Assembly: GCA_029245795.1 (NCBI GenBank)
Contig: JAQWOP010000021.1
Coordinates: 32,731-96,730, forward strand
Direction: 5' to 3'
From: Hyphomicrobiales bacterium
GTDB lineage: Bacteria; Pseudomonadota; Alphaproteobacteria; Rhizobiales; TMED25
DNA length: 64,000 bases
Notes under the pieces: generated by a model
The model's database searches: none
Seen by the model: the letters and a program-made list of their open reading frames with translations, nothing else
What the model was told of the DNA's origin: nothing
Position numbers and translations under genes: made by a program
In this document: positions 1 through 64,000 of the stretch, piece after piece
Numbering within the stretch: the first letter of the stretch is position 1
Layout of the letters: each line of letters starts with the position of its first letter

Positions 1-174
1 TGGAGATCCAGCTGGAGGTGGATGTAACCCAAATGTTTGTAATATATCGGGACGGTTTACGCCACTTGCTTGAATATTTATTAGGATTTCATCTTCATGT
101 GGTATTGGAATCTCTTTTTGAGTAAGAATAAGTTGGTTATTTTTACCATGATTAATAATATCTATAACTTGCAT
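1..174 (-). CDS. NAD(P)H quinone oxidoreductase / zinc-type alcohol dehydrogenase-like protein, N-terminal part (truncated by window edge)
   Basis: Reverse complement reads MQVIDIINHGKNNQLILTQKEIPIPHEDEILINIQASGVNRPDILQTFGLHPPPAGSP; the ASGVNRPDILQ motif is typical of the quinone oxidoreductase (PIG3-like) family. Confidence 0.75.
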   Translation of the reverse strand, partial: MQVIDIINHGKNNQLILTQKEIPIPHEDEILINIQASGVNRPDILQTFGLHPPPAGSP

Positions 175-222
175 ATTATCTTAAAAATTATTAAAAATTA
201 CAGAGAACAGAATTGAAACAGT

Positions 223-447
223 TTATTTGCTTAGCAAACCCTCAAATCTTTTATTAAATTTACTTACTCTTCCACCTCTATCAAGCAATTGCTGCGAGCC
301 TCCAGTCCATGCCGGATGACTTGATGGATCAATATCTAAAGTTAGTGTATCACCTTCAGATCCGTATGTAGAGAAAGTTTCATATTTAGTCCCATTTGTC
401 ATTACAACTTCTATTTTATGGTAATTTGGGTGACCTTCTTTTTTCAT
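223..447 (-). CDS. rpmE: 50S ribosomal protein L31; the ORF track start at 486 is probably too long, likely start is [10 protein letters not shown] at 447
   Basis: [19 protein letters not shown]...[13 protein letters not shown] is characteristic of L31. Confidence 0.9.
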
Positions 448-531
448 CTTTAATCCTATAAATAAATCTATTAAATTTATATACATTAATATTATATTTA
501 TCTCAACCTTTAAATTATAAAGCTATTTATT

Positions 532-2016
532 TTAACTTTCTGTAAGTTTTATTTCAATTCTTCTATTCTTCTTATAAGCTTCCTCATTCTGTTCAGAATC
601 CAGTGGAATGAATTCACCTCTACCAGTTGCTGCAAGTCTATTTGCTGGGATACCTGTTCTATTAAGAAACTCAACAACAGAAATTGCACGGGCCGCTGAT
701 AGATGCCAGTTTGATTGATATCTAGAATTATTGATTGGTATTGAATCCGTATGCCCATCTATTCGAATTATCCAATTAATTTCAGGAGGAATTTCATTAA
801 TCAGATCTTGCACTGCCACAGATAATCGTGCGAGTTGTATTTGCCCTTCTATACCTATATTTGCTTCACCACTGGCAAATAATACTTCAGATTGAAATAC
901 AAACCTATCCCCTATTATTTTAATATCATCTCTGTTCCCGATAACCTTTTTTAACTTACCAAAAAATTCTGATCTATATTCTGATAATTCCTTTACTTTT
1001 CGCGCTAGTGCAACATTTAGTTTTTTACCTAGATCCGAAATTCTTGCTTGCTGTTCAACATCTTTTTGAGCTGATTCATCTAATAGAGCCTGTAAGGAGG
1101 TAATTTGTTTTTTTAATTCTAGCAACTGTATAGTTAACAATTTAAGGTTTTGGTCAGCAATCATTGCTTTTTTTCCAGTTGAGATTATTCCTTTTTTAAG
1201 TTTTTCGATTTTATTATTGCTATCAATTTCTTTATTTCTTAAATCAATTATTTTTTGTTCATTTTCTATATTTTCAATTTGTAAATCAGAAGATGATAAA
1301 TTTAGGTTGTCTAGTCTTTGAACATACTCTGATATTTTATCAGTATTTATTTTTTCTTTTTTTCTCAAATCTATAATTAACTGCTCTTTCTCATCCAGTT
1401 TCTTATTAACTAATTCTGTATTTTCAGTTAGTGCTAGAATCTCATTCTGGTATAGATTCATTTTTTTATTTTTATTTTTAAGTTCGGATTCTTTCATATT
1501 TAGTAACGATGAAATTTTGTTATTCTCAGAGACCAAACTAATAATTTTATTATTTCTCTCGGCTGATTCATCTCTTTTTGTATTAAATATATCAATCTGT
1601 TTATTCAGATTATCTTCTAAAATTATAATTTTATCTTCATAGTCATTATTAATTTGAGTAATTTCGTCTTGAAGCAATATTATTTTATCATTGGCAACTC
1701 CCAAACTTAATATCAAATCATTATTCTGATTTGTAAAGTCAGCTAAATCTGCTTCCAAGGATTGTATGCTATTCATAAGTTCTTGATTTTCAGCCTCCTC
1801 TAATGAAAGAAGAGATGATAATTCTTGAAGTTGATTTCTTAAATTAGATAGAGCATCATCTTTACTAGATATTTCCGTTGATAAATAAAATTGAGAGAGA
1901 ATAAAAACAGTGAGAAGAAAAATTATCACAAGTAATATTGTAGCCATAACGTCAACAAAACCGGGCCAATAATTAGCTGAATTAGTATCATTATTACGGC
2001 GACTGTTTCTTGGCAT
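532..2016 (-). CDS. MotB/OmpA-family protein: N-terminal TM helix, long coiled coil, C-terminal OmpA peptidoglycan-binding domain
   Basis: N-term WPGFVDVMATILLVIIFLLTVFILS; long K/E/N/L-rich coiled coil; C-term IDGHTDSIPINN...LSAARAISVVEFLNRTGIPANRLAATGRGEF...NRRIEIKL. Confidence 0.85.
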   Translation of the reverse strand: MPRNSRRNNDTNSANYWPGFVDVMATILLVIIFLLTVFILSQFYLSTEISSKDDALSNLRNQLQELSSLLSLEEAENQELMNSIQSLEADLADFTNQNNDLILSLGVANDKIILLQDEITQINNDYEDKIIILEDNLNKQIDIFNTKRDESAERNNKIISLVSENNKISSLLNMKESELKNKNKKMNLYQNEILALTENTELVNKKLDEKEQLIIDLRKKEKINTDKISEYVQRLDNLNLSSSDLQIENIENEQKIIDLRNKEIDSNNKIEKLKKGIISTGKKAMIADQNLKLLTIQLLELKKQITSLQALLDESAQKDVEQQARISDLGKKLNVALARKVKELSEYRSEFFGKLKKVIGNRDDIKIIGDRFVFQSEVLFASGEANIGIEGQIQLARLSVAVQDLINEIPPEINWIIRIDGHTDSIPINNSRYQSNWHLSAARAISVVEFLNRTGIPANRLAATGRGEFIPLDSEQNEEAYKKNRRIEIKLTES

Positions 2017-2046
2017 TATTTATCTCAACTCTTTGAGTGAAATTTC

Positions 2047-2949
2047 TTAATTATCATTATTTTTTTTAATTTCTTCAATAATTTTATTTTGAGCTTTGAC
2101 TTGTTCACCCAACATTTTTTCTAATGAAGTTTGTTGATCTTTTATCGTTTTACTTACATCTAGGAGTATATTACTCATATCTTTTATGTTCTTATTTAGA
2201 TAAAAATTCATTTTATTATCAGTCCTATCATCATTGATTTCTGTAACAGTTGATAGCCATTCTTCTAACTCATTATAAAATCTATTTTGAGCTTGATTAT
2301 AAATTAAATCGAAGAAACCGAGTATTAATGATCCAGATAATCCGAATAGAGATGAAGAAAATGCAATTGCCATACCAGATAGAGGAGACTCAAGGCCTGA
2401 TTTTAGCTCTTCAAACATCTCTGTTGCCTCACCAGCACCAATCGATAGAGAACCAATTGTTTGGCCTATTGAGTCTACCGTTAGCAGAAGCCCCCAAAAT
2501 GTTCCCAGCAAACCCAAGAATATTAGTAATCCAATCATATATCTAGAATATTCCCGTGCTTCATCAAATCTAAAGGATATTGAATCTAGAATAGATCGCA
2601 TAGATGTTGCTGATAGAGTTATTTCATATTTATGATCTAGCATCATTGTTGCCATAGGGGCGAGAAGAGATGGAGGAGATCCTATATCTGCATGGTAATC
2701 TCCATTTTGAAAATTATTTACCCATCTTACTTCACGAAATAATTTTATAGTTAAAAGCATTATATAGAGTATTCCAAAAGCCAGAACGGAAGCGATTATG
2801 CTATTTATTATTGGGTTAGCAAAAAATGCTTTAAGAAGATTTTCTTGGATCATGAACATGAACATTCCTATAATTACTAAAAAAAGGAACATTCTCAGAA
2901 GGTATATTCTTGGATGCGTGAAATTCTTTGTAATAGGGATATCAGTCAT
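2047..2949 (-). CDS. MotA/TolQ/ExbB-like proton channel protein
   Basis: Multiple TM segments with YMIGLLIFLGLLGTFWGLLLTV and SGMAIAFSSSLFGLSGSLILGFFD; adjacent to the OmpA-domain partner. Confidence 0.8.
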   Translation of the reverse strand: MTDIPITKNFTHPRIYLLRMFLFLVIIGMFMFMIQENLLKAFFANPIINSIIASVLAFGILYIMLLTIKLFREVRWVNNFQNGDYHADIGSPPSLLAPMATMMLDHKYEITLSATSMRSILDSISFRFDEAREYSRYMIGLLIFLGLLGTFWGLLLTVDSIGQTIGSLSIGAGEATEMFEELKSGLESPLSGMAIAFSSSLFGLSGSLILGFFDLIYNQAQNRFYNELEEWLSTVTEINDDRTDNKMNFYLNKNIKDMSNILLDVSKTIKDQQTSLEKMLGEQVKAQNKIIEEIKKNNDN

Positions 2950-2975
2950 AACTCGTAATACCTTAATTTAATTAT

Positions 2976-3767
2976 TTAGATGAGTTTGCTTGATAAATTG
3001 TCGTATATTTTTTCGTTTGATACAATAAAATAATTTGATTTAGTTTTTATGCCATTCTGAAGTGTATTATATTCGCCGCCTGATTCTTTTAGAACTAATA
3101 ATGCTGCATCAAGAAGATTTGGTTCTTCAATATAATTCATATATGCATTTAACTTACCTGCGGCAACTGAACAAATATTCAAGGCTGATGACCCAAATGA
3201 CCTAATTCCAATTGCAGAGTCCAATAATTCTTTTAAATTTTCATTATTAAAATGATCATAAAAATTATTGATATGATCTATACCAAGCAGACTATATTCT
3301 ATCTTTTGTTCACTTGATACTTGCATTCTAATATTATTATGAGTTGCGCCAATTCCTTTTTCTGCAATAAAGATATCATCTGTTATGGGATTATAAACAA
3401 TACTATTTTGTAATATATTATCTTTCTTATGAGCGATAGTTATACAAAAAAAAGGAATTGTGCGTTTGAAATTCAATTCTCCATCTAAAGCATTTATAAT
3501 AAAACAATTCTTACAATCATTAATATCTTTTTGATTTTCAGTTTTACTATCTCCTATTGAAAAAAATTCATAACTATTATTAGAATATTTATCTGTCAAT
3601 TCTTCAAGGATAATGGATTCAACCCTTTTCTTACTCTTTTGAACAAAATCATTAACGGATCTATTTGTATTTTGGAGGTTTTGAAGTTCACCAAAATCTC
3701 TTATGTATACTCTGGCGACATTTCTTACTAGTGCATACAAAATATTAGTGTTTGGGGAGCGCCTCAT
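2976..3767 (-). CDS. Inositol monophosphatase family protein with degenerate catalytic motifs
   Basis: IMPase-like layout (FIINALDGELNFKRTIPFFCITIAHK; VYNPITDDIFIAEKGIGA; LLDAALLVLKESGG); sits next to efp. Confidence 0.75.
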   Translation of the reverse strand: MRRSPNTNILYALVRNVARVYIRDFGELQNLQNTNRSVNDFVQKSKKRVESIILEELTDKYSNNSYEFFSIGDSKTENQKDINDCKNCFIINALDGELNFKRTIPFFCITIAHKKDNILQNSIVYNPITDDIFIAEKGIGATHNNIRMQVSSEQKIEYSLLGIDHINNFYDHFNNENLKELLDSAIGIRSFGSSALNICSVAAGKLNAYMNYIEEPNLLDAALLVLKESGGEYNTLQNGIKTKSNYFIVSNEKIYDNLSSKLI

Positions 3768-3771
3768 TTAT

Positions 3772-4335
3772 TTAATCAGCACGTTTAATATAGGATAAAT
3801 CATTGGTATCGATTATAACAGTTTCATCATTATTGATAAATGGCGGAACCATTACTCGTATATTATTTTCTAAGATTGCTGGTTTAGATGATGATGAAGC
3901 AGTTTGACGTTTAATAGCTGGCTCGGTATTTATAACTTTTAAAACAACAGTCTCAGGAAAAATAACTCCAACTGGTTTTCCATCATATAATTCAATTTGA
4001 ACAATCATACCTTCTTTTAAGAGTAATTTCTTTTCTTCAATTAGCTTCTCATCTAGGCTTATCTGTTCGTAAGTTTGATTATTCATAAATATTAATTCGG
4101 TGTCACTAGAGTAAAGATACTGATAATTTTCTGAGTCAATTCTTACTTTCTCAACAATTTCATCTGCACGGAATCTTTCGTTTAATTTAGTAGTATCCAT
4201 TATAGATTTTAATTCCACTTGATTAAAAGCTCCGCCCTTTCCTGGTTTAACAGCTTGCGCCTTAGTAACAACCCATAAAGACCCTTTATGCTCAAGGACA
4301 TTTCCAATTTTTATTTGATTTCCATTTATTTTCAT
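3772..4335 (-). CDS. efp: Elongation factor P
   Basis: MKINGNQIKIGNVLEHKGSLWVVTKAQAVKPGKGGAFNQVELKSI: KOW-like EF-P N-terminus. Confidence 0.95.
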   Translation of the reverse strand: MKINGNQIKIGNVLEHKGSLWVVTKAQAVKPGKGGAFNQVELKSIMDTTKLNERFRADEIVEKVRIDSENYQYLYSSDTELIFMNNQTYEQISLDEKLIEEKKLLLKEGMIVQIELYDGKPVGVIFPETVVLKVINTEPAIKRQTASSSSKPAILENNIRVMVPPFINNDETVIIDTNDLSYIKRAD

Positions 4336-4401
4336 TTTTTCCCCATATTTGCATCCTTATTCAATAAAGCAGGATAATATTTATTGAGATCACAGGCTAT
4401 T

Positions 4402-5337
4402 TTATTTCATAAACTCTGGTATTCGTAAATACGTTATACTATTTTTATTCATTCTAGGTCTAAAATTTGAATAATTTTTGACAGCAATTTCTTTTTTTTC
4501 TGGAGATACCACAGTCATATTCATATCCAATTCCACATCCGATATTCCAAGTTGTTTTGCCAAAAGGTAATATTCATAGGCTTTTATATCATTTTTTTTA
4601 ATACCTTCACCATAAAAATACATACTTGAGAGTTTCTGTAATGCTGGAGGATAAGCTTTTTGTGCAGATCTTTCAAGCCATAGTAAAGCAGTCTTCGTGT
4701 CCTTCTTTAATCCAATTTCATTTAGTATCATTATTGCATAATCGTGTTCAGCCTCAGTATAACCTTCATCTGCAAATTCAAACATCATATTTGCCGCTGT
4801 TTTTTTATCAATTTTTGTTCCAATTCCATGGATGAGATAATCAATAAGCTCGTATTTTGCTATAATTAGATTTAGATCACTAGATTCTTTGATATATCCA
4901 TAAGCTTTATTTTGGTCACTAATAGTACCAATTCCATATCTATGAAATATGGAAAGGTAATATTTTGAGTAGGCAACAAGAAAATTATTTTCAGTTTTTG
5001 CAATTTTGTAGAATAATTCTAGTGATTTGTTGACATCTATTTTGTAGTGAAGTAAGAGCTCAGCCATTTGAAACATTGAATTATAATTTCCATCATTAGA
5101 TGACTTATCATACCAATTTAAGGCTGAATCAATTTCATTTAGGCTTAGATATTTTTGGGCAATCCAAAATGACCAGTTATTATTTTCTGACGATTTATAG
5201 ATCTCTATTGCCTCATCAATATTGTCACTTATAAGAAGATTTCTAAATGCATCATCATTAATATTTGCTTTACTATCATTGGGGTTAAGAGACAGGAGTA
5301 GTATAAAGAATATTAATATAATTAAGAGTTTTGACAT
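4402..5337 (-). CDS. Sel1/TPR-repeat protein with signal peptide
   Basis: Repeated A..WY..S...G...A...L...Y..G units; hydrophobic N-terminus. Confidence 0.75.
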   Translation of the reverse strand: MSKLLIILIFFILLLSLNPNDSKANINDDAFRNLLISDNIDEAIEIYKSSENNNWSFWIAQKYLSLNEIDSALNWYDKSSNDGNYNSMFQMAELLLHYKIDVNKSLELFYKIAKTENNFLVAYSKYYLSIFHRYGIGTISDQNKAYGYIKESSDLNLIIAKYELIDYLIHGIGTKIDKKTAANMMFEFADEGYTEAEHDYAIMILNEIGLKKDTKTALLWLERSAQKAYPPALQKLSSMYFYGEGIKKNDIKAYEYYLLAKQLGISDVELDMNMTVVSPEKKEIAVKNYSNFRPRMNKNSITYLRIPEFMK

Positions 5338-5356
5338 GATAAGTGTTTCTTATTAT

Positions 5357-6382
5357 TTATTGATCTAATTCAATTGACCATTGACCAATAGATGCTAATC
5401 CATTCATATGAGCTCTATGTATAAAAGCATTTTGTGCTCTTGTAATATTCTCTTCTTTCCCATTCCATGCAATTAAAGCACTTTGTTGAAGGGCTCGACC
5501 GTATGAAAAACTTAGTTTTTGATTTGTTTTTTTTATACTATTCATGATAGACAAATGTTCAGTGGCTTGAATATCAGATTGACCTCCAGAAAGAAAGCAA
5601 ATTCCTGGCACTGAAGATGGAACATTATTTTCTAAACAATTTAAAGTCTGCTCAGCAACTTCATTTGGTGATGATTTTTCTTCACATTTTCCTCCAGGAA
5701 TTACCATATTAGGTTTTAAAATTATCCCATCAAGTTCAACTTTTGCTAAAGAAAGTTCTTCAAAAACTGTTTGTAAAGTCTTTGTTGTTATTTCTTTACA
5801 TTTATCAATATTATGGAATGATTTTTCTCCATCCATTAGCACTTCAGGTTCGACAATTGGAACTAACCCAGCTTCTTGGCACAGTGCCGAATACCTAGCT
5901 AATGCTTGACTATTTATCCTAATAGCGTAATCGGAAGGGGTACTATCTGATATATTTATTACTGCTCTCCATTTTGCGAATGACGCTCCTAATTTAAGAT
6001 ATTCATCAAGTCTTTCTCTTAGGCCATCTAGTCCTTCTGTAACTGTTTCGTGATTGAACATGGCTAGCTCTTTTGCGCCAGTATCAACCTTGATTCCAAT
6101 CAAAGTATCAGTTTCTCTTAGAAGATCAGTAATATTTTTTCCGTTCCGACATGTCTGTCTGATTGTTTCATCATATAATATCACTCCAGAAATATTATTT
6201 TCCATCGCATCTTTTGCATTAAATAACATTTCACGATAATCTCTGCGACTTTCTGCGGTACTTTCTTTATGTATTTGATTAAATCTTTTTTTTATTGTTC
6301 CATTACTTTCATCAGCAGCTAATATACCCTTCTTCTCTTCAACTAGCTTTTTTGCTATGTTCTGTATATTATTATTCATCAT
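5357..6382 (-). CDS. fda: Fructose-bisphosphate aldolase class I
   Basis: KKGILAADESNGTIKKRF, LDGIILKPNMVIPGGK (Schiff-base Lys) and SGGQSDIQATEHL motifs. Confidence 0.95.
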   Translation of the reverse strand: MMNNNIQNIAKKLVEEKKGILAADESNGTIKKRFNQIHKESTAESRRDYREMLFNAKDAMENNISGVILYDETIRQTCRNGKNITDLLRETDTLIGIKVDTGAKELAMFNHETVTEGLDGLRERLDEYLKLGASFAKWRAVINISDSTPSDYAIRINSQALARYSALCQEAGLVPIVEPEVLMDGEKSFHNIDKCKEITTKTLQTVFEELSLAKVELDGIILKPNMVIPGGKCEEKSSPNEVAEQTLNCLENNVPSSVPGICFLSGGQSDIQATEHLSIMNSIKKTNQKLSFSYGRALQQSALIAWNGKEENITRAQNAFIHRAHMNGLASIGQWSIELDQ

Positions 6383-6390
6383 TAAACTCT

Positions 6391-7572
6391 CTATTTTTTA
6401 TTAAGTATCGCACTTACACCAGGAAGAGTCTTACCCTCAAGCCATTCTAAAAATGCTCCCCCTGCTGTTGAAACATGCGTAAAATCTTCAATACAATTGG
6501 CTAGATTGATACCATAGACAGTATCACCACCACCCGCAACTGCCTTGATATTTTTAATTCTACAATTTCTAGCCAGTTCTTTTGCCACAGCAATCGTAGA
6601 TTGATCAAATGGCGGATATTCAATGGCACCAAGAGGACCATTCCAAATTACTGTTTTTGCAATTTCTAACTCACTTAATATAATTTTAATAGATTCTATT
6701 CCGAGGTCAAGAATCATATCATCAGGTTCAATTTCATCTAGATTTTTATTTTTAGAGAGTTCGCTCTTTGAAAAGGATTTTGAAACCTTCCCGTCAACTG
6801 GAAGTATTAACTTAACATTCTTTTCTTTAGCATTTTTCATTATATCTTTTGCAATATCTAAACTATCACTTTCATATAGAGAAGACCCGACATTTATATC
6901 TTTTGCACGCAGAAATGTATTAGCCATGGCTCCCCCAATTACCATTATATTTACTTTATTAATAAGATTTTTTAGAACAGATATTTTTGTTGATATCTTA
7001 GAACCACCAATTATTCCAATAAAAGGTTCTTTAGGTTTGTTAAGTGAGTTTTGGAGGGCTTTAATTTCTTTGGACATACATAATCCAAAATAACTTGGTA
7101 AAAATCTGGGTATTCCGCACAATGATGCATGTGATCTATGTGATACTGAAAAAGCATCATTTATAAATATATCTGCCATTTTGCTCAATTCTTCTGCAAA
7201 ACTCATTTCATTTTTCTCTTCTCTACCATCAAATCTTATATTTTCAAGCATAAAAATTTTTTCAGGATTATTATCTATTTTCTCCCCAATATTATCAATA
7301 AATTCAATTGGTTTTTGTATAATATTTTCAACTTCTTTTGCAACTGGCACCATTGATAATTTCATATCAATTTTTCCATTTGGCCTTCCTCTATGCGTTA
7401 AAATAATAATAGTAGCTTGTTTTTCGATCAAAGCTTTTATGGTTGGAATGGACTCATTTATCCTGGTAAAATCAGTTATTTTATTACCTTTTGTGGGAAC
7501 ATTGAAGTCAGTTCTTAGCAGAACAACCTTATTTTTAAGGTTTTCATCCATAAAGCTCCTGATCTTTGCCAT
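6391..7572 (-). CDS. pgk: Phosphoglycerate kinase
   Basis: VVLLRTDFNVPTKG...ILTHRGRP...NDAFSVSHRSHAS...AVAGGGDTVYGI. Confidence 0.96.
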   Translation of the reverse strand: MAKIRSFMDENLKNKVVLLRTDFNVPTKGNKITDFTRINESIPTIKALIEKQATIIILTHRGRPNGKIDMKLSMVPVAKEVENIIQKPIEFIDNIGEKIDNNPEKIFMLENIRFDGREEKNEMSFAEELSKMADIFINDAFSVSHRSHASLCGIPRFLPSYFGLCMSKEIKALQNSLNKPKEPFIGIIGGSKISTKISVLKNLINKVNIMVIGGAMANTFLRAKDINVGSSLYESDSLDIAKDIMKNAKEKNVKLILPVDGKVSKSFSKSELSKNKNLDEIEPDDMILDLGIESIKIILSELEIAKTVIWNGPLGAIEYPPFDQSTIAVAKELARNCRIKNIKAVAGGGDTVYGINLANCIEDFTHVSTAGGAFLEWLEGKTLPGVSAILNKK

Positions 7573-7587
7573 AAAATAGGTCCTTGA

Positions 7588-8610
7588 TTATAATAACTTT
7601 CCAATAAGAGAGGCTATATCACACATACGATGTGAAAAGCCCCACTCATTATCATACCAAGCCATTACCCTAACAAACCTCTTATTTAGAACTTTAGTTT
7701 GATCAATCGCTATTATTGCGGAATGATTATCATGATTTAAATCAATTGAAACAAGTTTTTCTTCTGTTATATCAATAATATTTTTTAGAATAGTTTTTGA
7801 AGCATCTATAAAAATCTGATTAATTTCTTCTATAGTGGTATCTCTTGAACAGGTGAATTTTAAGTCAATTACCGAAACGTTTGGAGTCGGAACACGCATT
7901 GCGACACCATCAATCTTCCCTTTTAGTTCTGGGAGCACTTCTCCAACAGCTTCAGCAGCCCCTGTAAAAGTTGGTATAATAGACTGTGCGGCTGATCTTG
8001 AACGATATAAATCCTTGTGGTTTCGATCTAATGTAGGTTGGTCGCCTGTGTATGAATGTATCGTTGTCATGAAAGCACTTTCAATACCAACTGAGTTATT
8101 CAAAACCATAGCAATTGGTGCTAGGGCATTAGTTGTGCAGGATGCATTCGATATAATGGTATGATTTTTACCTATATTTTTATGATTCACTCCAAAAACA
8201 GAGGTAATATCAGCTTTTAGAGCTGGCGCAGAGATTAAAACTTTCTTTGCCCCAGATTGTATATGCTTGATTGCTAAATCTTTATGATTAAATTTACCAG
8301 TGCATTCTAGAACTATATCTATATCTAAATCTTTCCATGGGAGTGTTTCTGGGTTTCTATTTGATAGCTTTTTAATATGTTTACCACTGATATTTATTGT
8401 TTCCATATCATAAATGTCAATATCTTTTGGAAACCTTCCGTGGACTGAGTCATATTTTAATAAATGTATATTTGTCTCTATTGACCCTGAATCATTTATA
8501 GCGATTACGTCAAGATTTTCTTTTCTATCTTCAACTATTGCTCTTAGAATATTTCTGCCAATTCTACCAAATCCATTTATTGCAATTTTTGTTACCATAA
8601 TTTCCACCAA
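7588..8610 (-). CDS. gap: Glyceraldehyde-3-phosphate dehydrogenase, type I
   Basis: KIAINGFGRIGRNILRA...SNASCTTNALAP...WYDNEWGFSHRMCD. A second Met (MVTKIAING) may be the real start. Confidence 0.96.
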   Translation of the reverse strand: MVEIMVTKIAINGFGRIGRNILRAIVEDRKENLDVIAINDSGSIETNIHLLKYDSVHGRFPKDIDIYDMETINISGKHIKKLSNRNPETLPWKDLDIDIVLECTGKFNHKDLAIKHIQSGAKKVLISAPALKADITSVFGVNHKNIGKNHTIISNASCTTNALAPIAMVLNNSVGIESAFMTTIHSYTGDQPTLDRNHKDLYRSRSAAQSIIPTFTGAAEAVGEVLPELKGKIDGVAMRVPTPNVSVIDLKFTCSRDTTIEEINQIFIDASKTILKNIIDITEEKLVSIDLNHDNHSAIIAIDQTKVLNKRFVRVMAWYDNEWGFSHRMCDIASLIGKLL

Positions 8611-10599
8611 TTAATTAGATTTTTTTATTCTATCCATGATATAATCTTTAGTAATATTAAATTTTTTATATAGACTCTTATATGGTCCACTTGCTCCAAA
8701 AGATGACATACCAATAAATATCCCATCTTCCTTGATTATACTTTCCCAACCTTGAGATATTCCAGCCTCAATTACAACATTAGTCTTTGACTTTTTTGTA
8801 ATTTCATTTTTAAAAATTTGGGTCTGCTCATTGAATAAATCCAAGCATGGGACTGAATAAACGCAGGCAGTTTTTCCAAGTTCTAATAATTCCTGATAGA
8901 CTTCAATAGCAATTTCAACTTCAGATCCAGAGGCAAATATAGAATATTCAGGTTTATCTGAATTACTAATTGCAGCATAAAGTCCTTTATCACAGAAATT
9001 AACCTTATAATTTTTTTCATCACTTATTCTAAATTCTTTTAAATTTTGTCTAGATAATGCAATCAGACTAGGACTAGTTTTATTTTTTAAGATTAATTCC
9101 CAACACTCAATTGTTTCAATTGCACTTGCGGGTCTAAAGACATATGTATTTGGTATTGCCCTTAGACTTGCAAGATGCTCGATTGGTTGATGTGTTGGGC
9201 CATCTTCACCTAAACCTATTGAGTCATGTGTCAAAACATATATAACTTGTTGCTGCATAAGTGCTGCAAGTCTAATCGCAGGTCTGCAATAATCTGAAAA
9301 TATAAGAAATGTTCCTCCATATGGGACAAAACCACCATGTAGTGATATTCCATTCATAATTCCACCCATAGCATGCTCTCTAATACCATAATGAAGATAT
9401 CTTCCTCCAAAGTTGGTTGGGACAATAGACTGGATATTGCTTGTCTTTGTATTATTTGAACCTGTAAGATCAGCAGACCCTCCTAGTGTAATTTCACTGC
9501 TACTATTAATAACTTCCAATGTTAGTTCAGATGATTTTCTGGTAGCAATATCTTTTGGATCACTCATATAATTAGCTTTAAGTTTATATAAGTTTTCATA
9601 GACTAAATTAGTAATTTCTTTCTTTTCATGTTGGTACAATAAGTCTTTTTTTTCTTTTGTGAGAGTGTTTAAATCCTCTCCCCAACGCTCTCTTTCATGC
9701 ATATTTCTAACACCGGCTTTTCTCCACTCATCAAGGATATTAGAAGGAATTTTAAAAGGTTCATAGTTTATATTTAATTTTTCTCTTGTTAATTTATATT
9801 CACTCTCTCCAAGTGGAGAACCATGAACTCCAGATGTTCCTTGTTTATTTGGGGAACCAAAGCCAATTATTGTTTTACAACAAATTAATGTTGGTGCATC
9901 AGAATTATTAGCACTTCTTAAAGCTTCTTCTATTTGTTTTTCATTATGCCCGTCAATCTTAATAACATTCCAACCAGACGCCTTAAATCTCTCTGCCTGA
10001 TTGGTTGAGTCAGTTTTTGAAATTGGACCATCTATTGAAATATCATTATCATCGAAGAGAAGAATTAATTTTTTGAGCTTAAGATGGCCAGCCAGTGAAA
10101 GGGTTTCTTGAGATATACCTTCCATGAGGTCACCATCTCCAGCCATAACATAAGTTTTATGATTGATAATTTTACCAAATTTTTCTGAAAGCAATTTCTC
10201 AGCTATAGCCATCCCTACTGCATTTGCGATACCTTGACCTAAGGGTCCCGTAGTAGTTTCAATACCCTCTGCATGTCCATATTCAGGGTGGCCAGCCGTT
10301 TTTGATCCCAATTGTCTAAAATTTTTAATCTCATCTAGTGTTATATCTTTATAGCCGAGCAGATATAATAGAGAATATAGTAACATTGAGCCATGACCTC
10401 CGGACAACACAAATCTATCTCTATTGAACCATTGAGAATCTTTAGCGTCAAATTTGAGGAATTTTGTAAATAGAACAGTTGCAACATCAGCCATACCAAG
10501 CGGTAAACCAGGGTGACCACTGTTTGCACTTTCAATGGCATCCATTGATAAAGCACGAATTGCATTGGACATATCTTGGTGATTAACTTTGTAAACCAT
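8611..10599 (-). CDS. tkt: Transketolase
   Basis: SGHPGLPLGMADVATVLF, GDGDLMEGISQET, GIREHAMGGIMNG; consecutive with gap-pgk-fda. Confidence 0.96.
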   Translation of the reverse strand: MVYKVNHQDMSNAIRALSMDAIESANSGHPGLPLGMADVATVLFTKFLKFDAKDSQWFNRDRFVLSGGHGSMLLYSLLYLLGYKDITLDEIKNFRQLGSKTAGHPEYGHAEGIETTTGPLGQGIANAVGMAIAEKLLSEKFGKIINHKTYVMAGDGDLMEGISQETLSLAGHLKLKKLILLFDDNDISIDGPISKTDSTNQAERFKASGWNVIKIDGHNEKQIEEALRSANNSDAPTLICCKTIIGFGSPNKQGTSGVHGSPLGESEYKLTREKLNINYEPFKIPSNILDEWRKAGVRNMHERERWGEDLNTLTKEKKDLLYQHEKKEITNLVYENLYKLKANYMSDPKDIATRKSSELTLEVINSSSEITLGGSADLTGSNNTKTSNIQSIVPTNFGGRYLHYGIREHAMGGIMNGISLHGGFVPYGGTFLIFSDYCRPAIRLAALMQQQVIYVLTHDSIGLGEDGPTHQPIEHLASLRAIPNTYVFRPASAIETIECWELILKNKTSPSLIALSRQNLKEFRISDEKNYKVNFCDKGLYAAISNSDKPEYSIFASGSEVEIAIEVYQELLELGKTACVYSVPCLDLFNEQTQIFKNEITKKSKTNVVIEAGISQGWESIIKEDGIFIGMSSFGASGPYKSLYKKFNITKDYIMDRIKKSN

Positions 10600-10841
10600 G
10601 AGACTTATTTTTGTTATTAAGAATTCTTGCTATATTTTTTATAATTCAATCTAAAATATTATCAAACAATTTTTACTAAGAGTAGGTGATTTCTTGTATA
10701 AAATATAATTGAAAGACAATGATTTAGTTAGAAATCTAATTTTTTTTTATTGCTTTTTACTACTCATTTCTATTATATTTTAAGAGTATGTTATATTCAG
10801 CTATTAAAACTTTAATAGTGCATTCTTTTTTGAGATGAGAT

Positions 10842-11171
10842 ATGAACGGGCAGAATTTAAAAACAGAGCAAGAAGTTCACCTACAAAATCTTGATGATAT
10901 TAATCCAAGATTAGGGAAAGCCATGGTGGAACTTCGTAGAGCAATTGATAACTTAGATCAAAAAAATAAACAGTTACTATTTCATCCCAATAAAGAAGCG
11001 GGATTAGAAAAAAATATCCAAGAATTAGCAATAGAAAAAGAAGATCTTTTCAAAAAACTAGAAGATCTAAAAGAAAGAAATTCAAAACTTGAAAATGCAA
11101 ATAGGCAAGTGCAATCTAAAATATCAGGAATGATAAAGACGTATAATCAATTTCTAGACAACACATCATAA
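10842..11171 (+). CDS. Small coiled-coil protein upstream of zapA (DUF4164-like)
   Basis: 109 aa, heptad-rich C-terminal half; directly precedes zapA. Confidence 0.55.
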   Translation: MNGQNLKTEQEVHLQNLDDINPRLGKAMVELRRAIDNLDQKNKQLLFHPNKEAGLEKNIQELAIEKEDLFKKLEDLKERNSKLENANRQVQSKISGMIKTYNQFLDNTS

Positions 11172-11200
11172 TTTCATAATTATCATCCAAGGATATATTT

Positions 11201-11557
11201 GTGGGCAAAGTTACTGTAAACATTAATAATCGAACCTTCCAAATAGCATGTGAGGATGGTGAGGAAGCGCGTCTCAAGGAGTTAGCCTCATTCTTTTCCC
11301 GCCATGTAGACCAATTACAGGGAAGATTTGGTCATATTGGTGATGCAAGAATATACGTGATGACTGGACTATTGATAGCGGATAAATTATCAGATGCAAT
11401 TACTCAGATCGAAGAAATTCAAAATGAAATAAAAGTCTTACAATCTAATAATGATAGATATAAGACAGACAGCCATTCTTTAGAGGAATTACTTTTAAAT
11501 GATATAGAATTACTGACTAATAAATTAAATGATATCAGTAAATCTCTCTCGATTTAG
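11201..11557 (+). CDS. zapA: Cell division protein ZapA (GTG start)
   Basis: MGKVTVNINNRTFQIACEDGEEARLKELASFFSRHVDQLQ...RIYVMTGLLIADKLSDA. Confidence 0.9.
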   Translation: MGKVTVNINNRTFQIACEDGEEARLKELASFFSRHVDQLQGRFGHIGDARIYVMTGLLIADKLSDAITQIEEIQNEIKVLQSNNDRYKTDSHSLEELLLNDIELLTNKLNDISKSLSI

Positions 11558-11603
11558 TTTAATTTCAAATTCAATTTTTATTTTTTTAGTGTTATAATAT
11601 CCT

Positions 11604-11746
11604 AGCTATACGGTTTGTGAGATAACTATTCCTGGCGCCATAGCAATTCGATAGGGAACTGACGCTGGTTTGGACCGTGGTCCATTTCATTTGGTGCCCA
11701 CCTATATATTAGGAGCCTAGGATTGTAAAATCCACGGCCGTATGGC
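11604..11746 (+). ncRNA. ssrS: 6S RNA
   Basis: Located between zapA and fau; 5' CTATACGG pairs with 3' CCGTATGG; internal GGTTTGGACCGTGG...GGTGCCCACC typical of alphaproteobacterial 6S RNA; TATAAT just upstream. Ends are approximate. Confidence 0.85.
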
Positions 11747-11754
11747 ATTTATTT

Positions 11755-12333
11755 ATGGGTATGAATTTGCAAAAAATATTATATAAAAAACAATCTCTAA
11801 GAAAAATTGCTATTGAGGAGAGAAAGTTAATCAATACGTTAAATAGAAGTGACTTTGAACATAAGTTAGCTAATATGAGTCATGATTATTTAAAAGATGG
11901 TGCTATTATTGCAGGTTATTATCCAATAAATCATGAGTTAAACATCATACCATTATTAAAAAAACTATCATCAATTGGACATAAAGTTTTATTACCATGT
12001 ATAACAAAAAGTAAAATATTAGATTTTCGAGAATGGGAAATGAATAAAAAATTAACTAAAAATTTTTATTCAATCCCCGAACCAAATAATGAACTATTAT
12101 ATACTCCAGATATTGTATATGTTCCAGCCCTTCAGTATGGAAAAGGACTCCACAGACTCGGTTACGGAGGTGGTTTTTATGATCAAACAATAAATTATTA
12201 TCGTAAAAATTTTTCAACAAAATTTATTGGAGTTTGTTTCCCAAATCAAATAAAAAATAATATTCCTCATGAAAAATATGACCAAAAAGTTGATTTTATA
12301 ATTGATTTAGGTGAAAAACAAAGTATTGGTTAG
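11755..12333 (+). CDS. fau: 5-formyltetrahydrofolate cyclo-ligase
   Basis: YGKGLHRLGYGGGFYDQTI signature; follows 6S RNA. Confidence 0.9.
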   Translation: MGMNLQKILYKKQSLRKIAIEERKLINTLNRSDFEHKLANMSHDYLKDGAIIAGYYPINHELNIIPLLKKLSSIGHKVLLPCITKSKILDFREWEMNKKLTKNFYSIPEPNNELLYTPDIVYVPALQYGKGLHRLGYGGGFYDQTINYYRKNFSTKFIGVCFPNQIKNNIPHEKYDQKVDFIIDLGEKQSIG

Positions 12334-12357
12334 TATTAATTTCTAAAGAGATGATAA

Positions 12358-13170
12358 ATGAGAACACTTTTTATAGGGGACATTGTTGGTGAATCAGGCA
12401 GAAGAGTTGTCATTGAAAATCTTCAAAAAATTATTAGCTTTTATAGCCTTGATTTTGTTATTGCAAATGGAGAAAATTCAGCTTCAGGTTTTGGTATAAC
12501 AGAGAAAATATTTCATTCTTTGATTGATGCGGGGGTCGATGTTGTGACATCAGGCAATCATATTTGGGATCAAAGAGAGACCCTCATATATATAGAAAGA
12601 GAGCAAAGATTGCTTCGTCCTGCCAATTATCCTATTGGATCACCTGGGAGGGGGGCTTTTGTATATAACACTAAGAATGGAAAGCAAGTTCTCGTCGTAA
12701 ATTTAATGGGTAGAGTATTTATGAATCCATTAGATGACCCATTTAAAGTTATTGATGATATTATTGAAGAAACAAGTCTTCAAAATAGTGTAGATGCTAT
12801 TATTATAGATATTCATGCTGAAGCAACATCAGAAAAGCTAGCTATGGGCTATTATCTAGATGGTAGAGTAAGTATGGTAATTGGTACTCATACACATGTT
12901 CCAACATCTGACAATAGAATACTGAAAAACGGGACAGGTTATATATCTGATGTTGGGATGAGCGGAGACTATGATTCTATATTAGGATTTAATAAAAGGA
13001 ATCCTATTGAGAAATTTATCACATCAATGCCAAGTGGAAGATTTATTCCTGCAAATGGGGATGGTACTTTATCAGGTATATTATTTGAAATAAATGATCT
13101 TGGTTTTGTATCAAAATTATGCCCAATTAAAATTGGTGGTGTATTAGGTGAAGAGTATCCAGATTTCTAG
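12358..13170 (+). CDS. YmdB-family metallophosphoesterase
   Basis: MRTLFIGDIVGESGRR...ANGENSASGFGITEK...TSGNHIWDQRE...GTHTHVPTSD. Confidence 0.92.
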   Translation: MRTLFIGDIVGESGRRVVIENLQKIISFYSLDFVIANGENSASGFGITEKIFHSLIDAGVDVVTSGNHIWDQRETLIYIEREQRLLRPANYPIGSPGRGAFVYNTKNGKQVLVVNLMGRVFMNPLDDPFKVIDDIIEETSLQNSVDAIIIDIHAEATSEKLAMGYYLDGRVSMVIGTHTHVPTSDNRILKNGTGYISDVGMSGDYDSILGFNKRNPIEKFITSMPSGRFIPANGDGTLSGILFEINDLGFVSKLCPIKIGGVLGEEYPDF

Positions 13171-13252
13171 AATTTAATTCTTTATATTCTTTGAACTTTT
13201 AATTAACTTCTATTAGGTTAAGATAAAAAAAATTTACTAATGGAATTTACTA

Positions 13253-13987
13253 ATGGCTGGTCATTCAAAATTCAAAAATATACAATATAGAAAAGGCGCG
13301 CAAGATAAAAAAAGAGCAAAACTTTTTTCAAAACTAGCAAAAGAGATTACTGTTGCGGCTAAGCTTGGTCTCCCAGACCCCGGAATGAATCCAAGATTAC
13401 GGTCTGCTATTCAAGCAGCTCGAGTTCAAAATATGCCAAAGGACAATATAGAAAGAGCAATAAAGAAGAGTCAAGATGCGAATGGGGCAAATTTTGATGA
13501 GGTAAGGTATGAAGGTTTTGGTCCAGGTGGAGTAGGTTTTGTTATTGAGACACTTACAGATAATAGAAATAGAACAGCTGGAGATATAAGGGCAATTTTT
13601 ACCAAATGTGGTGGTAACCTTGCAGAAACAGGATCAGTTTCATTCTTGTTTAATAGAGTAGGTTTAATAGAATTTGATAAGTCAAAACATAATGAAGATG
13701 AAATCATAGAGCTATCAATTGAGCAAGGGGCCGAGGATTGTGATTCTACTGATGAGTCATGTGAGATATATTGTGCTCCAACTCAGCTACATTCACTGGG
13801 GGACATCTTAGAAAAGAAATTTGGCGATTCAAAACTTATGAAAATAATTTGGAAACCAGAGAATAATATTGAAATTGATGATGAAACTCTCATAAAGTTG
13901 GATAGATTGTTAGAAATGATAGATGATAATGATGACGTACAGGATATATATTTTAATTTCGATTTTCCTGAAGATTATATGGTTTAA
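13253..13987 (+). CDS. YebC/PmpR family transcriptional/translational regulator
   Basis: MAGHSKFKNIQYRKGAQDKKRAKLFSKLAKEITVAAK. Confidence 0.95.
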   Translation: MAGHSKFKNIQYRKGAQDKKRAKLFSKLAKEITVAAKLGLPDPGMNPRLRSAIQAARVQNMPKDNIERAIKKSQDANGANFDEVRYEGFGPGGVGFVIETLTDNRNRTAGDIRAIFTKCGGNLAETGSVSFLFNRVGLIEFDKSKHNEDEIIELSIEQGAEDCDSTDESCEIYCAPTQLHSLGDILEKKFGDSKLMKIIWKPENNIEIDDETLIKLDRLLEMIDDNDDVQDIYFNFDFPEDYMV

Positions 13988-14008
13988 TATAGAAATAAAA
14001 TTTGAAAA

Positions 14009-14506
14009 ATGCTAAAAAAGATCATTGGTATTGACCCTGGTTTAATTCACACTGGATGGGGTTTGATTGAAACTGAAGGAAATATAATTAGACATATTGA
14101 TCATGGACTTATTAAGATTAAGACTAATGATGATATAGCGATTAGATTATTAAATATATATGAGTCTCTAATTTTAATTTTATCAAAACATATGCCACAT
14201 GAGGCTGCAATAGAGAAGACTTTTGTAAACAACAATCCTTCTACAAGCCTAAAACTAGGACATGCGAGAGGGGTAATATTACTCGCCCTTGCCAAAAAGA
14301 AACTGAGATGTTTCGAATATGCGCCAAACCAAATTAAGAAATCTGTTGTTGGGCGAGGACATGCGGATAAGGATCAAATAGCTAAAATGGTTATGATGTT
14401 ATTATCAAAAAATATTGAAGGAACTTCAGATGTTTCTGACGCTCTGGCTATAGCAATAACACATGCTTACCAGAAACATAATAAAATTGCTCAGGCTATA
14501 TCATGA
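14009..14506 (+). CDS. ruvC: Holliday junction resolvase RuvC
   Basis: IIGIDPGLIHTGWGLIE...AIEKTFVNNNPSTSLKLGHARG...DVSDALAIAITH. Confidence 0.96.
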   Translation: MLKKIIGIDPGLIHTGWGLIETEGNIIRHIDHGLIKIKTNDDIAIRLLNIYESLILILSKHMPHEAAIEKTFVNNNPSTSLKLGHARGVILLALAKKKLRCFEYAPNQIKKSVVGRGHADKDQIAKMVMMLLSKNIEGTSDVSDALAIAITHAYQKHNKIAQAIS

Positions 14507-15084
14507 TAGGTAAATTAAATGGATATGTAGATCAGATTATTGGAAATAGGGTAATTATTGACATAAATGGGATCGGATATGAGGTTTCTTGTCCAGAACG
14601 TTCAATTAAATTGGTCAAAGAGAAACAAAAAATAATAGTCTACGTAGATACCATATTTAGAGATGATTCAATAAACCTTTATGGGTTTCTTTCTATTGAA
14701 GAAAGGCAAATATTTAGAACTCTCCAAACTGTTCAAGGTGTTGGAGCTAAATTAGCTATGACAATATTAGGATATTTTACTATTCATGAGCTAGAGAATT
14801 TTATTGGGCACGCTGACGAGAAATCGATTTGTACTATACCAGGCGTTGGTTCAAAAGTTGCAAAAAGGATAGTTACAGAATTGAAAGATATTTATAGTAA
14901 ACAAATAAATTCATTTAATGAAGTTTTGTCTACGAAAAGAAATAATATTATCTCTGCACTTACAAATTTAGGCTATTCAAGAGCAGAGGCCATCAATCTC
15001 ATAGACCAAATAAAAGAATATATTAATGAGGAAACAGAAATAGAGGAATTGATTAAGCTTGCTCTTAAGAGGTCAAATAAATGA
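14503..15084 (+). CDS. ruvA: Holliday junction DNA helicase subunit RuvA
   Basis: [32 protein letters not shown]...[10 protein letters not shown]; 4-bp overlap with ruvC. Confidence 0.95.
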
Positions 15085-16043
15085 GCCAAGATAGAAGAAT
15101 TTTTAGACCCAAACTCTTAGATCAATTTATTGGTCAAAATTTAATTAGAAAAAATTTGAAGGTTTTTATAGAAGCAGCACGTGAAAGAAAAACTAGTCTT
15201 GATCATGTCCTTCTCGCAGGACCTCCAGGACTTGGAAAAACTACACTTGCGACTATTATAGCTAATGAAATTGGAGTGAATATAAGGATCACATCTGGGC
15301 CTCTAATTACAAAAGCAGGTGATCTTGCTGCAATAATAAGTAATATTGAAGAAAATGATGTATTATTTATTGATGAAATTCATAGGTTAAATAGTAGTGT
15401 AGAAGAGGTTCTATATGCAGCTATGGAAGATTTTGTTTTAGATATATTAATTGGTGAGGGACCAGCGGCAAAATCTGTTAGATTAGAATTAGCGCCTTTT
15501 ACACTGATCGGTGCTACAACAAGATTGGGACTAATTTCTAATCCTCTGCGTGAAAGATTTGGTATACCAATTAGTTTAGATTTCTATAAAACTGAGGATC
15601 TAAGTAATGTTGTTAAAAAAGCAGCGGATGAATTAGGAATCCTTATAGATGATAGCTCTGCAATGGAAATTGCCGCAAGGTCAAGGGGAACTCCAAGAAT
15701 TGCTAACCGATTATTACGTAGAGTACATGATTATTCTATCTATAATAAAGATAAGGGAATAAGTATTAGTCAGACAAAAAACTCTTTAAAAGAATTGGAA
15801 GTAGATGATATCGGCCTCAATGCACTCGATTATAGATATTTAAATTGTATTATTGAGAATTATAATGGCGGCCCAGCAGGTATAAACTCAATTGCAGCAT
15901 CAATGGGGGAAGCAAAAGATGTTATAGAGGATGTTGTTGAGCCTTATTTAATTCAAAAGGGACTTGTAAATAGAACTTCAAGAGGTAGAACTGTAGCAAA
16001 GAAATCAATTGAAGATTTAAAAAATAAAATGACAGAAAAGTAG
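15081..16043 (+). CDS. ruvB: Holliday junction DNA helicase RuvB
   Basis: [12 protein letters not shown]...[22 protein letters not shown]...FIDEIHRLN. Confidence 0.97.
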
Positions 16044-16162
16044 AGAATGACAAAATTAAGTCATATTTATTTTCTATTTTTAATTTTTATTCATAATTAA
16101 AGATATTATTTAACTATGAGCTATAAGATTTTTTTACTAAGTAATAATACGGACACAAGATA

Positions 16163-16918
16163 ATGGATGAATCAATTTTATTAAATGAAAAACTATATGA
16201 GACTGATCTTAGTCTAATGGGCTTATTCATAGAAGCAGATATTGTTGTCAAAATAGTAATGCTTGGTCTCATGGTGGCATCCATAATTTCATGGGCAATA
16301 ATTATTGAAAAGTTAGTTGTGATTAAAACAGTAAATAGAAATGCCATTAAATTTTACCGTGACTTTTGGAGCAGTAATATTAATGATATTGATGCTACAT
16401 ATCGAAATCCTAGGAATAATCCAATGGCAAAAATATTCAATGCAGGCATAAAAGAATGGAATACTACATTCAAGATTAATAAAAATATGTCTATTGAGGG
16501 GGTAAAAGGTAGAATTGAAAAAACAATGAATGTTCAAATGAACATTGAACTTGATAAATTAGAAAAGAAATTACTATTTCTAGCATCTGTTGGCTCAACT
16601 GCGCCATTTATTGGATTATTTGGAACAGTTTATGGAATTATGAATAGTTTTTCAGCAATCGCTGCATCAAAGAGCACTAATCTAACAGTGGTTGCTCCTG
16701 GTATAGCGGAAGCACTCTTTGCAACTGCAATTGGCTTATTTGCAGCAATTCCTGCAGTCATGTTTTATAATAAAATTTCAAGTGATATATCAAGGGTCAC
16801 ATCAAATCTAGAAAACTTTAGTGATGAGTTTATAAATTATTTTAGCCGTCAAATTGATGCACAGATGGTTGAAGGTGATATGGAAGATCAATTTGATGAA
16901 AATGATAATAATTTTTAA
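16163..16918 (+). CDS. tolQ: Tol-Pal system proton channel TolQ
   Basis: LASVGSTAPFIGLFGTVYGIMNSF...VAPGIAEALFATAIGLFAAIPAVMFYN; followed by tolR. Confidence 0.93.
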   Translation: MDESILLNEKLYETDLSLMGLFIEADIVVKIVMLGLMVASIISWAIIIEKLVVIKTVNRNAIKFYRDFWSSNINDIDATYRNPRNNPMAKIFNAGIKEWNTTFKINKNMSIEGVKGRIEKTMNVQMNIELDKLEKKLLFLASVGSTAPFIGLFGTVYGIMNSFSAIAASKSTNLTVVAPGIAEALFATAIGLFAAIPAVMFYNKISSDISRVTSNLENFSDEFINYFSRQIDAQMVEGDMEDQFDENDNNF

Positions 16919-16936
16919 AATATATTATTAAATATT

Positions 16937-17371
16937 ATGGCAGTAAATATTAATTCTTTACCGAATAATAGAAGAAGAAGTAGAAAAAATAAACCTATCT
17001 CTGATATCAATGTCACACCTTTAGTTGATGTTATGCTCGTACTATTAATTGTGTTCATGGTAACTGCTCCATTACTTACTGTTGGTGTTCCAATTGAGTT
17101 ACCAAAAACTGCTGCAAAACAAATGACAGATGATAGTGAACCTTTAACAATAACTATAGATAAGCAAAATAATATTTATATCCAAGAGTTGGAGATAGAG
17201 TTTGAGGAACTTACAGAGAAGTTAGAGGCAATCAGAAAAGATAATTTTGAAAAAAAGATATATATCAATGGAGATAAAGATATCAATTATGAAATTTTAA
17301 TGAAGGTGATGGCAAAGATAAATTCAGCTGGCTATACATCAATAGGGTTAGTAACAGATATAGAAACTTAA
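16937..17371 (+). CDS. tolR: Tol-Pal system protein TolR
   Basis: PISDINVTPLVDVMLVLLIVFMVTAPLLTVGVPIELPKTAA. Confidence 0.95.
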   Translation: MAVNINSLPNNRRRSRKNKPISDINVTPLVDVMLVLLIVFMVTAPLLTVGVPIELPKTAAKQMTDDSEPLTITIDKQNNIYIQELEIEFEELTEKLEAIRKDNFEKKIYINGDKDINYEILMKVMAKINSAGYTSIGLVTDIET

Positions 17372-17372
17372 A

Positions 17373-18212
17373 ATGATATTAAAGCCTATTTCCATATCAT
17401 TCATTATTCATCTTATTTTTATTACACTTCTTGTGACTGGCTTGCCCTCACTTGATAAATATGATGATATGTCAGTTCCTGTTATTGAAATTGAATTGAT
17501 TAATACCTCGACCATGCAGGAGGACTCAAAAGAAGATGATCTTAAAAAAGAAGAGCCCAAAAAAGATAAAAAAAAATATAGCTCTACACCAAATATCAAG
17601 CCTTCAATGAGGAGCGATGAATCAAGTAAAATGAATGTAGTAGACTCGCAAAAAGAGGTTGCGCTTAATGAGAAGATGGAGAATGAAAAAAAGACTGAGA
17701 AAAAGTCTGAGGAAGTCTTTTCAATACCAACAGAAAAACCGAGTTTGAATAAAATTAATGATAAATTATTAACTAATTTAAATTACAATGAAGAAAAAGA
17801 AGAATCAAAAAAAGTTACGGCATTACTTGATAAATTTCCTGATGATAGGGACGTTGGTGAAGAAAAGGAAAATCAATTGGAAAAAAGTGACTCACCTAAA
17901 AAAAATAACTCAATCACAAGTGATGAAATTTCAAATATGAAAAGGCAAGTCGAGATGTGTTGGAATCCACCTAGAGGTGTTAGAGGTGCTAGTGATCAGA
18001 AGGTTCAGGTTCTTATTAATCTTAATCGTGATGGTTCGATAATTGATGTAACACCTATAACAAGAGCAAATAATGATATCAAAAAAATAGCAATTGAATC
18101 TGCTACTAGAGCTGTAAAACAATGCCAGCCTTATGAACTACCAATTGATAAATATGAATTATGGAAAGAAATTAAATTTACTTTCGATCCAAGAAATATG
18201 TTAGGTGGATAG
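17373..18212 (+). CDS. tolA: TolA-like protein
   Basis: N-terminal TM, Lys/Glu-rich middle, C-terminal TonB/TolA-like domain; lies between tolR and tolB. Confidence 0.85.
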
Positions 18213-19533
18213 TATGAAGAAATATGCAATACACTATTTGTTATTAATCCTAATTTTATTTTCATTTCAAACAAATAAGACTTTTGCCGCATTAGAAATA
18301 GATGTAACTGAGGGTAATATAAAACCTCTTCCTATTGCAATTTCCTTTGTACGTGACATACAAAACAAAGATGAAGATTTAGGTATAAATATTTCCAAGG
18401 TTATCGCAAGTGATCTAGCTGGTTCTGGTTTATTTTATCCTATAAACCCAAAGGCTTTTCTTGAAGAAATAGTTTCCCTTGATAAGAAACCTAATTTTAA
18501 TTCTTGGAGAGTTATCAATACTGAATCATTGCTTACAGCTCAGGTTTATTATGAAGAAAATGATAGGTTCAGAATACAATATGAGTTATGGGATGTTGTT
18601 GCTGAGAAGGCACTTATTGAACGTGAACTTTTTACTTCAATTAATAAATGGAGGAGTGTTGCCCACGTTATTGCAGACGCAGTTTATGCTAGATTAACAG
18701 GAGAGAGTGGATACTTTGACACCAAAATAGCATTTATTGCCGAAAGTGGTTCAAAAATAAATAGAATTAAGAGGCTGGCTATAATGGATCAAGACGGATA
18801 TAATCCGAGGTTATTAACAACTGGAAATGACCTAGTATTAACACCTAGATTTAGTCCAAATTCTGAAGATCTAGTTTATTTATCATACAGGAATGGACAA
18901 CCACAGGTATATATCTACAATGTTGATTCTAATCAGACATATGTTGTTGGATCATTCCCAGGTATGTCATTTGCCCCTCGATTTTCGCCAGATGGAATGA
19001 AAATTATGATGAGTTTACAGGAGGGGGTTGGATCAAATATATTTGAGATGAATTTAAGTAGTTTTGAGAAAAGAAGATTAACAAATACCTCAGATATAAA
19101 TACGGCACCAAGTTACTCCCCAGATGCAAAGAATATTGTTTTTGAATCAGATAAATCTGGAACTCAACAGCTTTATGTAATGGACTCACAAGGAAATAAT
19201 GTAAGAAGAATAAGCTATGGAACTGGAAGTTATTCAACGCCAGTTTGGTCGCCTAGAGGCGACTATATTGCATTTACCAAGATCTCTAAAGGGAGGTTCA
19301 TGATAGGTATAATGTTTGCTGATGGAAGCGGTGAACGTATCATCACTGATGGTTACCATAATGAGGGACCAACATGGGCTCCAAATGGAAGAGTTTTAAT
19401 GTTTTTTAGGGAATCTCCTGGAGAAAAGGGAGGAGCAATGATATATTCTGTAGATGTGACTGGCTATAATGAGAGACTCATTGATACTCCTGGCTTTGCA
19501 TCAGATCCATCTTGGTCGGCGCTATTGCATTAG
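18205..19533 (+). CDS. tolB: Tol-Pal system beta-propeller protein TolB
   Basis: Repeated SPDG/APNGR WD40-like blocks: [42 protein letters not shown]. Confidence 0.95.
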
Positions 19534-19560
19534 GGATCTTATTTCAACTCTCATCAGAGA

Positions 19561-19598
19561 TTACATAATTTGTTAATAATTATGTGATATTTTTTTTA
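19561..19598 (+). terminator. Putative intrinsic terminator/attenuator between tolB and pal
   Basis: ACATAAT (19563-19569) pairs with ATTATGT (19579-19585), extendable by flanking U-G and U-A, followed by a T-rich tract. Confidence 0.55.
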
Positions 19599-19629
19599 AA
19601 TAACTCTATTCAAAAAAGGAAAATTAACC

Positions 19630-20139
19630 ATGGTATATAAAAAAGTACTAAATTTTTCCATGACTTTTTTATTAATTTTTATCCTCGCGGGATGTGGCTC
19701 AAGACAAAAAATTGAGCAAGTCTTATTTGGAGGAGGAACTGATAATGAAGCTGACATAATTTCAAATGCAATCCCAGGTTCATCTCAAGATTTTACAGTT
19801 AACGTCGGTGACAGGGTATTTTTTGCAACAAACTCATCAAGTTTAGATGGTGATGCGAAAGCTATACTAGAAAGACAAGCATCATGGCTAGCTTTATATC
19901 CAGATATCGAAATCATTGTCGAAGGTCATGCCGATGAAAGAGGTACTAGGGACTATAATCTTGCGCTAAGTGCAAAGCGAGCTCAAGTTTCTCTATCATA
20001 TCTTGAAAGTTTAGGTATACAAGCTGATAGAATTGAGACCATGCCATATGGTAAAGAAAGACCGGTTGCAGCATGTGCTTCTGAAGCATGTTGGTCACAA
20101 AATAGAAGAGCATCATCAGTGGTTGTAACTGATCAATAA
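19630..20139 (+). CDS. pal: Peptidoglycan-associated lipoprotein Pal
   Basis: Lipobox LAGCGS; OmpA-like VEGHADERGTRDYNLALSAKRA. Confidence 0.95.
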   Translation: MVYKKVLNFSMTFLLIFILAGCGSRQKIEQVLFGGGTDNEADIISNAIPGSSQDFTVNVGDRVFFATNSSSLDGDAKAILERQASWLALYPDIEIIVEGHADERGTRDYNLALSAKRAQVSLSYLESLGIQADRIETMPYGKERPVAACASEACWSQNRRASSVVVTDQ

Positions 20140-20179
20140 AATATCAGCTGGATCTTTTGGTTCTTATATTATATTATTT

Positions 20180-20212
20180 CCACCTATTGATTAATAGGTG
20201 GATGGTATATTT
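20180..20212 (+). terminator. Intrinsic terminator downstream of pal
   Basis: Perfect 9-bp stem CCACCTATT-GATT-AATAGGTGG (20180-20201) followed by a T-rich tract. Confidence 0.7.
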
Positions 20213-20241
20213 TTTGAATTACCTGTAATGTGATATAGAAA

Positions 20242-21525
20242 ATGCTAAAAATAAAACCTTTCCCGCTATCTGATAGTAAAATATTAGATATTTTTTCATT
20301 CTTATCGAACAAAAAAAGAATTGCACTAGCTGTTTCTGGGGGCCGTGATAGCTGTGCCCTTATGCTTCTTATTAGCAAATGGCTATCAATTAAAAAAATA
20401 AATATTGAAGTACATGTTTTAACCGTAAATCATAAATTACGAAAAGACTCAGATTCTGAGTGCCAACAGGTCTCAGAAATTGCCAATGCATATGGATTTA
20501 ATCATCAAATACTTGTATGGGAACATAAGGAAATAAAAGCATCAATTCAAGAAAAGGCAAGAGAAGCAAGATATAAATTAATGCTAGAATATATTGAAGA
20601 AAATATGATCGACGCATTATTAACAGGGCATACATTAGATGATCAGGTTGAGACATTTATTATGCGTTTATCTAAAGGTAGTGGATTGGACGGATTAAGA
20701 TCTATTCAAGAGGTTAGAGATATAGACGGTGTTCTTCTTTATCGACCTTTATTGTCCATAACAAGAAATATGACAACTGAAATACTTAAATCTTCTAACC
20801 GAGAATGGATTGATGATCCTTACAATCAGGATCAGAAATTTGAAAGGATTAAAATAAGAAAAAATATACATCACCTTGAGAATTTAAATATATCCAGTGA
20901 AAATATTTCTAAGAGTATAAATAGATTGGCAAGATCTCAGCAAGCTATTCAACACACTGTGAATTATTTATTTCATGAGTTGGTCGAGATTAATTATCTA
21001 GGTTATATAACTATTAAAAAGCATAAGTTTGATCAATGTCCTGAAGATCTGGCAATTAGAATTATAGAAAGATGTTTGAGGATAGTTAATGGCGAAAAAA
21101 GGGTTTCACTTAGTTCGCTTGAGAAGGTTTATATAGATCTAATTAGAACAAAAAAATCAAAAACTATAAATGGGTGTGTCATTAAGGTCCTTAAATACAA
21201 ATATATAATTACCAGGGAAATAAGAGATATTAGATTTATAGATTTGAAATTAGGAGATGAGATTATTTGGGATAATAGGTTTAATGTTAATTTAAAATCT
21301 GGAGCTCATAGTGATTTCACTATTAAAAATCTAGGCAGATCAAATAATTTAGGGGAATCTCTCAAAAATACATACTTTGAAAATTTACCAAGTTATATAA
21401 TTGACTCACTGCCTGGTGGATTTATTAAAGATAAACTTGTATTACTTCCGAATATACACAATATATATAGTAGTAGTAATTTAATCGTAAAATTTATATC
21501 TTTTGAAGAAAGAACTAAGATATAA
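20242..21525 (+). CDS. tilS: tRNA(Ile)-lysidine synthase
   Basis: RIALAVSGGRDSCALMLL...LTGHTLDDQVETFIMRLSKGSGLDGL. Confidence 0.92.
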   Translation: MLKIKPFPLSDSKILDIFSFLSNKKRIALAVSGGRDSCALMLLISKWLSIKKINIEVHVLTVNHKLRKDSDSECQQVSEIANAYGFNHQILVWEHKEIKASIQEKAREARYKLMLEYIEENMIDALLTGHTLDDQVETFIMRLSKGSGLDGLRSIQEVRDIDGVLLYRPLLSITRNMTTEILKSSNREWIDDPYNQDQKFERIKIRKNIHHLENLNISSENISKSINRLARSQQAIQHTVNYLFHELVEINYLGYITIKKHKFDQCPEDLAIRIIERCLRIVNGEKRVSLSSLEKVYIDLIRTKKSKTINGCVIKVLKYKYIITREIRDIRFIDLKLGDEIIWDNRFNVNLKSGAHSDFTIKNLGRSNNLGESLKNTYFENLPSYIIDSLPGGFIKDKLVLLPNIHNIYSSSNLIVKFISFEERTKI

Positions 21526-21553
21526 CCATTGCTTATAAATAAGGAGTGAAGAA

Positions 21554-23482
21554 TTGGGTGGTTTTAAAAATATTGTTATTTGGTTAGTTATTGGTTTACT
21601 AATGATGGCGCTTTATAACGTTTTTCAGACGTCTAGTGAAAATCGAGGTATAAACGAAATAAGTTATACGACGCTTATATCGGAAGTATCTGGAGGTAAT
21701 GTAAGGGATGTTCTTATTTCTGGTGATGAAATAACTGGAACATTTAACGATGGAACAAAATTTCATTCATTTTCTCCTGATGATCCCCAATTAATAGAAA
21801 GATTAAATGACCAAGGCGTAAATATAAATGCCGAGCCTATCAAACAAAGTGCATTATTCTCAATTTTTATATCTTGGTTCCCGATGCTTTTACTTATCGC
21901 AGTTTGGGTCTTTTTCCTAAGGCAAATGCAGTCAGGTGGAAAAGGGGCAATGGGTTTCGGTAAATCGAAAGCAAAATTATTAAATGAAAAAAAAGGCAAG
22001 ATAACTTTTAATGATGTTGCAGGAATAGATGAGGCAAAAGAGGACCTTGAAGAAATCGTTGAGTTTCTAAAAGATCCCAAAAAATTTCAGTACCTTGGTG
22101 GAAAAATTCCCAAGGGAGCATTGCTAATAGGCCCACCTGGTACAGGAAAAACATTACTTGCAAGAGCTATTGCTGGAGAGGCCGGTGTTCCTTTCTTTAC
22201 CATATCAGGTTCTGATTTTGTTGAAATGTTTGTTGGTGTGGGTGCAAGTAGAGTTCGAGATATGTTTGAGCAAGCCAAAAAAAGTGCCCCTTGTATTATA
22301 TTTATTGATGAAATTGATGCTGTTGGTAGACATAGAGGAGCTGGTCTAGGCGGTGGGAATGATGAAAGGGAGCAAACTTTAAACCAGCTTTTAGTAGAAA
22401 TGGATGGTTTTGAGGAGAACGAAGGAATTATATTAATTGCAGCAACAAACAGACCTGATGTATTAGATCCTGCTTTACTAAGACCTGGTAGGTTTGATAG
22501 ACAAGTTGTAGTGCCTAACCCAGATCTTCTCGGTCGTGAGAAAATTTTGAAAGTGCATATTAGAGCAGTTAAGTTATCAGAAGAAATAGATCTTAAAGTA
22601 ATTGCAAGAGGAACACCTGGATTCTCTGGAGCAGACCTTGCCAACCTTGTAAATGAAGCTGCGTTGTTAGCAGCAAGAAGAGGAAAAAGAGTGGTAACCC
22701 AAGATGAATTTGAGGATGCAAAAGATAAAGTTATGATGGGTTCAGAACGTAGAACACTTGTAATGTCTGATGATGAAAAGAAATTAACAGCTTATCATGA
22801 GGCAGGGCATGCTCTTATCGCTATAAAGCAGAAAGCATCCGATCCTATTCATAAAGCGACAATTATTCCAAGAGGACGTGCATTGGGAATGGTCATGAGG
22901 CTTCCTGAGAGAGATCAACTTTCAATGACAAAAGAAAAACTCAAGGCTGACCTGGCTGTGGCAATGGGAGGTAGAGCTGCTGAAGAATTGATATTTGGTC
23001 ATGAAAAAGTTACTTCTGGTGCGCAATCTGATATAAAAATGGCAACAAATATGGCTAGAGCTATGGTAACACAGTTTGGGATGAGTGATGTATTAGGACC
23101 TTTATCATATGGTAATAATGAAGATGAAGTTTTTCTTGGATACTCTGTCGCCAAAACACAAAATTTATCAGAGCAAACTCAAAAGGTTGTTGATTCTGAA
23201 ATACATAAGTTAGTTGGTGAGGGTCATCAGGTTGCAACAGATTTAGTTTTAAAATTTAAAAATGAACTAGAAACTATAGCAGAAGGACTTCTTGAATATG
23301 AAACATTAAGTGGGCAAGAAATTACAGACTTGTTGAAAGGTATTACGCCAAAAAGAGTTGATTCAGAAGAAGAAGATCCACCTGGTGATGCCTCAACTAT
23401 TCCAACTAAAAATAATAAGGACACCAAAGAATCATCAGGTACAAAGAAGTCGCAGAAAATGAAACCTCAGACACAATCATAG
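21554..23482 (+). CDS. ftsH: ATP-dependent zinc metalloprotease FtsH (TTG start, AAGGAG upstream)
   Basis: [36 protein letters not shown]. Confidence 0.97.
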
Positions 23483-23525
23483 AGTTGTCAATTTTATAAC
23501 TAGGTACCTTGTTGTAATTTAAATT

Positions 23526-24881
23526 GTGTATTATAACATGAAAAAAAGATATTTCGGTACAGACGGTGTTAGAGGTATTGCAAACAATAGTCCTATAACT
23601 GCTGATATTGCTCAAAAAATAGGAATAGCAACAGGCCTATATTTATCCAACGAGGCTCATCAAAAGAGAGTTGTTATAGCTAAAGATACAAGACTTTCGG
23701 GATATATGCTAGAATCGGCATTGACCTCCGGTTTTACTTCTGTGGGTATGGATGTATTTTTATTGGGTCCAATGCCTACGCCAGCTGTTTCACTCCTTAC
23801 AAAAGCATTGCGCGCAGATCTAGGGGTAATGATTTCTGCTTCCCATAATACGTATGAGTATAATGGAATAAAAATCTTTGGCAGCACAGGATATAAACTT
23901 AATGACTCCGAAGAGATAGAAATAGAAAATATAATTCAAAATATTGAACAGTTGGACATCAGTACAAAAGGAATTGGTAAAGCAAAAAGAATTGATGATG
24001 CGCAAGCAAGATATATTGAATATGTAAAGGGTACAATCGATAGAAAATTAACTTTTGAAGGAATGAAAGTAGTAGTTGATAGTGCTAATGGAGCTGGTTA
24101 TAAAGTGGCCCCACAAGCATTATGGGAACTAGGTGCAGAGGTTGTATCTATTGGTGATAAGCCAAATGGGTTAAATATTAATCATGAATATGGCTCAACT
24201 TCTCTTAAGAATATAGTTGATAGAGTTAAGAAAGATAAGGCTGATATTGGTATAGCTCTTGATGGTGATGCGGATAGGGTTATTATTATAGACGAAAAAG
24301 GGGATATTATTAATGGAGACTCTTTACTAGCAATAATTGCTTCTGAGTGGCAAAGTCTTGGTAAGCTTCTAAATAATGGAGTTGTTGCAACAACTATGTC
24401 TAATATTGGTCTTGAGGAGTATTTTGAAGAAAAAAAAATAAACCTTATTCGAACTGATATTGGTGATAGATACGTAGTTGAATATATGAAAGAGCATGGA
24501 TATAATATTGGTGGCGAGCAATCAGGTCATATTATAATTGGAGATTATTCAACAACGGGGGATGGACTCCTGACTGCAATTCAAGTATTAGCAATTATGA
24601 AAAAATACAAAAAGAAGATCAGTGAATTATCAGATCAAATGAAAGTTGTTCCTCAGATATTAAAAAATTTTAAATATGATAAAGCTAAGAATATTGATCC
24701 ATTGGATATAGAGGAAATTAATAAAATAGGCCAACTTAAAATAGGTAATTTGGGAAGAATATTAGTACGTTTATCAGGTACTGAACCTCTAATTAGAGTC
24801 ATGGGGGAGTCGAGGGACAAAAAGCATTTAAATAAAACTATAGATGATATTATGCAAATTATAAAAAAAAAATTTAATTAA
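23526..24881 (+). CDS. glmM: Phosphoglucosamine mutase
   Basis: YFGTDGVRGIAN...MISASHNTYEYNGIK...LDGDADR...GGEQSGHII. A second Met (MKKRYFGT) is the likely start. Confidence 0.95.
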   Translation: MYYNMKKRYFGTDGVRGIANNSPITADIAQKIGIATGLYLSNEAHQKRVVIAKDTRLSGYMLESALTSGFTSVGMDVFLLGPMPTPAVSLLTKALRADLGVMISASHNTYEYNGIKIFGSTGYKLNDSEEIEIENIIQNIEQLDISTKGIGKAKRIDDAQARYIEYVKGTIDRKLTFEGMKVVVDSANGAGYKVAPQALWELGAEVVSIGDKPNGLNINHEYGSTSLKNIVDRVKKDKADIGIALDGDADRVIIIDEKGDIINGDSLLAIIASEWQSLGKLLNNGVVATTMSNIGLEEYFEEKKINLIRTDIGDRYVVEYMKEHGYNIGGEQSGHIIIGDYSTTGDGLLTAIQVLAIMKKYKKKISELSDQMKVVPQILKNFKYDKAKNIDPLDIEEINKIGQLKIGNLGRILVRLSGTEPLIRVMGESRDKKHLNKTIDDIMQIIKKKFN

Positions 24882-25774
24882 CTATTTTTTTGTCTTGAAC
24901 CAAATCTAGTAACAATTATTCCAAAAATTATTATAACCATTCCTAGAACTTGACTAAATTGTAGTGTCTCTTTTAGAAATAACGTACCAACTAATACTAC
25001 ATAAATAGGTAAAACATAGTGCGTTAGTGATACAAAGGTAGGACCAGCTATTTTTGTGAGATTAAACATCACAATACTTGCCATAGCTGTTGAAAATATT
25101 CCCATAATTAAGACTGAAATAAATGATATATCTAAGATTACTATGGAAGGAGCTCCTTCAGCAAATAGAGCAATTCCAATTGCAAAACTTGAGCCTATCA
25201 AAAAACTTCCAGAAGTTTTTTGCATGAGGGAGATATTAGGCATTATATTAACTGCTATATTTTGAATCGAATATCCAATGGCGGCAAGTAATATAGCTAT
25301 TTGAGGGAAAAGGTTATGATAGGTAGAATCATTCACAGCACTTAGATCCTCTGATAAGAGGGTGTAGAGTCCAATAAAACCAAAAACTACACCAAAAAAT
25401 TTAATAAGATTAAGTTTTTCATTTTGAACAAGAAAATGTGCTGCTATTATTGTAAATAGAGGACCTATCCCAAATAAAATTCCTCCAATACTAGTATCCA
25501 AGTATATTGTCCCCCAGCAAATGAGAAAGAAAGGAATAAAAGCCGTCATACCAATGAGAAATAACCATAACCAGTTAATATAACCTCTTGGTAGTTTTTC
25601 TCCCTTAAATTTAAGTATTGAAAAAATAATTATGAAACCAATTGCCAATCTAATAGCAACTATCCATAGAGGGCTAAAGTCAACTAATGCATATTTTGTT
25701 AGGGCAAATGTAGAACCCCAAAATATTACAAGTAATGATAAATAGAACCAGTTAAGGAGGGAAGAATTTTTCAT
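24878..25774 (-). CDS. EamA/DMT-family transporter
   Basis: About 10 TM helices; FWGSTFALTKYALVDFSPLWIVAIRLAIG. Confidence 0.88.
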   Translation of the reverse strand: MKNSSLLNWFYLSLLVIFWGSTFALTKYALVDFSPLWIVAIRLAIGFIIIFSILKFKGEKLPRGYINWLWLFLIGMTAFIPFFLICWGTIYLDTSIGGILFGIGPLFTIIAAHFLVQNEKLNLIKFFGVVFGFIGLYTLLSEDLSAVNDSTYHNLFPQIAILLAAIGYSIQNIAVNIMPNISLMQKTSGSFLIGSSFAIGIALFAEGAPSIVILDISFISVLIMGIFSTAMASIVMFNLTKIAGPTFVSLTHYVLPIYVVLVGTLFLKETLQFSQVLGMVIIIFGIIVTRFGSRQKNS

Positions 25775-25889
25775 TTAAGATGAATAATTATTTATTTATA
25801 TATATATTGATTATGCTCAAAAAGAGATCAAGTCAAATTAATTAATTTTATAATTGATATATTGTTTTTTTTGAAGTATTAAAGAAATG

Positions 25890-25934
25890 GGACAGCTCTC
25901 CCCAACGAGAGTCAACTATCTGGAAGGGTAGATA
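25890..25934 (+). promoter_or_regulatory. serC-motif RNA leader (predicted cis-regulatory RNA of alphaproteobacterial serC-serA operons)
   Basis: GACAGCTCTCCCCAACGAGAGTCAACTATCTGGAAGGGTAGATA right before serC ATG; hairpin CTCTC/GAGAG, then TATCT/AGATA with the SD (GGAAGGG) in its loop. Family assignment is by memory of the motif and its gene context. Confidence 0.7.
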
Positions 25935-27089
25935 ATGATACAGAAACCAAATAAAAAAACAAATAGGCCTTTGTTCTCATCAGGGCCATGTGCTAAGCAC
26001 CCAAATTGGTCAATAACTAATCTTGATATATCTGTGCTTGGAAGATCTCATAGGGCTAAGAAACCAAAAGAACTTATAGATCTTTCAATAAATTTAACTT
26101 CTGAAATACTTGAAATACCTAGTGATTATAAAATAGCTATTGTTCCAGCTTCTGATACGGGAGCATTTGAACTTGCTATGTGGAATGTACTCGGCCCAAT
26201 TGGTATCGATGTACTTGCATGGGAGTCATTCGGTAAGGGATGGGTTACTGACATCATTAATCAGTTAAAGTTATCAGATATTAATAAAATTGAAGCAGAT
26301 TATGGTTTGCTTCCTGACTTATCATCTGTAAATTCTGATAGAGATATAGTTTTTACTCTTAACGGAACAACATCAGGAGTTAAAGTTCCAAATCTAGAGT
26401 GGATTAGTGACCAAAGAAAAGGGCTAACACTATGTGATGCAACTTCAGGACTTTTTGCGCAAAGAGTGGATTGGAAAAAATTAGATATTACAACTTTTTC
26501 ATGGCAAAAGGTTTTGGGTGGTGAAGCACAGCATGGTATAATAATTTTATCTCCAAGAGCAATTGAAAGGCTTAATAGCTATAATCCACCATGGCCATTA
26601 CCGAAGATATTCAGAATAAAAAAGGGTGGTTTGGTTGATGATGCTATATTTGCTGGTTCGACTATTAATACGCCTTCTTTATTATGTGTTGCTGATTATG
26701 TGGATGCACTCAAATGGGCAAAAGAAGTTGGTGGTTTGACAAAATTAATAGGTATTGCAGATAATAATCTCAAAATAATAAGAGATTGGGTTGATAAAAA
26801 TGAATGGGTATCTTTTTTAGCAAAAGACCGAAATACTGTGTCTAATACTTCTGTTTGTCTCCAATTTTCTCTCGAAGATGAAGTAGCTAAGTATATTGAT
26901 ACTGTACATTTTTCAAAATCAATTCAAAAGAAGCTTGAAGAGGAAAATATTGGATATGATTTAGGTTCCTATAGAGATGCACCTCCTGGATTAAGAATAT
27001 GGGCAGGTGCAACTATTGATCCTGATGATATTAGGATTTTATTATCATGGGTTGAATGGGCATATTTGACTGTTTTGAAAGAGCAATAA
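25935..27089 (+). CDS. serC: Phosphoserine aminotransferase
   Basis: NRPLFSSGPCAKHPNWS...TTFSWQKVLGGEAQHGIIILSPRAIERL; followed by serA. Confidence 0.94.
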   Translation: MIQKPNKKTNRPLFSSGPCAKHPNWSITNLDISVLGRSHRAKKPKELIDLSINLTSEILEIPSDYKIAIVPASDTGAFELAMWNVLGPIGIDVLAWESFGKGWVTDIINQLKLSDINKIEADYGLLPDLSSVNSDRDIVFTLNGTTSGVKVPNLEWISDQRKGLTLCDATSGLFAQRVDWKKLDITTFSWQKVLGGEAQHGIIILSPRAIERLNSYNPPWPLPKIFRIKKGGLVDDAIFAGSTINTPSLLCVADYVDALKWAKEVGGLTKLIGIADNNLKIIRDWVDKNEWVSFLAKDRNTVSNTSVCLQFSLEDEVAKYIDTVHFSKSIQKKLEEENIGYDLGSYRDAPPGLRIWAGATIDPDDIRILLSWVEWAYLTVLKEQ

Positions 27090-27111
27090 TTTTTTGAAAG
27101 GATTATCCGTT

Positions 27112-28698
27112 ATGACAATAAAGGTATTAGTTTCAGATAAACTAAGTGAAGAATCTGTAAAGATTTTCAAAGATAGAGGGATTGATGTAGACTATCAGCC
27201 AGAAATTGGAAAAGATAAAGAAAGATTAGCTCAAATAATAGGAAATTATGATGGTCTCGCAATAAGATCAGCAACAAAAGTGACCGAAAACATTCTTAAG
27301 AATGCAAATAAATTAAAGGTCATAGGAAGAGCTGGAATTGGGGTAGACAATGTTGATATTGTAGCCTCTACATCAAGTGGTGTTATTGTTATGAATACTC
27401 CATTTGGAAATTCAGTGACCACAGCCGAGCATGCCATTACTCTTATGATGGCTCTTGCAAGGCAAATACCTCAAGCAGATCATTCAACAAAATCAAGCTT
27501 ATGGGAAAAATCAAAATTTATGGGAGTTGAAATTACAAGTAAAACTCTAGGAGTTATTGGTTGTGGTAATATTGGATCTATTGTTATTGATCGAGCTAAA
27601 GGGCTTAAGATGAAAGTCATTGGGTTTGATCCATATTTAACCGAATCTCGGGCGGATACATTAGGCATAGAAAAAGTGGAGCTTAATGAAATATTTAAAC
27701 GATCTGATTTCATTACAATACATACTCCTCTTACTGATAAAACAAAGAATATTATTAATTCTGAAGCAATAAAAAAAATGAAACCTTCGGTAAGAATAAT
27801 TAATTGCGCGAGGGGCGGATTAATTGATGAAAAAGTACTCACTAAAGCTTTAAAAGAAAATAAAATAGCAGGAGCTGCAATTGATGTATTTGAAGAGGAG
27901 CCTGCAAAAAATAATCCTCTCTTTGACATTAAAAATGTAATTTGTACTCCACACTTAGGAGCCTCAACTTTAGAAGCTCAAGAAAAAGTTGCTATTCAAA
28001 TAGCAGAACAGATGAGTGATTTCCTCTTAACGGGAGCTATAACAAATGCTATTAACTTCCCATCTGTTTCAGCTGAGGATGCATCCTCAATGGAACCATA
28101 TCTGCTATTAGCAAAAAATCTTGGTTCTTTCGCTGGACAAATTACTGAGACTGCAATTCAGAATATAGTCATAGAATACTCGGGTGATATTGCAAATATG
28201 AACATTGAAACACTGACATCCACTATTGTCTGTAGTTTATTAAAGCCTCTCCTTGAAGATATTAATATGGTTAATTCACTTATAATTGCTAAAGAAAGAG
28301 GTATCAAAATTGAACAAATCAAGACAGATAGTCATGGTGTATATGGTTCTTATATTAAGGTTGCCGTGGATACAGAAAGGCAGCATAGATCACTAGCTGG
28401 TACTGTTTTCTCAGATAGATCTGCAAGAATTATTCAGATTAAGGACATAGATATGGAGGCAAAATTTGGCAGTTATATGATTTATATAACAAATAATGAT
28501 AAACCTGGATTAGTTGGTAAGATTGGTGAATGTCTTGGATCACAAGGTGTTAATATAGCTAATTTTAATTTAGGAAGAGATAAGATTGGTGGTAATGTAA
28601 TTGAGTTGATTGAAGTTGATACTCCAATTAATGATCGTGTCCTAAAAAAGCTTTCTGATATAGACGGGATTGTCCAAGTGAAGAAATTAAATTTTTAA
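27112..28698 (+). CDS. serA: D-3-phosphoglycerate dehydrogenase with C-terminal ACT domain (ORF track start 27094; ATG at 27112 preferred)
   Basis: VIGRAGIGVDNVDIVAST...GVIGCGNIGSIV...NCARGGLIDE...CTPHLGASTLEAQEKVA. Confidence 0.95.
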   Translation: MTIKVLVSDKLSEESVKIFKDRGIDVDYQPEIGKDKERLAQIIGNYDGLAIRSATKVTENILKNANKLKVIGRAGIGVDNVDIVASTSSGVIVMNTPFGNSVTTAEHAITLMMALARQIPQADHSTKSSLWEKSKFMGVEITSKTLGVIGCGNIGSIVIDRAKGLKMKVIGFDPYLTESRADTLGIEKVELNEIFKRSDFITIHTPLTDKTKNIINSEAIKKMKPSVRIINCARGGLIDEKVLTKALKENKIAGAAIDVFEEEPAKNNPLFDIKNVICTPHLGASTLEAQEKVAIQIAEQMSDFLLTGAITNAINFPSVSAEDASSMEPYLLLAKNLGSFAGQITETAIQNIVIEYSGDIANMNIETLTSTIVCSLLKPLLEDINMVNSLIIAKERGIKIEQIKTDSHGVYGSYIKVAVDTERQHRSLAGTVFSDRSARIIQIKDIDMEAKFGSYMIYITNNDKPGLVGKIGECLGSQGVNIANFNLGRDKIGGNVIELIEVDTPINDRVLKKLSDIDGIVQVKKLNF

Positions 28699-28707
28699 TG
28701 TAATATT

Positions 28708-29994
28708 ATGTCAAGTGTTGTTATTGTTGGTACTCAGTGGGGTGATGAAGGTAAGGGTAAAATCGTTGATTCACTCTCACAAGATGCTGATGTGATTGTG
28801 CGCTTTCAAGGTGGACATAATGCAGGGCATACACTCGTTATTGATGGCCAAACAATAAAGCTTTCCTTATTACCTTCAGGCATTGTAAGAAGAAATAAAC
28901 TCACTGTAATAGGAAATGGAGTAGTACTTGATCCTCAAGCCTTAATCACTGAAATTGAATATCTTTCAAAGTTAAATATAAGTGTCACTCCAGAAAATTT
29001 AAAGATTGCAGAAAATGTAACTTTAATATTACCCTTTCATAAGGAATTAGATATAGCGAGAGAAAATCAAGCTGGAAAGAGTAAGATTGGCACAACAGGT
29101 CGAGGTATTGGCCCAGCATATGAAGATAAGGTTGCAAGAAGATCAATAAAATTAATTGATATCGAGGATATTAGTAATATTGATGAAAAAATTACAAGAA
29201 TTTTAGATCATCATAATATATTGCGTAAAGCTTTTGGATTATCAGAACTAAACTCAGATATTATTGTTGATTATTTAAAAGATATAAAATCACAGATCAT
29301 TCCATTTATGGATAATACTTGGCGTCTTTTAAAGGAAATGAGATTAAGAAATAAGAAGGTCTTATTTGAAGGAGCACAGGGTCTTTTACTAGACGTTGAC
29401 TTTGGGACTTATCCATATGTTACTTCCTCAAACACTTTACCTGCGCAAGCTGCTATCGGATCTGGTGTGGGACCAAAGTATTTGGATAGTATAATTGGAA
29501 TAACCAAGGCATATACAACTAGAGTCGGAAGTGGACCGTTTCCAACGGAGTTATTTGATGATGCGGGAGATAAGTTAGGTAATATTGGTAATGAGTTTGG
29601 GACAGTTACCGGTAGAGAAAGGAGATGCGGTTGGTTTGATGGAGTTCTCGTTAGGCAGACAGCACAAATCTCTGGTATTGATATGATAGCGCTCACAAAA
29701 CTAGATGTTCTAGATACTTTTGAAAAGATAATGATTTGTGTGGGATATGAAATTGATGGAAGAAAGATTGATTATCTTCCATTATCCGAATATATGCAAA
29801 ACAAGATAAAACCCATATATGAAGAACATGATGGCTGGCTATCTGACACATCTGGCGTAAATGATATTAATGATTTACCAGATAAAGCCATACAATATAT
29901 AAAGAAAATTGAGGAATTTGTTGAGATTCCAATTAAGATAATTTCTACAAGCCCAAAAAGAGAAGATATTATATTCTTAGAAAATATTTTCTAA
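28708..29994 (+). CDS. purA: Adenylosuccinate synthetase
   Basis: VVIVGTQWGDEGKGKIVDSLS...GGHNAGHTLV...GTTGRGIGPAYEDK. Confidence 0.97.
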   Translation: MSSVVIVGTQWGDEGKGKIVDSLSQDADVIVRFQGGHNAGHTLVIDGQTIKLSLLPSGIVRRNKLTVIGNGVVLDPQALITEIEYLSKLNISVTPENLKIAENVTLILPFHKELDIARENQAGKSKIGTTGRGIGPAYEDKVARRSIKLIDIEDISNIDEKITRILDHHNILRKAFGLSELNSDIIVDYLKDIKSQIIPFMDNTWRLLKEMRLRNKKVLFEGAQGLLLDVDFGTYPYVTSSNTLPAQAAIGSGVGPKYLDSIIGITKAYTTRVGSGPFPTELFDDAGDKLGNIGNEFGTVTGRERRCGWFDGVLVRQTAQISGIDMIALTKLDVLDTFEKIMICVGYEIDGRKIDYLPLSEYMQNKIKPIYEEHDGWLSDTSGVNDINDLPDKAIQYIKKIEEFVEIPIKIISTSPKREDIIFLENIF

Positions 29995-30024
29995 ATCCAT
30001 ATCAATATATTATAGTTTCTACAT

Positions 30025-30084
30025 AAGGTATATAAAAAGTATCTAAAAAAGGTTCCATAAAAGGTTTGTAAAAAGTATAAATAA
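30025..30084 (+). repeat. Degenerate 12-13 bp tandem-like repeats (about five copies, approx. AAGGTNTNTAAAA)
   Basis: aaggtatataaa / aagtatctaaaa / aaggttccataaa / aggtttgtaaaa / aagtataaataa seen by eye, immediately upstream of a TTGACA box. Confidence 0.5.
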
Positions 30085-30085
30085 A

Positions 30086-30113
30086 TTGACAAAAAATATA
30101 CAAATACTACTAT
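30086..30113 (+). promoter_or_regulatory. Putative sigma70-type promoter for the 30148 ORF
   Basis: TTGACA at 30086-30091, then TACTAT at 30108-30113 with a 16-bp spacer; alternative TATATA/TATATT just downstream. Confidence 0.4.
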
Positions 30114-30147
30114 ATATTTTTCGTGTAAACTTTATTATGGTGTATCT

Positions 30148-30603
30148 GTGTTATTAGAAAAATTACTAGGACCAAGAGTAAAAACTAAAGTATCTAGAAA
30201 TAAAGAACAATTATCTCCAAAAGAAACTTTATTAAAAGAAATTGATGATCAAATACTATTGATTATTGGTAAAAATCCTCCAAAGAAATATATGAAAAAG
30301 AGTGGAAGAATATGTAAACATAAAGATGGAACCCCAAAGATGAGGCCAATTAAAAGTTGGTTTTCTGATGAAAATCAATTTAAGCCAACTCCACTTGGAA
30401 TAACATTCTTGCAGGGTGATAGAAATTGTTATGATATTGGTCATTATGATAAATTAGAAATTTTGAATAATTTCAAAGATGAGGTTTCCAGAGGTTCTTA
30501 TCGTGATGATTTGTCAAAATGGAATGAGCTTTGTGAAAAACGAAATAGCATTATAAAAAAATCTAAGAAGATAGTAATAATTGAGAAAATTAATGATCGA
30601 TAA
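30148..30603 (+). CDS. Hypothetical protein, no recognised family (GTG start)
   Basis: 151-aa ORF in a strand-consistent context with a possible promoter upstream; basic N-terminus. Confidence 0.6.
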   Translation: MLLEKLLGPRVKTKVSRNKEQLSPKETLLKEIDDQILLIIGKNPPKKYMKKSGRICKHKDGTPKMRPIKSWFSDENQFKPTPLGITFLQGDRNCYDIGHYDKLEILNNFKDEVSRGSYRDDLSKWNELCEKRNSIIKKSKKIVIIEKINDR

Positions 30604-31111
30604 TTATATTAATACAAAGAAATCAAAACATAGCCTTATGGCTAGAATATTTCATTGGGGATTTGTCTTGCTATTTGCATATGGGCTGATTAAGCAAGTT
30701 CAAGATCTTAATCAGTTGGAAGAAGTTTCTTTATTAAGGTTTGAGGTTTTCTTTGCTATACTTTTTGTTTTACTGCTTTTTATTAGATTTGTGTATATGA
30801 AGAAGACTCAAAAAAGCTTCTTACCAAAAAGCACACCTAAAATACAAAAATTTGCAGCTAAAACTGTTCATTATACAATGTATATAACTTTAGCTATAAT
30901 ACCGCTCACCGGTCTGGTAATAGGTTTTTTATATTGGATAGGTCTAAAGAGTAGTTTCATAATGGATGGTATTATTTCAATTCATGAAACTTCAGTACTT
31001 GTGATGTATTGGCTTATTGCCATACACATATCAGCAGCTATATTTCATAGATTTCGTAGAGATGGAGTTTGGTCATCTATGGTCCCATTATTTAAAGAGA
31101 AAATTAAGTAA
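30593..31111 (+). CDS. Cytochrome b561-family membrane protein (ORF track start 30581; ATG at 30593 preferred)
   Basis: MARIFHWGFVLLFAYGL...AAKTVHYTMYITLAIIPLTGLVIGF...IHETSVLVMYWLIAIHISAAIFHRFRRDG. Confidence 0.85.
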   Translation: MIDNYINTKKSKHSLMARIFHWGFVLLFAYGLIKQVQDLNQLEEVSLLRFEVFFAILFVLLLFIRFVYMKKTQKSFLPKSTPKIQKFAAKTVHYTMYITLAIIPLTGLVIGFLYWIGLKSSFIMDGIISIHETSVLVMYWLIAIHISAAIFHRFRRDGVWSSMVPLFKEKIK

Positions 31112-31127
31112 AGTATGGGTAATAATT

Positions 31128-32330
31128 ATGTATGAATTTATTAAAAAAAATCACAGTTATTTACAAGCAGGTTTCTTTCTAACATTTGCTGCTAGTATAG
31201 GACAAACTTTCTATTTCGCTTTATACGCTGGTAATATCAGAGATGAATTAGGTCTATCTCACGGTTCATATGGTGGTTTATATACTGCCGCCACACTTCT
31301 TAGCGCTTTGACTATGCTCTATACGGGTAAGATGGTTGATTATGTAAATGTGCGCTATTTATCATTTTTTGTATTGATACTATTAGGATTGTCATCGATA
31401 GCATTTTCATTTATAAACTCTGCTTTCTTCCTATTGATTGTTTTTTATCTTTTGCGAATAACAGGACAGGGGATGTCAACTCATACTTCCTCAACTTTTA
31501 TTGCAAAAACTTTTTCTTCAATGCGAGGTAAGGCTATTGCAGTTACAGTCCTTGGAAGAGCATTTGGGGAAATGATTATGCCTATTACAGCACTTCTATT
31601 GATTGCCTTTGTTGGATGGCGTAATGCATGGATATATACTGGTCTATTTATATTATTTATAATAGCGCCGTATGTTTTTTATCTTCTAAAACAGAGGGAT
31701 ATATATGAACCAGACTTAAATAAGAAACTCAATACGACAATCTACGAAAATCAAATTAATTATCGTAGGTCCGATGTTATTAAAAATAAGTTTTTTTATC
31801 TTATCCTTTCATCTATTTTAGCACCTCCATTTATCTGTACTGGTATCTTTTTTCACTCTTATCACCTTATTGAAATTAAGGGATGGTCTCCTGAAATCTA
31901 TGCTCTTACAATGCCAATATTTTCACTCTTACTCATAATTTTTGTTATTTTCTCTGGCTGGGCAGTAGATAAATGGAGTGCGAAAGACTTGACTTCATTT
32001 TATCTTATACCATTAGCTATTGGCTGTATAATTTTGGCAATTGGAAAAAATGATGTTGCAATGATTTTATTTATGGTTTGTGCCGGCACAACTACTGGAT
32101 TTGCAACATCAATAGCTGGTTCATTATGGGCAGAATTGTATGGTACTAAATATCTCGGGGAAGTGAAGGCTCTTGTTATGTCGTGTGTTGTAGCCTCTAC
32201 GGCGATAGCTCCTGGAATTATGGGATACCTAATAGATATTAGTGTAAGTTTATCTGATCAGATCCTAGTATGTTCAGTTTATATGATTATGATAACTGGA
32301 TTTCTGCTGTGGAAAAGAAAAGCAATCTAA
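31128..32330 (+). CDS. MFS transporter (ORF track start 31017; ATG at 31128 after the b561 stop preferred)
   Basis: Around 12 TM helices; GQTFYFALYAGNIRDELGLSHGSYGGLYTAATLLSALTMLYTGKMVD. Confidence 0.88.
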   Translation: MYEFIKKNHSYLQAGFFLTFAASIGQTFYFALYAGNIRDELGLSHGSYGGLYTAATLLSALTMLYTGKMVDYVNVRYLSFFVLILLGLSSIAFSFINSAFFLLIVFYLLRITGQGMSTHTSSTFIAKTFSSMRGKAIAVTVLGRAFGEMIMPITALLLIAFVGWRNAWIYTGLFILFIIAPYVFYLLKQRDIYEPDLNKKLNTTIYENQINYRRSDVIKNKFFYLILSSILAPPFICTGIFFHSYHLIEIKGWSPEIYALTMPIFSLLLIIFVIFSGWAVDKWSAKDLTSFYLIPLAIGCIILAIGKNDVAMILFMVCAGTTTGFATSIAGSLWAELYGTKYLGEVKALVMSCVVASTAIAPGIMGYLIDISVSLSDQILVCSVYMIMITGFLLWKRKAI

Positions 32331-32331
32331 A

Positions 32332-33186
32332 TTAATTAGCTCGGTTTATGAATCCTCTGACTTTATCAAAGGATTTATTTTCTATTTGCCTAACTCTCTC
32401 TCTGCTAATGCCAAATTCTTGGCTTAATTCTTCTAATGTTTTGGAATCTTCATCAATTCTTCTAGATATAAAGATTGATTTTTCTCTTTCATTTAGACAA
32501 TCAAGAGATTGATAGAGTAGTTTCTTTCTTTTATCCATTTCATCATTGATTACAAGAGCAGTCTCTTGGTCTTGTTTCTCATCAACAAGGAAGTCTTGCC
32601 ACTCTCCATCTCCTTCATTTGATATATGGGTGTTGAGCGATGAGTCACCACCTAAGCGTCTATTCATATTAACAACATCTGTTTCTGTAACCCCAAGATT
32701 TTCAGCAATATGAGAAATTTGATCAGGTTTAAGGTCGCTATCTTCTAGAGCTTGAATATTATTTTTGATCTTTCTTAAATTGAAGAATAATTTCTTTTGA
32801 TTTGCTGTTGTACCCATTTTAACAAGGCTCCAAGAACGCAGAACATATTCTTGTATTGCTGCTTTAATCCACCATATCGCGTAAGTTGCAAGTCTAAATC
32901 CTTTATCAGGATCGAATTTCTTTACTGCTTGCATTAACCCAATATTTCCTTCTGCAATGAGATCGCTTAAAGGCAAACCATAACCCTTATAACCCATAGA
33001 AATTTTTGCAACAAGCCTTAGGTGACTCGTTACAAGCCTGTGAGCTGAATCTGTATTCCCTTCATGATTTAGCTTATTAGATAAGTCTACTTCTTCTTCT
33101 TTAGTAAGCAATGGGAACTTCTTTATCTCTTTTAAATATAAAGATAAACTGTCATCATTTGATATTACAGGTATTGAACCGTACAT
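32332..33186 (-). CDS. rpoH: RNA polymerase sigma-32 factor
   Basis: LSLYLKEIKKFPLLTKEEE...TSHLRLVAKISMGYKGYGLPLSDLIAEGNIGLMQAVKKFDP...SWSLVKMGTTANQKKLFFNLRK. Confidence 0.95.
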   Translation of the reverse strand: MYGSIPVISNDDSLSLYLKEIKKFPLLTKEEEVDLSNKLNHEGNTDSAHRLVTSHLRLVAKISMGYKGYGLPLSDLIAEGNIGLMQAVKKFDPDKGFRLATYAIWWIKAAIQEYVLRSWSLVKMGTTANQKKLFFNLRKIKNNIQALEDSDLKPDQISHIAENLGVTETDVVNMNRRLGGDSSLNTHISNEGDGEWQDFLVDEKQDQETALVINDEMDKRKKLLYQSLDCLNEREKSIFISRRIDEDSKTLEELSQEFGISRERVRQIENKSFDKVRGFINRAN

Positions 33187-33245
33187 TTCTTCTCACTTTT
33201 CTTTTAATAAGTTATATAATTTAGTGAACATAGTAAAATACACTT

Positions 33246-34259
33246 TTATTGATTTCCTGACAATATATTTTTCAAAATTTTTAAATCATCAGGTAATTCG
33301 GATTTAAAAGTCATAATTTCATTATTTGTAGGATGCATAAAAGTTATATTTTCCGAATGAAGTGCATGCCTTTTGCATTGGCTAAGGATCTCTTGATCTT
33401 TAATATTTGATAATTGTTTCATTTTTGTATTAAAGCCTTTTCCATATTTAGCATCGCAAATTACAGGATTTCCTATGTGTTCTAGATGAACACGAATTTG
33501 ATGTGTTCTTCCTGTATATAGTTTACAACGTAATAATGAAGCTAATGGATCATTCTTTTTATCAAAATATGTTTCTATAGTTTCATATTCTGTTATTGCT
33601 TTTCTTCCCTTTAATGGATCTCTTAATACCATCATTTTTGTCCTGTCAGACATACTTCGTAAAATTTGCGTCTCGATTCTATGTGTTCTTAATTTAGGGA
33701 TTCCCCATACAAGCGCTAAATATATTTTTTCAAGTTTTCCTGTACGTCCCTGCTCTGAGAATTGTTTAGATAGATTGTTATGGGAGAGGTCATTCTTAGC
33801 AACAATCATTAGGCCACTAGTATCTTTATCAAGTCTATGGACTATTCCGGGTCTTCGATACCCACCAATCCCCGATAGTGAATCTCCAGAATGATGAAGG
33901 ATTGCATTTACTAGAGTACCGGATTCTATGCCAGCTCCAGGATGAACAACAAGATTGGCCTGTTTATTGATTACTATAATATCTTTATCTTCATAGACTA
34001 TATCTATTGGAATATCTTCAGGTAATGGTTTCAAATCTATAATTTTTGGTATAGTTATTTCTATTTCTTCTTCACCTTTTATTCTATATTTTTTAGAATT
34101 TATAATTGAGTTATTTAATTTTACATAACTTCCTTCAATAAGATTTATTATTCTTTGGCGGCTAAATTCTGTATTAATACTGATATATTGATCTAACCTT
34201 TTGCCGACATCAATTTTTTTTGTTATAAGATGTATAATATTATTTAAAACTTTATTCAT
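33246..34259 (-). CDS. rluD: Pseudouridine synthase, RluA family (RluD-like)
   Basis: S4 domain; GIVHRLDKDTSGLMIVAKND; LYTGRTHQIRVHLEHIGNPVICDAKYGKG. Confidence 0.92.
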   Translation of the reverse strand: MNKVLNNIIHLITKKIDVGKRLDQYISINTEFSRQRIINLIEGSYVKLNNSIINSKKYRIKGEEEIEITIPKIIDLKPLPEDIPIDIVYEDKDIIVINKQANLVVHPGAGIESGTLVNAILHHSGDSLSGIGGYRRPGIVHRLDKDTSGLMIVAKNDLSHNNLSKQFSEQGRTGKLEKIYLALVWGIPKLRTHRIETQILRSMSDRTKMMVLRDPLKGRKAITEYETIETYFDKKNDPLASLLRCKLYTGRTHQIRVHLEHIGNPVICDAKYGKGFNTKMKQLSNIKDQEILSQCKRHALHSENITFMHPTNNEIMTFKSELPDDLKILKNILSGNQ

Positions 34260-34270
34260 ATTGATAAGAC

Positions 34271-34603
34271 ATGGAAGAAATAGAAAATACTGAGCAAAAT
34301 ATAAAATCTACTAGGGTTCTAAAATTAGCTATTCTAATTATGACATTATTATTAATCATTGGTTTTTGTATAGTTTTTCTAACAATTGGTTTTAGGTTAT
34401 CAAACGGTTCAACAAATCAAGATCCAATTATACCCTTAAATAATAAAATAACAATTGAAGCTAATCAAGAAATTCTCTTTATAAATGATGGTGGAAAGAA
34501 TATTCTCATAACTCTTAGCGATGAAAAAGGTAATTATACTATTTTAAATATAGACAAAAGAACCAACAACATTAAATCTACCATAGATTTAGATAAAAAA
34601 TAG
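34271..34603 (+). CDS. Single-TM hypothetical protein (possibly DUF6476-like)
   Basis: One TM helix and a short C-terminal domain; divergent from rluD as in related alphaproteobacteria (recalled). Confidence 0.55.
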   Translation: MEEIENTEQNIKSTRVLKLAILIMTLLLIIGFCIVFLTIGFRLSNGSTNQDPIIPLNNKITIEANQEILFINDGGKNILITLSDEKGNYTILNIDKRTNNIKSTIDLDKK

Positions 34604-34606
34604 TAG

Positions 34607-35356
34607 TCAGATAATATCAAATCCCCGCGCGATCAATAAGATTGAAGAAATAGTACAAATTGTAAGGATGTAAGGTTTTAAAATATTATTAGAATATTTA
34701 ATTAAGTATCTAGAAACATATGATGCCAAAAATAATGGTGGAAGAAGCAAAAATCCAAATAATATATGATAGATTTTCATAACACCTGCTAATAAAAGTA
34801 TAACAAAAGATATGAGGCTACCAACTACAAAGAAGGCATTGTTATTTGCACGGACCATAATTGGATTTTCATTCTGATATATAATTCCCATTGGTGTTCC
34901 GCCAACTCCTACCACAGTCCCAAGAATTCCAGATGCTGTTCCAGCAATAAAATGATTTGTTGCATTCTGCTTAATCTTTTTAATTGTAAATATACTAATA
35001 ATAATAGAAATCAATAGAACAATTCCTAAGGTAATTTCGATTTTTCCAGATGCAACAACATAAGCTGTTATCCAGCCTGCAATGATTGAGCCCAGTGCTC
35101 TACCGCATATGGAGGGTTTATATATATGCCAATTAATATCTCGAAAATATCGAAAACTTGGATAAAGTGCAGCAAAAAAACCTAAGAAAACAATCGTTGA
35201 GGGTATTAGATCAGGATTCATTAGAGCAAGTAATGGTGCCGCTATCATACCCCAGCCCATACCAAATACGCTTTGTGCAGTAGAAGCAACAAAAACAATA
35301 ACGAAGGCTATTATTAACTGAGATAAGATAATGTCACTAAAGAAGTTTTCAAACAT
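34607..35356 (-). CDS. TauE/SafE-family sulfite exporter-like permease
   Basis: STAQSVFGMGWGMIAAPLLALMNPDLIPSTIVFLG...GTASGILGTVVGVGGTPMGIIYQ. Confidence 0.88.
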   Translation of the reverse strand: MFENFFSDIILSQLIIAFVIVFVASTAQSVFGMGWGMIAAPLLALMNPDLIPSTIVFLGFFAALYPSFRYFRDINWHIYKPSICGRALGSIIAGWITAYVVASGKIEITLGIVLLISIIISIFTIKKIKQNATNHFIAGTASGILGTVVGVGGTPMGIIYQNENPIMVRANNNAFFVVGSLISFVILLLAGVMKIYHILFGFLLLPPLFLASYVSRYLIKYSNNILKPYILTICTISSILLIARGFDII

Positions 35357-35372
35357 TAATGATGGCTTTTAA

Positions 35373-36020
35373 CTAAAAAGGTAGCCATTTAGGGTTATCA
35401 GAAAATTTGATATATCCTATATTTGCACCTAACCTAAGTCCTGCACCAGTTTTTATTGTTGCAACTGTAACTCCAGTACGATTATAAAAACTTCCCCCCA
35501 TACCACCGACAATATAGGCAGTTCCATTGGTTCCAGGAAATCTTTTGTACATATCCTGGACATTATCTAGGTTGTATATGAGGAACATTATTCTTGATCC
35601 ATCGGCACCAGTATCAAAACCAATACTTGGACCCTGCCAGAATATTTTTTCTTCACCAAGTGTTTTGGTTGAAATTGTTCCTTCGCCATAGGTTAATCCT
35701 GCAATAAATGCTGCACTGGCTTCTTCTCCAATAATATAAGCATCTGGTCTACCCAATGATGAAAAAATAGTTTCAATTGCAATGCCAAGTCCTTCAGTTG
35801 CTGTTCCAAAGAAATCATGCCCAGCAAGAACAAGCTCATTTATAGTAAATTCACCATTTTGAACCTCTCCAGTAGTTGGTTCATCATACCATTCTGCTTG
35901 AAGGTTAGTAGGCAATATAGCTATTAATATTAGAGTATAAATTAAAATTAATGATTTATTCTTTAAGTATCTCATTTTTATTCTTCTATAATTCTTTAGT
36001 AATTTATATATGATACACAA
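35373..36020 (-). CDS. DUF1134 (EipA-like) envelope protein
   Basis: GEFTINELVLAGHDFFGTATEGLGIAIETIFSSLGRPDAYIIGEEASAAFIAGLTYGEG; signal peptide. Confidence 0.85.
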   Translation of the reverse strand: MCIIYKLLKNYRRIKMRYLKNKSLILIYTLILIAILPTNLQAEWYDEPTTGEVQNGEFTINELVLAGHDFFGTATEGLGIAIETIFSSLGRPDAYIIGEEASAAFIAGLTYGEGTISTKTLGEEKIFWQGPSIGFDTGADGSRIMFLIYNLDNVQDMYKRFPGTNGTAYIVGGMGGSFYNRTGVTVATIKTGAGLRLGANIGYIKFSDNPKWLPF

Positions 36021-36044
36021 ATAACTACTATTGGTAAAATCAAT

Positions 36045-36866
36045 TCATTGTAGCATATCTTTATTAAATAATTGTTTATATGCATCATCTCCAAGTGATA
36101 TAAAACCATCTTCATTAAGATAATTTTTATTACTCTTATTATACATTAGATTATTCAATTCTATATCATACAAAGTTCCACCAGCACCTGTTAAGATTGC
36201 ATGCCCAGCTGCCGTATCCCATTCATAACAAGGATCATGCCTTATATATAAATCAGCAACACCTTCAGAAAGTAGGCAGAATTTTAGTGCAGAGCCACAC
36301 TGTATAATCTTATTAATATCTAGTGTATGCATTATTTTTTTAATTTTTACTGAGGGTGTTGATCTGCTATACAGAATTGTCTCAATTTTTCGACTTTTTC
36401 TTGTATATATTTGGTTAATGTTAGATTTAGTATCTATTTTATATGAATTTTTTGTATCACTTGAAAAATAAATCTGATTATATGCAGGGACATTAATAAC
36501 TCCTAATATGGGTTTATCCTTATTAATAAGTGCAATATTGATTGTAAATTCATTATTTTTTTTAACAAACTCTCTAGTCCCATCGAGTGGATCGATTAAA
36601 AAAAAATAGTCAGTGGTTGCCGTTGTTTTTTCTGCTGAGTATTTTTCTTCAGATATAATATCAACTCCAGGTTCAATCTTACTTATTTCTTCTAGAATGA
36701 TATCCTCAGATAGTTGATCTGCTATGGTTACGGGTGATAAATCATCTTTATAGTTGATATTGAATTCAGAACTGTAAATTTCAAGGATACGTTGAGCAGA
36801 TTTCTTTGATATTTCAATAAGTTTTTTTGTTAGAGATTCATTGTCATTCATAATTTTAGCAAACAT
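36045..36866 (-). CDS. cysQ: 3'(2'),5'-bisphosphate nucleotidase CysQ
   Basis: DLSPVTIADQLSE...ISEEKY...YFFLIDPLDGTREFVKKNNEFTINIALI...EWDTAAGHAILTGAGG. Confidence 0.92.
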   Translation of the reverse strand: MFAKIMNDNESLTKKLIEISKKSAQRILEIYSSEFNINYKDDLSPVTIADQLSEDIILEEISKIEPGVDIISEEKYSAEKTTATTDYFFLIDPLDGTREFVKKNNEFTINIALINKDKPILGVINVPAYNQIYFSSDTKNSYKIDTKSNINQIYTRKSRKIETILYSRSTPSVKIKKIMHTLDINKIIQCGSALKFCLLSEGVADLYIRHDPCYEWDTAAGHAILTGAGGTLYDIELNNLMYNKSNKNYLNEDGFISLGDDAYKQLFNKDMLQ

Positions 36867-36972
36867 TTCTAAAAATTAACATATAAGGTATAATTTTCAT
36901 ATTAATATCACATATCTATATATACTATTAATAGTATGATTAATTATATTCTATAATAAGGTTAATAAAATT

Positions 36973-37593
36973 ATGAACGAAATTAGATTATTCACGGCAT
37001 TAAGTCAAAAAATCTTTCATGATCTAATTAACCCGGCTTCTGCTGCTCTAAATGGATTAGAGTTACTCCATTCTAGTATAAATAATAATGATAGAGAAAT
37101 TATAGATAATGATATTCTTGATCTTTTGCAGAAAAGTATAGAAAAAATTACAGCACAAATAAAATTCTATAGATTTTTATATGCAGATCCAAATAATGAT
37201 AAGGAAAAGGAAATACAAAAGTCATATATTGAGGATCTTATAGATGATTATAGTAAGTTCTTAAAATTAGAAATTTCTCTAGAATCTGATCACATTTTAA
37301 TTAGAAAAGATCATGCTCAAGTATTTTTAAATTTAATAATAGTATTTATTCAATTATTCCCGTTGGGAGCGCAGGTCAATTATCAATCAAAGGATAAAGA
37401 AAGATTTTTTATTAGAGCTAAGCCAATATCTGGAAAAATAAATAGTGAAATATTTGAGGATTTAAAATTGACGAAAATAGAAGAAATCAAAAATATACAG
37501 GTAGAATATACCCAGCGTCTGCTGAAGGAGATTAATATATGTTATGAGATAAATTTATTAACAAACAATGAGGTTATAATAACACAAATTTGA
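36973..37593 (+). CDS. chpT: Histidine phosphotransferase ChpT
   Basis: LFTALSQKIFHDLINPASAALNGLELL H-box followed by a degenerate HATPase-like domain; next to ctrA. Confidence 0.85.
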   Translation: MNEIRLFTALSQKIFHDLINPASAALNGLELLHSSINNNDREIIDNDILDLLQKSIEKITAQIKFYRFLYADPNNDKEKEIQKSYIEDLIDDYSKFLKLEISLESDHILIRKDHAQVFLNLIIVFIQLFPLGAQVNYQSKDKERFFIRAKPISGKINSEIFEDLKLTKIEEIKNIQVEYTQRLLKEINICYEINLLTNNEVIITQI

Positions 37594-37594
37594 A

Positions 37595-38290
37595 TTAAGC
37601 TGATTCTAATAATTCTGTTGGATCTCTCAAAACATAGCCTCTTCCCCAAACAGTCTCAATATAATTTTCATTATCTGAGGCTTGCATAAGTTTTTTTCTA
37701 AGCTTGCATATGAAAACATCAATAATTTTTAGTTCAGGTTCATCCATACCACCATAAAGATGATTTAAGAACATCTCTTTAGTAAGGGTTGTACCTTTTC
37801 GCAAAGATAAAAGCTCAAGCATTTGGTACTCTTTACCTGTCAGATGAACCCTTTTATTACCAACCTCAACTGTTTTTGAGTCAAGATTAACATCTAATCT
37901 TCCTGTTGTTATTATTGACTGTGCATGACCTCTTGATCGACGTATTATTGCACTAATTCTTGCAATTAGTTCGTCTTTATGAAACGGCTTAGTAAGATAA
38001 TCATCAGCCCCAAAGCCAAAACCTTTTACTTTATTTTCAGTGGAACCTAATCCTGTCAAAATTAAAACAGGTGTATCAATCTTTTGTGTTCTAAGGTTTT
38101 TCAAGACTTCATAACCACTCATATCTGGGAGATCTATATCTAACAAAATGATGTCATAATCATAAAGTTTACCCAGATCAACACCTTCCTCACCCATATC
38201 CGTAGTATCAATTTTAAAATTATCAGACTTTAGCATTAATTCAATACTATGTGATGTGGTTGGATCATCTTCTATAAGAAGTACTCTCAT
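37595..38290 (-). CDS. ctrA: Cell-cycle response regulator CtrA
   Basis: [64 protein letters not shown]...[13 protein letters not shown]. Confidence 0.95.
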
Positions 38291-38554
38291 GTCAAACTCA
38301 TTATTTATTTACAAAAATTTTCAAAACGAATCAACGTATGTATCCATTTATAAGAATATATCTTGTGATTCTGCTAGCAAGTCCTTTTATGTTATTTTTA
38401 TCTTAATTTCCAAGATATGAACAAAAAAATTAAAAAAATCTAATTTATGAACTGCTCAAGAAGATAATAAGACATTATCTGAGTATTATATATTGTCTTT
38501 ATTAGTTTTTAATATTATATAAATTAGGTAAATTTAATTAATTATAGTAAAAAA

Positions 38555-39040
38555 ATGCCTACTTTTGATATTGTTTCTAAATTTGAGGTTTCTGAAATTG
38601 ACAATGCTTTGCAAAATTTACACCGCGAAATAAGCCAAAGATATGATTTCAAGTCATCAAAATCTGAAATAGTTCTTGATAAAGATCAGATTTCTATCTC
38701 AACTGATGATGAATATAAACTTACTCAGTTACATGAGATGCTTAAAGTTCATTTAACAAAAAGAGGTATTGATACGAAAGTATTAGATATGGGGAAAATA
38801 GAGAGTGCAGCTGGTCAATCGGTAAGACAAATAATTACGTTAGTTCAGGGTATAAATAGAGATCTATCGAAGCAAATTATAAGAATAGTAAAAGACTCTA
38901 AGATTAAGGTGCAGGTATCAATCCAGGGTGAAGATTTAAGGGTAAGTGGTAAGAAAAGAGACGAACTTCAAGATACTATTTCTCTATTAAAAGAAAAAGA
39001 ATTTGAATTACCACTACAATTTGTGAACTTTCGTGATTGA
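38555..39040 (+). CDS. YajQ-family cyclic-di-GMP-binding protein
   Basis: MPTFDIVSKFEVSEIDNALQNLHREISQRYDFK. Confidence 0.95.
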   Translation: MPTFDIVSKFEVSEIDNALQNLHREISQRYDFKSSKSEIVLDKDQISISTDDEYKLTQLHEMLKVHLTKRGIDTKVLDMGKIESAAGQSVRQIITLVQGINRDLSKQIIRIVKDSKIKVQVSIQGEDLRVSGKKRDELQDTISLLKEKEFELPLQFVNFRD

Positions 39041-39056
39041 AAAATATTAAATTTGG

Positions 39057-40202
39057 ATGAATACCTTGGGCAACCCAGCAGTTAATACTAAAAAAAGAAA
39101 GAGAGTTGTTGTAGCTATGTCAGGTGGCGTTGACTCTTCAGTTGCTGCAGCTGTATGCGCTAAACAAGGGTATGATGTTATTGGTGTAACACTTCAGCTA
39201 TATAAAAATGATCTTCCTGCAAAGAAAAAAGGATCATGTTGTGCAGGACAAGACATATACGATGCAAAAAAAGTAGCTGATAAAATTGGTATAAAACATT
39301 ATGTCTTGGATTATGAAGAGCAGTTCAAAAATGAGGTTATAGACGATTTTGCCCAGTCATATGCTAATGGGATGACTCCAATACCTTGCATAAGATGTAA
39401 TGAAAAAATCAAATTTAGAGACTTATATCAGACCGCAAAACAGCTTGATGCTTCGACCTTAATTACTGGACACTATGTATCTAATAAATATATGAATGGT
39501 GAAAGGGCTCTATTCAGAGCACGAGATGCTTCTAAAGATCAAAGTTACTTTATGTTCACTCTTAAAAAAGAACAACTTGATTTCATAAGATTTCCTTTAG
39601 GGGATTTAACTAAAGAACAAACTCGTCAAATTGCAAGAGAACTTGATCTATCAATTGCAGAAAAACCTGATAGTCAGGATATCTGCTTTGTTCAAGAGGG
39701 ACGTTACACAAATTTAATTAACAAGTTACTCCCAAAATCGAATACGAAAGGTAACATCATAAATATGAGTGGTGAGGTAGTTGGTGAACATGATGGGATT
39801 GTGAATTTTACAATTGGACAGAGACGAGGTATAGGTTATGCGAGTGGAATTCCAAACTACGTAATTGATATAGATAGCCAATCATTAAATGTTATGATAG
39901 GACCAAAAGAATGTCTTGGAGTAAATCAAATTATTCTAGACGAAGTAAATTGGCTTGGTCCTAGCGAAATTTTCAGTAAGAAAGAATACGAGACTCCAAT
40001 ATTTGTAAAAGTAAGATCAACATCAGAACCTGTTGAAGCAAAATTATCAAAGAAAAATAATCAAATACTTGTTGAGCTTCAAAAACCTGAGTATGGTGTA
40101 TCACCTGGGCAAGCCTGTGTGTTTTATGATTCTATTAAACCGATCTCTAGAATCTTAGGGGGCGGATGGATTATTAAAGATAATAATAAAAATTTAAATT
40201 AA
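39057..40202 (+). CDS. mnmA: tRNA 2-thiouridine(34) synthase MnmA
   Basis: RVVVAMSGGVDSSVAAAVCAKQGYDVIGVTLQLY...CIRCNEKIKF...KPDSQDICFVQEGRY. Confidence 0.96.
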   Translation: MNTLGNPAVNTKKRKRVVVAMSGGVDSSVAAAVCAKQGYDVIGVTLQLYKNDLPAKKKGSCCAGQDIYDAKKVADKIGIKHYVLDYEEQFKNEVIDDFAQSYANGMTPIPCIRCNEKIKFRDLYQTAKQLDASTLITGHYVSNKYMNGERALFRARDASKDQSYFMFTLKKEQLDFIRFPLGDLTKEQTRQIARELDLSIAEKPDSQDICFVQEGRYTNLINKLLPKSNTKGNIINMSGEVVGEHDGIVNFTIGQRRGIGYASGIPNYVIDIDSQSLNVMIGPKECLGVNQIILDEVNWLGPSEIFSKKEYETPIFVKVRSTSEPVEAKLSKKNNQILVELQKPEYGVSPGQACVFYDSIKPISRILGGGWIIKDNNKNLN

Positions 40203-40264
40203 TAAATTTCTATACAATTTAGGACTAATGAAGTAATAATTTATAAGATTTTTCAAATAATCAT

Positions 40265-40341
40265 GGCGGAGTAGCTCAGCAGGTTAGAGCAGAGGAATCA
40301 TAATCCTTGTGTCGGGGGTTCAAGTCCCTCCTCCGCTACCA
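40265..40341 (+). tRNA. tRNA-Met (CAT), elongator type, CCA encoded
   Basis: GGCGGAG-TA-GCTC...GAGC-A-GAGGA-ATCATAA-TCCTT-...GGGGGTTCAAGTCCCTC-CTCCGCT-ACCA; cloverleaf fits by eye. Confidence 0.93.
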
Positions 40342-40349
40342 AGTTACTA

Positions 40350-41747
40350 ATGTTAGGTAAGTCAAACCATATGCATCCAATATTGCGAGATTTTCGTGAA
40401 ATTAAAAATATAAAACCACTAGTAATTGTTAGCTTAGGGCATGGTGCTACACATTGGGTTAATGGTATATTTTTAGTTTTATTGCCATTTATTGTTCAGG
40501 ATCTATCTCTGAGCTATACTACTGCAGGGACTATGGTTTCTATCTTTTTTATTGCAGCAGTAGCTATTACTATTATCAGCGGTCCGATTATTGATATTAC
40601 AAAAAAATATATTACTGCTCAATTTTTATGCTTATTATCTGGGTTTGTTGCTCTAATAATAATGGGTCAATCAACCTCAGTATATACGCTTGCAATTGCA
40701 GCGATATTCATAGGGATATGTGTAAGTGGTTGGCACACACCATCAATTCCATATTTATCTCAATTATATGAAAAAAATCGTGGTCTTGCTCTATCAATAC
40801 ATACAGTAGGCGCAAGCCTAGGTGATGGAATAGCACCACCAATAGCCGGTTTAATAATGCTATATGTAACATGGCAAGAAACTTCCATGATATTATCTAT
40901 CCCTATAATAATTATGGCTATCTATATTACAAGATCGTTACCAAATATAGAGAGAGACAATTCATCCGAGGACTTAATAAGAAATATTAACTATTTGAAA
41001 GAATTAAAAGTTCTTTGCACTAGCATAGATCCGATAAGGTTTGTTCCAATATCTGCCTTGGCAATGGTATCTCTAATGAGGCTACAAACCTCTTTTTTAT
41101 TAGCAATTGCTATGGCTATTCCAATAGCTCTCTTGATTGAATTTAGCTACCAATTATTAAAAAGGAATACCAAATATGTAGAAGGAGTAAGAGGTCTTAT
41201 TAGAAGCAAGGATATGCTGAGGTTATGTCTCTTAGCAGGATTATGGTCAATGACTCAAAATGGGGTAACAGTATTTTTGCCACTATATTTAGTTTTTGTA
41301 ATGGATGCCAGCCCGTCCCTAGTGGGCTTTGCACTATTTTCAATACAAGTTGGAGCAATATTTGGTGGTCCTATAGTTGGCACTTGGTCAGATCAGATTG
41401 GAAGAAGACCTATAGTAATATATGCTTTATTAATTGCTGCGTTTCTACTATTTTTACTACCCTTATTTGGTAATATATATCTTTTCATAATTATAGTTTC
41501 TCTGGCAGGTTGTGCTTTATATTCAATCCGTCCAGTTATTCACAGCTGGACAATGGATTTATCTGATAAAAATTCCTCAGGAAGTGCTGTAAGTATGCTT
41601 TTTACTGCACAGGCTGCGATGACTGGAACAGTTCCAATAATTGGAGGTTTGATTGCTGATAATTTTGGGTTAGAATTAGTTTTTATATTATTAACTATAA
41701 CAAGTCTATTGGCTCTGATTTTATCTCTATTGATGCCAAAAAAATAA
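40350..41747 (+). CDS. MFS transporter (paralogue A); ATG at 40371 possible alternative start
   Basis: VSLGHGATHWVNGIFLVLLPFIVQDLSLSYTTAGTMVSIFF; TM-rich; similar to 42542 ORF. Confidence 0.9.
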   Translation: MLGKSNHMHPILRDFREIKNIKPLVIVSLGHGATHWVNGIFLVLLPFIVQDLSLSYTTAGTMVSIFFIAAVAITIISGPIIDITKKYITAQFLCLLSGFVALIIMGQSTSVYTLAIAAIFIGICVSGWHTPSIPYLSQLYEKNRGLALSIHTVGASLGDGIAPPIAGLIMLYVTWQETSMILSIPIIIMAIYITRSLPNIERDNSSEDLIRNINYLKELKVLCTSIDPIRFVPISALAMVSLMRLQTSFLLAIAMAIPIALLIEFSYQLLKRNTKYVEGVRGLIRSKDMLRLCLLAGLWSMTQNGVTVFLPLYLVFVMDASPSLVGFALFSIQVGAIFGGPIVGTWSDQIGRRPIVIYALLIAAFLLFLLPLFGNIYLFIIIVSLAGCALYSIRPVIHSWTMDLSDKNSSGSAVSMLFTAQAAMTGTVPIIGGLIADNFGLELVFILLTITSLLALILSLLMPKK

Positions 41748-41762
41748 CTTTGGAGAATTTCT

Positions 41763-42533
41763 ATGTTAAATTCAACTAAATATAATCTAGCAAAAAATAA
41801 TTTAACCTTAGGTGTTGGGATTGTGCAATCTCGCGTTGTAGAGATTGCTCCTTTAATGAAAACAGCTGGATTTGATTGGCTGTTTCTTGATCTTGAACAT
41901 GGAGCAATGTCAACTGAGACATTATCACAAATCTCAGCTATGGCTCTAAAAACAGATATTACACCAATAGTTAGGATTCCTATTGGCGGTTATTCAATGA
42001 TATCAAGAATACTTGATAATGGATCAATGGGAATTGTATTGCCGCATGTGGAAAAACCAGAGGAAGCTGAAAGACTCGTTGATGTGGCTAAGTTTGCGCC
42101 GGAAGGCACACGAGGTGTTGGCGGAGGAATCGTTCAATACGATTATAAGAATGTAAATCTTACAGATGCTACAAATGAATTGAACGAACAAACACTTCTT
42201 GTCGCAATGGTAGAAACTCCAAATGCTATCGAAAATATTGATGAAATAGCATCAGTAAAAGGTATTGATGTAATTATGATCGGAACAAATGACCTTGCTA
42301 TGGCAAGTGGCTGTCCTCAGGACTTTGGCAATCCTATAATAGTAAAATCATATGAAAAGGTTGCTATGTCCTGTGAAAAGTATGGAAAATGGCTTGGATC
42401 AGGAGGTGTTAAAGATCCAGATATAGCAAAAAAATATATAAAAATGGGGGCAAATTTTTTTCTAGCAGGACAAGACATTGGTTTCCTGTTGTCCGCATCA
42501 AAAGATAGGATTGATTTGCTTAGAGAAAGCTAA
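41763..42533 (+). CDS. HpcH/HpaI-family class II aldolase
   Basis: FDWLFLDLEHGAMSTETL...PIVRIPIGGYSMISRILDNGSMGIVLPHVEKPEEAE...MVETPNAIENIDEIASVKGIDVIMIGTNDLAMASG. Confidence 0.93.
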   Translation: MLNSTKYNLAKNNLTLGVGIVQSRVVEIAPLMKTAGFDWLFLDLEHGAMSTETLSQISAMALKTDITPIVRIPIGGYSMISRILDNGSMGIVLPHVEKPEEAERLVDVAKFAPEGTRGVGGGIVQYDYKNVNLTDATNELNEQTLLVAMVETPNAIENIDEIASVKGIDVIMIGTNDLAMASGCPQDFGNPIIVKSYEKVAMSCEKYGKWLGSGGVKDPDIAKKYIKMGANFFLAGQDIGFLLSASKDRIDLLRES

Positions 42534-42541
42534 AAATTTAG

Positions 42542-43777
42542 ATGATGAATATAAAAAATATATTGAAAACCCAGATTCCATCGATTTTAGTTTCTATGGG
42601 CCATGGAGGAACGCACTGGGTTAATGCTTCCATATATATTCTGCTTCCATATATTACAATTGATTTAGGGCTGTCATATACACAAGCTGGATTGGTAATG
42701 ACAGTTTTCCATTTATCTACATTTGCTGCAAATGCTATAAGTGGTCCTCTTGTTGATATTGCTGGTAATGGCAAATATACTAGTTTTCAGGCTTATTCAT
42801 TAGCAATTGGGGGTATGGCGATGCTAATTATGAGCTTATCAAGTACGATTTACGTACTATTCCTAAGTGTAGCATTGATTGGTATTTCTATCAGTTTGTG
42901 GCATCCAGCTGCATTGACATATCTATCACTTGAATATCCTGGAAGTCGAGGTTTCGTATTATCTGTACACAGTATCGGTGCTAGTATTGGTGACGCTCTA
43001 TCTCCTCTACTCGCTGCTTTTTTATTGACTTATGTGACAATAAATAACACAAATTTATCTTGGAATATGACATCGGCTATATTATCTATCCCATTATTTG
43101 TAATGATGTTTCTGATACTGTTTTATCTCAAAGATAAGATAAAACCTGAGGTAAAGTTAGAGGGAACAAAATCTAAACAAGAAAACTATTTCAATAATCT
43201 AAAATTATTATTGAAGAATGCTCAACTGATTCCACTTTTCTTAGTCGCAGGAGTTAGGACTGTAACCCAAAATGGTATTTTAGTATTTATGCCACTTTAT
43301 CTTGTTGCTAATCAGGGTGTTAGTGCAGCAGCAACTATAGGTGCATCGCTCTTTACAATGCAAATAGGAGGGTTATTTTCAGGTCCTATAGCTGGTTATT
43401 TATCAGATAAACACGGAAGAAAAATAATTGCAGTAGTTGCTTTGTTAATATCATCCCTTCTTGCGCCTCTATATATCATTATAGAGAGCAATTTAATGAT
43501 TATTATATTATCTGGTGCTATTGGTTTTGCAATTTATGCAGGGAGACCAGTAGTTCAAGGTTGGGCATTAGATATAGCTCCTGAAAAAACATCAGGTAGT
43601 GTTATCGGACTATTATTTATGGTCCAAGTTGGTTCAGCTGCAATATTTGCAATTATTGCAGGAATTATTGCAGATATCTATGGTCTTGAGGTTATATTCA
43701 TAATATTATCGTTTATTTGTCTTCTGACTCTTGCCATAGCATCTCTAGTTAAATATCCAAAACCAACTTTAGAATAG
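42542..43777 (+). CDS. MFS transporter (paralogue B)
   Basis: VSMGHGGTHWVNASIYILLPYITIDLGLSYTQAGLVMTVFH; clear paralogue of 40350-41747. Confidence 0.9.
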   Translation: MMNIKNILKTQIPSILVSMGHGGTHWVNASIYILLPYITIDLGLSYTQAGLVMTVFHLSTFAANAISGPLVDIAGNGKYTSFQAYSLAIGGMAMLIMSLSSTIYVLFLSVALIGISISLWHPAALTYLSLEYPGSRGFVLSVHSIGASIGDALSPLLAAFLLTYVTINNTNLSWNMTSAILSIPLFVMMFLILFYLKDKIKPEVKLEGTKSKQENYFNNLKLLLKNAQLIPLFLVAGVRTVTQNGILVFMPLYLVANQGVSAAATIGASLFTMQIGGLFSGPIAGYLSDKHGRKIIAVVALLISSLLAPLYIIIESNLMIIILSGAIGFAIYAGRPVVQGWALDIAPEKTSGSVIGLLFMVQVGSAAIFAIIAGIIADIYGLEVIFIILSFICLLTLAIASLVKYPKPTLE

Positions 43778-43788
43778 ATTAATTTAAT

Positions 43789-44205
43789 TTAGGCAGCACG
43801 AGTATCTAGATCTACAATTTCTATTTTATATCCATCTGGGTCTTCAATAAAAGCAATATGAGTAGTTCCATGTTTTACTGGTCCAGGTTTGCGGGGAATA
43901 TTAACACCATTTTGCTCTAGTTTTTCACATATTTCATATATACCTCTAACACCTAACGCAATATGACCGTAAGCTGTGCCATGGTCGTAATCTTCGTCTT
44001 GATCCCAATTATAAGTTAGTTCAAGTACCGCATGTGTATCTTCTGGACCATAACCAACAAAGACATTTGTATATTTTGCTTCTGGCACTTCTCTTTTCCT
44101 CAGCAAATCCATTCCTAGAAGACGGGTATAAAAATCTATTGATTTTTCAAGATCCTTAACTCGGACCATGGTGTGTAGAATTTGAAATTTAGTATTTTCT
44201 GTCAT
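43789..44205 (-). CDS. gloA: Lactoylglutathione lyase (glyoxalase I)
   Basis: [46 protein letters not shown]...[22 protein letters not shown]. Confidence 0.92.
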
Positions 44206-44316
44206 ATAAAAATTTCTCCTTATTTTTTAAAATTATTTTGATATCTTACAATTAATATATTAGCATTCATACTTTAATGATTTTTATTTATCAAGACCAT
44301 TTAATAGGAGACAGAA

Positions 44317-45048
44317 ATGGATAATGCAATTTGGGCTATATGGTATGATTTGAAGAAAGAACAGGAAGAGGATTATTTAGAATGGATGCATGGAACTTAC
44401 CTTCCCAAAATTCAATCTGAAACTGGATGTTTATGGGTAGCTCATTATAAAGCTGGTGCTAAAGAAGGAAGTGGTATGAAATCCATAAGAGACAAATTAC
44501 CAAGGGCATCTGAAGATATAGGTCAAGGATCGCAATATATTCAGCTAGTTGGAAGCGCATCTATTGCTACACTAACGGGAGCTAATAAATTCATAAATGA
44601 CTTAGATATAATAAATCAATTTGAACTAGATAAACGTTTAGGTAAGCGTGAATGCATATTTCAGGTTGTATCAAGAGTAGATGGTCCTGAAACAAAGAAA
44701 AAAATTCCTGCAACCACTCCGGGTCCAGTTATTCAAATGGGTAGTTTTAGAACGAAAACAATAGAGGATGAATTTGATGTTTGTTCATGGTACTCACAGC
44801 ATAGATTACCCGCAATAGCTCGTTTATCTGGGTGTATAACTGCAAGAACTATGCTAAGTGCGGCTGGTTGGGCAAAATTTTCTGTTCTTTATGAATTTAC
44901 ATCTTTAGAAGATAGACAGAAGAATTTTGAAGAAAAGCATGAGGCACTTGGTTTAACGGATGATAAATGGACACATAGGATACACAACTATACTGTCCAC
45001 GCTCCCGGTTCACCTTCTGTTGCAGAGAGAATCTGGCCAAAAGTATAA
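44317..45048 (+). CDS. Hypothetical protein, two tandem EthD-like (dimeric alpha/beta barrel) repeats inferred
   Basis: N half EDYLEWMHGTYLPKIQSETGC aligns by eye with C half EFDVCSWYSQHRLPAIARLSGC. Confidence 0.7.
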   Translation: MDNAIWAIWYDLKKEQEEDYLEWMHGTYLPKIQSETGCLWVAHYKAGAKEGSGMKSIRDKLPRASEDIGQGSQYIQLVGSASIATLTGANKFINDLDIINQFELDKRLGKRECIFQVVSRVDGPETKKKIPATTPGPVIQMGSFRTKTIEDEFDVCSWYSQHRLPAIARLSGCITARTMLSAAGWAKFSVLYEFTSLEDRQKNFEEKHEALGLTDDKWTHRIHNYTVHAPGSPSVAERIWPKV

Positions 45049-45065
45049 TTAATGGGATTAATAAG

Positions 45066-46766
45066 TTGTTTGATTATATAATAGTAGGTGGTGGTTCTGC
45101 AGGTTCAGTCCTTGCCAATAGATTATCGGCAAAATCTAAAAATAATGTTTTATTATGTGAAGCAGGCCCGGATACTCCTCCAGGGAGAGTTCCAAACGAA
45201 ATACTAGATACTTATCCCGGTTATGCTTATCTCGATTCAAGATTTCATTGGACAGATCTAAAAGTTACAACGGAAGTTAAGTCACATAATATGAGGAATG
45301 AATCATCGGCTCCACTTCGTAAATATGAACAAGCACGAGTACTTGGGGGAGGTTCATCAATTAATGGACTGGTTGCGAATAGGGGTGCACCAAATGACTA
45401 TTCTATGTGGGAAGACAGAGGTGCTAAAGGATGGAATTGGGATCAAGTTCTACCATATTTTAAGAAAGTAGAGCGGGATAATGATTTTCAAGGGCCACTT
45501 CATGGCACTTCAGGGAATATACCTGTAAGTAGGATTTTTCCAGATATATGGAATGGACACGCAAAAGCATCTGCAGCGGCTTTTGAGGAGGAAGGCTTTA
45601 AATATCTCGAAGATCAAAATGGCAAATTTGAAGATGGTTATTTTCCTGTAACGGGTTCATTCATCTACGAAAGAAGAGTATCAGCTGCAATGGGATATTT
45701 AACTCCTACAATAAGAAATAGAAAGAATCTAACAATTCTAACAGATGCATTTGTAAATGAATTGATATTTGAAGGGAAAAAATGTGTAGGAATAAAAGTT
45801 AAATTTGCTGGTGAGGAAAAGAAGTTCCTTGGAAAGGAAATTATTTTAAGTTCTGGCGCTATTCATTCTCCGGCACATTTAATGAGATCAGGAATTGGTC
45901 CAGCAATGCATTTAAAAGAAAAAGGAATTAATATTCTTCATAATTTAGATGGTGTAGGTCAAAGACTTATGGACCATCCATCAATTAACATTGCTTCTTT
46001 TATCAAGCCGGAAGCTAGAGTCAATGACTATACAAGAAGACATTTGATGTTAGGATTGAGGTATTCGTCAAATCTAGATCAAATACCACAAGGTGATATG
46101 TACGTTGCAGTATGCTCAAAAACTGCCTGGCATAGTATTGGAGATCAGCTGGCAGCATTTATTTTATTTGTGAATAGAACATACTCTGAATCTGGTCAAG
46201 TTATTCTTGACTCAGGGAATCCATATGATGAGCCAATTGTTGAATTCAATCTTTTATCTGATGATCGAGACCTTCAGAGGCTAATGGATGGATTTCGTAA
46301 GATGGTCCTAATCCAGCAATCAAATAAATTCAAGAAGATTTCAAAAGAAGTATTTGCTGCAGTTTATGGTGATAAAGTTAGGCAAGTAGGTAAAGTGAAT
46401 TTTAGAAATAAGTTAATGACAAATATATTTTCAAAATTATTGGATGGTCCTGATGTACTTAGAAAGTATCTATTAGATAAATTTGTTGTTGAAGCTCCAG
46501 AATTATCTATCCTCATGAAAGATGATGATGTTTTATCGGAATTCATAAAAAAATCTACCGTTGGAGTCTGGCACGCCTCATGCACATGTAGGATGGGAGA
46601 TGTTAATGATAGGATGTCAGTAACAGATAATCAAGGAAGAGTTCATGGCATTGAGGGATTGAGGGTTGTGGATGCCTCAATATTTCCAATTGTACCATGT
46701 GCAAACTTAAATTTTCCAACTCTAATGACCGCTGAAAAGATTGCAGACTATATCTTGAACGAATAA
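45066..46766 (+). CDS. GMC-family FAD oxidoreductase (choline dehydrogenase-like; TTG start)
   Basis: FDYIIVGGGSAGSVLANRLS...EQARVLGGGSSINGLVANRGAPNDY...WHASCTCRMG...VVDASIFPIVPCANLNFPTLMTAEKIAD. Confidence 0.95.
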   Translation: MFDYIIVGGGSAGSVLANRLSAKSKNNVLLCEAGPDTPPGRVPNEILDTYPGYAYLDSRFHWTDLKVTTEVKSHNMRNESSAPLRKYEQARVLGGGSSINGLVANRGAPNDYSMWEDRGAKGWNWDQVLPYFKKVERDNDFQGPLHGTSGNIPVSRIFPDIWNGHAKASAAAFEEEGFKYLEDQNGKFEDGYFPVTGSFIYERRVSAAMGYLTPTIRNRKNLTILTDAFVNELIFEGKKCVGIKVKFAGEEKKFLGKEIILSSGAIHSPAHLMRSGIGPAMHLKEKGINILHNLDGVGQRLMDHPSINIASFIKPEARVNDYTRRHLMLGLRYSSNLDQIPQGDMYVAVCSKTAWHSIGDQLAAFILFVNRTYSESGQVILDSGNPYDEPIVEFNLLSDDRDLQRLMDGFRKMVLIQQSNKFKKISKEVFAAVYGDKVRQVGKVNFRNKLMTNIFSKLLDGPDVLRKYLLDKFVVEAPELSILMKDDDVLSEFIKKSTVGVWHASCTCRMGDVNDRMSVTDNQGRVHGIEGLRVVDASIFPIVPCANLNFPTLMTAEKIADYILNE

Positions 46767-47903
46767 TTAAGCACGATTAAGCTTCTCCGCGAGCCATTCG
46801 AAAGATGCTTCAGCCCAATGGCTCTGATACTTGAATGCACAGTGTCCAGCATCTGCATATATTCTAGCTTCTCTTCCATATGCAGGACCATTTTCTAGCA
46901 TGAAGTAAATATTACCTATTGGCGCAAGGTGATCTTTTTTTCCGTTTATCATTAGCATAGGTTGATTAATATTATCTAATATACCAAGGTTTTTTAGGGA
47001 CCATTTCTCAAATAGCATTTTTTCTTTTTCAACTGTCCATGGTGGAAATGATGGAGGATCTCCAATTTTACCAAATACATGCTTAGCTCTTTCATTTCTT
47101 GCTTTAACAAAATCTTCAAGTTCTTTTTCTGTCATTTCATAGCCAAATGGGTGGCCAGCATTAGCAACAATTGCTTTGACCATATTTGGATATGAACCAG
47201 CGAGTTGAACCACGGAGTATCCTCCACGACTAATTCCAAATGCTCCTATTTTATTATTATTAACTTCAGGCCTATTAGCAAGATAATCAATTGCTGCCAT
47301 CCATGCTTTTACTGACTCAGGCTCCCATGGAAATGGGTTCTCGCCAGTACCGGGACCATCCATTACTAAAGATGCTAATCCATTATCTATTGCATGCTGA
47401 GATGCCCATCCTCTATCTTCTTTGAACATATCGGCACCACACATTATTAAGACTGCCGGCACACCTTTCTTTTTTGGTGGACACCTATAGTGACATAGGA
47501 TTTTTTTTCCAGAGCAATCTACTTCAACAATCTCTACTTTTGGATCAAGAATCTCACAAGCTTTCCTATATACTCTTGCACATTCTTCACTAACTTTTTT
47601 TTTATTTGGGGTAATTTCTCCTGGATATCTAGCGATAGACAGGTAAGTTTTCGAAATCATATATTCTGAGTAAGCTTCCTTTTGATTCCCATTCTTTAAC
47701 AACAAATCACCATGTTTTTCATGTTTTGTAGCAATTTCTTGCCATATAGGTATCCATATTTCTTCAGTAGTCGTAGTAATTTTTTTGACAGTAGTAATTA
47801 AATCTTCAAGATCAGGTAGCATAGGTATCCACCTTCGATAGAAACCACCATGTTCAACTATATAGGGATTTTCACCGGCGCTAAATTTAATTTTATCTTC
47901 CAT
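46767..47903 (-). CDS. Alpha/beta hydrolase (2,6-dihydroxypseudooxynicotine hydrolase/FrsA-like)
   Basis: GISRGGYS nucleophile elbow; KKDHLAPIGN and DAGHCAF acid/His regions; long helical N-terminal part. Confidence 0.85.
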   Translation of the reverse strand: MEDKIKFSAGENPYIVEHGGFYRRWIPMLPDLEDLITTVKKITTTTEEIWIPIWQEIATKHEKHGDLLLKNGNQKEAYSEYMISKTYLSIARYPGEITPNKKKVSEECARVYRKACEILDPKVEIVEVDCSGKKILCHYRCPPKKKGVPAVLIMCGADMFKEDRGWASQHAIDNGLASLVMDGPGTGENPFPWEPESVKAWMAAIDYLANRPEVNNNKIGAFGISRGGYSVVQLAGSYPNMVKAIVANAGHPFGYEMTEKELEDFVKARNERAKHVFGKIGDPPSFPPWTVEKEKMLFEKWSLKNLGILDNINQPMLMINGKKDHLAPIGNIYFMLENGPAYGREARIYADAGHCAFKYQSHWAEASFEWLAEKLNRA

Positions 47904-48002
47904 TTACAAAGCTCCTTAGATATATATATAATATATATTCAATCGAATTATAAATAAATGATCAATATCATTCATTAATTATTTTCTTGGGGTAAGAAAA
48001 AT

Positions 48003-48998
48003 ATGAGAGCTGCGGTAATTGGACTTGGTTGGTGGGGTAAGCAGATTATTAAATGTTTACATGATAGCCAAAAGATAACTATTACGCATGCATATGATCC
48101 TAAGGTCGATAAAAATGACTCAATATTTTCTGATTTTTCTGTTAGTTCTGAAAATGACTTTGATGGTATAATTGATAACCCAGAAATAGATGCAGTTATT
48201 CTTGCAACTCCAAACCAATTTCATGAATCACAAGTGATATCTGCTGCTAATAAAGGCAAACAAGTTTTTTGTGAAAAACCTGTTGCATTAAAGTATGAAA
48301 GTGTAAAAAAAATGGCCCAAGCTTGTCGGGATAATAACATTATATTAGGCGTCGGCCATGAAAGAAGATGGGAACCTGCGATGGTGCGTCTAAAAAATAT
48401 GTTAGATAATAATGAATTAGGGAAAATTCTTCACATGGAAACAAATTTTAGCCATGATATTTTTATGAAATTAGACAAAGATAGTTGGAGATTAAATCCC
48501 AAATCTGCTCCAGCAGGTGGCATGACCGCTTTAGGTATTCATTTAACAGATTTTTTTGTTTCATTTCTTGGTTCAGCAGAGAGGATTTATGCAAAAACAG
48601 GATCTATTGCTTTGGAACATCCCCAAAAGGATACTCTTTCAGTTAATATAAAATTTAAAAACAATATTACAGCTTCCTTGGCTGTAATGATATCAACGCC
48701 CTTTTATGGAAGGTTTAATGTATTTGGAGAAAAAGGTTGGGTAGAAATAAGAGAAATTTCTAATGTAGATTATGATGATCCAGCAGAATTTATTTATTGT
48801 GATAAAGATGGAAAAAGGTTTGTAGAGCAATATGATGTTGTAAATACCGTTAAGATGAATTTTGAGGAGTGGGCAGACGCTATTTCAGGAAAATCTGATT
48901 ACAGAATAAAGATTGAAGAAGTCATATCAAATGTCCAAATACTAGAGTCAATTATTAAGGCATCGGCTTTAGATCAGGTAATAGAAATAAACGAATAG
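48003..48998 (+). CDS. Gfo/Idh/MocA-family oxidoreductase
   Basis: AAVIGLGWWGKQIIKCL...VILATPNQFHESQVISAANKGKQVFCEKPVALKYE. Confidence 0.93.
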   Translation: MRAAVIGLGWWGKQIIKCLHDSQKITITHAYDPKVDKNDSIFSDFSVSSENDFDGIIDNPEIDAVILATPNQFHESQVISAANKGKQVFCEKPVALKYESVKKMAQACRDNNIILGVGHERRWEPAMVRLKNMLDNNELGKILHMETNFSHDIFMKLDKDSWRLNPKSAPAGGMTALGIHLTDFFVSFLGSAERIYAKTGSIALEHPQKDTLSVNIKFKNNITASLAVMISTPFYGRFNVFGEKGWVEIREISNVDYDDPAEFIYCDKDGKRFVEQYDVVNTVKMNFEEWADAISGKSDYRIKIEEVISNVQILESIIKASALDQVIEINE

Positions 48999-49007
48999 GC
49001 AAAATAT

Positions 49008-50009
49008 ATGCCAACTAATAATTTCATAAATAAAAATTTATCAGACGAGGATATTAAGAGATTGCATCGTAAGATGCTTTTAATAAGAAAATGTGAAGAA
49101 CATTTAGGTGAGGCAACAAAAAACGGTGCCTTTCCTGGGGCCGTACATTTATATATTGGTCAGGAAGCAATTGCTGTACCGCTATGTGATCAACTTGAAG
49201 ATACTGATTGGATATCTAGTACCCATAGAGGACATGGGCATTTCATCGCAAAAGGTGGTGATATAAAACAAATGATGGCAGAAATCTATGGTAAATCAAC
49301 AGGTGTATGTGGTGGTAAAGGTGGATCAATGCATGTTGCTGATTTTAAAAAAGGTATAATTGGAGCTAATGGCGTTGTGGCGGGGGGTATGGGACTAGCT
49401 GTTGGTGCGGCATTAGCTGCTAAAATGGATAAAAAAGGTGCAGTCTCTGTGATCTTTTTTGGTGATGGCGCTGCAAATCAAGGTGTCTTAATGGAAGCAC
49501 TTAATATATCTTCTTTATGGAATTTACCTATGATATTTGTGTGTGAGAATAATCAATATTCAGAATTTACACATACCTCAGAAGTAACATCTGGTAAAAT
49601 ATCAGATCGTGCTCGCCCATTTAACATTCCAACTCATGATATTGATGGGAATAATGTAATAGATATGTGGCAAGCATCTTCACATGCAGTTCGGAGAGGT
49701 AGAAATAATGAAGGTCCAACTTTTATTGAAGCCCATACATATAGACAAAGGGGGCATGTGGAATTTGAATATACATTCTTATCAAGGTCTTATAGAGATC
49801 AATCAGAAGTAGATCTATGGAAGAGAGATGATAAAGATCCACTATTAAGATTTGAAAAATACCTTTTGGAACAAAGTCTATATATAAAAAATGATATAGA
49901 AAGGATGCATAAAGAAATACAAGATGAAGTGGATGAGGCAGTTAGTTTTGCATTGAATAGTAGTGAACCTGATCCAGAGACAGCAATACTTCATATGATT
50001 GAGGAATGA
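49008..50009 (+). CDS. TPP-dependent 2-oxoacid/acetoin dehydrogenase E1 alpha subunit
   Basis: GGKGGSMHVADFKKGIIGANGVVAGGMGLAVGAALAAK...FFGDGAANQGVLMEALNIS. Confidence 0.94.
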   Translation: MPTNNFINKNLSDEDIKRLHRKMLLIRKCEEHLGEATKNGAFPGAVHLYIGQEAIAVPLCDQLEDTDWISSTHRGHGHFIAKGGDIKQMMAEIYGKSTGVCGGKGGSMHVADFKKGIIGANGVVAGGMGLAVGAALAAKMDKKGAVSVIFFGDGAANQGVLMEALNISSLWNLPMIFVCENNQYSEFTHTSEVTSGKISDRARPFNIPTHDIDGNNVIDMWQASSHAVRRGRNNEGPTFIEAHTYRQRGHVEFEYTFLSRSYRDQSEVDLWKRDDKDPLLRFEKYLLEQSLYIKNDIERMHKEIQDEVDEAVSFALNSSEPDPETAILHMIEE

Positions 50010-50013
50010 TTTA

Positions 50014-50991
50014 ATGGCTAAGAAAAGAATGATGCCTGCAATTAATATGGCACTAGAGGAAGAAATGAGTAGAAATAGTAAAGTTATTCTCTACGGAGAA
50101 GATGCTGGTATCTCATTGCTTGGACAAACAACTGGATTGCAAGAAAAATTTGGTAAAGATAGAGTTAGAGATACCCCGATTTGCGAAAATATTATGACGG
50201 GTATGGCAGTTGGTGCCGCAGCAGCAGGATATAGACCAATCTGTCATCTTTTATATGGGAACTTTATTTATACAGGTTTTGATTCAATAGCAAACCAGGC
50301 TGCTAAATTAAAATATATGACAGGAGGTCAAGTAAAGTTACCAATTGTATATATGGCTGTTATTGGAGGTGGAAGATCAGCTTCAGCGCAACATTCAGAT
50401 ATCCCATACCCAGCTCTCATGAATTTAGGGGGGATAAAGATTGTAGTACCTTCAAATTCGAGGACAGCTAAAGGTTTATTAAAATCTGCAATAAGAGATG
50501 AAAATCCAGTTTTTTATTTAACTGCAGCGAGTGGAGGAAAACCAGAAGAAGTTCCAGATGATGAAGATTTTCTTTTACCAATTGGCAAAGCGGAATGCAT
50601 AAGGGAAGGAAGTGATGTTACTATAATATCCATAGGTTCTATGACGATAAAAGCAATCCAGGCATCTCAGGAGCTTGAAAATAATGGTATTAGTGTTGAT
50701 CTTATTGATTTATTGTCGTTACTACCAATTGATGAAGAAACTATTATAAATTCAGTAATTAAGACTGGCAAAGTTGTCATTGTAGATGAGGCAAGGGATG
50801 TTTGCAGCGCAGCTAGCCACATTGCTGCAATAATATCAGATAAAGCGTTTGAATATCTTAGAGCTCCAATTAAAAGAATCACTGTACAGGATGTTGCTAT
50901 ACCTTACGCTCCAATATTAGAAAATTCAGTCATACCAGATGTCAAAGATATTATAAATACAGTAAACTTACTCATCAGTAGCAGGAGTTAA
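50014..50991 (+). CDS. TPP-dependent 2-oxoacid/acetoin dehydrogenase E1 beta subunit (ORF track start 49999; ATG at 50014 preferred)
   Basis: INMALEEEMSRNSKVILYGEDAGISLLGQTTGLQEKFGKDRVRDTPICEN...HSDIPYPALMNLGGIKIVVPSN. Confidence 0.94.
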   Translation: MAKKRMMPAINMALEEEMSRNSKVILYGEDAGISLLGQTTGLQEKFGKDRVRDTPICENIMTGMAVGAAAAGYRPICHLLYGNFIYTGFDSIANQAAKLKYMTGGQVKLPIVYMAVIGGGRSASAQHSDIPYPALMNLGGIKIVVPSNSRTAKGLLKSAIRDENPVFYLTAASGGKPEEVPDDEDFLLPIGKAECIREGSDVTIISIGSMTIKAIQASQELENNGISVDLIDLLSLLPIDEETIINSVIKTGKVVIVDEARDVCSAASHIAAIISDKAFEYLRAPIKRITVQDVAIPYAPILENSVIPDVKDIINTVNLLISSRS

Positions 50992-50992
50992 A

Positions 50993-51232
50993 ATGAATAG
51001 GATATTAAAAATGCCAAGGATGGGAATGAATGTTGATGAAGGTACAATCGTAGAATGGCATAAAAAACCAGGTGAAAGATTTGTATCTGGTGAAGCACTT
51101 TATTCAATTGAAACTGATAAAACAACAGCTCAAGTTGAAGCTCCATGTGATGGTGTATTAGAGTCTATTGATGCAAATGTTGGAGATGATGTATCTGTAG
51201 GTGATAATATATGCTCAATCATTGATGATTAA
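50993..51232 (+). CDS. Stand-alone lipoyl-domain protein (79 aa, no E2 catalytic domain)
   Basis: MPRMGMNVDEGTIVEWHKKPGERFVSGEALYSIETDKTTAQVEAPCDGVLESI; ETDKTT lipoylation motif with Lys43; stop codon right after the domain. Confidence 0.93.
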   Translation: MNRILKMPRMGMNVDEGTIVEWHKKPGERFVSGEALYSIETDKTTAQVEAPCDGVLESIDANVGDDVSVGDNICSIIDD

Positions 51233-51272
51233 TTGTAAATAGATTTAGATAATTCATCAAAGTAAATATTAA

Positions 51273-52661
51273 ATGGCAATAATCAATTCAAAGAATACCT
51301 ATAGGTATCATTATCTAGATACTTTGAGAATGGGGTTTCCAATAATTATAGCAAGGACTTCAATCCTTATAATGGTGACTATTGATGCTATAATGACAGG
51401 GTGGGCTGGGTCTGAACAACTTGCATATCTTGGTCTTGGATTAGCCCCTGTCATCGCTCTTATGGTTATATTCATTGGTGCTTTAAATGCAACAGTTGTA
51501 CTAGCTTCTCAAGCAATAGGAGCAAAAGAAGAAAAAAATGTTGGTGGTATATGGTGTGTTAGCATGAGCCATAGTATAATATTTTCACTTATATCTATAT
51601 TTTTAGCTTTCTTTGTAGAAGATTTATTCTTACTTACTGGACAAGAACAGCAAATAGCAGAGGAAGGAGCAAGAGTTTCGCTTGTTTTTGCTTTTGGTAT
51701 TCCTGGGATGCTTTTTTTTGTTGCAACAAATTTAATTCTTGAGGCAATTGGTTATCAAAAAGCTGGAATGTTTATAATGATATTTGTAAATATATTAAAT
51801 ATTTTATTTAATGGAATATTTATCTTATCATGGGGTTCATTCTATTTAGATGGAGGTGCTTATGAAGCGATAGTAATATCTTCTATATTAAGGTGGTTAG
51901 CATTTTTCATATCAGTCGTATACTTAATATACATATCTTCAGGTAATAACAATATTTATAATATTAAACAAAGTATATCTAATACAACGAATGATTTCTT
52001 TATGTTGAGTAATGCTTTGGCATCTAAGTTCAGAAAGATCGCATTACCAATGTCTTTGCTGCAAGGTGTTGAGACATTAGCATTTAGTGCTGTAATTTTT
52101 ATTGCAGGTTGGTTTGGATCAGAAGCTCTTGCAGCCCAACATGCAACATATACAATTATGAACCTAATATATATGAGTGCTATTGGTGTAGCAGGGGCAA
52201 CTTCTATAAGAGTTGGAAAAGCAGTTGGAAATCAAAATATTCAAGATACTCAAATGGCAGGAATAATGGGTATATTAGTTGCTTTTTCGATAACTATTCC
52301 AATATCGCTTTTTACAATTCTCTATCCTGAGTTAATAGCAAGGATTTTCTTTGAAGATACTGCAATGATTGAACTTACAAGAGGTATTATATTTTTTGTT
52401 GGATTTCTATTTGTGTTTGATACGATGATGGCTGTATCATTAGGGGCACTTCGGGGAACAGGTGATGTTTGGGTTCCCTTCATAATTTTAGCAACTTGCT
52501 TTTGGATATTTGGGATTCCTTTTTCTTATTTATTTTCAGTTATTTTAGGATACGGATTAGTGGGATTATGGGTTGGAATAGGATTTGCTATCATAAGTTC
52601 ATTATTGCTTCTAGCGCCAAGATTTTATATAATTTCCTCAAAACCAATAAAAAAAATATAA
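51273..52661 (+). CDS. MATE-family efflux transporter
   Basis: 12-TM layout; VTIDAIMTGWAGSEQLAYLGLG...GVAGATSIRVGKAVGNQN. Confidence 0.92.
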   Translation: MAIINSKNTYRYHYLDTLRMGFPIIIARTSILIMVTIDAIMTGWAGSEQLAYLGLGLAPVIALMVIFIGALNATVVLASQAIGAKEEKNVGGIWCVSMSHSIIFSLISIFLAFFVEDLFLLTGQEQQIAEEGARVSLVFAFGIPGMLFFVATNLILEAIGYQKAGMFIMIFVNILNILFNGIFILSWGSFYLDGGAYEAIVISSILRWLAFFISVVYLIYISSGNNNIYNIKQSISNTTNDFFMLSNALASKFRKIALPMSLLQGVETLAFSAVIFIAGWFGSEALAAQHATYTIMNLIYMSAIGVAGATSIRVGKAVGNQNIQDTQMAGIMGILVAFSITIPISLFTILYPELIARIFFEDTAMIELTRGIIFFVGFLFVFDTMMAVSLGALRGTGDVWVPFIILATCFWIFGIPFSYLFSVILGYGLVGLWVGIGFAIISSLLLLAPRFYIISSKPIKKI

Positions 52662-52677
52662 TCAATCGGATAAAAAA

Positions 52678-53565
52678 ATGCACATACCAATAATTGACAG
52701 TCATCATCATGTATGGGAAAAAAAAGATATTGAGTGGTTACAGGGTGATGTTCAGCCAAGAATATTTGGCGACTATACTTCAATAATGAAAGATTATTTG
52801 ATCGATGATTATATTGATGATGTAGTAGATTTTGGAGTTGAAAAATCTGTCTATATCCAGTGTAATTGGCCTATATCCAGATATCTTGATGAAGCTAAAT
52901 TTATAGATAATTGTTATAATCATTCTGGTTGGCCAGCTGCTTTTATTGGTTATTGCAATCTATTAGATGATAAAGCTCAAGATATGTTAGATAGATTATT
53001 TGACTACCCTCTTACCAGAGGAATTAGGATGCAATTACATTGGCATGAGAATGAACTATATTCATTTGCTAATTCACCCAATATTATGGATGATAGAATC
53101 TTCAATAAAAACTTTGAATATCTTATGAAATATGAATCTGTATTTGAATTACAGGTTTTTCAAGGCCAAGCTGAATCAACAAAGAAATTAATTAAAAGAT
53201 ATCCCGAAATTAACTTCATTCTGCAGCATGCAGGAATGCCCCATGATTTATCTGAAGATAGGATGAAAGAGTGGTATGATTTTATTGGAAATATCTCAGA
53301 ATTTGATAATTTATTTATTAAGCTATCGGGCCTTGGTACTTTTATAAATAAGAATGACCCTAAATTCATAAACGAAATAGTTAATAAAGTTCTAAATATT
53401 TATAATTCAAATAGATGCCTATTTGGTTCAAACTTTCCTATTGAGAAAATCTGGTGTAATTACAGTGATATTATAGAAGCTTATCAATTTGCTACTCAGA
53501 AACTTCAAATGAGTGATAAAAAAAATATATTTTATGAAACTGCAAATAGATTATATAGACTTTAA
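52678..53565 (+). CDS. Amidohydrolase-2 family TIM-barrel hydrolase
   Basis: IPIIDSHHHVWE...NFILQHAGMP...CLFGSNFPIEK. Confidence 0.9.
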   Translation: MHIPIIDSHHHVWEKKDIEWLQGDVQPRIFGDYTSIMKDYLIDDYIDDVVDFGVEKSVYIQCNWPISRYLDEAKFIDNCYNHSGWPAAFIGYCNLLDDKAQDMLDRLFDYPLTRGIRMQLHWHENELYSFANSPNIMDDRIFNKNFEYLMKYESVFELQVFQGQAESTKKLIKRYPEINFILQHAGMPHDLSEDRMKEWYDFIGNISEFDNLFIKLSGLGTFINKNDPKFINEIVNKVLNIYNSNRCLFGSNFPIEKIWCNYSDIIEAYQFATQKLQMSDKKNIFYETANRLYRL

Positions 53566-53567
53566 TA

Positions 53568-54776
53568 TTATTTAGTTCCAAATATGACTATTTCTTTATC
53601 CTTAATTGGATAATGAAGAAAAGCCGCAAATATCCCTAAAAGCACTGAAAACCACCACATGATATCATAATTGCCGGTGAAGTCATATATTTTTCCACCT
53701 ATCCAAGCGCTAAAGAATCCTCCAAGTTGATGTCCAAAGAACACTATACCATATAGCATTGACATATATTTAGGTCCAAAGAAAGTTGCTACTAGACCAC
53801 TAGTTAGAGGAACTGTTCCTAGCCATAATAGACCAAGCGTAAATGTAAATATAAGAGTTGAAGCAATACTAATTGGGGTAATTATATATATAATAAACAC
53901 TATTGCTCTTAGTGAGTATAACACAACCAAAACATCACTCTTTGCGAATTTATCTCCAAGTCTTCCAGCTATAGCTACTCCAAAAATATTAGCAAAACCA
54001 ACCAATGCAAGAGCTGTTGTTGAGACATCTTTTGGTAAAGACATATCGGATATATAAGCTGGGAGATGAGCAACTATAAAGTTTACATGAAAACCACATA
54101 TGAAGAACCCACAAACAAGGAGTATGAAGTGCCTTGAATTTAAAGCCTGATTTAATACTTCTTTGAGCGATTCATCAGATTCTATTCTTGTGTTATTCTC
54201 ATTGGTATTTATTTTTTTAGAAACAAGTCCATATACCAAGGGGATGATTAGAAGAGAAATGATTGCTAACCAAAAAAAAGCTGATGACCAACCTGTGGCT
54301 TGAATCAAGGACCCTGAAACAGGAATTCCAAGAAACATTCCAATAGACCCACCCATTGTAGTTAATCCAAGAGCAGTTCCCCTTTTTTCGGGTGGTGCAA
54401 ACTTTCCAACAGCTCCAAGTATTACTGTGAAGCCCATTCCTGATAGACCCATCCCAACTATAACTCCGCCAATAATCAAACTCATTCCCTGATCAGCATT
54501 TGACAAAATTAAGATACCTAATGCATATGTAAGAGTACCAAATATTACTACTTTTTTAAGGCCATATTTATCAGAGAGAGCTCCAGTAAATGGGGCAAGT
54601 GCTCCCCAAAGAAGATTGACTAGACCTATAGATAAAGCAAAAGTTTCTCTACCCAAATTTAGACTTGTACTCACAGGTTCAAGGAATAAGCCAAATGATT
54701 GTCTAATACCAACGGCTATAGCAAGTATCAATCCAGCACAGATCATTTTTATATGTAATGGAGATAATTTATTCAT
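53568..54776 (-). CDS. MFS transporter (oxalate/formate or monocarboxylate antiporter-like)
   Basis: AGLILAIAVGIRQSFGLFLEPVSTSLNLGRETFALSIGLVNLLWGALAPFTGALSDKYG. Confidence 0.9.
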   Translation of the reverse strand: MNKLSPLHIKMICAGLILAIAVGIRQSFGLFLEPVSTSLNLGRETFALSIGLVNLLWGALAPFTGALSDKYGLKKVVIFGTLTYALGILILSNADQGMSLIIGGVIVGMGLSGMGFTVILGAVGKFAPPEKRGTALGLTTMGGSIGMFLGIPVSGSLIQATGWSSAFFWLAIISLLIIPLVYGLVSKKINTNENNTRIESDESLKEVLNQALNSRHFILLVCGFFICGFHVNFIVAHLPAYISDMSLPKDVSTTALALVGFANIFGVAIAGRLGDKFAKSDVLVVLYSLRAIVFIIYIITPISIASTLIFTFTLGLLWLGTVPLTSGLVATFFGPKYMSMLYGIVFFGHQLGGFFSAWIGGKIYDFTGNYDIMWWFSVLLGIFAAFLHYPIKDKEIVIFGTK

Positions 54777-55668
54777 TGAAAACTCTTTCAGTTATATCTT
54801 CAGATATAAATCTTTTAATAGATATATTGTATGAACGACGGTATATGCTGAAATTCCATTTGTCATCTTTTTTCCCAATTTTATATTGAAGATATGAAAT
54901 TTGATTATTTATTATTCTTGAACTTGATGGCGCTCCAATACAAGGAATAAGTTTATCATTAATTTTTATTAAATTATGAATTTCATTATGTAAATGTCCG
55001 TGGAGAATAAGATTAACATTATATTTGGAGATGGTTTTTAATAATTCTTCTCTATTTAATAATCCTTTTAAATTCATTAAACCATATTTGTGAAGAGGAT
55101 GGTGAATAAGAATGATAGTGAAATAGTTATTACTATCAATTGACCTTAATATTTCCTTGAGATCATTAATTTGTTTATTGGATATTTTCCCCCAGCACAT
55201 TAGTGGTGGGGTAACTACAGCACTTGATAATCCAATAATTGCAATATCATTAATTACTTTTAAATATGGAAAAGGATCTTGATTTAATGAAGGGTTGTTT
55301 CTTTTACTAAAGTATTTTTCTAAATATGATAATGACTTTTCATAATTAACATTAATGTAAGAGTCATGATTCCCTGGAATAAAAGATAAATCTTGATCTC
55401 TGAAGTGATGATTTAATATTTGACTTGCCGATCTAAATTCATCTTCCAAAGATAAGTTTACTATATCACCTGTAAAAACAGTATGTGAATTATCTGTCTT
55501 GGTTATATCATCAAATATTATATTTAAATTTTCTAATTTATAAATATTTTTCCTTTTAGATGAATGATTAATATAACCAAAAATTCTTTGGTTCATTAGT
55601 TGAGGAAAGGTCGGTCTATTCTCCATAGGCAAATGCAGATCTGATATATGGGAAATGATTTGACTCAC
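54769..55668 (-). CDS. Calcineurin-like metallophosphoesterase
   Basis: ISHISDLHLP...FTGDIVN...FIPGNHDSY...LILHGHLHNE. Confidence 0.92.
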   Translation of the reverse strand: MSQIISHISDLHLPMENRPTFPQLMNQRIFGYINHSSKRKNIYKLENLNIIFDDITKTDNSHTVFTGDIVNLSLEDEFRSASQILNHHFRDQDLSFIPGNHDSYINVNYEKSLSYLEKYFSKRNNPSLNQDPFPYLKVINDIAIIGLSSAVVTPPLMCWGKISNKQINDLKEILRSIDSNNYFTIILIHHPLHKYGLMNLKGLLNREELLKTISKYNVNLILHGHLHNEIHNLIKINDKLIPCIGAPSSSRIINNQISYLQYKIGKKDDKWNFSIYRRSYNISIKRFISEDITERVFNE

Positions 55669-55694
55669 TTGCTGCTCTCCAAAAAGTTAAGTTT

Positions 55695-56156
55695 TTATCT
55701 AAATAGATATTTTTGATGATATTCTTCCGCAGCATAATAAACTAGATTAGTATATAGAATAGTAGCAATTGGTTTAGAATATTTGTCTGATGTTTTTAGT
55801 TTATTCAATTGATTCTCAAATATTTTTATGCTCGAATCATTGTTTGTAAATACACAAGATCTATATTGGCTTCCAACATCAAATCCTTGTCTATTAATCT
55901 GTGTAGGATCGTGAATATTCCAGAAAATATTTAGCAAATCATCAAATGAGATAATTATTTCATTAAACTGAACTTTTACAACTTCAGCATGGCCCGTTAT
56001 CCCCGAGCATACTTCTTCATATGTGGGATCAGATTTCACACCTCCAGCATAGCCAACTTCAGTGTCTAAAACACCTTCGGTGAAATGAAATATTTTTTCA
56101 ATATGCCAAAAACAGCCAGCACCAAAAAGAGCCGTTTGGGAATTCTTATTTTGCAT
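55695..56156 (-). CDS. msrA: Peptide-methionine (S)-S-oxide reductase MsrA
   Basis: TALFGAGCFWHIEKIFHFTEGVLDTEVGYAGG...YCVFTN-type region; YYAAEEYHQKYL. Confidence 0.93.
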   Translation of the reverse strand: MQNKNSQTALFGAGCFWHIEKIFHFTEGVLDTEVGYAGGVKSDPTYEEVCSGITGHAEVVKVQFNEIIISFDDLLNIFWNIHDPTQINRQGFDVGSQYRSCVFTNNDSSIKIFENQLNKLKTSDKYSKPIATILYTNLVYYAAEEYHQKYLFR

Positions 56157-57132
56157 TTAATTCATCTCTATTATGTGGATCATCAAATTCAAATTTTGGT
56201 CCATGTGCTATTATCCCCGTCGGATTTACTGTTTCGTGACTCCCATAATAATGCATCTTACTGTATTTATCATTATATGTTTCCTTTATGCCAGGGTATT
56301 GAAATAGATCTTTCGTATAATTGAAAAGATTATCATATTCCCTTAACTTTTTCTTATTACATTTAAAGTGACCATGGTAAACACTATCAAACCGAAGCAG
56401 TGTAGGAATGAATCTCCAATCAGACTCAGTGATCTTATCACCGATCAGATATTTCTGGTTTGAGAGAATGTAATCTAATTTATCGAGACCCGTAAAGAGG
56501 GTTTCAATCGCTTCTTCATATGCTTCTTGCGTAGTTGAAAACCCTGATCTGTATACACCGTTATTTATATTCTCATATATAAAGGTATTCATCTCGTCAA
56601 TAGCATCTTGCTTATCAACTGGGCGATAATTACCTTCTTTTGCACCCAAATGATCAAATTCGGAGTTAAACATTCTAATTATATCAGCAGATTCATTATT
56701 AACTATTGTGGATGTTTTTTTATCCCAGAGCAATGGCACTGTAACTTTTCCTGAATAGTTCTTATCTTCTTTTAAATATACTTCGTATAAGTAGTTAGCA
56801 TTATTTACAGAATCTGCGATTACTTGGTAACCCTCGTCAAAAGTCCATCCTTTTGATCGCATTATTGCATTGACAGCAGATATTGAAATTATTTCTTGGA
56901 GGTTCTTAATGGACCGGTAGATAAGGGTTCTATGTGCCCATGGGCATGCCCAGGATATATATAAATGGTATCTATCTTTTTCAGCTTTATAACCAGATTT
57001 TCCAGTTGGGCCTGCTTCTCCGTTAGCAGTAATCCAATTACGGTAAGCAGAAGCTTTACGAACATACCTTCCTTTGGTTATTTTAGTATTATACCATTCA
57101 TCAATCCATTTTCCGTTTTCTAATCTTCCCAT
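56146..57132 (-). CDS. Glutathionyl-hydroquinone reductase / Xi-class glutathione S-transferase
   Basis: YHLYISWACPWAHRTLIYRSIKNL; VPLLWDKKTSTIVNNESADIIRMFN. Confidence 0.92.
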   Translation of the reverse strand: MGRLENGKWIDEWYNTKITKGRYVRKASAYRNWITANGEAGPTGKSGYKAEKDRYHLYISWACPWAHRTLIYRSIKNLQEIISISAVNAIMRSKGWTFDEGYQVIADSVNNANYLYEVYLKEDKNYSGKVTVPLLWDKKTSTIVNNESADIIRMFNSEFDHLGAKEGNYRPVDKQDAIDEMNTFIYENINNGVYRSGFSTTQEAYEEAIETLFTGLDKLDYILSNQKYLIGDKITESDWRFIPTLLRFDSVYHGHFKCNKKKLREYDNLFNYTKDLFQYPGIKETYNDKYSKMHYYGSHETVNPTGIIAHGPKFEFDDPHNRDELNAK

Positions 57133-57240
57133 TTTTATCCTCTTACTAATTGAATCTTTTTTCTAGTATTTTTAGCATTTTTAATTTATTAATTCTATCA
57201 TTACATTTCAATATCTATATTTAGAATATAGAAAAACATT

Positions 57241-57750
57241 ATGAATCATAAAAATAAGATTAATATTAGATTAGAACAATATCAAGACAATGAGTCTATT
57301 GAAGAACTCTATAGCCTATCTTTTAGTCCAGGAAGGTATGTTAAGTCTGCTTTTAGAATGAGAGAAAAATATAGTCATTTAATAGATATTTCTTATGTAT
57401 CAACTATTGGAAGAAATATAATTGGATCTTTAAGATACTGGAATATATTAGTTAATTCAGAGCCGGCTTTACTTTTGGGGCCTGTAGTCATCCATCCTAA
57501 GTATAGAGGCAAAGGTTATGGTCAAGAATTATTGAAGTTTAGTATTCAAAATTGTAAACTTAATAATTTTAAATTAATTATTTTAATTGGTGATTTGATT
57601 TATTATTCTAAAATTGGATTTAAAAGATTTGAGAAAAAAGATCTATCATTCATAGGTCCAGTTAATAAAGATAGATTATTGTATATTGACTTTGGGAGTA
57701 ATATAGTTCAAGAAAGTGAAAAAATTGAAATCAAAAGATATATAGATTAA
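57241..57750 (+). CDS. GNAT-family N-acetyltransferase
   Basis: LLGPVVIHPKYRGKGYGQELLKFSI. Confidence 0.88.
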   Translation: MNHKNKINIRLEQYQDNESIEELYSLSFSPGRYVKSAFRMREKYSHLIDISYVSTIGRNIIGSLRYWNILVNSEPALLLGPVVIHPKYRGKGYGQELLKFSIQNCKLNNFKLIILIGDLIYYSKIGFKRFEKKDLSFIGPVNKDRLLYIDFGSNIVQESEKIEIKRYID

Positions 57751-57771
57751 ATATCTAAGTATTAATATTTT

Positions 57772-58272
57772 ATGCAAAAAAAAAATAATGAAATGGGTTC
57801 TGCAATAACGAGTCAAATAAAATTTTTTATTGACGAAGAATGCCGTTGGTTCTTTGAAGGAAGTGAAATAAAAAGACAATCTATGGTTTGCCTCTTTGCA
57901 AAATATTTGCAAAAAGATTCAAAAGGCGAATACAATATTATTACGCCATACGAAATTGTTAGGGTAAGGGTTGCCAATGTTCCATTCAAAGTTATAAAGA
58001 TTTGGATAGAGGGGATAGAAAAAGAAAGAAATATATCTATTGAAACAAATGTTGGTGATGTATTGGAGATTAAAAAACAGACCGCAATGAGATTTTCAAA
58101 GGACCCATCAAACAAAGGTATTGTCCCTTATATAAATTTTAGAGATAATATAGAGGCTATATTCACTAGATCCACAGCTCACGATCTTATCAGTCATTGT
58201 AATTTTTTTATGGTCAATTCTAAAAAAAGATTTGGCTTCTGGAGCAACAATACTTTCTTTCCAATTGACTGA
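57772..58272 (+). CDS. DUF1285-family protein
   Basis: FFIDEECRWFFEGSEIKRQSMVCLFAKYLQKDSKGEYNIITPYE. Confidence 0.85.
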   Translation: MQKKNNEMGSAITSQIKFFIDEECRWFFEGSEIKRQSMVCLFAKYLQKDSKGEYNIITPYEIVRVRVANVPFKVIKIWIEGIEKERNISIETNVGDVLEIKKQTAMRFSKDPSNKGIVPYINFRDNIEAIFTRSTAHDLISHCNFFMVNSKKRFGFWSNNTFFPID

Positions 58273-58294
58273 TTATTAAATTATTCTCACTGCT

Positions 58295-58915
58295 ATGAAT
58301 TTCCTCTCAAATAATGAAATAAGAGATAAACTTCTTCAAGAACTACCAGAGTTTGATAATTCATATAAGAGTAAATATAGTATAGAAAAACTTTATTCAA
58401 CTATAAATGAAATAAGATATCGTCATGCATCAGTTCTTATTCCACTTACTGTTTATAACGATAATATCCATATAATACTGACTCTGCGCTCGATAAATCT
58501 TCCTACACATGCTGGTCAAATATCTTTTCCAGGTGGTAAGGTTGATGAATATGATATGAATCCAATGAGGACTGCATATCGTGAGGCAGCTGAAGAAATA
58601 GGGCTTAATGAAGATTTGATATCTCTTCAAGGTTATTTAGATATTTATAGAACTGGAACAAAATATATTATTTTGCCGGTAGTTGGTTTTGTATCAGAAG
58701 ATTACGAACCAAAATTAAATAAAGGAGAAGTAGAAGATCTCATATATCTGCCTCTAGATTTTATTGCAGATAAATCAAATTTACAATATAGAGAGCAGGA
58801 AATAAACGGTGAAAAAAGATTTTTTTACGTATATGAATATAATGATCATTTCATTTGGGGAGCAACAGCACATATGTTAAAGTCATTATCAGAAAGGCTT
58901 TTTGAGAATGATTAA
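58295..58915 (+). CDS. NUDIX hydrolase (CoA pyrophosphatase-like)
   Basis: ISFPGGKVDEYDMNPMRTAYREAAEEIGL. Confidence 0.92.
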   Translation: MNFLSNNEIRDKLLQELPEFDNSYKSKYSIEKLYSTINEIRYRHASVLIPLTVYNDNIHIILTLRSINLPTHAGQISFPGGKVDEYDMNPMRTAYREAAEEIGLNEDLISLQGYLDIYRTGTKYIILPVVGFVSEDYEPKLNKGEVEDLIYLPLDFIADKSNLQYREQEINGEKRFFYVYEYNDHFIWGATAHMLKSLSERLFEND

Positions 58916-59174
58916 ACTGCTTGTATTTCATATTTTAATATTAATATGCCCGTTTTTCATAATTAGTATATTCTATTGTTTAATAGGAAAATATTCTAAA
59001 CTTAGAGAAATTCCAGATCGCTATGGTTATAAACTTCTAGTTTTGGGATTGTTCATTTCAATTACAATATTCTATTTAAACCCAATCCTATCAGGTTCTT
59101 CAGTCGACAATAATTATATTCCTCCATATATGGAAGGTGGAAAAATTATATCAGGAACTATAAAAGAAGAGTAA
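58902..59174 (+). CDS. Small membrane protein (DUF6111-like)
   Basis: Two TM helices; overlaps the NUDIX gene and precedes cca. Confidence 0.6.
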   Translation: MRMIKLLVFHILILICPFFIISIFYCLIGKYSKLREIPDRYGYKLLVLGLFISITIFYLNPILSGSSVDNNYIPPYMEGGKIISGTIKEE

Positions 59175-59192
59175 TATTATCGGAGGAAAGAA

Positions 59193-60473
59193 ATCCAGTT
59201 AATAGAAAAATTCTTCAAAAAAAAAATTGATATTAGTGATCTTATTGATGAGGATATTAGAGAGCTAAAACTTTTCTTTGACACTATTGGCTATAATTTA
59301 TGGATAGTTGGAGGAGCCGTCAGAGATTGTATTTTAAATCTAGAAATTCAAGATATTGATTTTGCAACAGACGCGAATCCCAACGATATTCTAAAATATT
59401 GTAATAATTCTAATTTTAAGATAATAAAGATTGCTAAAAAATATGGTTGTCTTGTTTTTATAAAAAATAGAAAACGATTTGAAGTAACCAGTCTTCGTCA
59501 GGATATAAAAAATTATGGAAGAGGCGTTGATGTTAAATTTACTCAAAAAATAGATGAAGATTCTAAAAGAAGAGATTTTACAATAAATTCCTTATATCTC
59601 TCTTTCGGAGGTGATTTATATGATCCATTAAATGCCTATGAAGACCTTATAGACAGGAGGATTATATTTATAGGTAAGGCGAAAGATAGGATTAAAGAAG
59701 ATAATTTAAGAATCCTACGTTATCTAAGATTTGCAGCAAAATTTGGAACAGAAGGTATCAAACTTGATGAATTACAAGTTTGTATTGATCACAAGAATTT
59801 ATTGCTTAGATTGTCAAAAGAAAGAGTAAGAGATGAAATTCTAAATTTCATCTCATGTTTGAAATCATCAAAGGTAATCAAAGTTCTATCAGTACCAACA
59901 TTCTTTGATGTTATCGGACTTAAAGTAAATGATTTCGTACATATCAATAATCTCAACAAGATAAAAGATAATATAGATTTTGATATTTCAATAATCTTTG
60001 AATTTGCATTGGCTCTTGATAAGAATGAAGAAATTATAAGTCATCTTACAATGATGAGGGACCTAAAATTTAACAAAGAGAACATAAAATTTATAACAGA
60101 AGTACTCTCTTTTAAAGTTTGTAATAAAATAGAAATTGAACGAAGTATCAATCTTACTATCTATAAATATGGCATTGAGATTACTAAGTATATGGTTATA
60201 AATAGCTGGATATGGGAAAATAATTCATATGAATTAAATGATTGGAAAAATTTATTTAAATCAATTGATGATAGAAATAAATTAGTTTTTCCAATTAAAC
60301 CAAATGATTTAATTAATATTGGTGTACCTCAGGGACCTAAAATTGGAAGTTTATTAAATTATCTAGAAGAAGTTTGGATTGGAAATAATTGTGATTCTAG
60401 TAAAGAAGAGCTAATTCAATTAATAGAACGATACCTACCAACTCACAATAGGGGGAAGGGAGGACAAGATTGA
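59193..60473 (+). CDS. cca: CCA tRNA nucleotidyltransferase / poly(A) polymerase family, probable non-canonical (AUC) start; ORF track gives only the C-terminal part (59802-60473)
   Basis: In-frame translation upstream of 59802: ...NLWIVGGAVRDCILNLEIQDIDFATDANPN...SKRRDFTINSLYLSFGGDLYDPLNAYEDLIDRRIIFIGKAKDRIKEDNLRILRYLRFAAKFGT. GGAGG at 59182-59186, ATC at 59193. Confidence 0.85.
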   Translation: MQLIEKFFKKKIDISDLIDEDIRELKLFFDTIGYNLWIVGGAVRDCILNLEIQDIDFATDANPNDILKYCNNSNFKIIKIAKKYGCLVFIKNRKRFEVTSLRQDIKNYGRGVDVKFTQKIDEDSKRRDFTINSLYLSFGGDLYDPLNAYEDLIDRRIIFIGKAKDRIKEDNLRILRYLRFAAKFGTEGIKLDELQVCIDHKNLLLRLSKERVRDEILNFISCLKSSKVIKVLSVPTFFDVIGLKVNDFVHINNLNKIKDNIDFDISIIFEFALALDKNEEIISHLTMMRDLKFNKENIKFITEVLSFKVCNKIEIERSINLTIYKYGIEITKYMVINSWIWENNSYELNDWKNLFKSIDDRNKLVFPIKPNDLINIGVPQGPKIGSLLNYLEEVWIGNNCDSSKEELIQLIERYLPTHNRGKGGQD

Positions 60474-61313
60474 GTCAATATTTCCACCTGTTTTTAAACC
60501 AAAAAGAGTACCTTTGTCATACATCAAATTAAATTCAACGTATCTTCCTCTATAATGTAATTGTTCCATTCGATGATTATCATTCCACTCTTTTGACATA
60601 TTGGATAAAATGATTTGCTTATAGGTTTTAATAAAGTTATTTCCTACATCATTTAGAAAAAGAAAATCTGAAGAAGTTTGTTCTGATTTAAATCGATCAA
60701 AGAAAATACCACCAGTGCCCCGATTTTCTTTCCTATGTTTAATAAAGAAGTATTTGTCACAGTTTGCTTTGAATTCTTTATATTTTGCAAATGGATATTC
60801 CTGACATGCTTTTCTCATAGATTCATGAAACAATATTGTATCTGTGTCATTGGAATTTCTTTTTGAGTGCAGCATAGGGGTTAGATCAGCTCCACCTCCA
60901 AACCAGAAATCATTTGTAACAATCATCCTAAGATTCATATGTACTGATGGTACGAAGGGGTTTTTTGGATGAACAATAACAGAAATTCCACTTGCCCAAA
61001 ACTCACTAGTATTTGTCGATTTTTCTTCATCAAGAGCACCATAAGGTAATTCACCAAAAACTGTAGACAGGTGAACTCCAGCTTTTTCAATTACTCTTCC
61101 TCTAAGGTTTCTTGATTCCCCACCACCTCCACCTTTTCTATTCCAACTATCTATTGAGAATTGTATTTTTTTATCTGTATCATAGTTTTCAATCTCTTCT
61201 ATGGTATTACAAATTTTATCACGCAAGCTTTTAAAAATAGATTGTGCTTTTTTTCTATCTTTTTTAGTTTCTTCTAATAATAAGGTATGCGTCTTATTTT
61301 CTGTTTTATTCAT
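60435..61313 (-). CDS. hemF: Oxygen-dependent coproporphyrinogen III oxidase
   Basis: WNRKGGGGGESRNLRGRVIEKAGVHLS...FGGGADLTPM...RYVEFNLMYDKGTLFGLKTGGNIDSILSSLPPIVSW. Confidence 0.95.
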   Translation of the reverse strand: MNKTENKTHTLLLEETKKDRKKAQSIFKSLRDKICNTIEEIENYDTDKKIQFSIDSWNRKGGGGGESRNLRGRVIEKAGVHLSTVFGELPYGALDEEKSTNTSEFWASGISVIVHPKNPFVPSVHMNLRMIVTNDFWFGGGADLTPMLHSKRNSNDTDTILFHESMRKACQEYPFAKYKEFKANCDKYFFIKHRKENRGTGGIFFDRFKSEQTSSDFLFLNDVGNNFIKTYKQIILSNMSKEWNDNHRMEQLHYRGRYVEFNLMYDKGTLFGLKTGGNIDSILSSLPPIVSW

Positions 61314-61316
61314 GAT

Positions 61317-61781
61317 CTAACAATTAATTTGCCTAATAGCTTCACTTAATATTATAGCGCAAGAGTTTGCTACATTAAAAGATCTAATCTCATTTTGCAT
61401 AAAGATCTTGATTCTGTTATCGCAAAGAATATGAACATTATCTGGAACACCTGAACTTTCACGTCCAAATAAAAGTATATCATCTTTCCTAAAGTTAAAA
61501 TTTAAGTATGAAACTTTAGACTTAGTTGTAGCAAGTATTATTCTTCTCGATTCATTAATAGCCCAACTATGGAATGCATCCCAAGAAGTATGTTTTTGAA
61601 GTTTCAAGTGTTGTATATAGTCCATTGCTACTCTGTTAACCCTCTTATCATCAATATGGAATCCAGCTGGTTCAATTATATGAAGTGAGACACCAAAGCA
61701 AGCAGACAATCTCATTAAAGCTCCTGTATTTTGTGGAATATCAGGTTGGTATAAAGCAATTGATAAATTATTTTTTGTAAT
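61317..61781 (-). CDS. trmL: tRNA (cytidine(34)-2'-O)-methyltransferase, probable non-canonical (AUU) start; ORF track start at 61715 truncates the protein
   Basis: In-frame upstream extension ITKNNLSIALYQPDIPQNTGAL joins MRLSACFGVSLHIIEPAGF; stop TAG lies directly before the ATT; AAGGA 7 nt upstream. Confidence 0.85.
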   Translation of the reverse strand: MTKNNLSIALYQPDIPQNTGALMRLSACFGVSLHIIEPAGFHIDDKRVNRVAMDYIQHLKLQKHTSWDAFHSWAINESRRIILATTKSKVSYLNFNFRKDDILLFGRESSGVPDNVHILCDNRIKIFMQNEIRSFNVANSCAIILSEAIRQINC

Positions 61782-61941
61782 CTATTTATCCTTTTTGTTT
61801 AAAAATCTATTAAGTACTATTATATATAAATTATAATTATTTTATTTTAAAAATAGAAAAAAAATCAATTAATAACATGCATAAAGGTATAGCATTTTTT
61901 TACAAATCAGTATAAATATATAAGAAAATTATGAGGGTAAA

Positions 61942-62517
61942 TTGTCAGAAAAAGATGTAAAAGAGCCAACAAGAAGAGATTTTATATTTTTAGCGACAGG
62001 CGCTTTAGCTGTTGCGGGAGCTGCTAGCGTGGCTTGGCCTCTTGTTGATCAAATGAATCCTGATGCTACAGCTTTAGCATTATCTAAAATAGAAGTTGAT
62101 GTTAGCCAAATTGAAAGAGGGCAATCAATAACTGTAAAGTGGAGAGGAAAACCTGTATTTATAAGAAGAAGAACAGACGAAGAAATTCAAATGGCTAGTC
62201 GAGTTGAACTCGATAGTTTACCAGATACCAATGCGAGGAATTATAATTTAAGTCCAGAATCTTCTGCTTCAGACGCAAATAGGGCCCTTGATGATAATAA
62301 AGAGTGGCTAGTAATGGTGGGCGTTTGTACCCATCTCGGGTGCGTTCCAAAAGGACAGTCTTTAGGAGATGCTAAAGGTGATTTTGGAGGATGGTATTGC
62401 CCTTGTCATGGTTCACATTATGATACAGCGGGGCGAATTAGAAAAGGTCCAGCACCAAAAAATTTAGATATACCAAATGCGGAATTTATAAATGAAGAAG
62501 TTATAAGAATAGGCTAA
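61942..62517 (+). CDS. petA: Ubiquinol-cytochrome c reductase Rieske iron-sulfur subunit (TTG start)
   Basis: Twin-Arg [29 protein letters not shown] and [11 protein letters not shown]. Confidence 0.96.
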
Positions 62518-62524
62518 ATAAAAT

Positions 62525-63784
62525 ATGAGTAAAGAATCAACATATATCCCAAAAACAGGTTTTGCAAAATGGTTCGACCAGCGTTTACCTTTGCCAAGAA
62601 TGTTACATGATAATATTAATGCATTTCCTACTCCTCGGAACTTAAACTATTGGTATACCTTTGGTGGAATTTTAACATTTTGTCTTGTTACTCAAATAAT
62701 CACTGGGATTGTTCTTGCTATGCACTATACCGCAGATGCAGGGCTAGCTTTTGCATCAGTAGAGCACATTATGAGAAATGTTAATTATGGATGGTTAATA
62801 AGATATATACACGCTGTTGGGGCTTCTATGTTTTTCCTTGCTGTATATGTTCATATTTTTAGGGGGTTATATTATGGATCTTATAAGGCGCCAAGGGAAA
62901 TGCTATGGATACTTGGAGTGGTCATATATTTATTAATGGTAATAACTGCTTTCATGGGATATGTCTTGCCTTGGGGCCAGATGAGTTTTTGGGGTGCAAC
63001 TGTTATAACTAATTTATTCTCTGCACTACCAGTTGTTGGTACAACAATTACCGAGTGGTTATGGGGTGGCTTTGCAGTAGATAACGCTACTCTGAAAAGA
63101 TTCTTTAGTTTACATTATCTAATGCCATTTATGATTTTTGGTGTTGTTATTCTCCATATTTGGTCTTTGCATGTCACCGGAAACAATAACCCAGTTGGTA
63201 TTAGTGTAAAAGACAAACAAGACACAGTTCCTTTTAGCCCTTATTATACTGTCAAAGACTCAGTGTCGCTTGTCATTTTCATTATTTTCTTTGCCTGGTT
63301 TATATTTTTTAATCCAAATATATTAGGTCATTCAGATAATTACATAATGGCAGATCCATTAGTAACACCAGCTCATATCGTGCCTGAATGGTATCTTTTA
63401 CCATTTTATGCAATTCTAAGAGCAATTCCATCAAAGTTAGGTGGTGTATTAGTAATGGGTGCAGCAATTGGGATATTATTTGTTTTGCCATGGCTAGACA
63501 CCTCAAAGGTAAGGTCTGCCACATTCAGACCACTTTACAAACAGTTTTATTGGATATTTCTAGTAAATTGTATAGTACTTGGCTACCTTGGATCTCAAAA
63601 CCCAGAAGGCCTATTTCTTGTTGCTTCAAGAATATGTACTGCATATTACTTTATCCATTTCTTAATTGTTTTCCCGCTTCTTGGCTTGATTGAAAAGCCA
63701 AAGCCACTACCTGAAAGTATAACCAAATCGGTACTTGAGAGGATGGAAATTAAAAATATGAAACAAAAAAGTGTAGAGGCATAA
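62525..63784 (+). CDS. petB: Cytochrome b subunit of the bc1 complex
   Basis: [29 protein letters not shown]...[21 protein letters not shown]...[13 protein letters not shown]. Confidence 0.97.
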
Positions 63785-63792
63785 ACTGAATT

Positions 63793-64000
63793 ATGAGAAA
63801 GCTCTCTTATAAAAGTATTCTTGTGGTACCTTTATTGGTCCTGATATCTATCTATTATTCATCATCTTATTCAAATGCAGCAAGTGGTGAGCAAAAGAGG
63901 GTAGAAAAGCATGAATGGACATTTGCTGGCATATTCGGACATTATGATAATGCTCAATTACAAAGAGGATTTCAAGTCTATAAAGAAGTCTGCTCTTCAT
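63793..64000 (+). CDS. petC: Cytochrome c1, N-terminal part (truncated by window end)
   Basis: ATG at 63793; signal peptide then HEWTFAGIFGHYDNAQLQRGFQVYKEVCSS, cut at the expected CxxCH heme site. Confidence 0.88.
   Translation, partial: MRKLSYKSILVVPLLVLISIYYSSSYSNAASGEQKRVEKHEWTFAGIFGHYDNAQLQRGFQVYKEVCSS

Follow-up and report, generated by a model that had tools for sequence, protein, structure and literature searches.

Reading frame and identity of the cca gene

The 64,000-nucleotide stretch of Hyphomicrobiales DNA analysed here (the window) contains a cca frame, 59175-60470, for which the site where translation begins has to be asked. The frame opens after a TAA codon (59172-59174) and, as the initial annotation had claimed and a re-reading of the frame agrees, shows no ATG, GTG or TTG until TTG 59802, 209 codons in. 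Canonical start codons represent 3.8% of the codons inside window genes, and 209 codons without one have a probability of about 3e-4; of 64 long frames in the window that do not overlap, cca is the only one with more than 29 codons ahead of its first canonical start. The nucleotidyltransferase core was also said to precede the first TTG, with which two results agree: the motifs IVGGAVRD, DIDFATD, RRDFTINSLY and EDNLR are all upstream of TTG 59802, and the Poly A polymerase head domain (PF01743) is found at residues 42-163 of the frame (92.4 bits vs a cut-off of 23). A gene caller limited to ATG, GTG and TTG would report a C-terminal ORF of 223 amino acids (59802-60473, + strand) without the catalytic head, the inactive fragment that the initial annotation had foreseen. 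TTG 59802, with an SD of -0.7 kcal/mol and the catalytic head lying ahead of it, is not a plausible start. The reading preferred here, with a probability of about 0.9, is that of an intact gene for a class II CCA-adding tRNA nucleotidyltransferase (59193-60473, + strand; 426 codons from AUC plus the TGA stop), whose translation would start at AUC 59193.

Besides the head domain, Cca contains PF13735 (33.2 bits vs a cut-off of 27) and the catalytic motifs GGxVRD, DxD, RRD and EDxxR, present as IVGGAVRD, DID, KRRDFTINS and KEDNLR. Its best solved relative is the mitochondrial CCA tRNA nucleotidyltransferase 1, an entry which we take to be human (E 1.9e-44, residues 14-419). No NCBIfam equivalog cut-off was reached by Cca, the best model being NF009814 (182.6 bits vs 290); this model covers less than the enzyme class, and the solved structures closest to Cca are those of CCA-adding enzymes. 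CCA-adding, as opposed to A-only, activity is a predicted assignment. No other cca homologue was found in the 1.36-Mb, 95.5% complete genome, which is alphaproteobacterial and belongs to the Rhizobiales, among relatives of the TMED25 MAG.

Shine-Dalgarno sequence and proposed start codon

The proposed start codon, ATC (59193-59195, + strand), is preceded at 6 nt by the Shine-Dalgarno sequence GGAGG (59182-59186, + strand), and these coordinates agree with those of the initial annotation. With -9.5 kcal/mol, this SD is stronger than those of all first canonical starts of the 64 window frames, the next one being -9.3; SD energies assume the anti-SD tail ACCUCCUUA, since the 3' end of the 16S was missed in these assemblies by a search which also fails to find the 16S in several well-known genomes. 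An SD of similar strength at such a distance is found for only 0.37% of the AUH triplets in the window. The motif GGAGG alone is not rare there (63 observed vs 51 expected), so the SD argument depends on where it lies in the two species. The start region shows no unusual folding (z -1.34).

The second species is the one represented by contig NHCE01000003.1 of Rhizobiales bacterium TMED25 (G003), an independent assembly, which encodes the closest relative of Cca, with 63% identity. Its cca frame also lacks a canonical start until a TTG at codon 127. The window leader reads TAA TATTATCGGAGGAAAGAA ATC CAG TTA ATA GAA AAA TTC TTC AAA, and the G003 leader reads TAG TATTTTGGGAGGATAAA ATC CAA ACA ACA GAA AAA TTC TTT AAG. 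Both show the same ATC (L002 in G003) 5-6 nt after a strong SD: GGAGG-N6 in the window and GGGAGG-N5 in G003, with -9.5 and -10.2 kcal/mol, respectively. The check proposed in the initial annotation, alignment of the upstream frame with relatives, thus recovers an ATC conserved behind its SD. The distance from the stop codon to ATC is 18 nt in the window and 17 nt in G003, and this 1-nt difference leaves no common reading frame in the leader before ATC. A canonical start hidden by a sequence error, which the initial annotation had named as what could overturn its proposal, might be suspected since the genomes compared are draft assemblies; G003 equally lacks a canonical start, in an independent assembly of a different species with different flanking bases, and the probability of such an error is therefore close to negligible. 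Apart from the G003 record, a search of genome contigs with the Cca protein gave only a distant, unrelated match, so a third species with an AUC start was not available.

Initiation at another in-frame AUH codon ahead of the catalytic head is quite improbable. Three such codons are found, ATA 59202, ATT 59226 and ATT 59232, and the initial annotation had put AUC first, with ATA 59202 and ATT 59226 as alternatives. ATA 59202 is replaced by ACA in G003, and the ATT codons show no SD (+2.2 in the window and -1.4 in G003) and lie downstream of codons under selection. Codons 11-21 of the window and G003 encode eleven identical residues with synonymous changes only (TTC/TTT, AAA/AAG and AGT/AGC), and two of these changes are ahead of ATT 59226, so translation would begin upstream of it. 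Given the SD and ATC shared by both species, the ACA of G003 in place of ATA and the missing SD of ATT 59226, initiation at AUC 59193 is strongly supported, and AUC is the best-supported start codon that we can infer; of the earlier candidates, AUC is kept, and ATA 59202 and ATT 59226 are dropped. The A10 run at 59217-59226 was considered as a slippage site; it is broken in G003 and yields no alternative start.

Cca differences between the window and G003 amount to 16 at second and 39 at third positions per 100 codons, second positions being the most conserved, and the codons after ATC are evidently under selection. These counts bear on the proposal that cca is a decaying pseudogene, or is expressed as a C-terminal fragment only, from TTG 59802. 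Loss of the enzyme might be tolerated, as CCA is encoded by all tRNA genes read, and cca is less conserved than its neighbours between the window and G003. Against decay, the cca frame runs uninterrupted for 426 codons in both species, with intact motifs and the second-position conservation just given; against the fragment, TTG 59802 has no SD and its place is not conserved. Since cca is also below the neighbouring trmL in a comparison of the window with G001, which bears an ATG (43% for cca vs 67% for trmL), nothing points to special decay of the window cca, and both forms of this proposal are very improbable.

Neighbouring genes

Upstream of cca, the window shows a gene encoding a NUDIX hydrolase (CoA pyrophosphatase-like; 58295-58915, + strand), the first of a likely operon, and a gene encoding a DUF6111 small membrane protein (58908-59174, + strand; PF19606 with E 2.8e-4, just under its cut-off), which overlaps the end of the nudix gene. 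The same gene order is found in G003, and the DUF6111 gene is likely co-transcribed with cca. Its TAA stop (59172-59174, + strand) is 18 nt before ATC. Coupling of cca translation to that of DUF6111 would form part of the best explanation of the start.

The DUF6111 and cca genes of the window are in one frame with this single TAA between them, an arrangement that would also suit a DUF6111-Cca fusion produced by readthrough or frameshift, with no separate start. The G003 genes are not in one frame, which leaves no readthrough that would work in both species. Moreover, the short gap between both genes shows no conservation at the protein level, yet a strong SD is conserved there. Such a fusion is thus highly improbable, at the edge of the credible, and a separate start at AUC 59193 is preferred.

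Origin of the proposed AUC start

The comparison covered eleven further genomes of the genus and two others of the family; no match to cca was found in one of the former, which is 53% complete. In the nine other same-genus cca genes, an ATG is located three codons upstream of the ATC position; six of these nine read ATG GGA AAA ATC, and the ATG-started genes of the genus show a weak SD, from -2.4 to -2.7 kcal/mol. Among 81 alphaproteobacterial cca genes in which the catalytic motif could be read, from a survey of the order and class that left out 18 loci in which it could not, only two lack a canonical start: those of the window species and G003. These two genes group together on one side of a branch supported at 100/99. 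The simplest history would be a derived AUC start that goes back to one loss of ATG, with a strong SD arising where the ATG had stood; the ATG of every other branch, the outgroup genus among them, points to loss rather than gain. This loss would have occurred in the common ancestor of G003 and the window species, and the strong SD now overlaps the old start position.

The initial annotation had suggested a low-efficiency start conserved across the enzyme family; this is not supported, given its presence in only two of the 81 homologues and the ATG of the other same-genus species. The AUC start of cca would be convergent with that of pcnB and not inherited. One base change would be enough to bring back ATG, yet AUC has persisted in two species whose Cca proteins share only 63% identity, which is mild evidence for selection or, at the least, for a start that is good enough. 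As sister species keep the ATG, the exchange of a strong start with a weak SD for a weak start with a strong SD is directly testable.

Initiator tRNA and expected yield

The initiator tRNA of the genome (L166) is of the ordinary type with anticodon CAU and would pair with AUC with a mismatch at the third position. An altered initiator tRNA reading AUC was also considered; the one found has the CAU anticodon. The near-maximal GGAGG SD between the DUF6111 stop and AUC would place fMet-tRNA (CAU) on AUC. In S. aureus, strong SDs direct AUA and AUU starts with about 10% of the AUG yield (PMC13009471), and AUH starts reach 5-20% of AUG in clostridia (PMC9680021). In E. coli, with one 5' UTR, AUC, AUU, AUA and CUG give 0.1-0.3% of AUG activity (PMC9680021), and IF3 disfavours weak third-position pairing in vitro (PMC10158994); from these two results, AUC efficiency could be very low. 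The yield of Cca is probably reduced, well below that of an AUG start, which would be tolerable if the enzyme is needed for repair alone. The 3' CCA is encoded in each of the 30 distinct tRNA genes of the genome that were read (L150-L179), so Cca probably acts only in repair of tRNA ends and a low yield would be bearable.

Other likely AUH starts in the lineage

The infC gene (L031 in the genome of the window, G000:C2:178443-178940) starts at AUA, preceded by a good SD, in all 14 family genomes examined, and in other Rhizobiales its start is probably AUC or AUU. Just downstream of cca, a gene encoding a trmL-like tRNA methyltransferase (61317-61781, - strand; L114, L115-L117) shows no ATG, GTG or TTG before the conserved first strand in the window. 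ATT 61781-61779 has AAGGA 7 nt upstream, and the same arrangement is found in G003. The same ATT after AGGA is present in G001, G008 and G010, where the only GTG sits within the first strand and has no SD; G004, G007, G011, G012 and G013 show ATG, and G002 shows GTG. This trmL probably starts at AUU. The trmL of G005 (L120) has one A fewer than the sister species, which leaves the ATT out of frame; a homopolymer error would explain this, or else the gene starts elsewhere.

In a comparison of 141 homologous frame pairs, covering about 97 kb of the contig that holds the window against one G003 contig, no other evident AUH-start gene was found, and most of the other flagged pairs were judged by eye to be antisense or short leader frames. 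A pseudouridine-synthase-like gene (33249-34307, - strand) shares with G003, unchanged, 13 of the 16 codons that precede its first ATG, possibly owing to an upstream start or an overlapping feature. It is unlikely, although conceivable, that infC (AUA), trmL (AUU) and cca (AUC) form an SD-led AUH set responding jointly to the IF3 level; if they did, this marine lineage would have a small IF3-sensitive set of tRNA-maintenance genes.

Comparison with known rare-start genes

Rare AUH starts are, to our knowledge, known for very few bacterial genes. The cca gene shows the two features expected of them: no usable ATG, GTG or TTG before the conserved protein, and an ATC at SD distance in both species. 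Gene callers limited to ATG, GTG and TTG miss AUH starts, and here a tRNA enzyme would be cut to an inactive fragment. The precedents named in the initial annotation, pcnB and infC, are apt, the more so as infC has a conserved AUA in this same lineage.

The E. coli pcnB gene, encoding poly(A) polymerase I, starts at AUU (Binns and Masters, 2002, as cited in PMC9764084). It resembles the window cca in belonging to the nucleotidyltransferase superfamily, in its rare AUH start and in the low dose expected. It differs in combining AUU with a poor ribosome-binding site (PMC9764084), whereas cca combines AUC with a very strong SD, and cca encodes a CCA-adding type of enzyme and its start has an independent origin. 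The likeness to infC lies in an AUH codon behind a good SD (AUU or AUA; AUA in both S. aureus and this family), but the rare infC start is common to the whole family and the AUC of cca is confined to two species. In E. coli, the rare infC start is autoregulatory (Butler et al., 1987, as cited in PMC9845219), and there seems to be no reason to expect the same for cca. The S. aureus genes ccpN (AUA) and cvfC1 (AUU) also show an extended SD and a non-canonical codon conserved between species (PMC13009471); they are unrelated genes in which initiation was measured, whereas that of cca is deduced from sequence (PMC13009471 for the former). On these features, cca is a new and independent case of the known rare kind of start of infC and pcnB, and the superfamily of pcnB would have reached a rare start a second time, independently.

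Follow-up and report, generated by a model that had tools for sequence, protein, structure and literature searches.

In the 64,000-nucleotide stretch of DNA that was analysed (the window), the minus strand carries a gene for a TrmL-like tRNA methyltransferase that appears to start at an AUU codon, and 0.8 kb away, on the opposite strand, lies a cca-like gene with a putative AUC start (Table 1). The trmL 5' end reads AAAAAGGATAAATAG up to the ATT codon, continues with ACA AAA AAT AAT TTA TCA ATT GCT TTA TAC CAA CCT GAT ATT CCA CAA AAT ACA GGA GCT TTA and first reaches an in-frame ATG at codon 23; from the preceding stop up to that codon the frame has no ATG, GTG or TTG. The codons before this ATG encode strand 1 and motif 1 (LYQPDIPQNTG) of the enzyme. 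The first-pass annotation had placed the start at this AUU, directly behind an in-frame TAG, with AAGGA 7 nt ahead of it and no canonical start codon in the extension. Its peptide and coordinates were right, as were the spacing and the lack of ATG, GTG and TTG, and the start region was found again in relatives, as described below.

The trmL product matched PF00588 (SpoU_methylase) over residues 6-145 with 119.4 bits, above the gathering cut-off of 29.7. TIGR00185 (TrmL) was the best NCBIfam match, yet its 132.4 bits fall short of the equivalog cut-off of 190.6, and the protein is therefore named TrmL-like. Its closest full-length relatives were solved TrmL/YibK chains, 7e3q, 1j85 and 7d51 among others, which aligned to residues 6 or 7 to 152 of the extended protein; in 1j85 and 7d51 the alignment from query residue 6 or 7 reaches chain residue 2. 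The activity of the TrmL class, 2'-O-methylation of tRNA wobble nucleotide 34, may be shared by this protein. The trmL 5' region showed no RNA structure beyond chance (z 0.21), the promoter search gave a single weak match, a lower count than shuffled sequence produced, and a literature search on trmL start codons found nothing.

Table 1. Position of the trmL and cca features in the window and of further genes with putative isoleucine-codon starts in the source genome
Feature	Location	Strand	Remarks
TrmL-like SPOUT tRNA 2'-O-methyltransferase	61317..61781	-	154 codons from AUU plus stop; ORF, Pfam/NCBIfam profiles, PDB alignments
Putative AUU start codon of trmL	61779..61781	-	Kept in G003, G001, G008 and G010
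In-frame TAG directly upstream of ATT	61782..61784	-	Missing in G003, whose frame closes 7 codons ahead of ATT
Shine-Dalgarno-like AAGGA, 7 nt before ATT	61789..61793	-	AGGA-N7-ATT kept in four sister species
First in-frame ATG of trmL (codon 23)	61713..61715	-	A start here would delete strand 1 and the bulk of motif 1
cca-like tRNA nucleotidyltransferase, putative AUC start at 59193-59195	59193..60473	+	GGAGG-6 nt-ATC; family profiles; ATC also in G003
GGAGG Shine-Dalgarno, 6 nt before cca ATC	59182..59186	+	Sequence read
infC	L137:18443-19033	-	GGAGG-6 nt-ATA
PduO-type cob(I)yrinic acid a,c-diamide adenosyltransferase	G000:C2:152784; L155:12784-13371	+	AAGGA-7 nt-ATA
ybaK-like aminoacyl-tRNA deacylase	G000:C13; L148:5321-5830	+	ATT, no clear Shine-Dalgarno

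The closest named records to the source genome (G000) are the OCS116-cluster single-cell genome AG-891-J06 and uncultured 'Rhodobiaceae' MAGs. The trmL start region was compared with sister species of the same genus represented by separate assemblies (G001, G003, G008, and G010). In G003, with 83% protein identity, the 5' end reads AAGGACAATAAT before ATT AAA AAA AAT AAT TTA TCA ATT, with AGGA, the 7-nt spacer and ATT as in G000, and the open frame contains no ATG, GTG or TTG before codon 29. In G001, G008, and G010, with about 67% identity, it reads CAGGACAGAGAA before ATT CA(G/T) AAA AAT AAA TTA TCT GTG, with AGGA, the 7-nt spacer and ATT kept, and the sole canonical candidate is a GTG inside strand 1. 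This GTG stands at codon 8 and is also present there in G005 and G011. Elsewhere, the ATT position is preceded at a distance of four codons by ATG in G004, G007, and G011 and in the sister genus (G012 and G013) and by TTG in G009, and at two codons by GTG in G002. In G005, an apparent one-base difference within an A-run shifts ATT out of the reading frame. The comparison of orthologous upstream regions thus upheld the ATT and its spacing in four sister species, with the AUU common to 5 of the 11 genus species read, but not for the genus as a whole: the predicted trmL start has shifted there among ATG, TTG, GTG, and AUU, and AUU is not universal. The TrmL tree, with 80 columns only, was too poorly resolved for counting how often the AUU state arose.

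Over codons 2-22, five synonymous and two nonsynonymous changes separate G003 from G000 (1, 1, and 5 at codon positions 1, 2, and 3), and the differences between G000 and G001 number 5, 1, and 14 at the three positions. This third-position bias is that of protein-coding evolution up to the ATT. The ATG codon of the window at 61715, by comparison, is ATT or ATA in G001, G002, G004, G005, G008, G010, and G011, and its Met is not conserved.

The cca-like gene had likewise been read as a rare-start gene by the first-pass annotation, and this was borne out, with ATC also present in G003; seven other genus members compared have ATG. One ORF, which we take by eye to be hemF-like, lies between the near ends of cca and trmL. 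The idea that the two genes reflect shared regulation of tRNA maturation found no support, because they lie on opposite strands, which rules out one regulatory unit, because AUC in cca occurs in two species only, and because pduO, described below, is unrelated to tRNA.

Further genes without a usable canonical start were sought in the window and 20 other stretches of the genome (411,351 bases, about 30% of the genome, with 418 ORFs of 80 codons or more that do not overlap) and were recognised by family profiles. Besides trmL, these were cca, infC, pduO, and a ybaK-like gene, each beginning with an isoleucine codon (AUU, AUC or AUA, here AUH). In almost every member of the order that was read, infC starts at AUH, an already known phenomenon that served as positive control. 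The pduO start is AUH in 11 of 11 family genomes where the gene was found, namely, AUA in G000, AUU in G002 and AUC in nine others (G003, G005, G001, G008, G010, G007, G011, G012, and G013), while the homologous codon is ATG or GTG in all 10 outgroups read (L207-L211 and L246-L250). When the class was searched by pattern, over an uncounted number of pduO carriers, AUH at this start turned up outside the family only in G150, a match that was set aside for its in-frame ATG four codons upstream. The family-wide pduO pattern, varying among AUA, AUC, and AUU but never AUG, suggests selection for weak initiation. The ybaK start codon reads ATT in two genomes (G000 and G002) and ATC in four (G001, G008, G009, and G006); GAGG precedes it in each of them but G000.

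Several ORFs of less clear status were seen alongside. In hflX (L152:8251-9576, plus strand), the first 52 codons contain no ATG, GTG or TTG, and relatives have TTG or ATG. An alpha/beta hydrolase ORF (L138:2473-3285, plus strand) lacks a canonical start ahead of codon 68, and its upstream part may be frameshifted. A cytochrome b561-like ORF of G003 (L118:14506-15039, minus strand) has none before codon 45, and the window orthologue has TTG. An NAD-epimerase-like ORF of the sister genus (L266:16530-17504, plus strand) has none before codon 33, and its fold seems to begin earlier.

The AUH genes stood out by their Shine-Dalgarno sites. A site of at least 5 nt precedes 4 of the 5, whereas such sites are uncommon in this genome: of 335 ordinary genes, 56 (17%) have one of 5 nt before a canonical codon within the first 25 codons (binomial P = 0.003; 3 of 4 and P = 0.016 without infC), in a small sample in which trmL had been picked by a reader who had spotted its Shine-Dalgarno sequence. 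Across all sample ORFs, AUH codons were not enriched behind strong Shine-Dalgarno sites (ATT, 5 seen and 5.2 expected; ATA, 2 and 4.9; ATC, 1 and 1.3). ORFs without a canonical start in the first 30 codons numbered 9 of 361 here, 6 of 369 in G012, 1 of 185 in G157, and 5 of 213 in G090, with no separation from AT-rich controls; this crude count includes spurious ORFs, and the case for AUH starts rests on homology instead. Most genes have ATG, GTG or TTG close to the ORF 5' end. On the result for codons behind Shine-Dalgarno sites, a wholesale relaxation of start selection was rejected, and the AUH starts are exceptions. Of the proposal that start selection is relaxed in this lineage, the part that held is the occurrence of AUH in pduO and ybaK throughout the sampled genus; a genome-wide enrichment of rare starts, looked for in the 411-kb sample, did not emerge.

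Inspection of IF3, also proposed at the outset, did reveal a distinctive residue. The position corresponding to E. coli Arg129, in provisional numbering on the E. coli sequence, is Met in 12 of 12 genus genomes (motif ISLMFRGREM; L137, L190-L199, and L304-L308). The sister genus has Arg there, and the outgroups that aligned correctly have Arg or Lys, the mis-extracted rows G031 and G039 being left out. The case for the Arg129Met change as a cause of AUH starts was weakened: in the sister genus Arg129 occurs together with an AUC pduO, and Met129 is thus not required. A literature search on IF3 residue 129 found nothing.

Isoleucine-codon starts are a known but seldom catalogued way to hold protein output low. 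The ATT or ATC start of infC and the GTC start of Streptomyces sigR are repressed by IF3 (PMC5472188), and E. coli pcnB starts at AUU according to Binns and Masters 2002 as cited in PMC13009471. In S. aureus, infC (AUA), cvfC1 (AUU), and ccpN (AUA) have extended Shine-Dalgarno sites, and in poor medium the output from AUU and AUA starts was about 10% of that from AUG (PMC13009471). The infC gene of E. coli, Streptomyces, and S. aureus resembles trmL in its isoleucine-codon start behind a Shine-Dalgarno sequence with no canonical alternative, and the source genome itself has an AUA infC; trmL, however, is not the IF3 gene, so that any response of trmL to the IF3 level would be incidental and not feedback. 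The pcnB gene is a housekeeping RNA-processing gene limited by AUU and a homologue of cca, which has AUC here, but it is another gene in another lineage and its effect was measured in E. coli and is conjectural here. The conserved AUH starts of cvfC1 and ccpN are directed, like presumably that of trmL, by a strong Shine-Dalgarno sequence, although these two starts were mapped by ribosome profiling and their Shine-Dalgarno sites are longer than AAGGA. Finally, sigR and trmL are both genes distinct from infC with a non-canonical start, but the sigR codon is GTC, not AUH, and the regulation proven for sigR is presumptive for trmL.

Taken together, we put at about 0.83 the probability that trmL of this marine alphaproteobacterium is translated from the AUU at 61781 by Shine-Dalgarno placement, with initiation opposed by IF3 and output low. 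The sequence anatomy, the coding-type conservation, the AUU and its spacing conserved in five species, the lack of a canonical start at or before the conserved N terminus in G000 and G003, and the occurrence of further AUH genes in the lineage were observed directly; initiation at the AUU, insertion of fMet, low yield, and sensitivity to IF3 are predicted. In the proposed mechanism, AAGGA would bring the 30S subunit onto the AUU, with which initiator fMet-tRNA would pair imperfectly. Since IF3 normally discards such imperfect complexes, trmL output would be low, and it would rise when IF3 is scarce relative to ribosomes, like that of infC in E. coli. The gene would thereby be an addition to the known AUH-started genes of the infC and pcnB type.

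Other readings of the start are improbable. An assembly or sequencing error that replaced a true ATG, GTG or TTG, or an indel hiding the proper start, is conceivable in a source assembly of 24 contigs with 95.5% completeness, and the one-base difference of G005 lies at this very site; the TAG-ATT region had been named as the place where such an error would overturn the reading. The same ATT and AGGA-N7 recur in four separate sister assemblies, which makes error unlikely and largely refutes it, and we give it a very small probability. Initiation at the second ATT (61760-61758, codon 8) or at a TTA is hardly more probable: the GTG at codon 8 in five genus members would permit a start there in some species, but no Shine-Dalgarno sequence precedes this codon and the upstream K-N-[NK]-[LI]-S is conserved, being internal to the protein in ATG-start species. 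Least probable among these is a shortened protein from ATG 61715. It is the first canonical codon and has AGGAG 5 nt before it, but the protein would be without strand 1 and the greater part of motif 1, found in all TrmL structures, the preceding 22 codons evolve as coding sequence, and seven genus members have ATT or ATA in its place.

The main rival to a regulatory role accepts the AUU as real and regards it as a neutral relic of AT mutation bias, a serious possibility that we nevertheless do not favour. It fits the 32% GC of the genome, the movement of trmL starts among ATG, TTG, GTG, and AUU within the genus, and the few ORFs without early canonical starts in two unrelated AT-rich genomes. 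Against it are the unusually strong Shine-Dalgarno sequences at AUH genes and the third base of the pduO start, which is A, C or U and never G in eleven genomes. Moreover, AUG-to-AUU switches are very rare elsewhere, at 1 in 61,358 ancestral AUG starts (PMC5622118), a count to be read with the fact that annotation seldom permits AUU. Set beside this, the best reading is that the lineage has a handful of conserved, weak, probably IF3-sensitive starts. A broader proposal is speculative and in our view doubtful: that the family holds an unusually large, partly conserved isoleucine-start set (about 1% of genes, with trmL, cca, infC, pduO, ybaK, and possibly hflX) that is sensitive to IF3 and would respond to the ratio of IF3 to ribosomes, with Met129, specific to the genus, perhaps tuning it.

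Gene callers accept only ATG, GTG, and TTG, so that AUH genes are truncated or mis-started in databases; canonical-start calling here would give trmL without its first strand and cca without about half its length. The family-wide AUH pduO offers a natural comparative test of how frequent IF3-sensitive genes are outside infC. Apart from the start codons, two RNAs scored above the Rfam gathering score on the plus strand of the window, namely, a serC leader RNA (25885-25936) and a 6S RNA (11600-11752).
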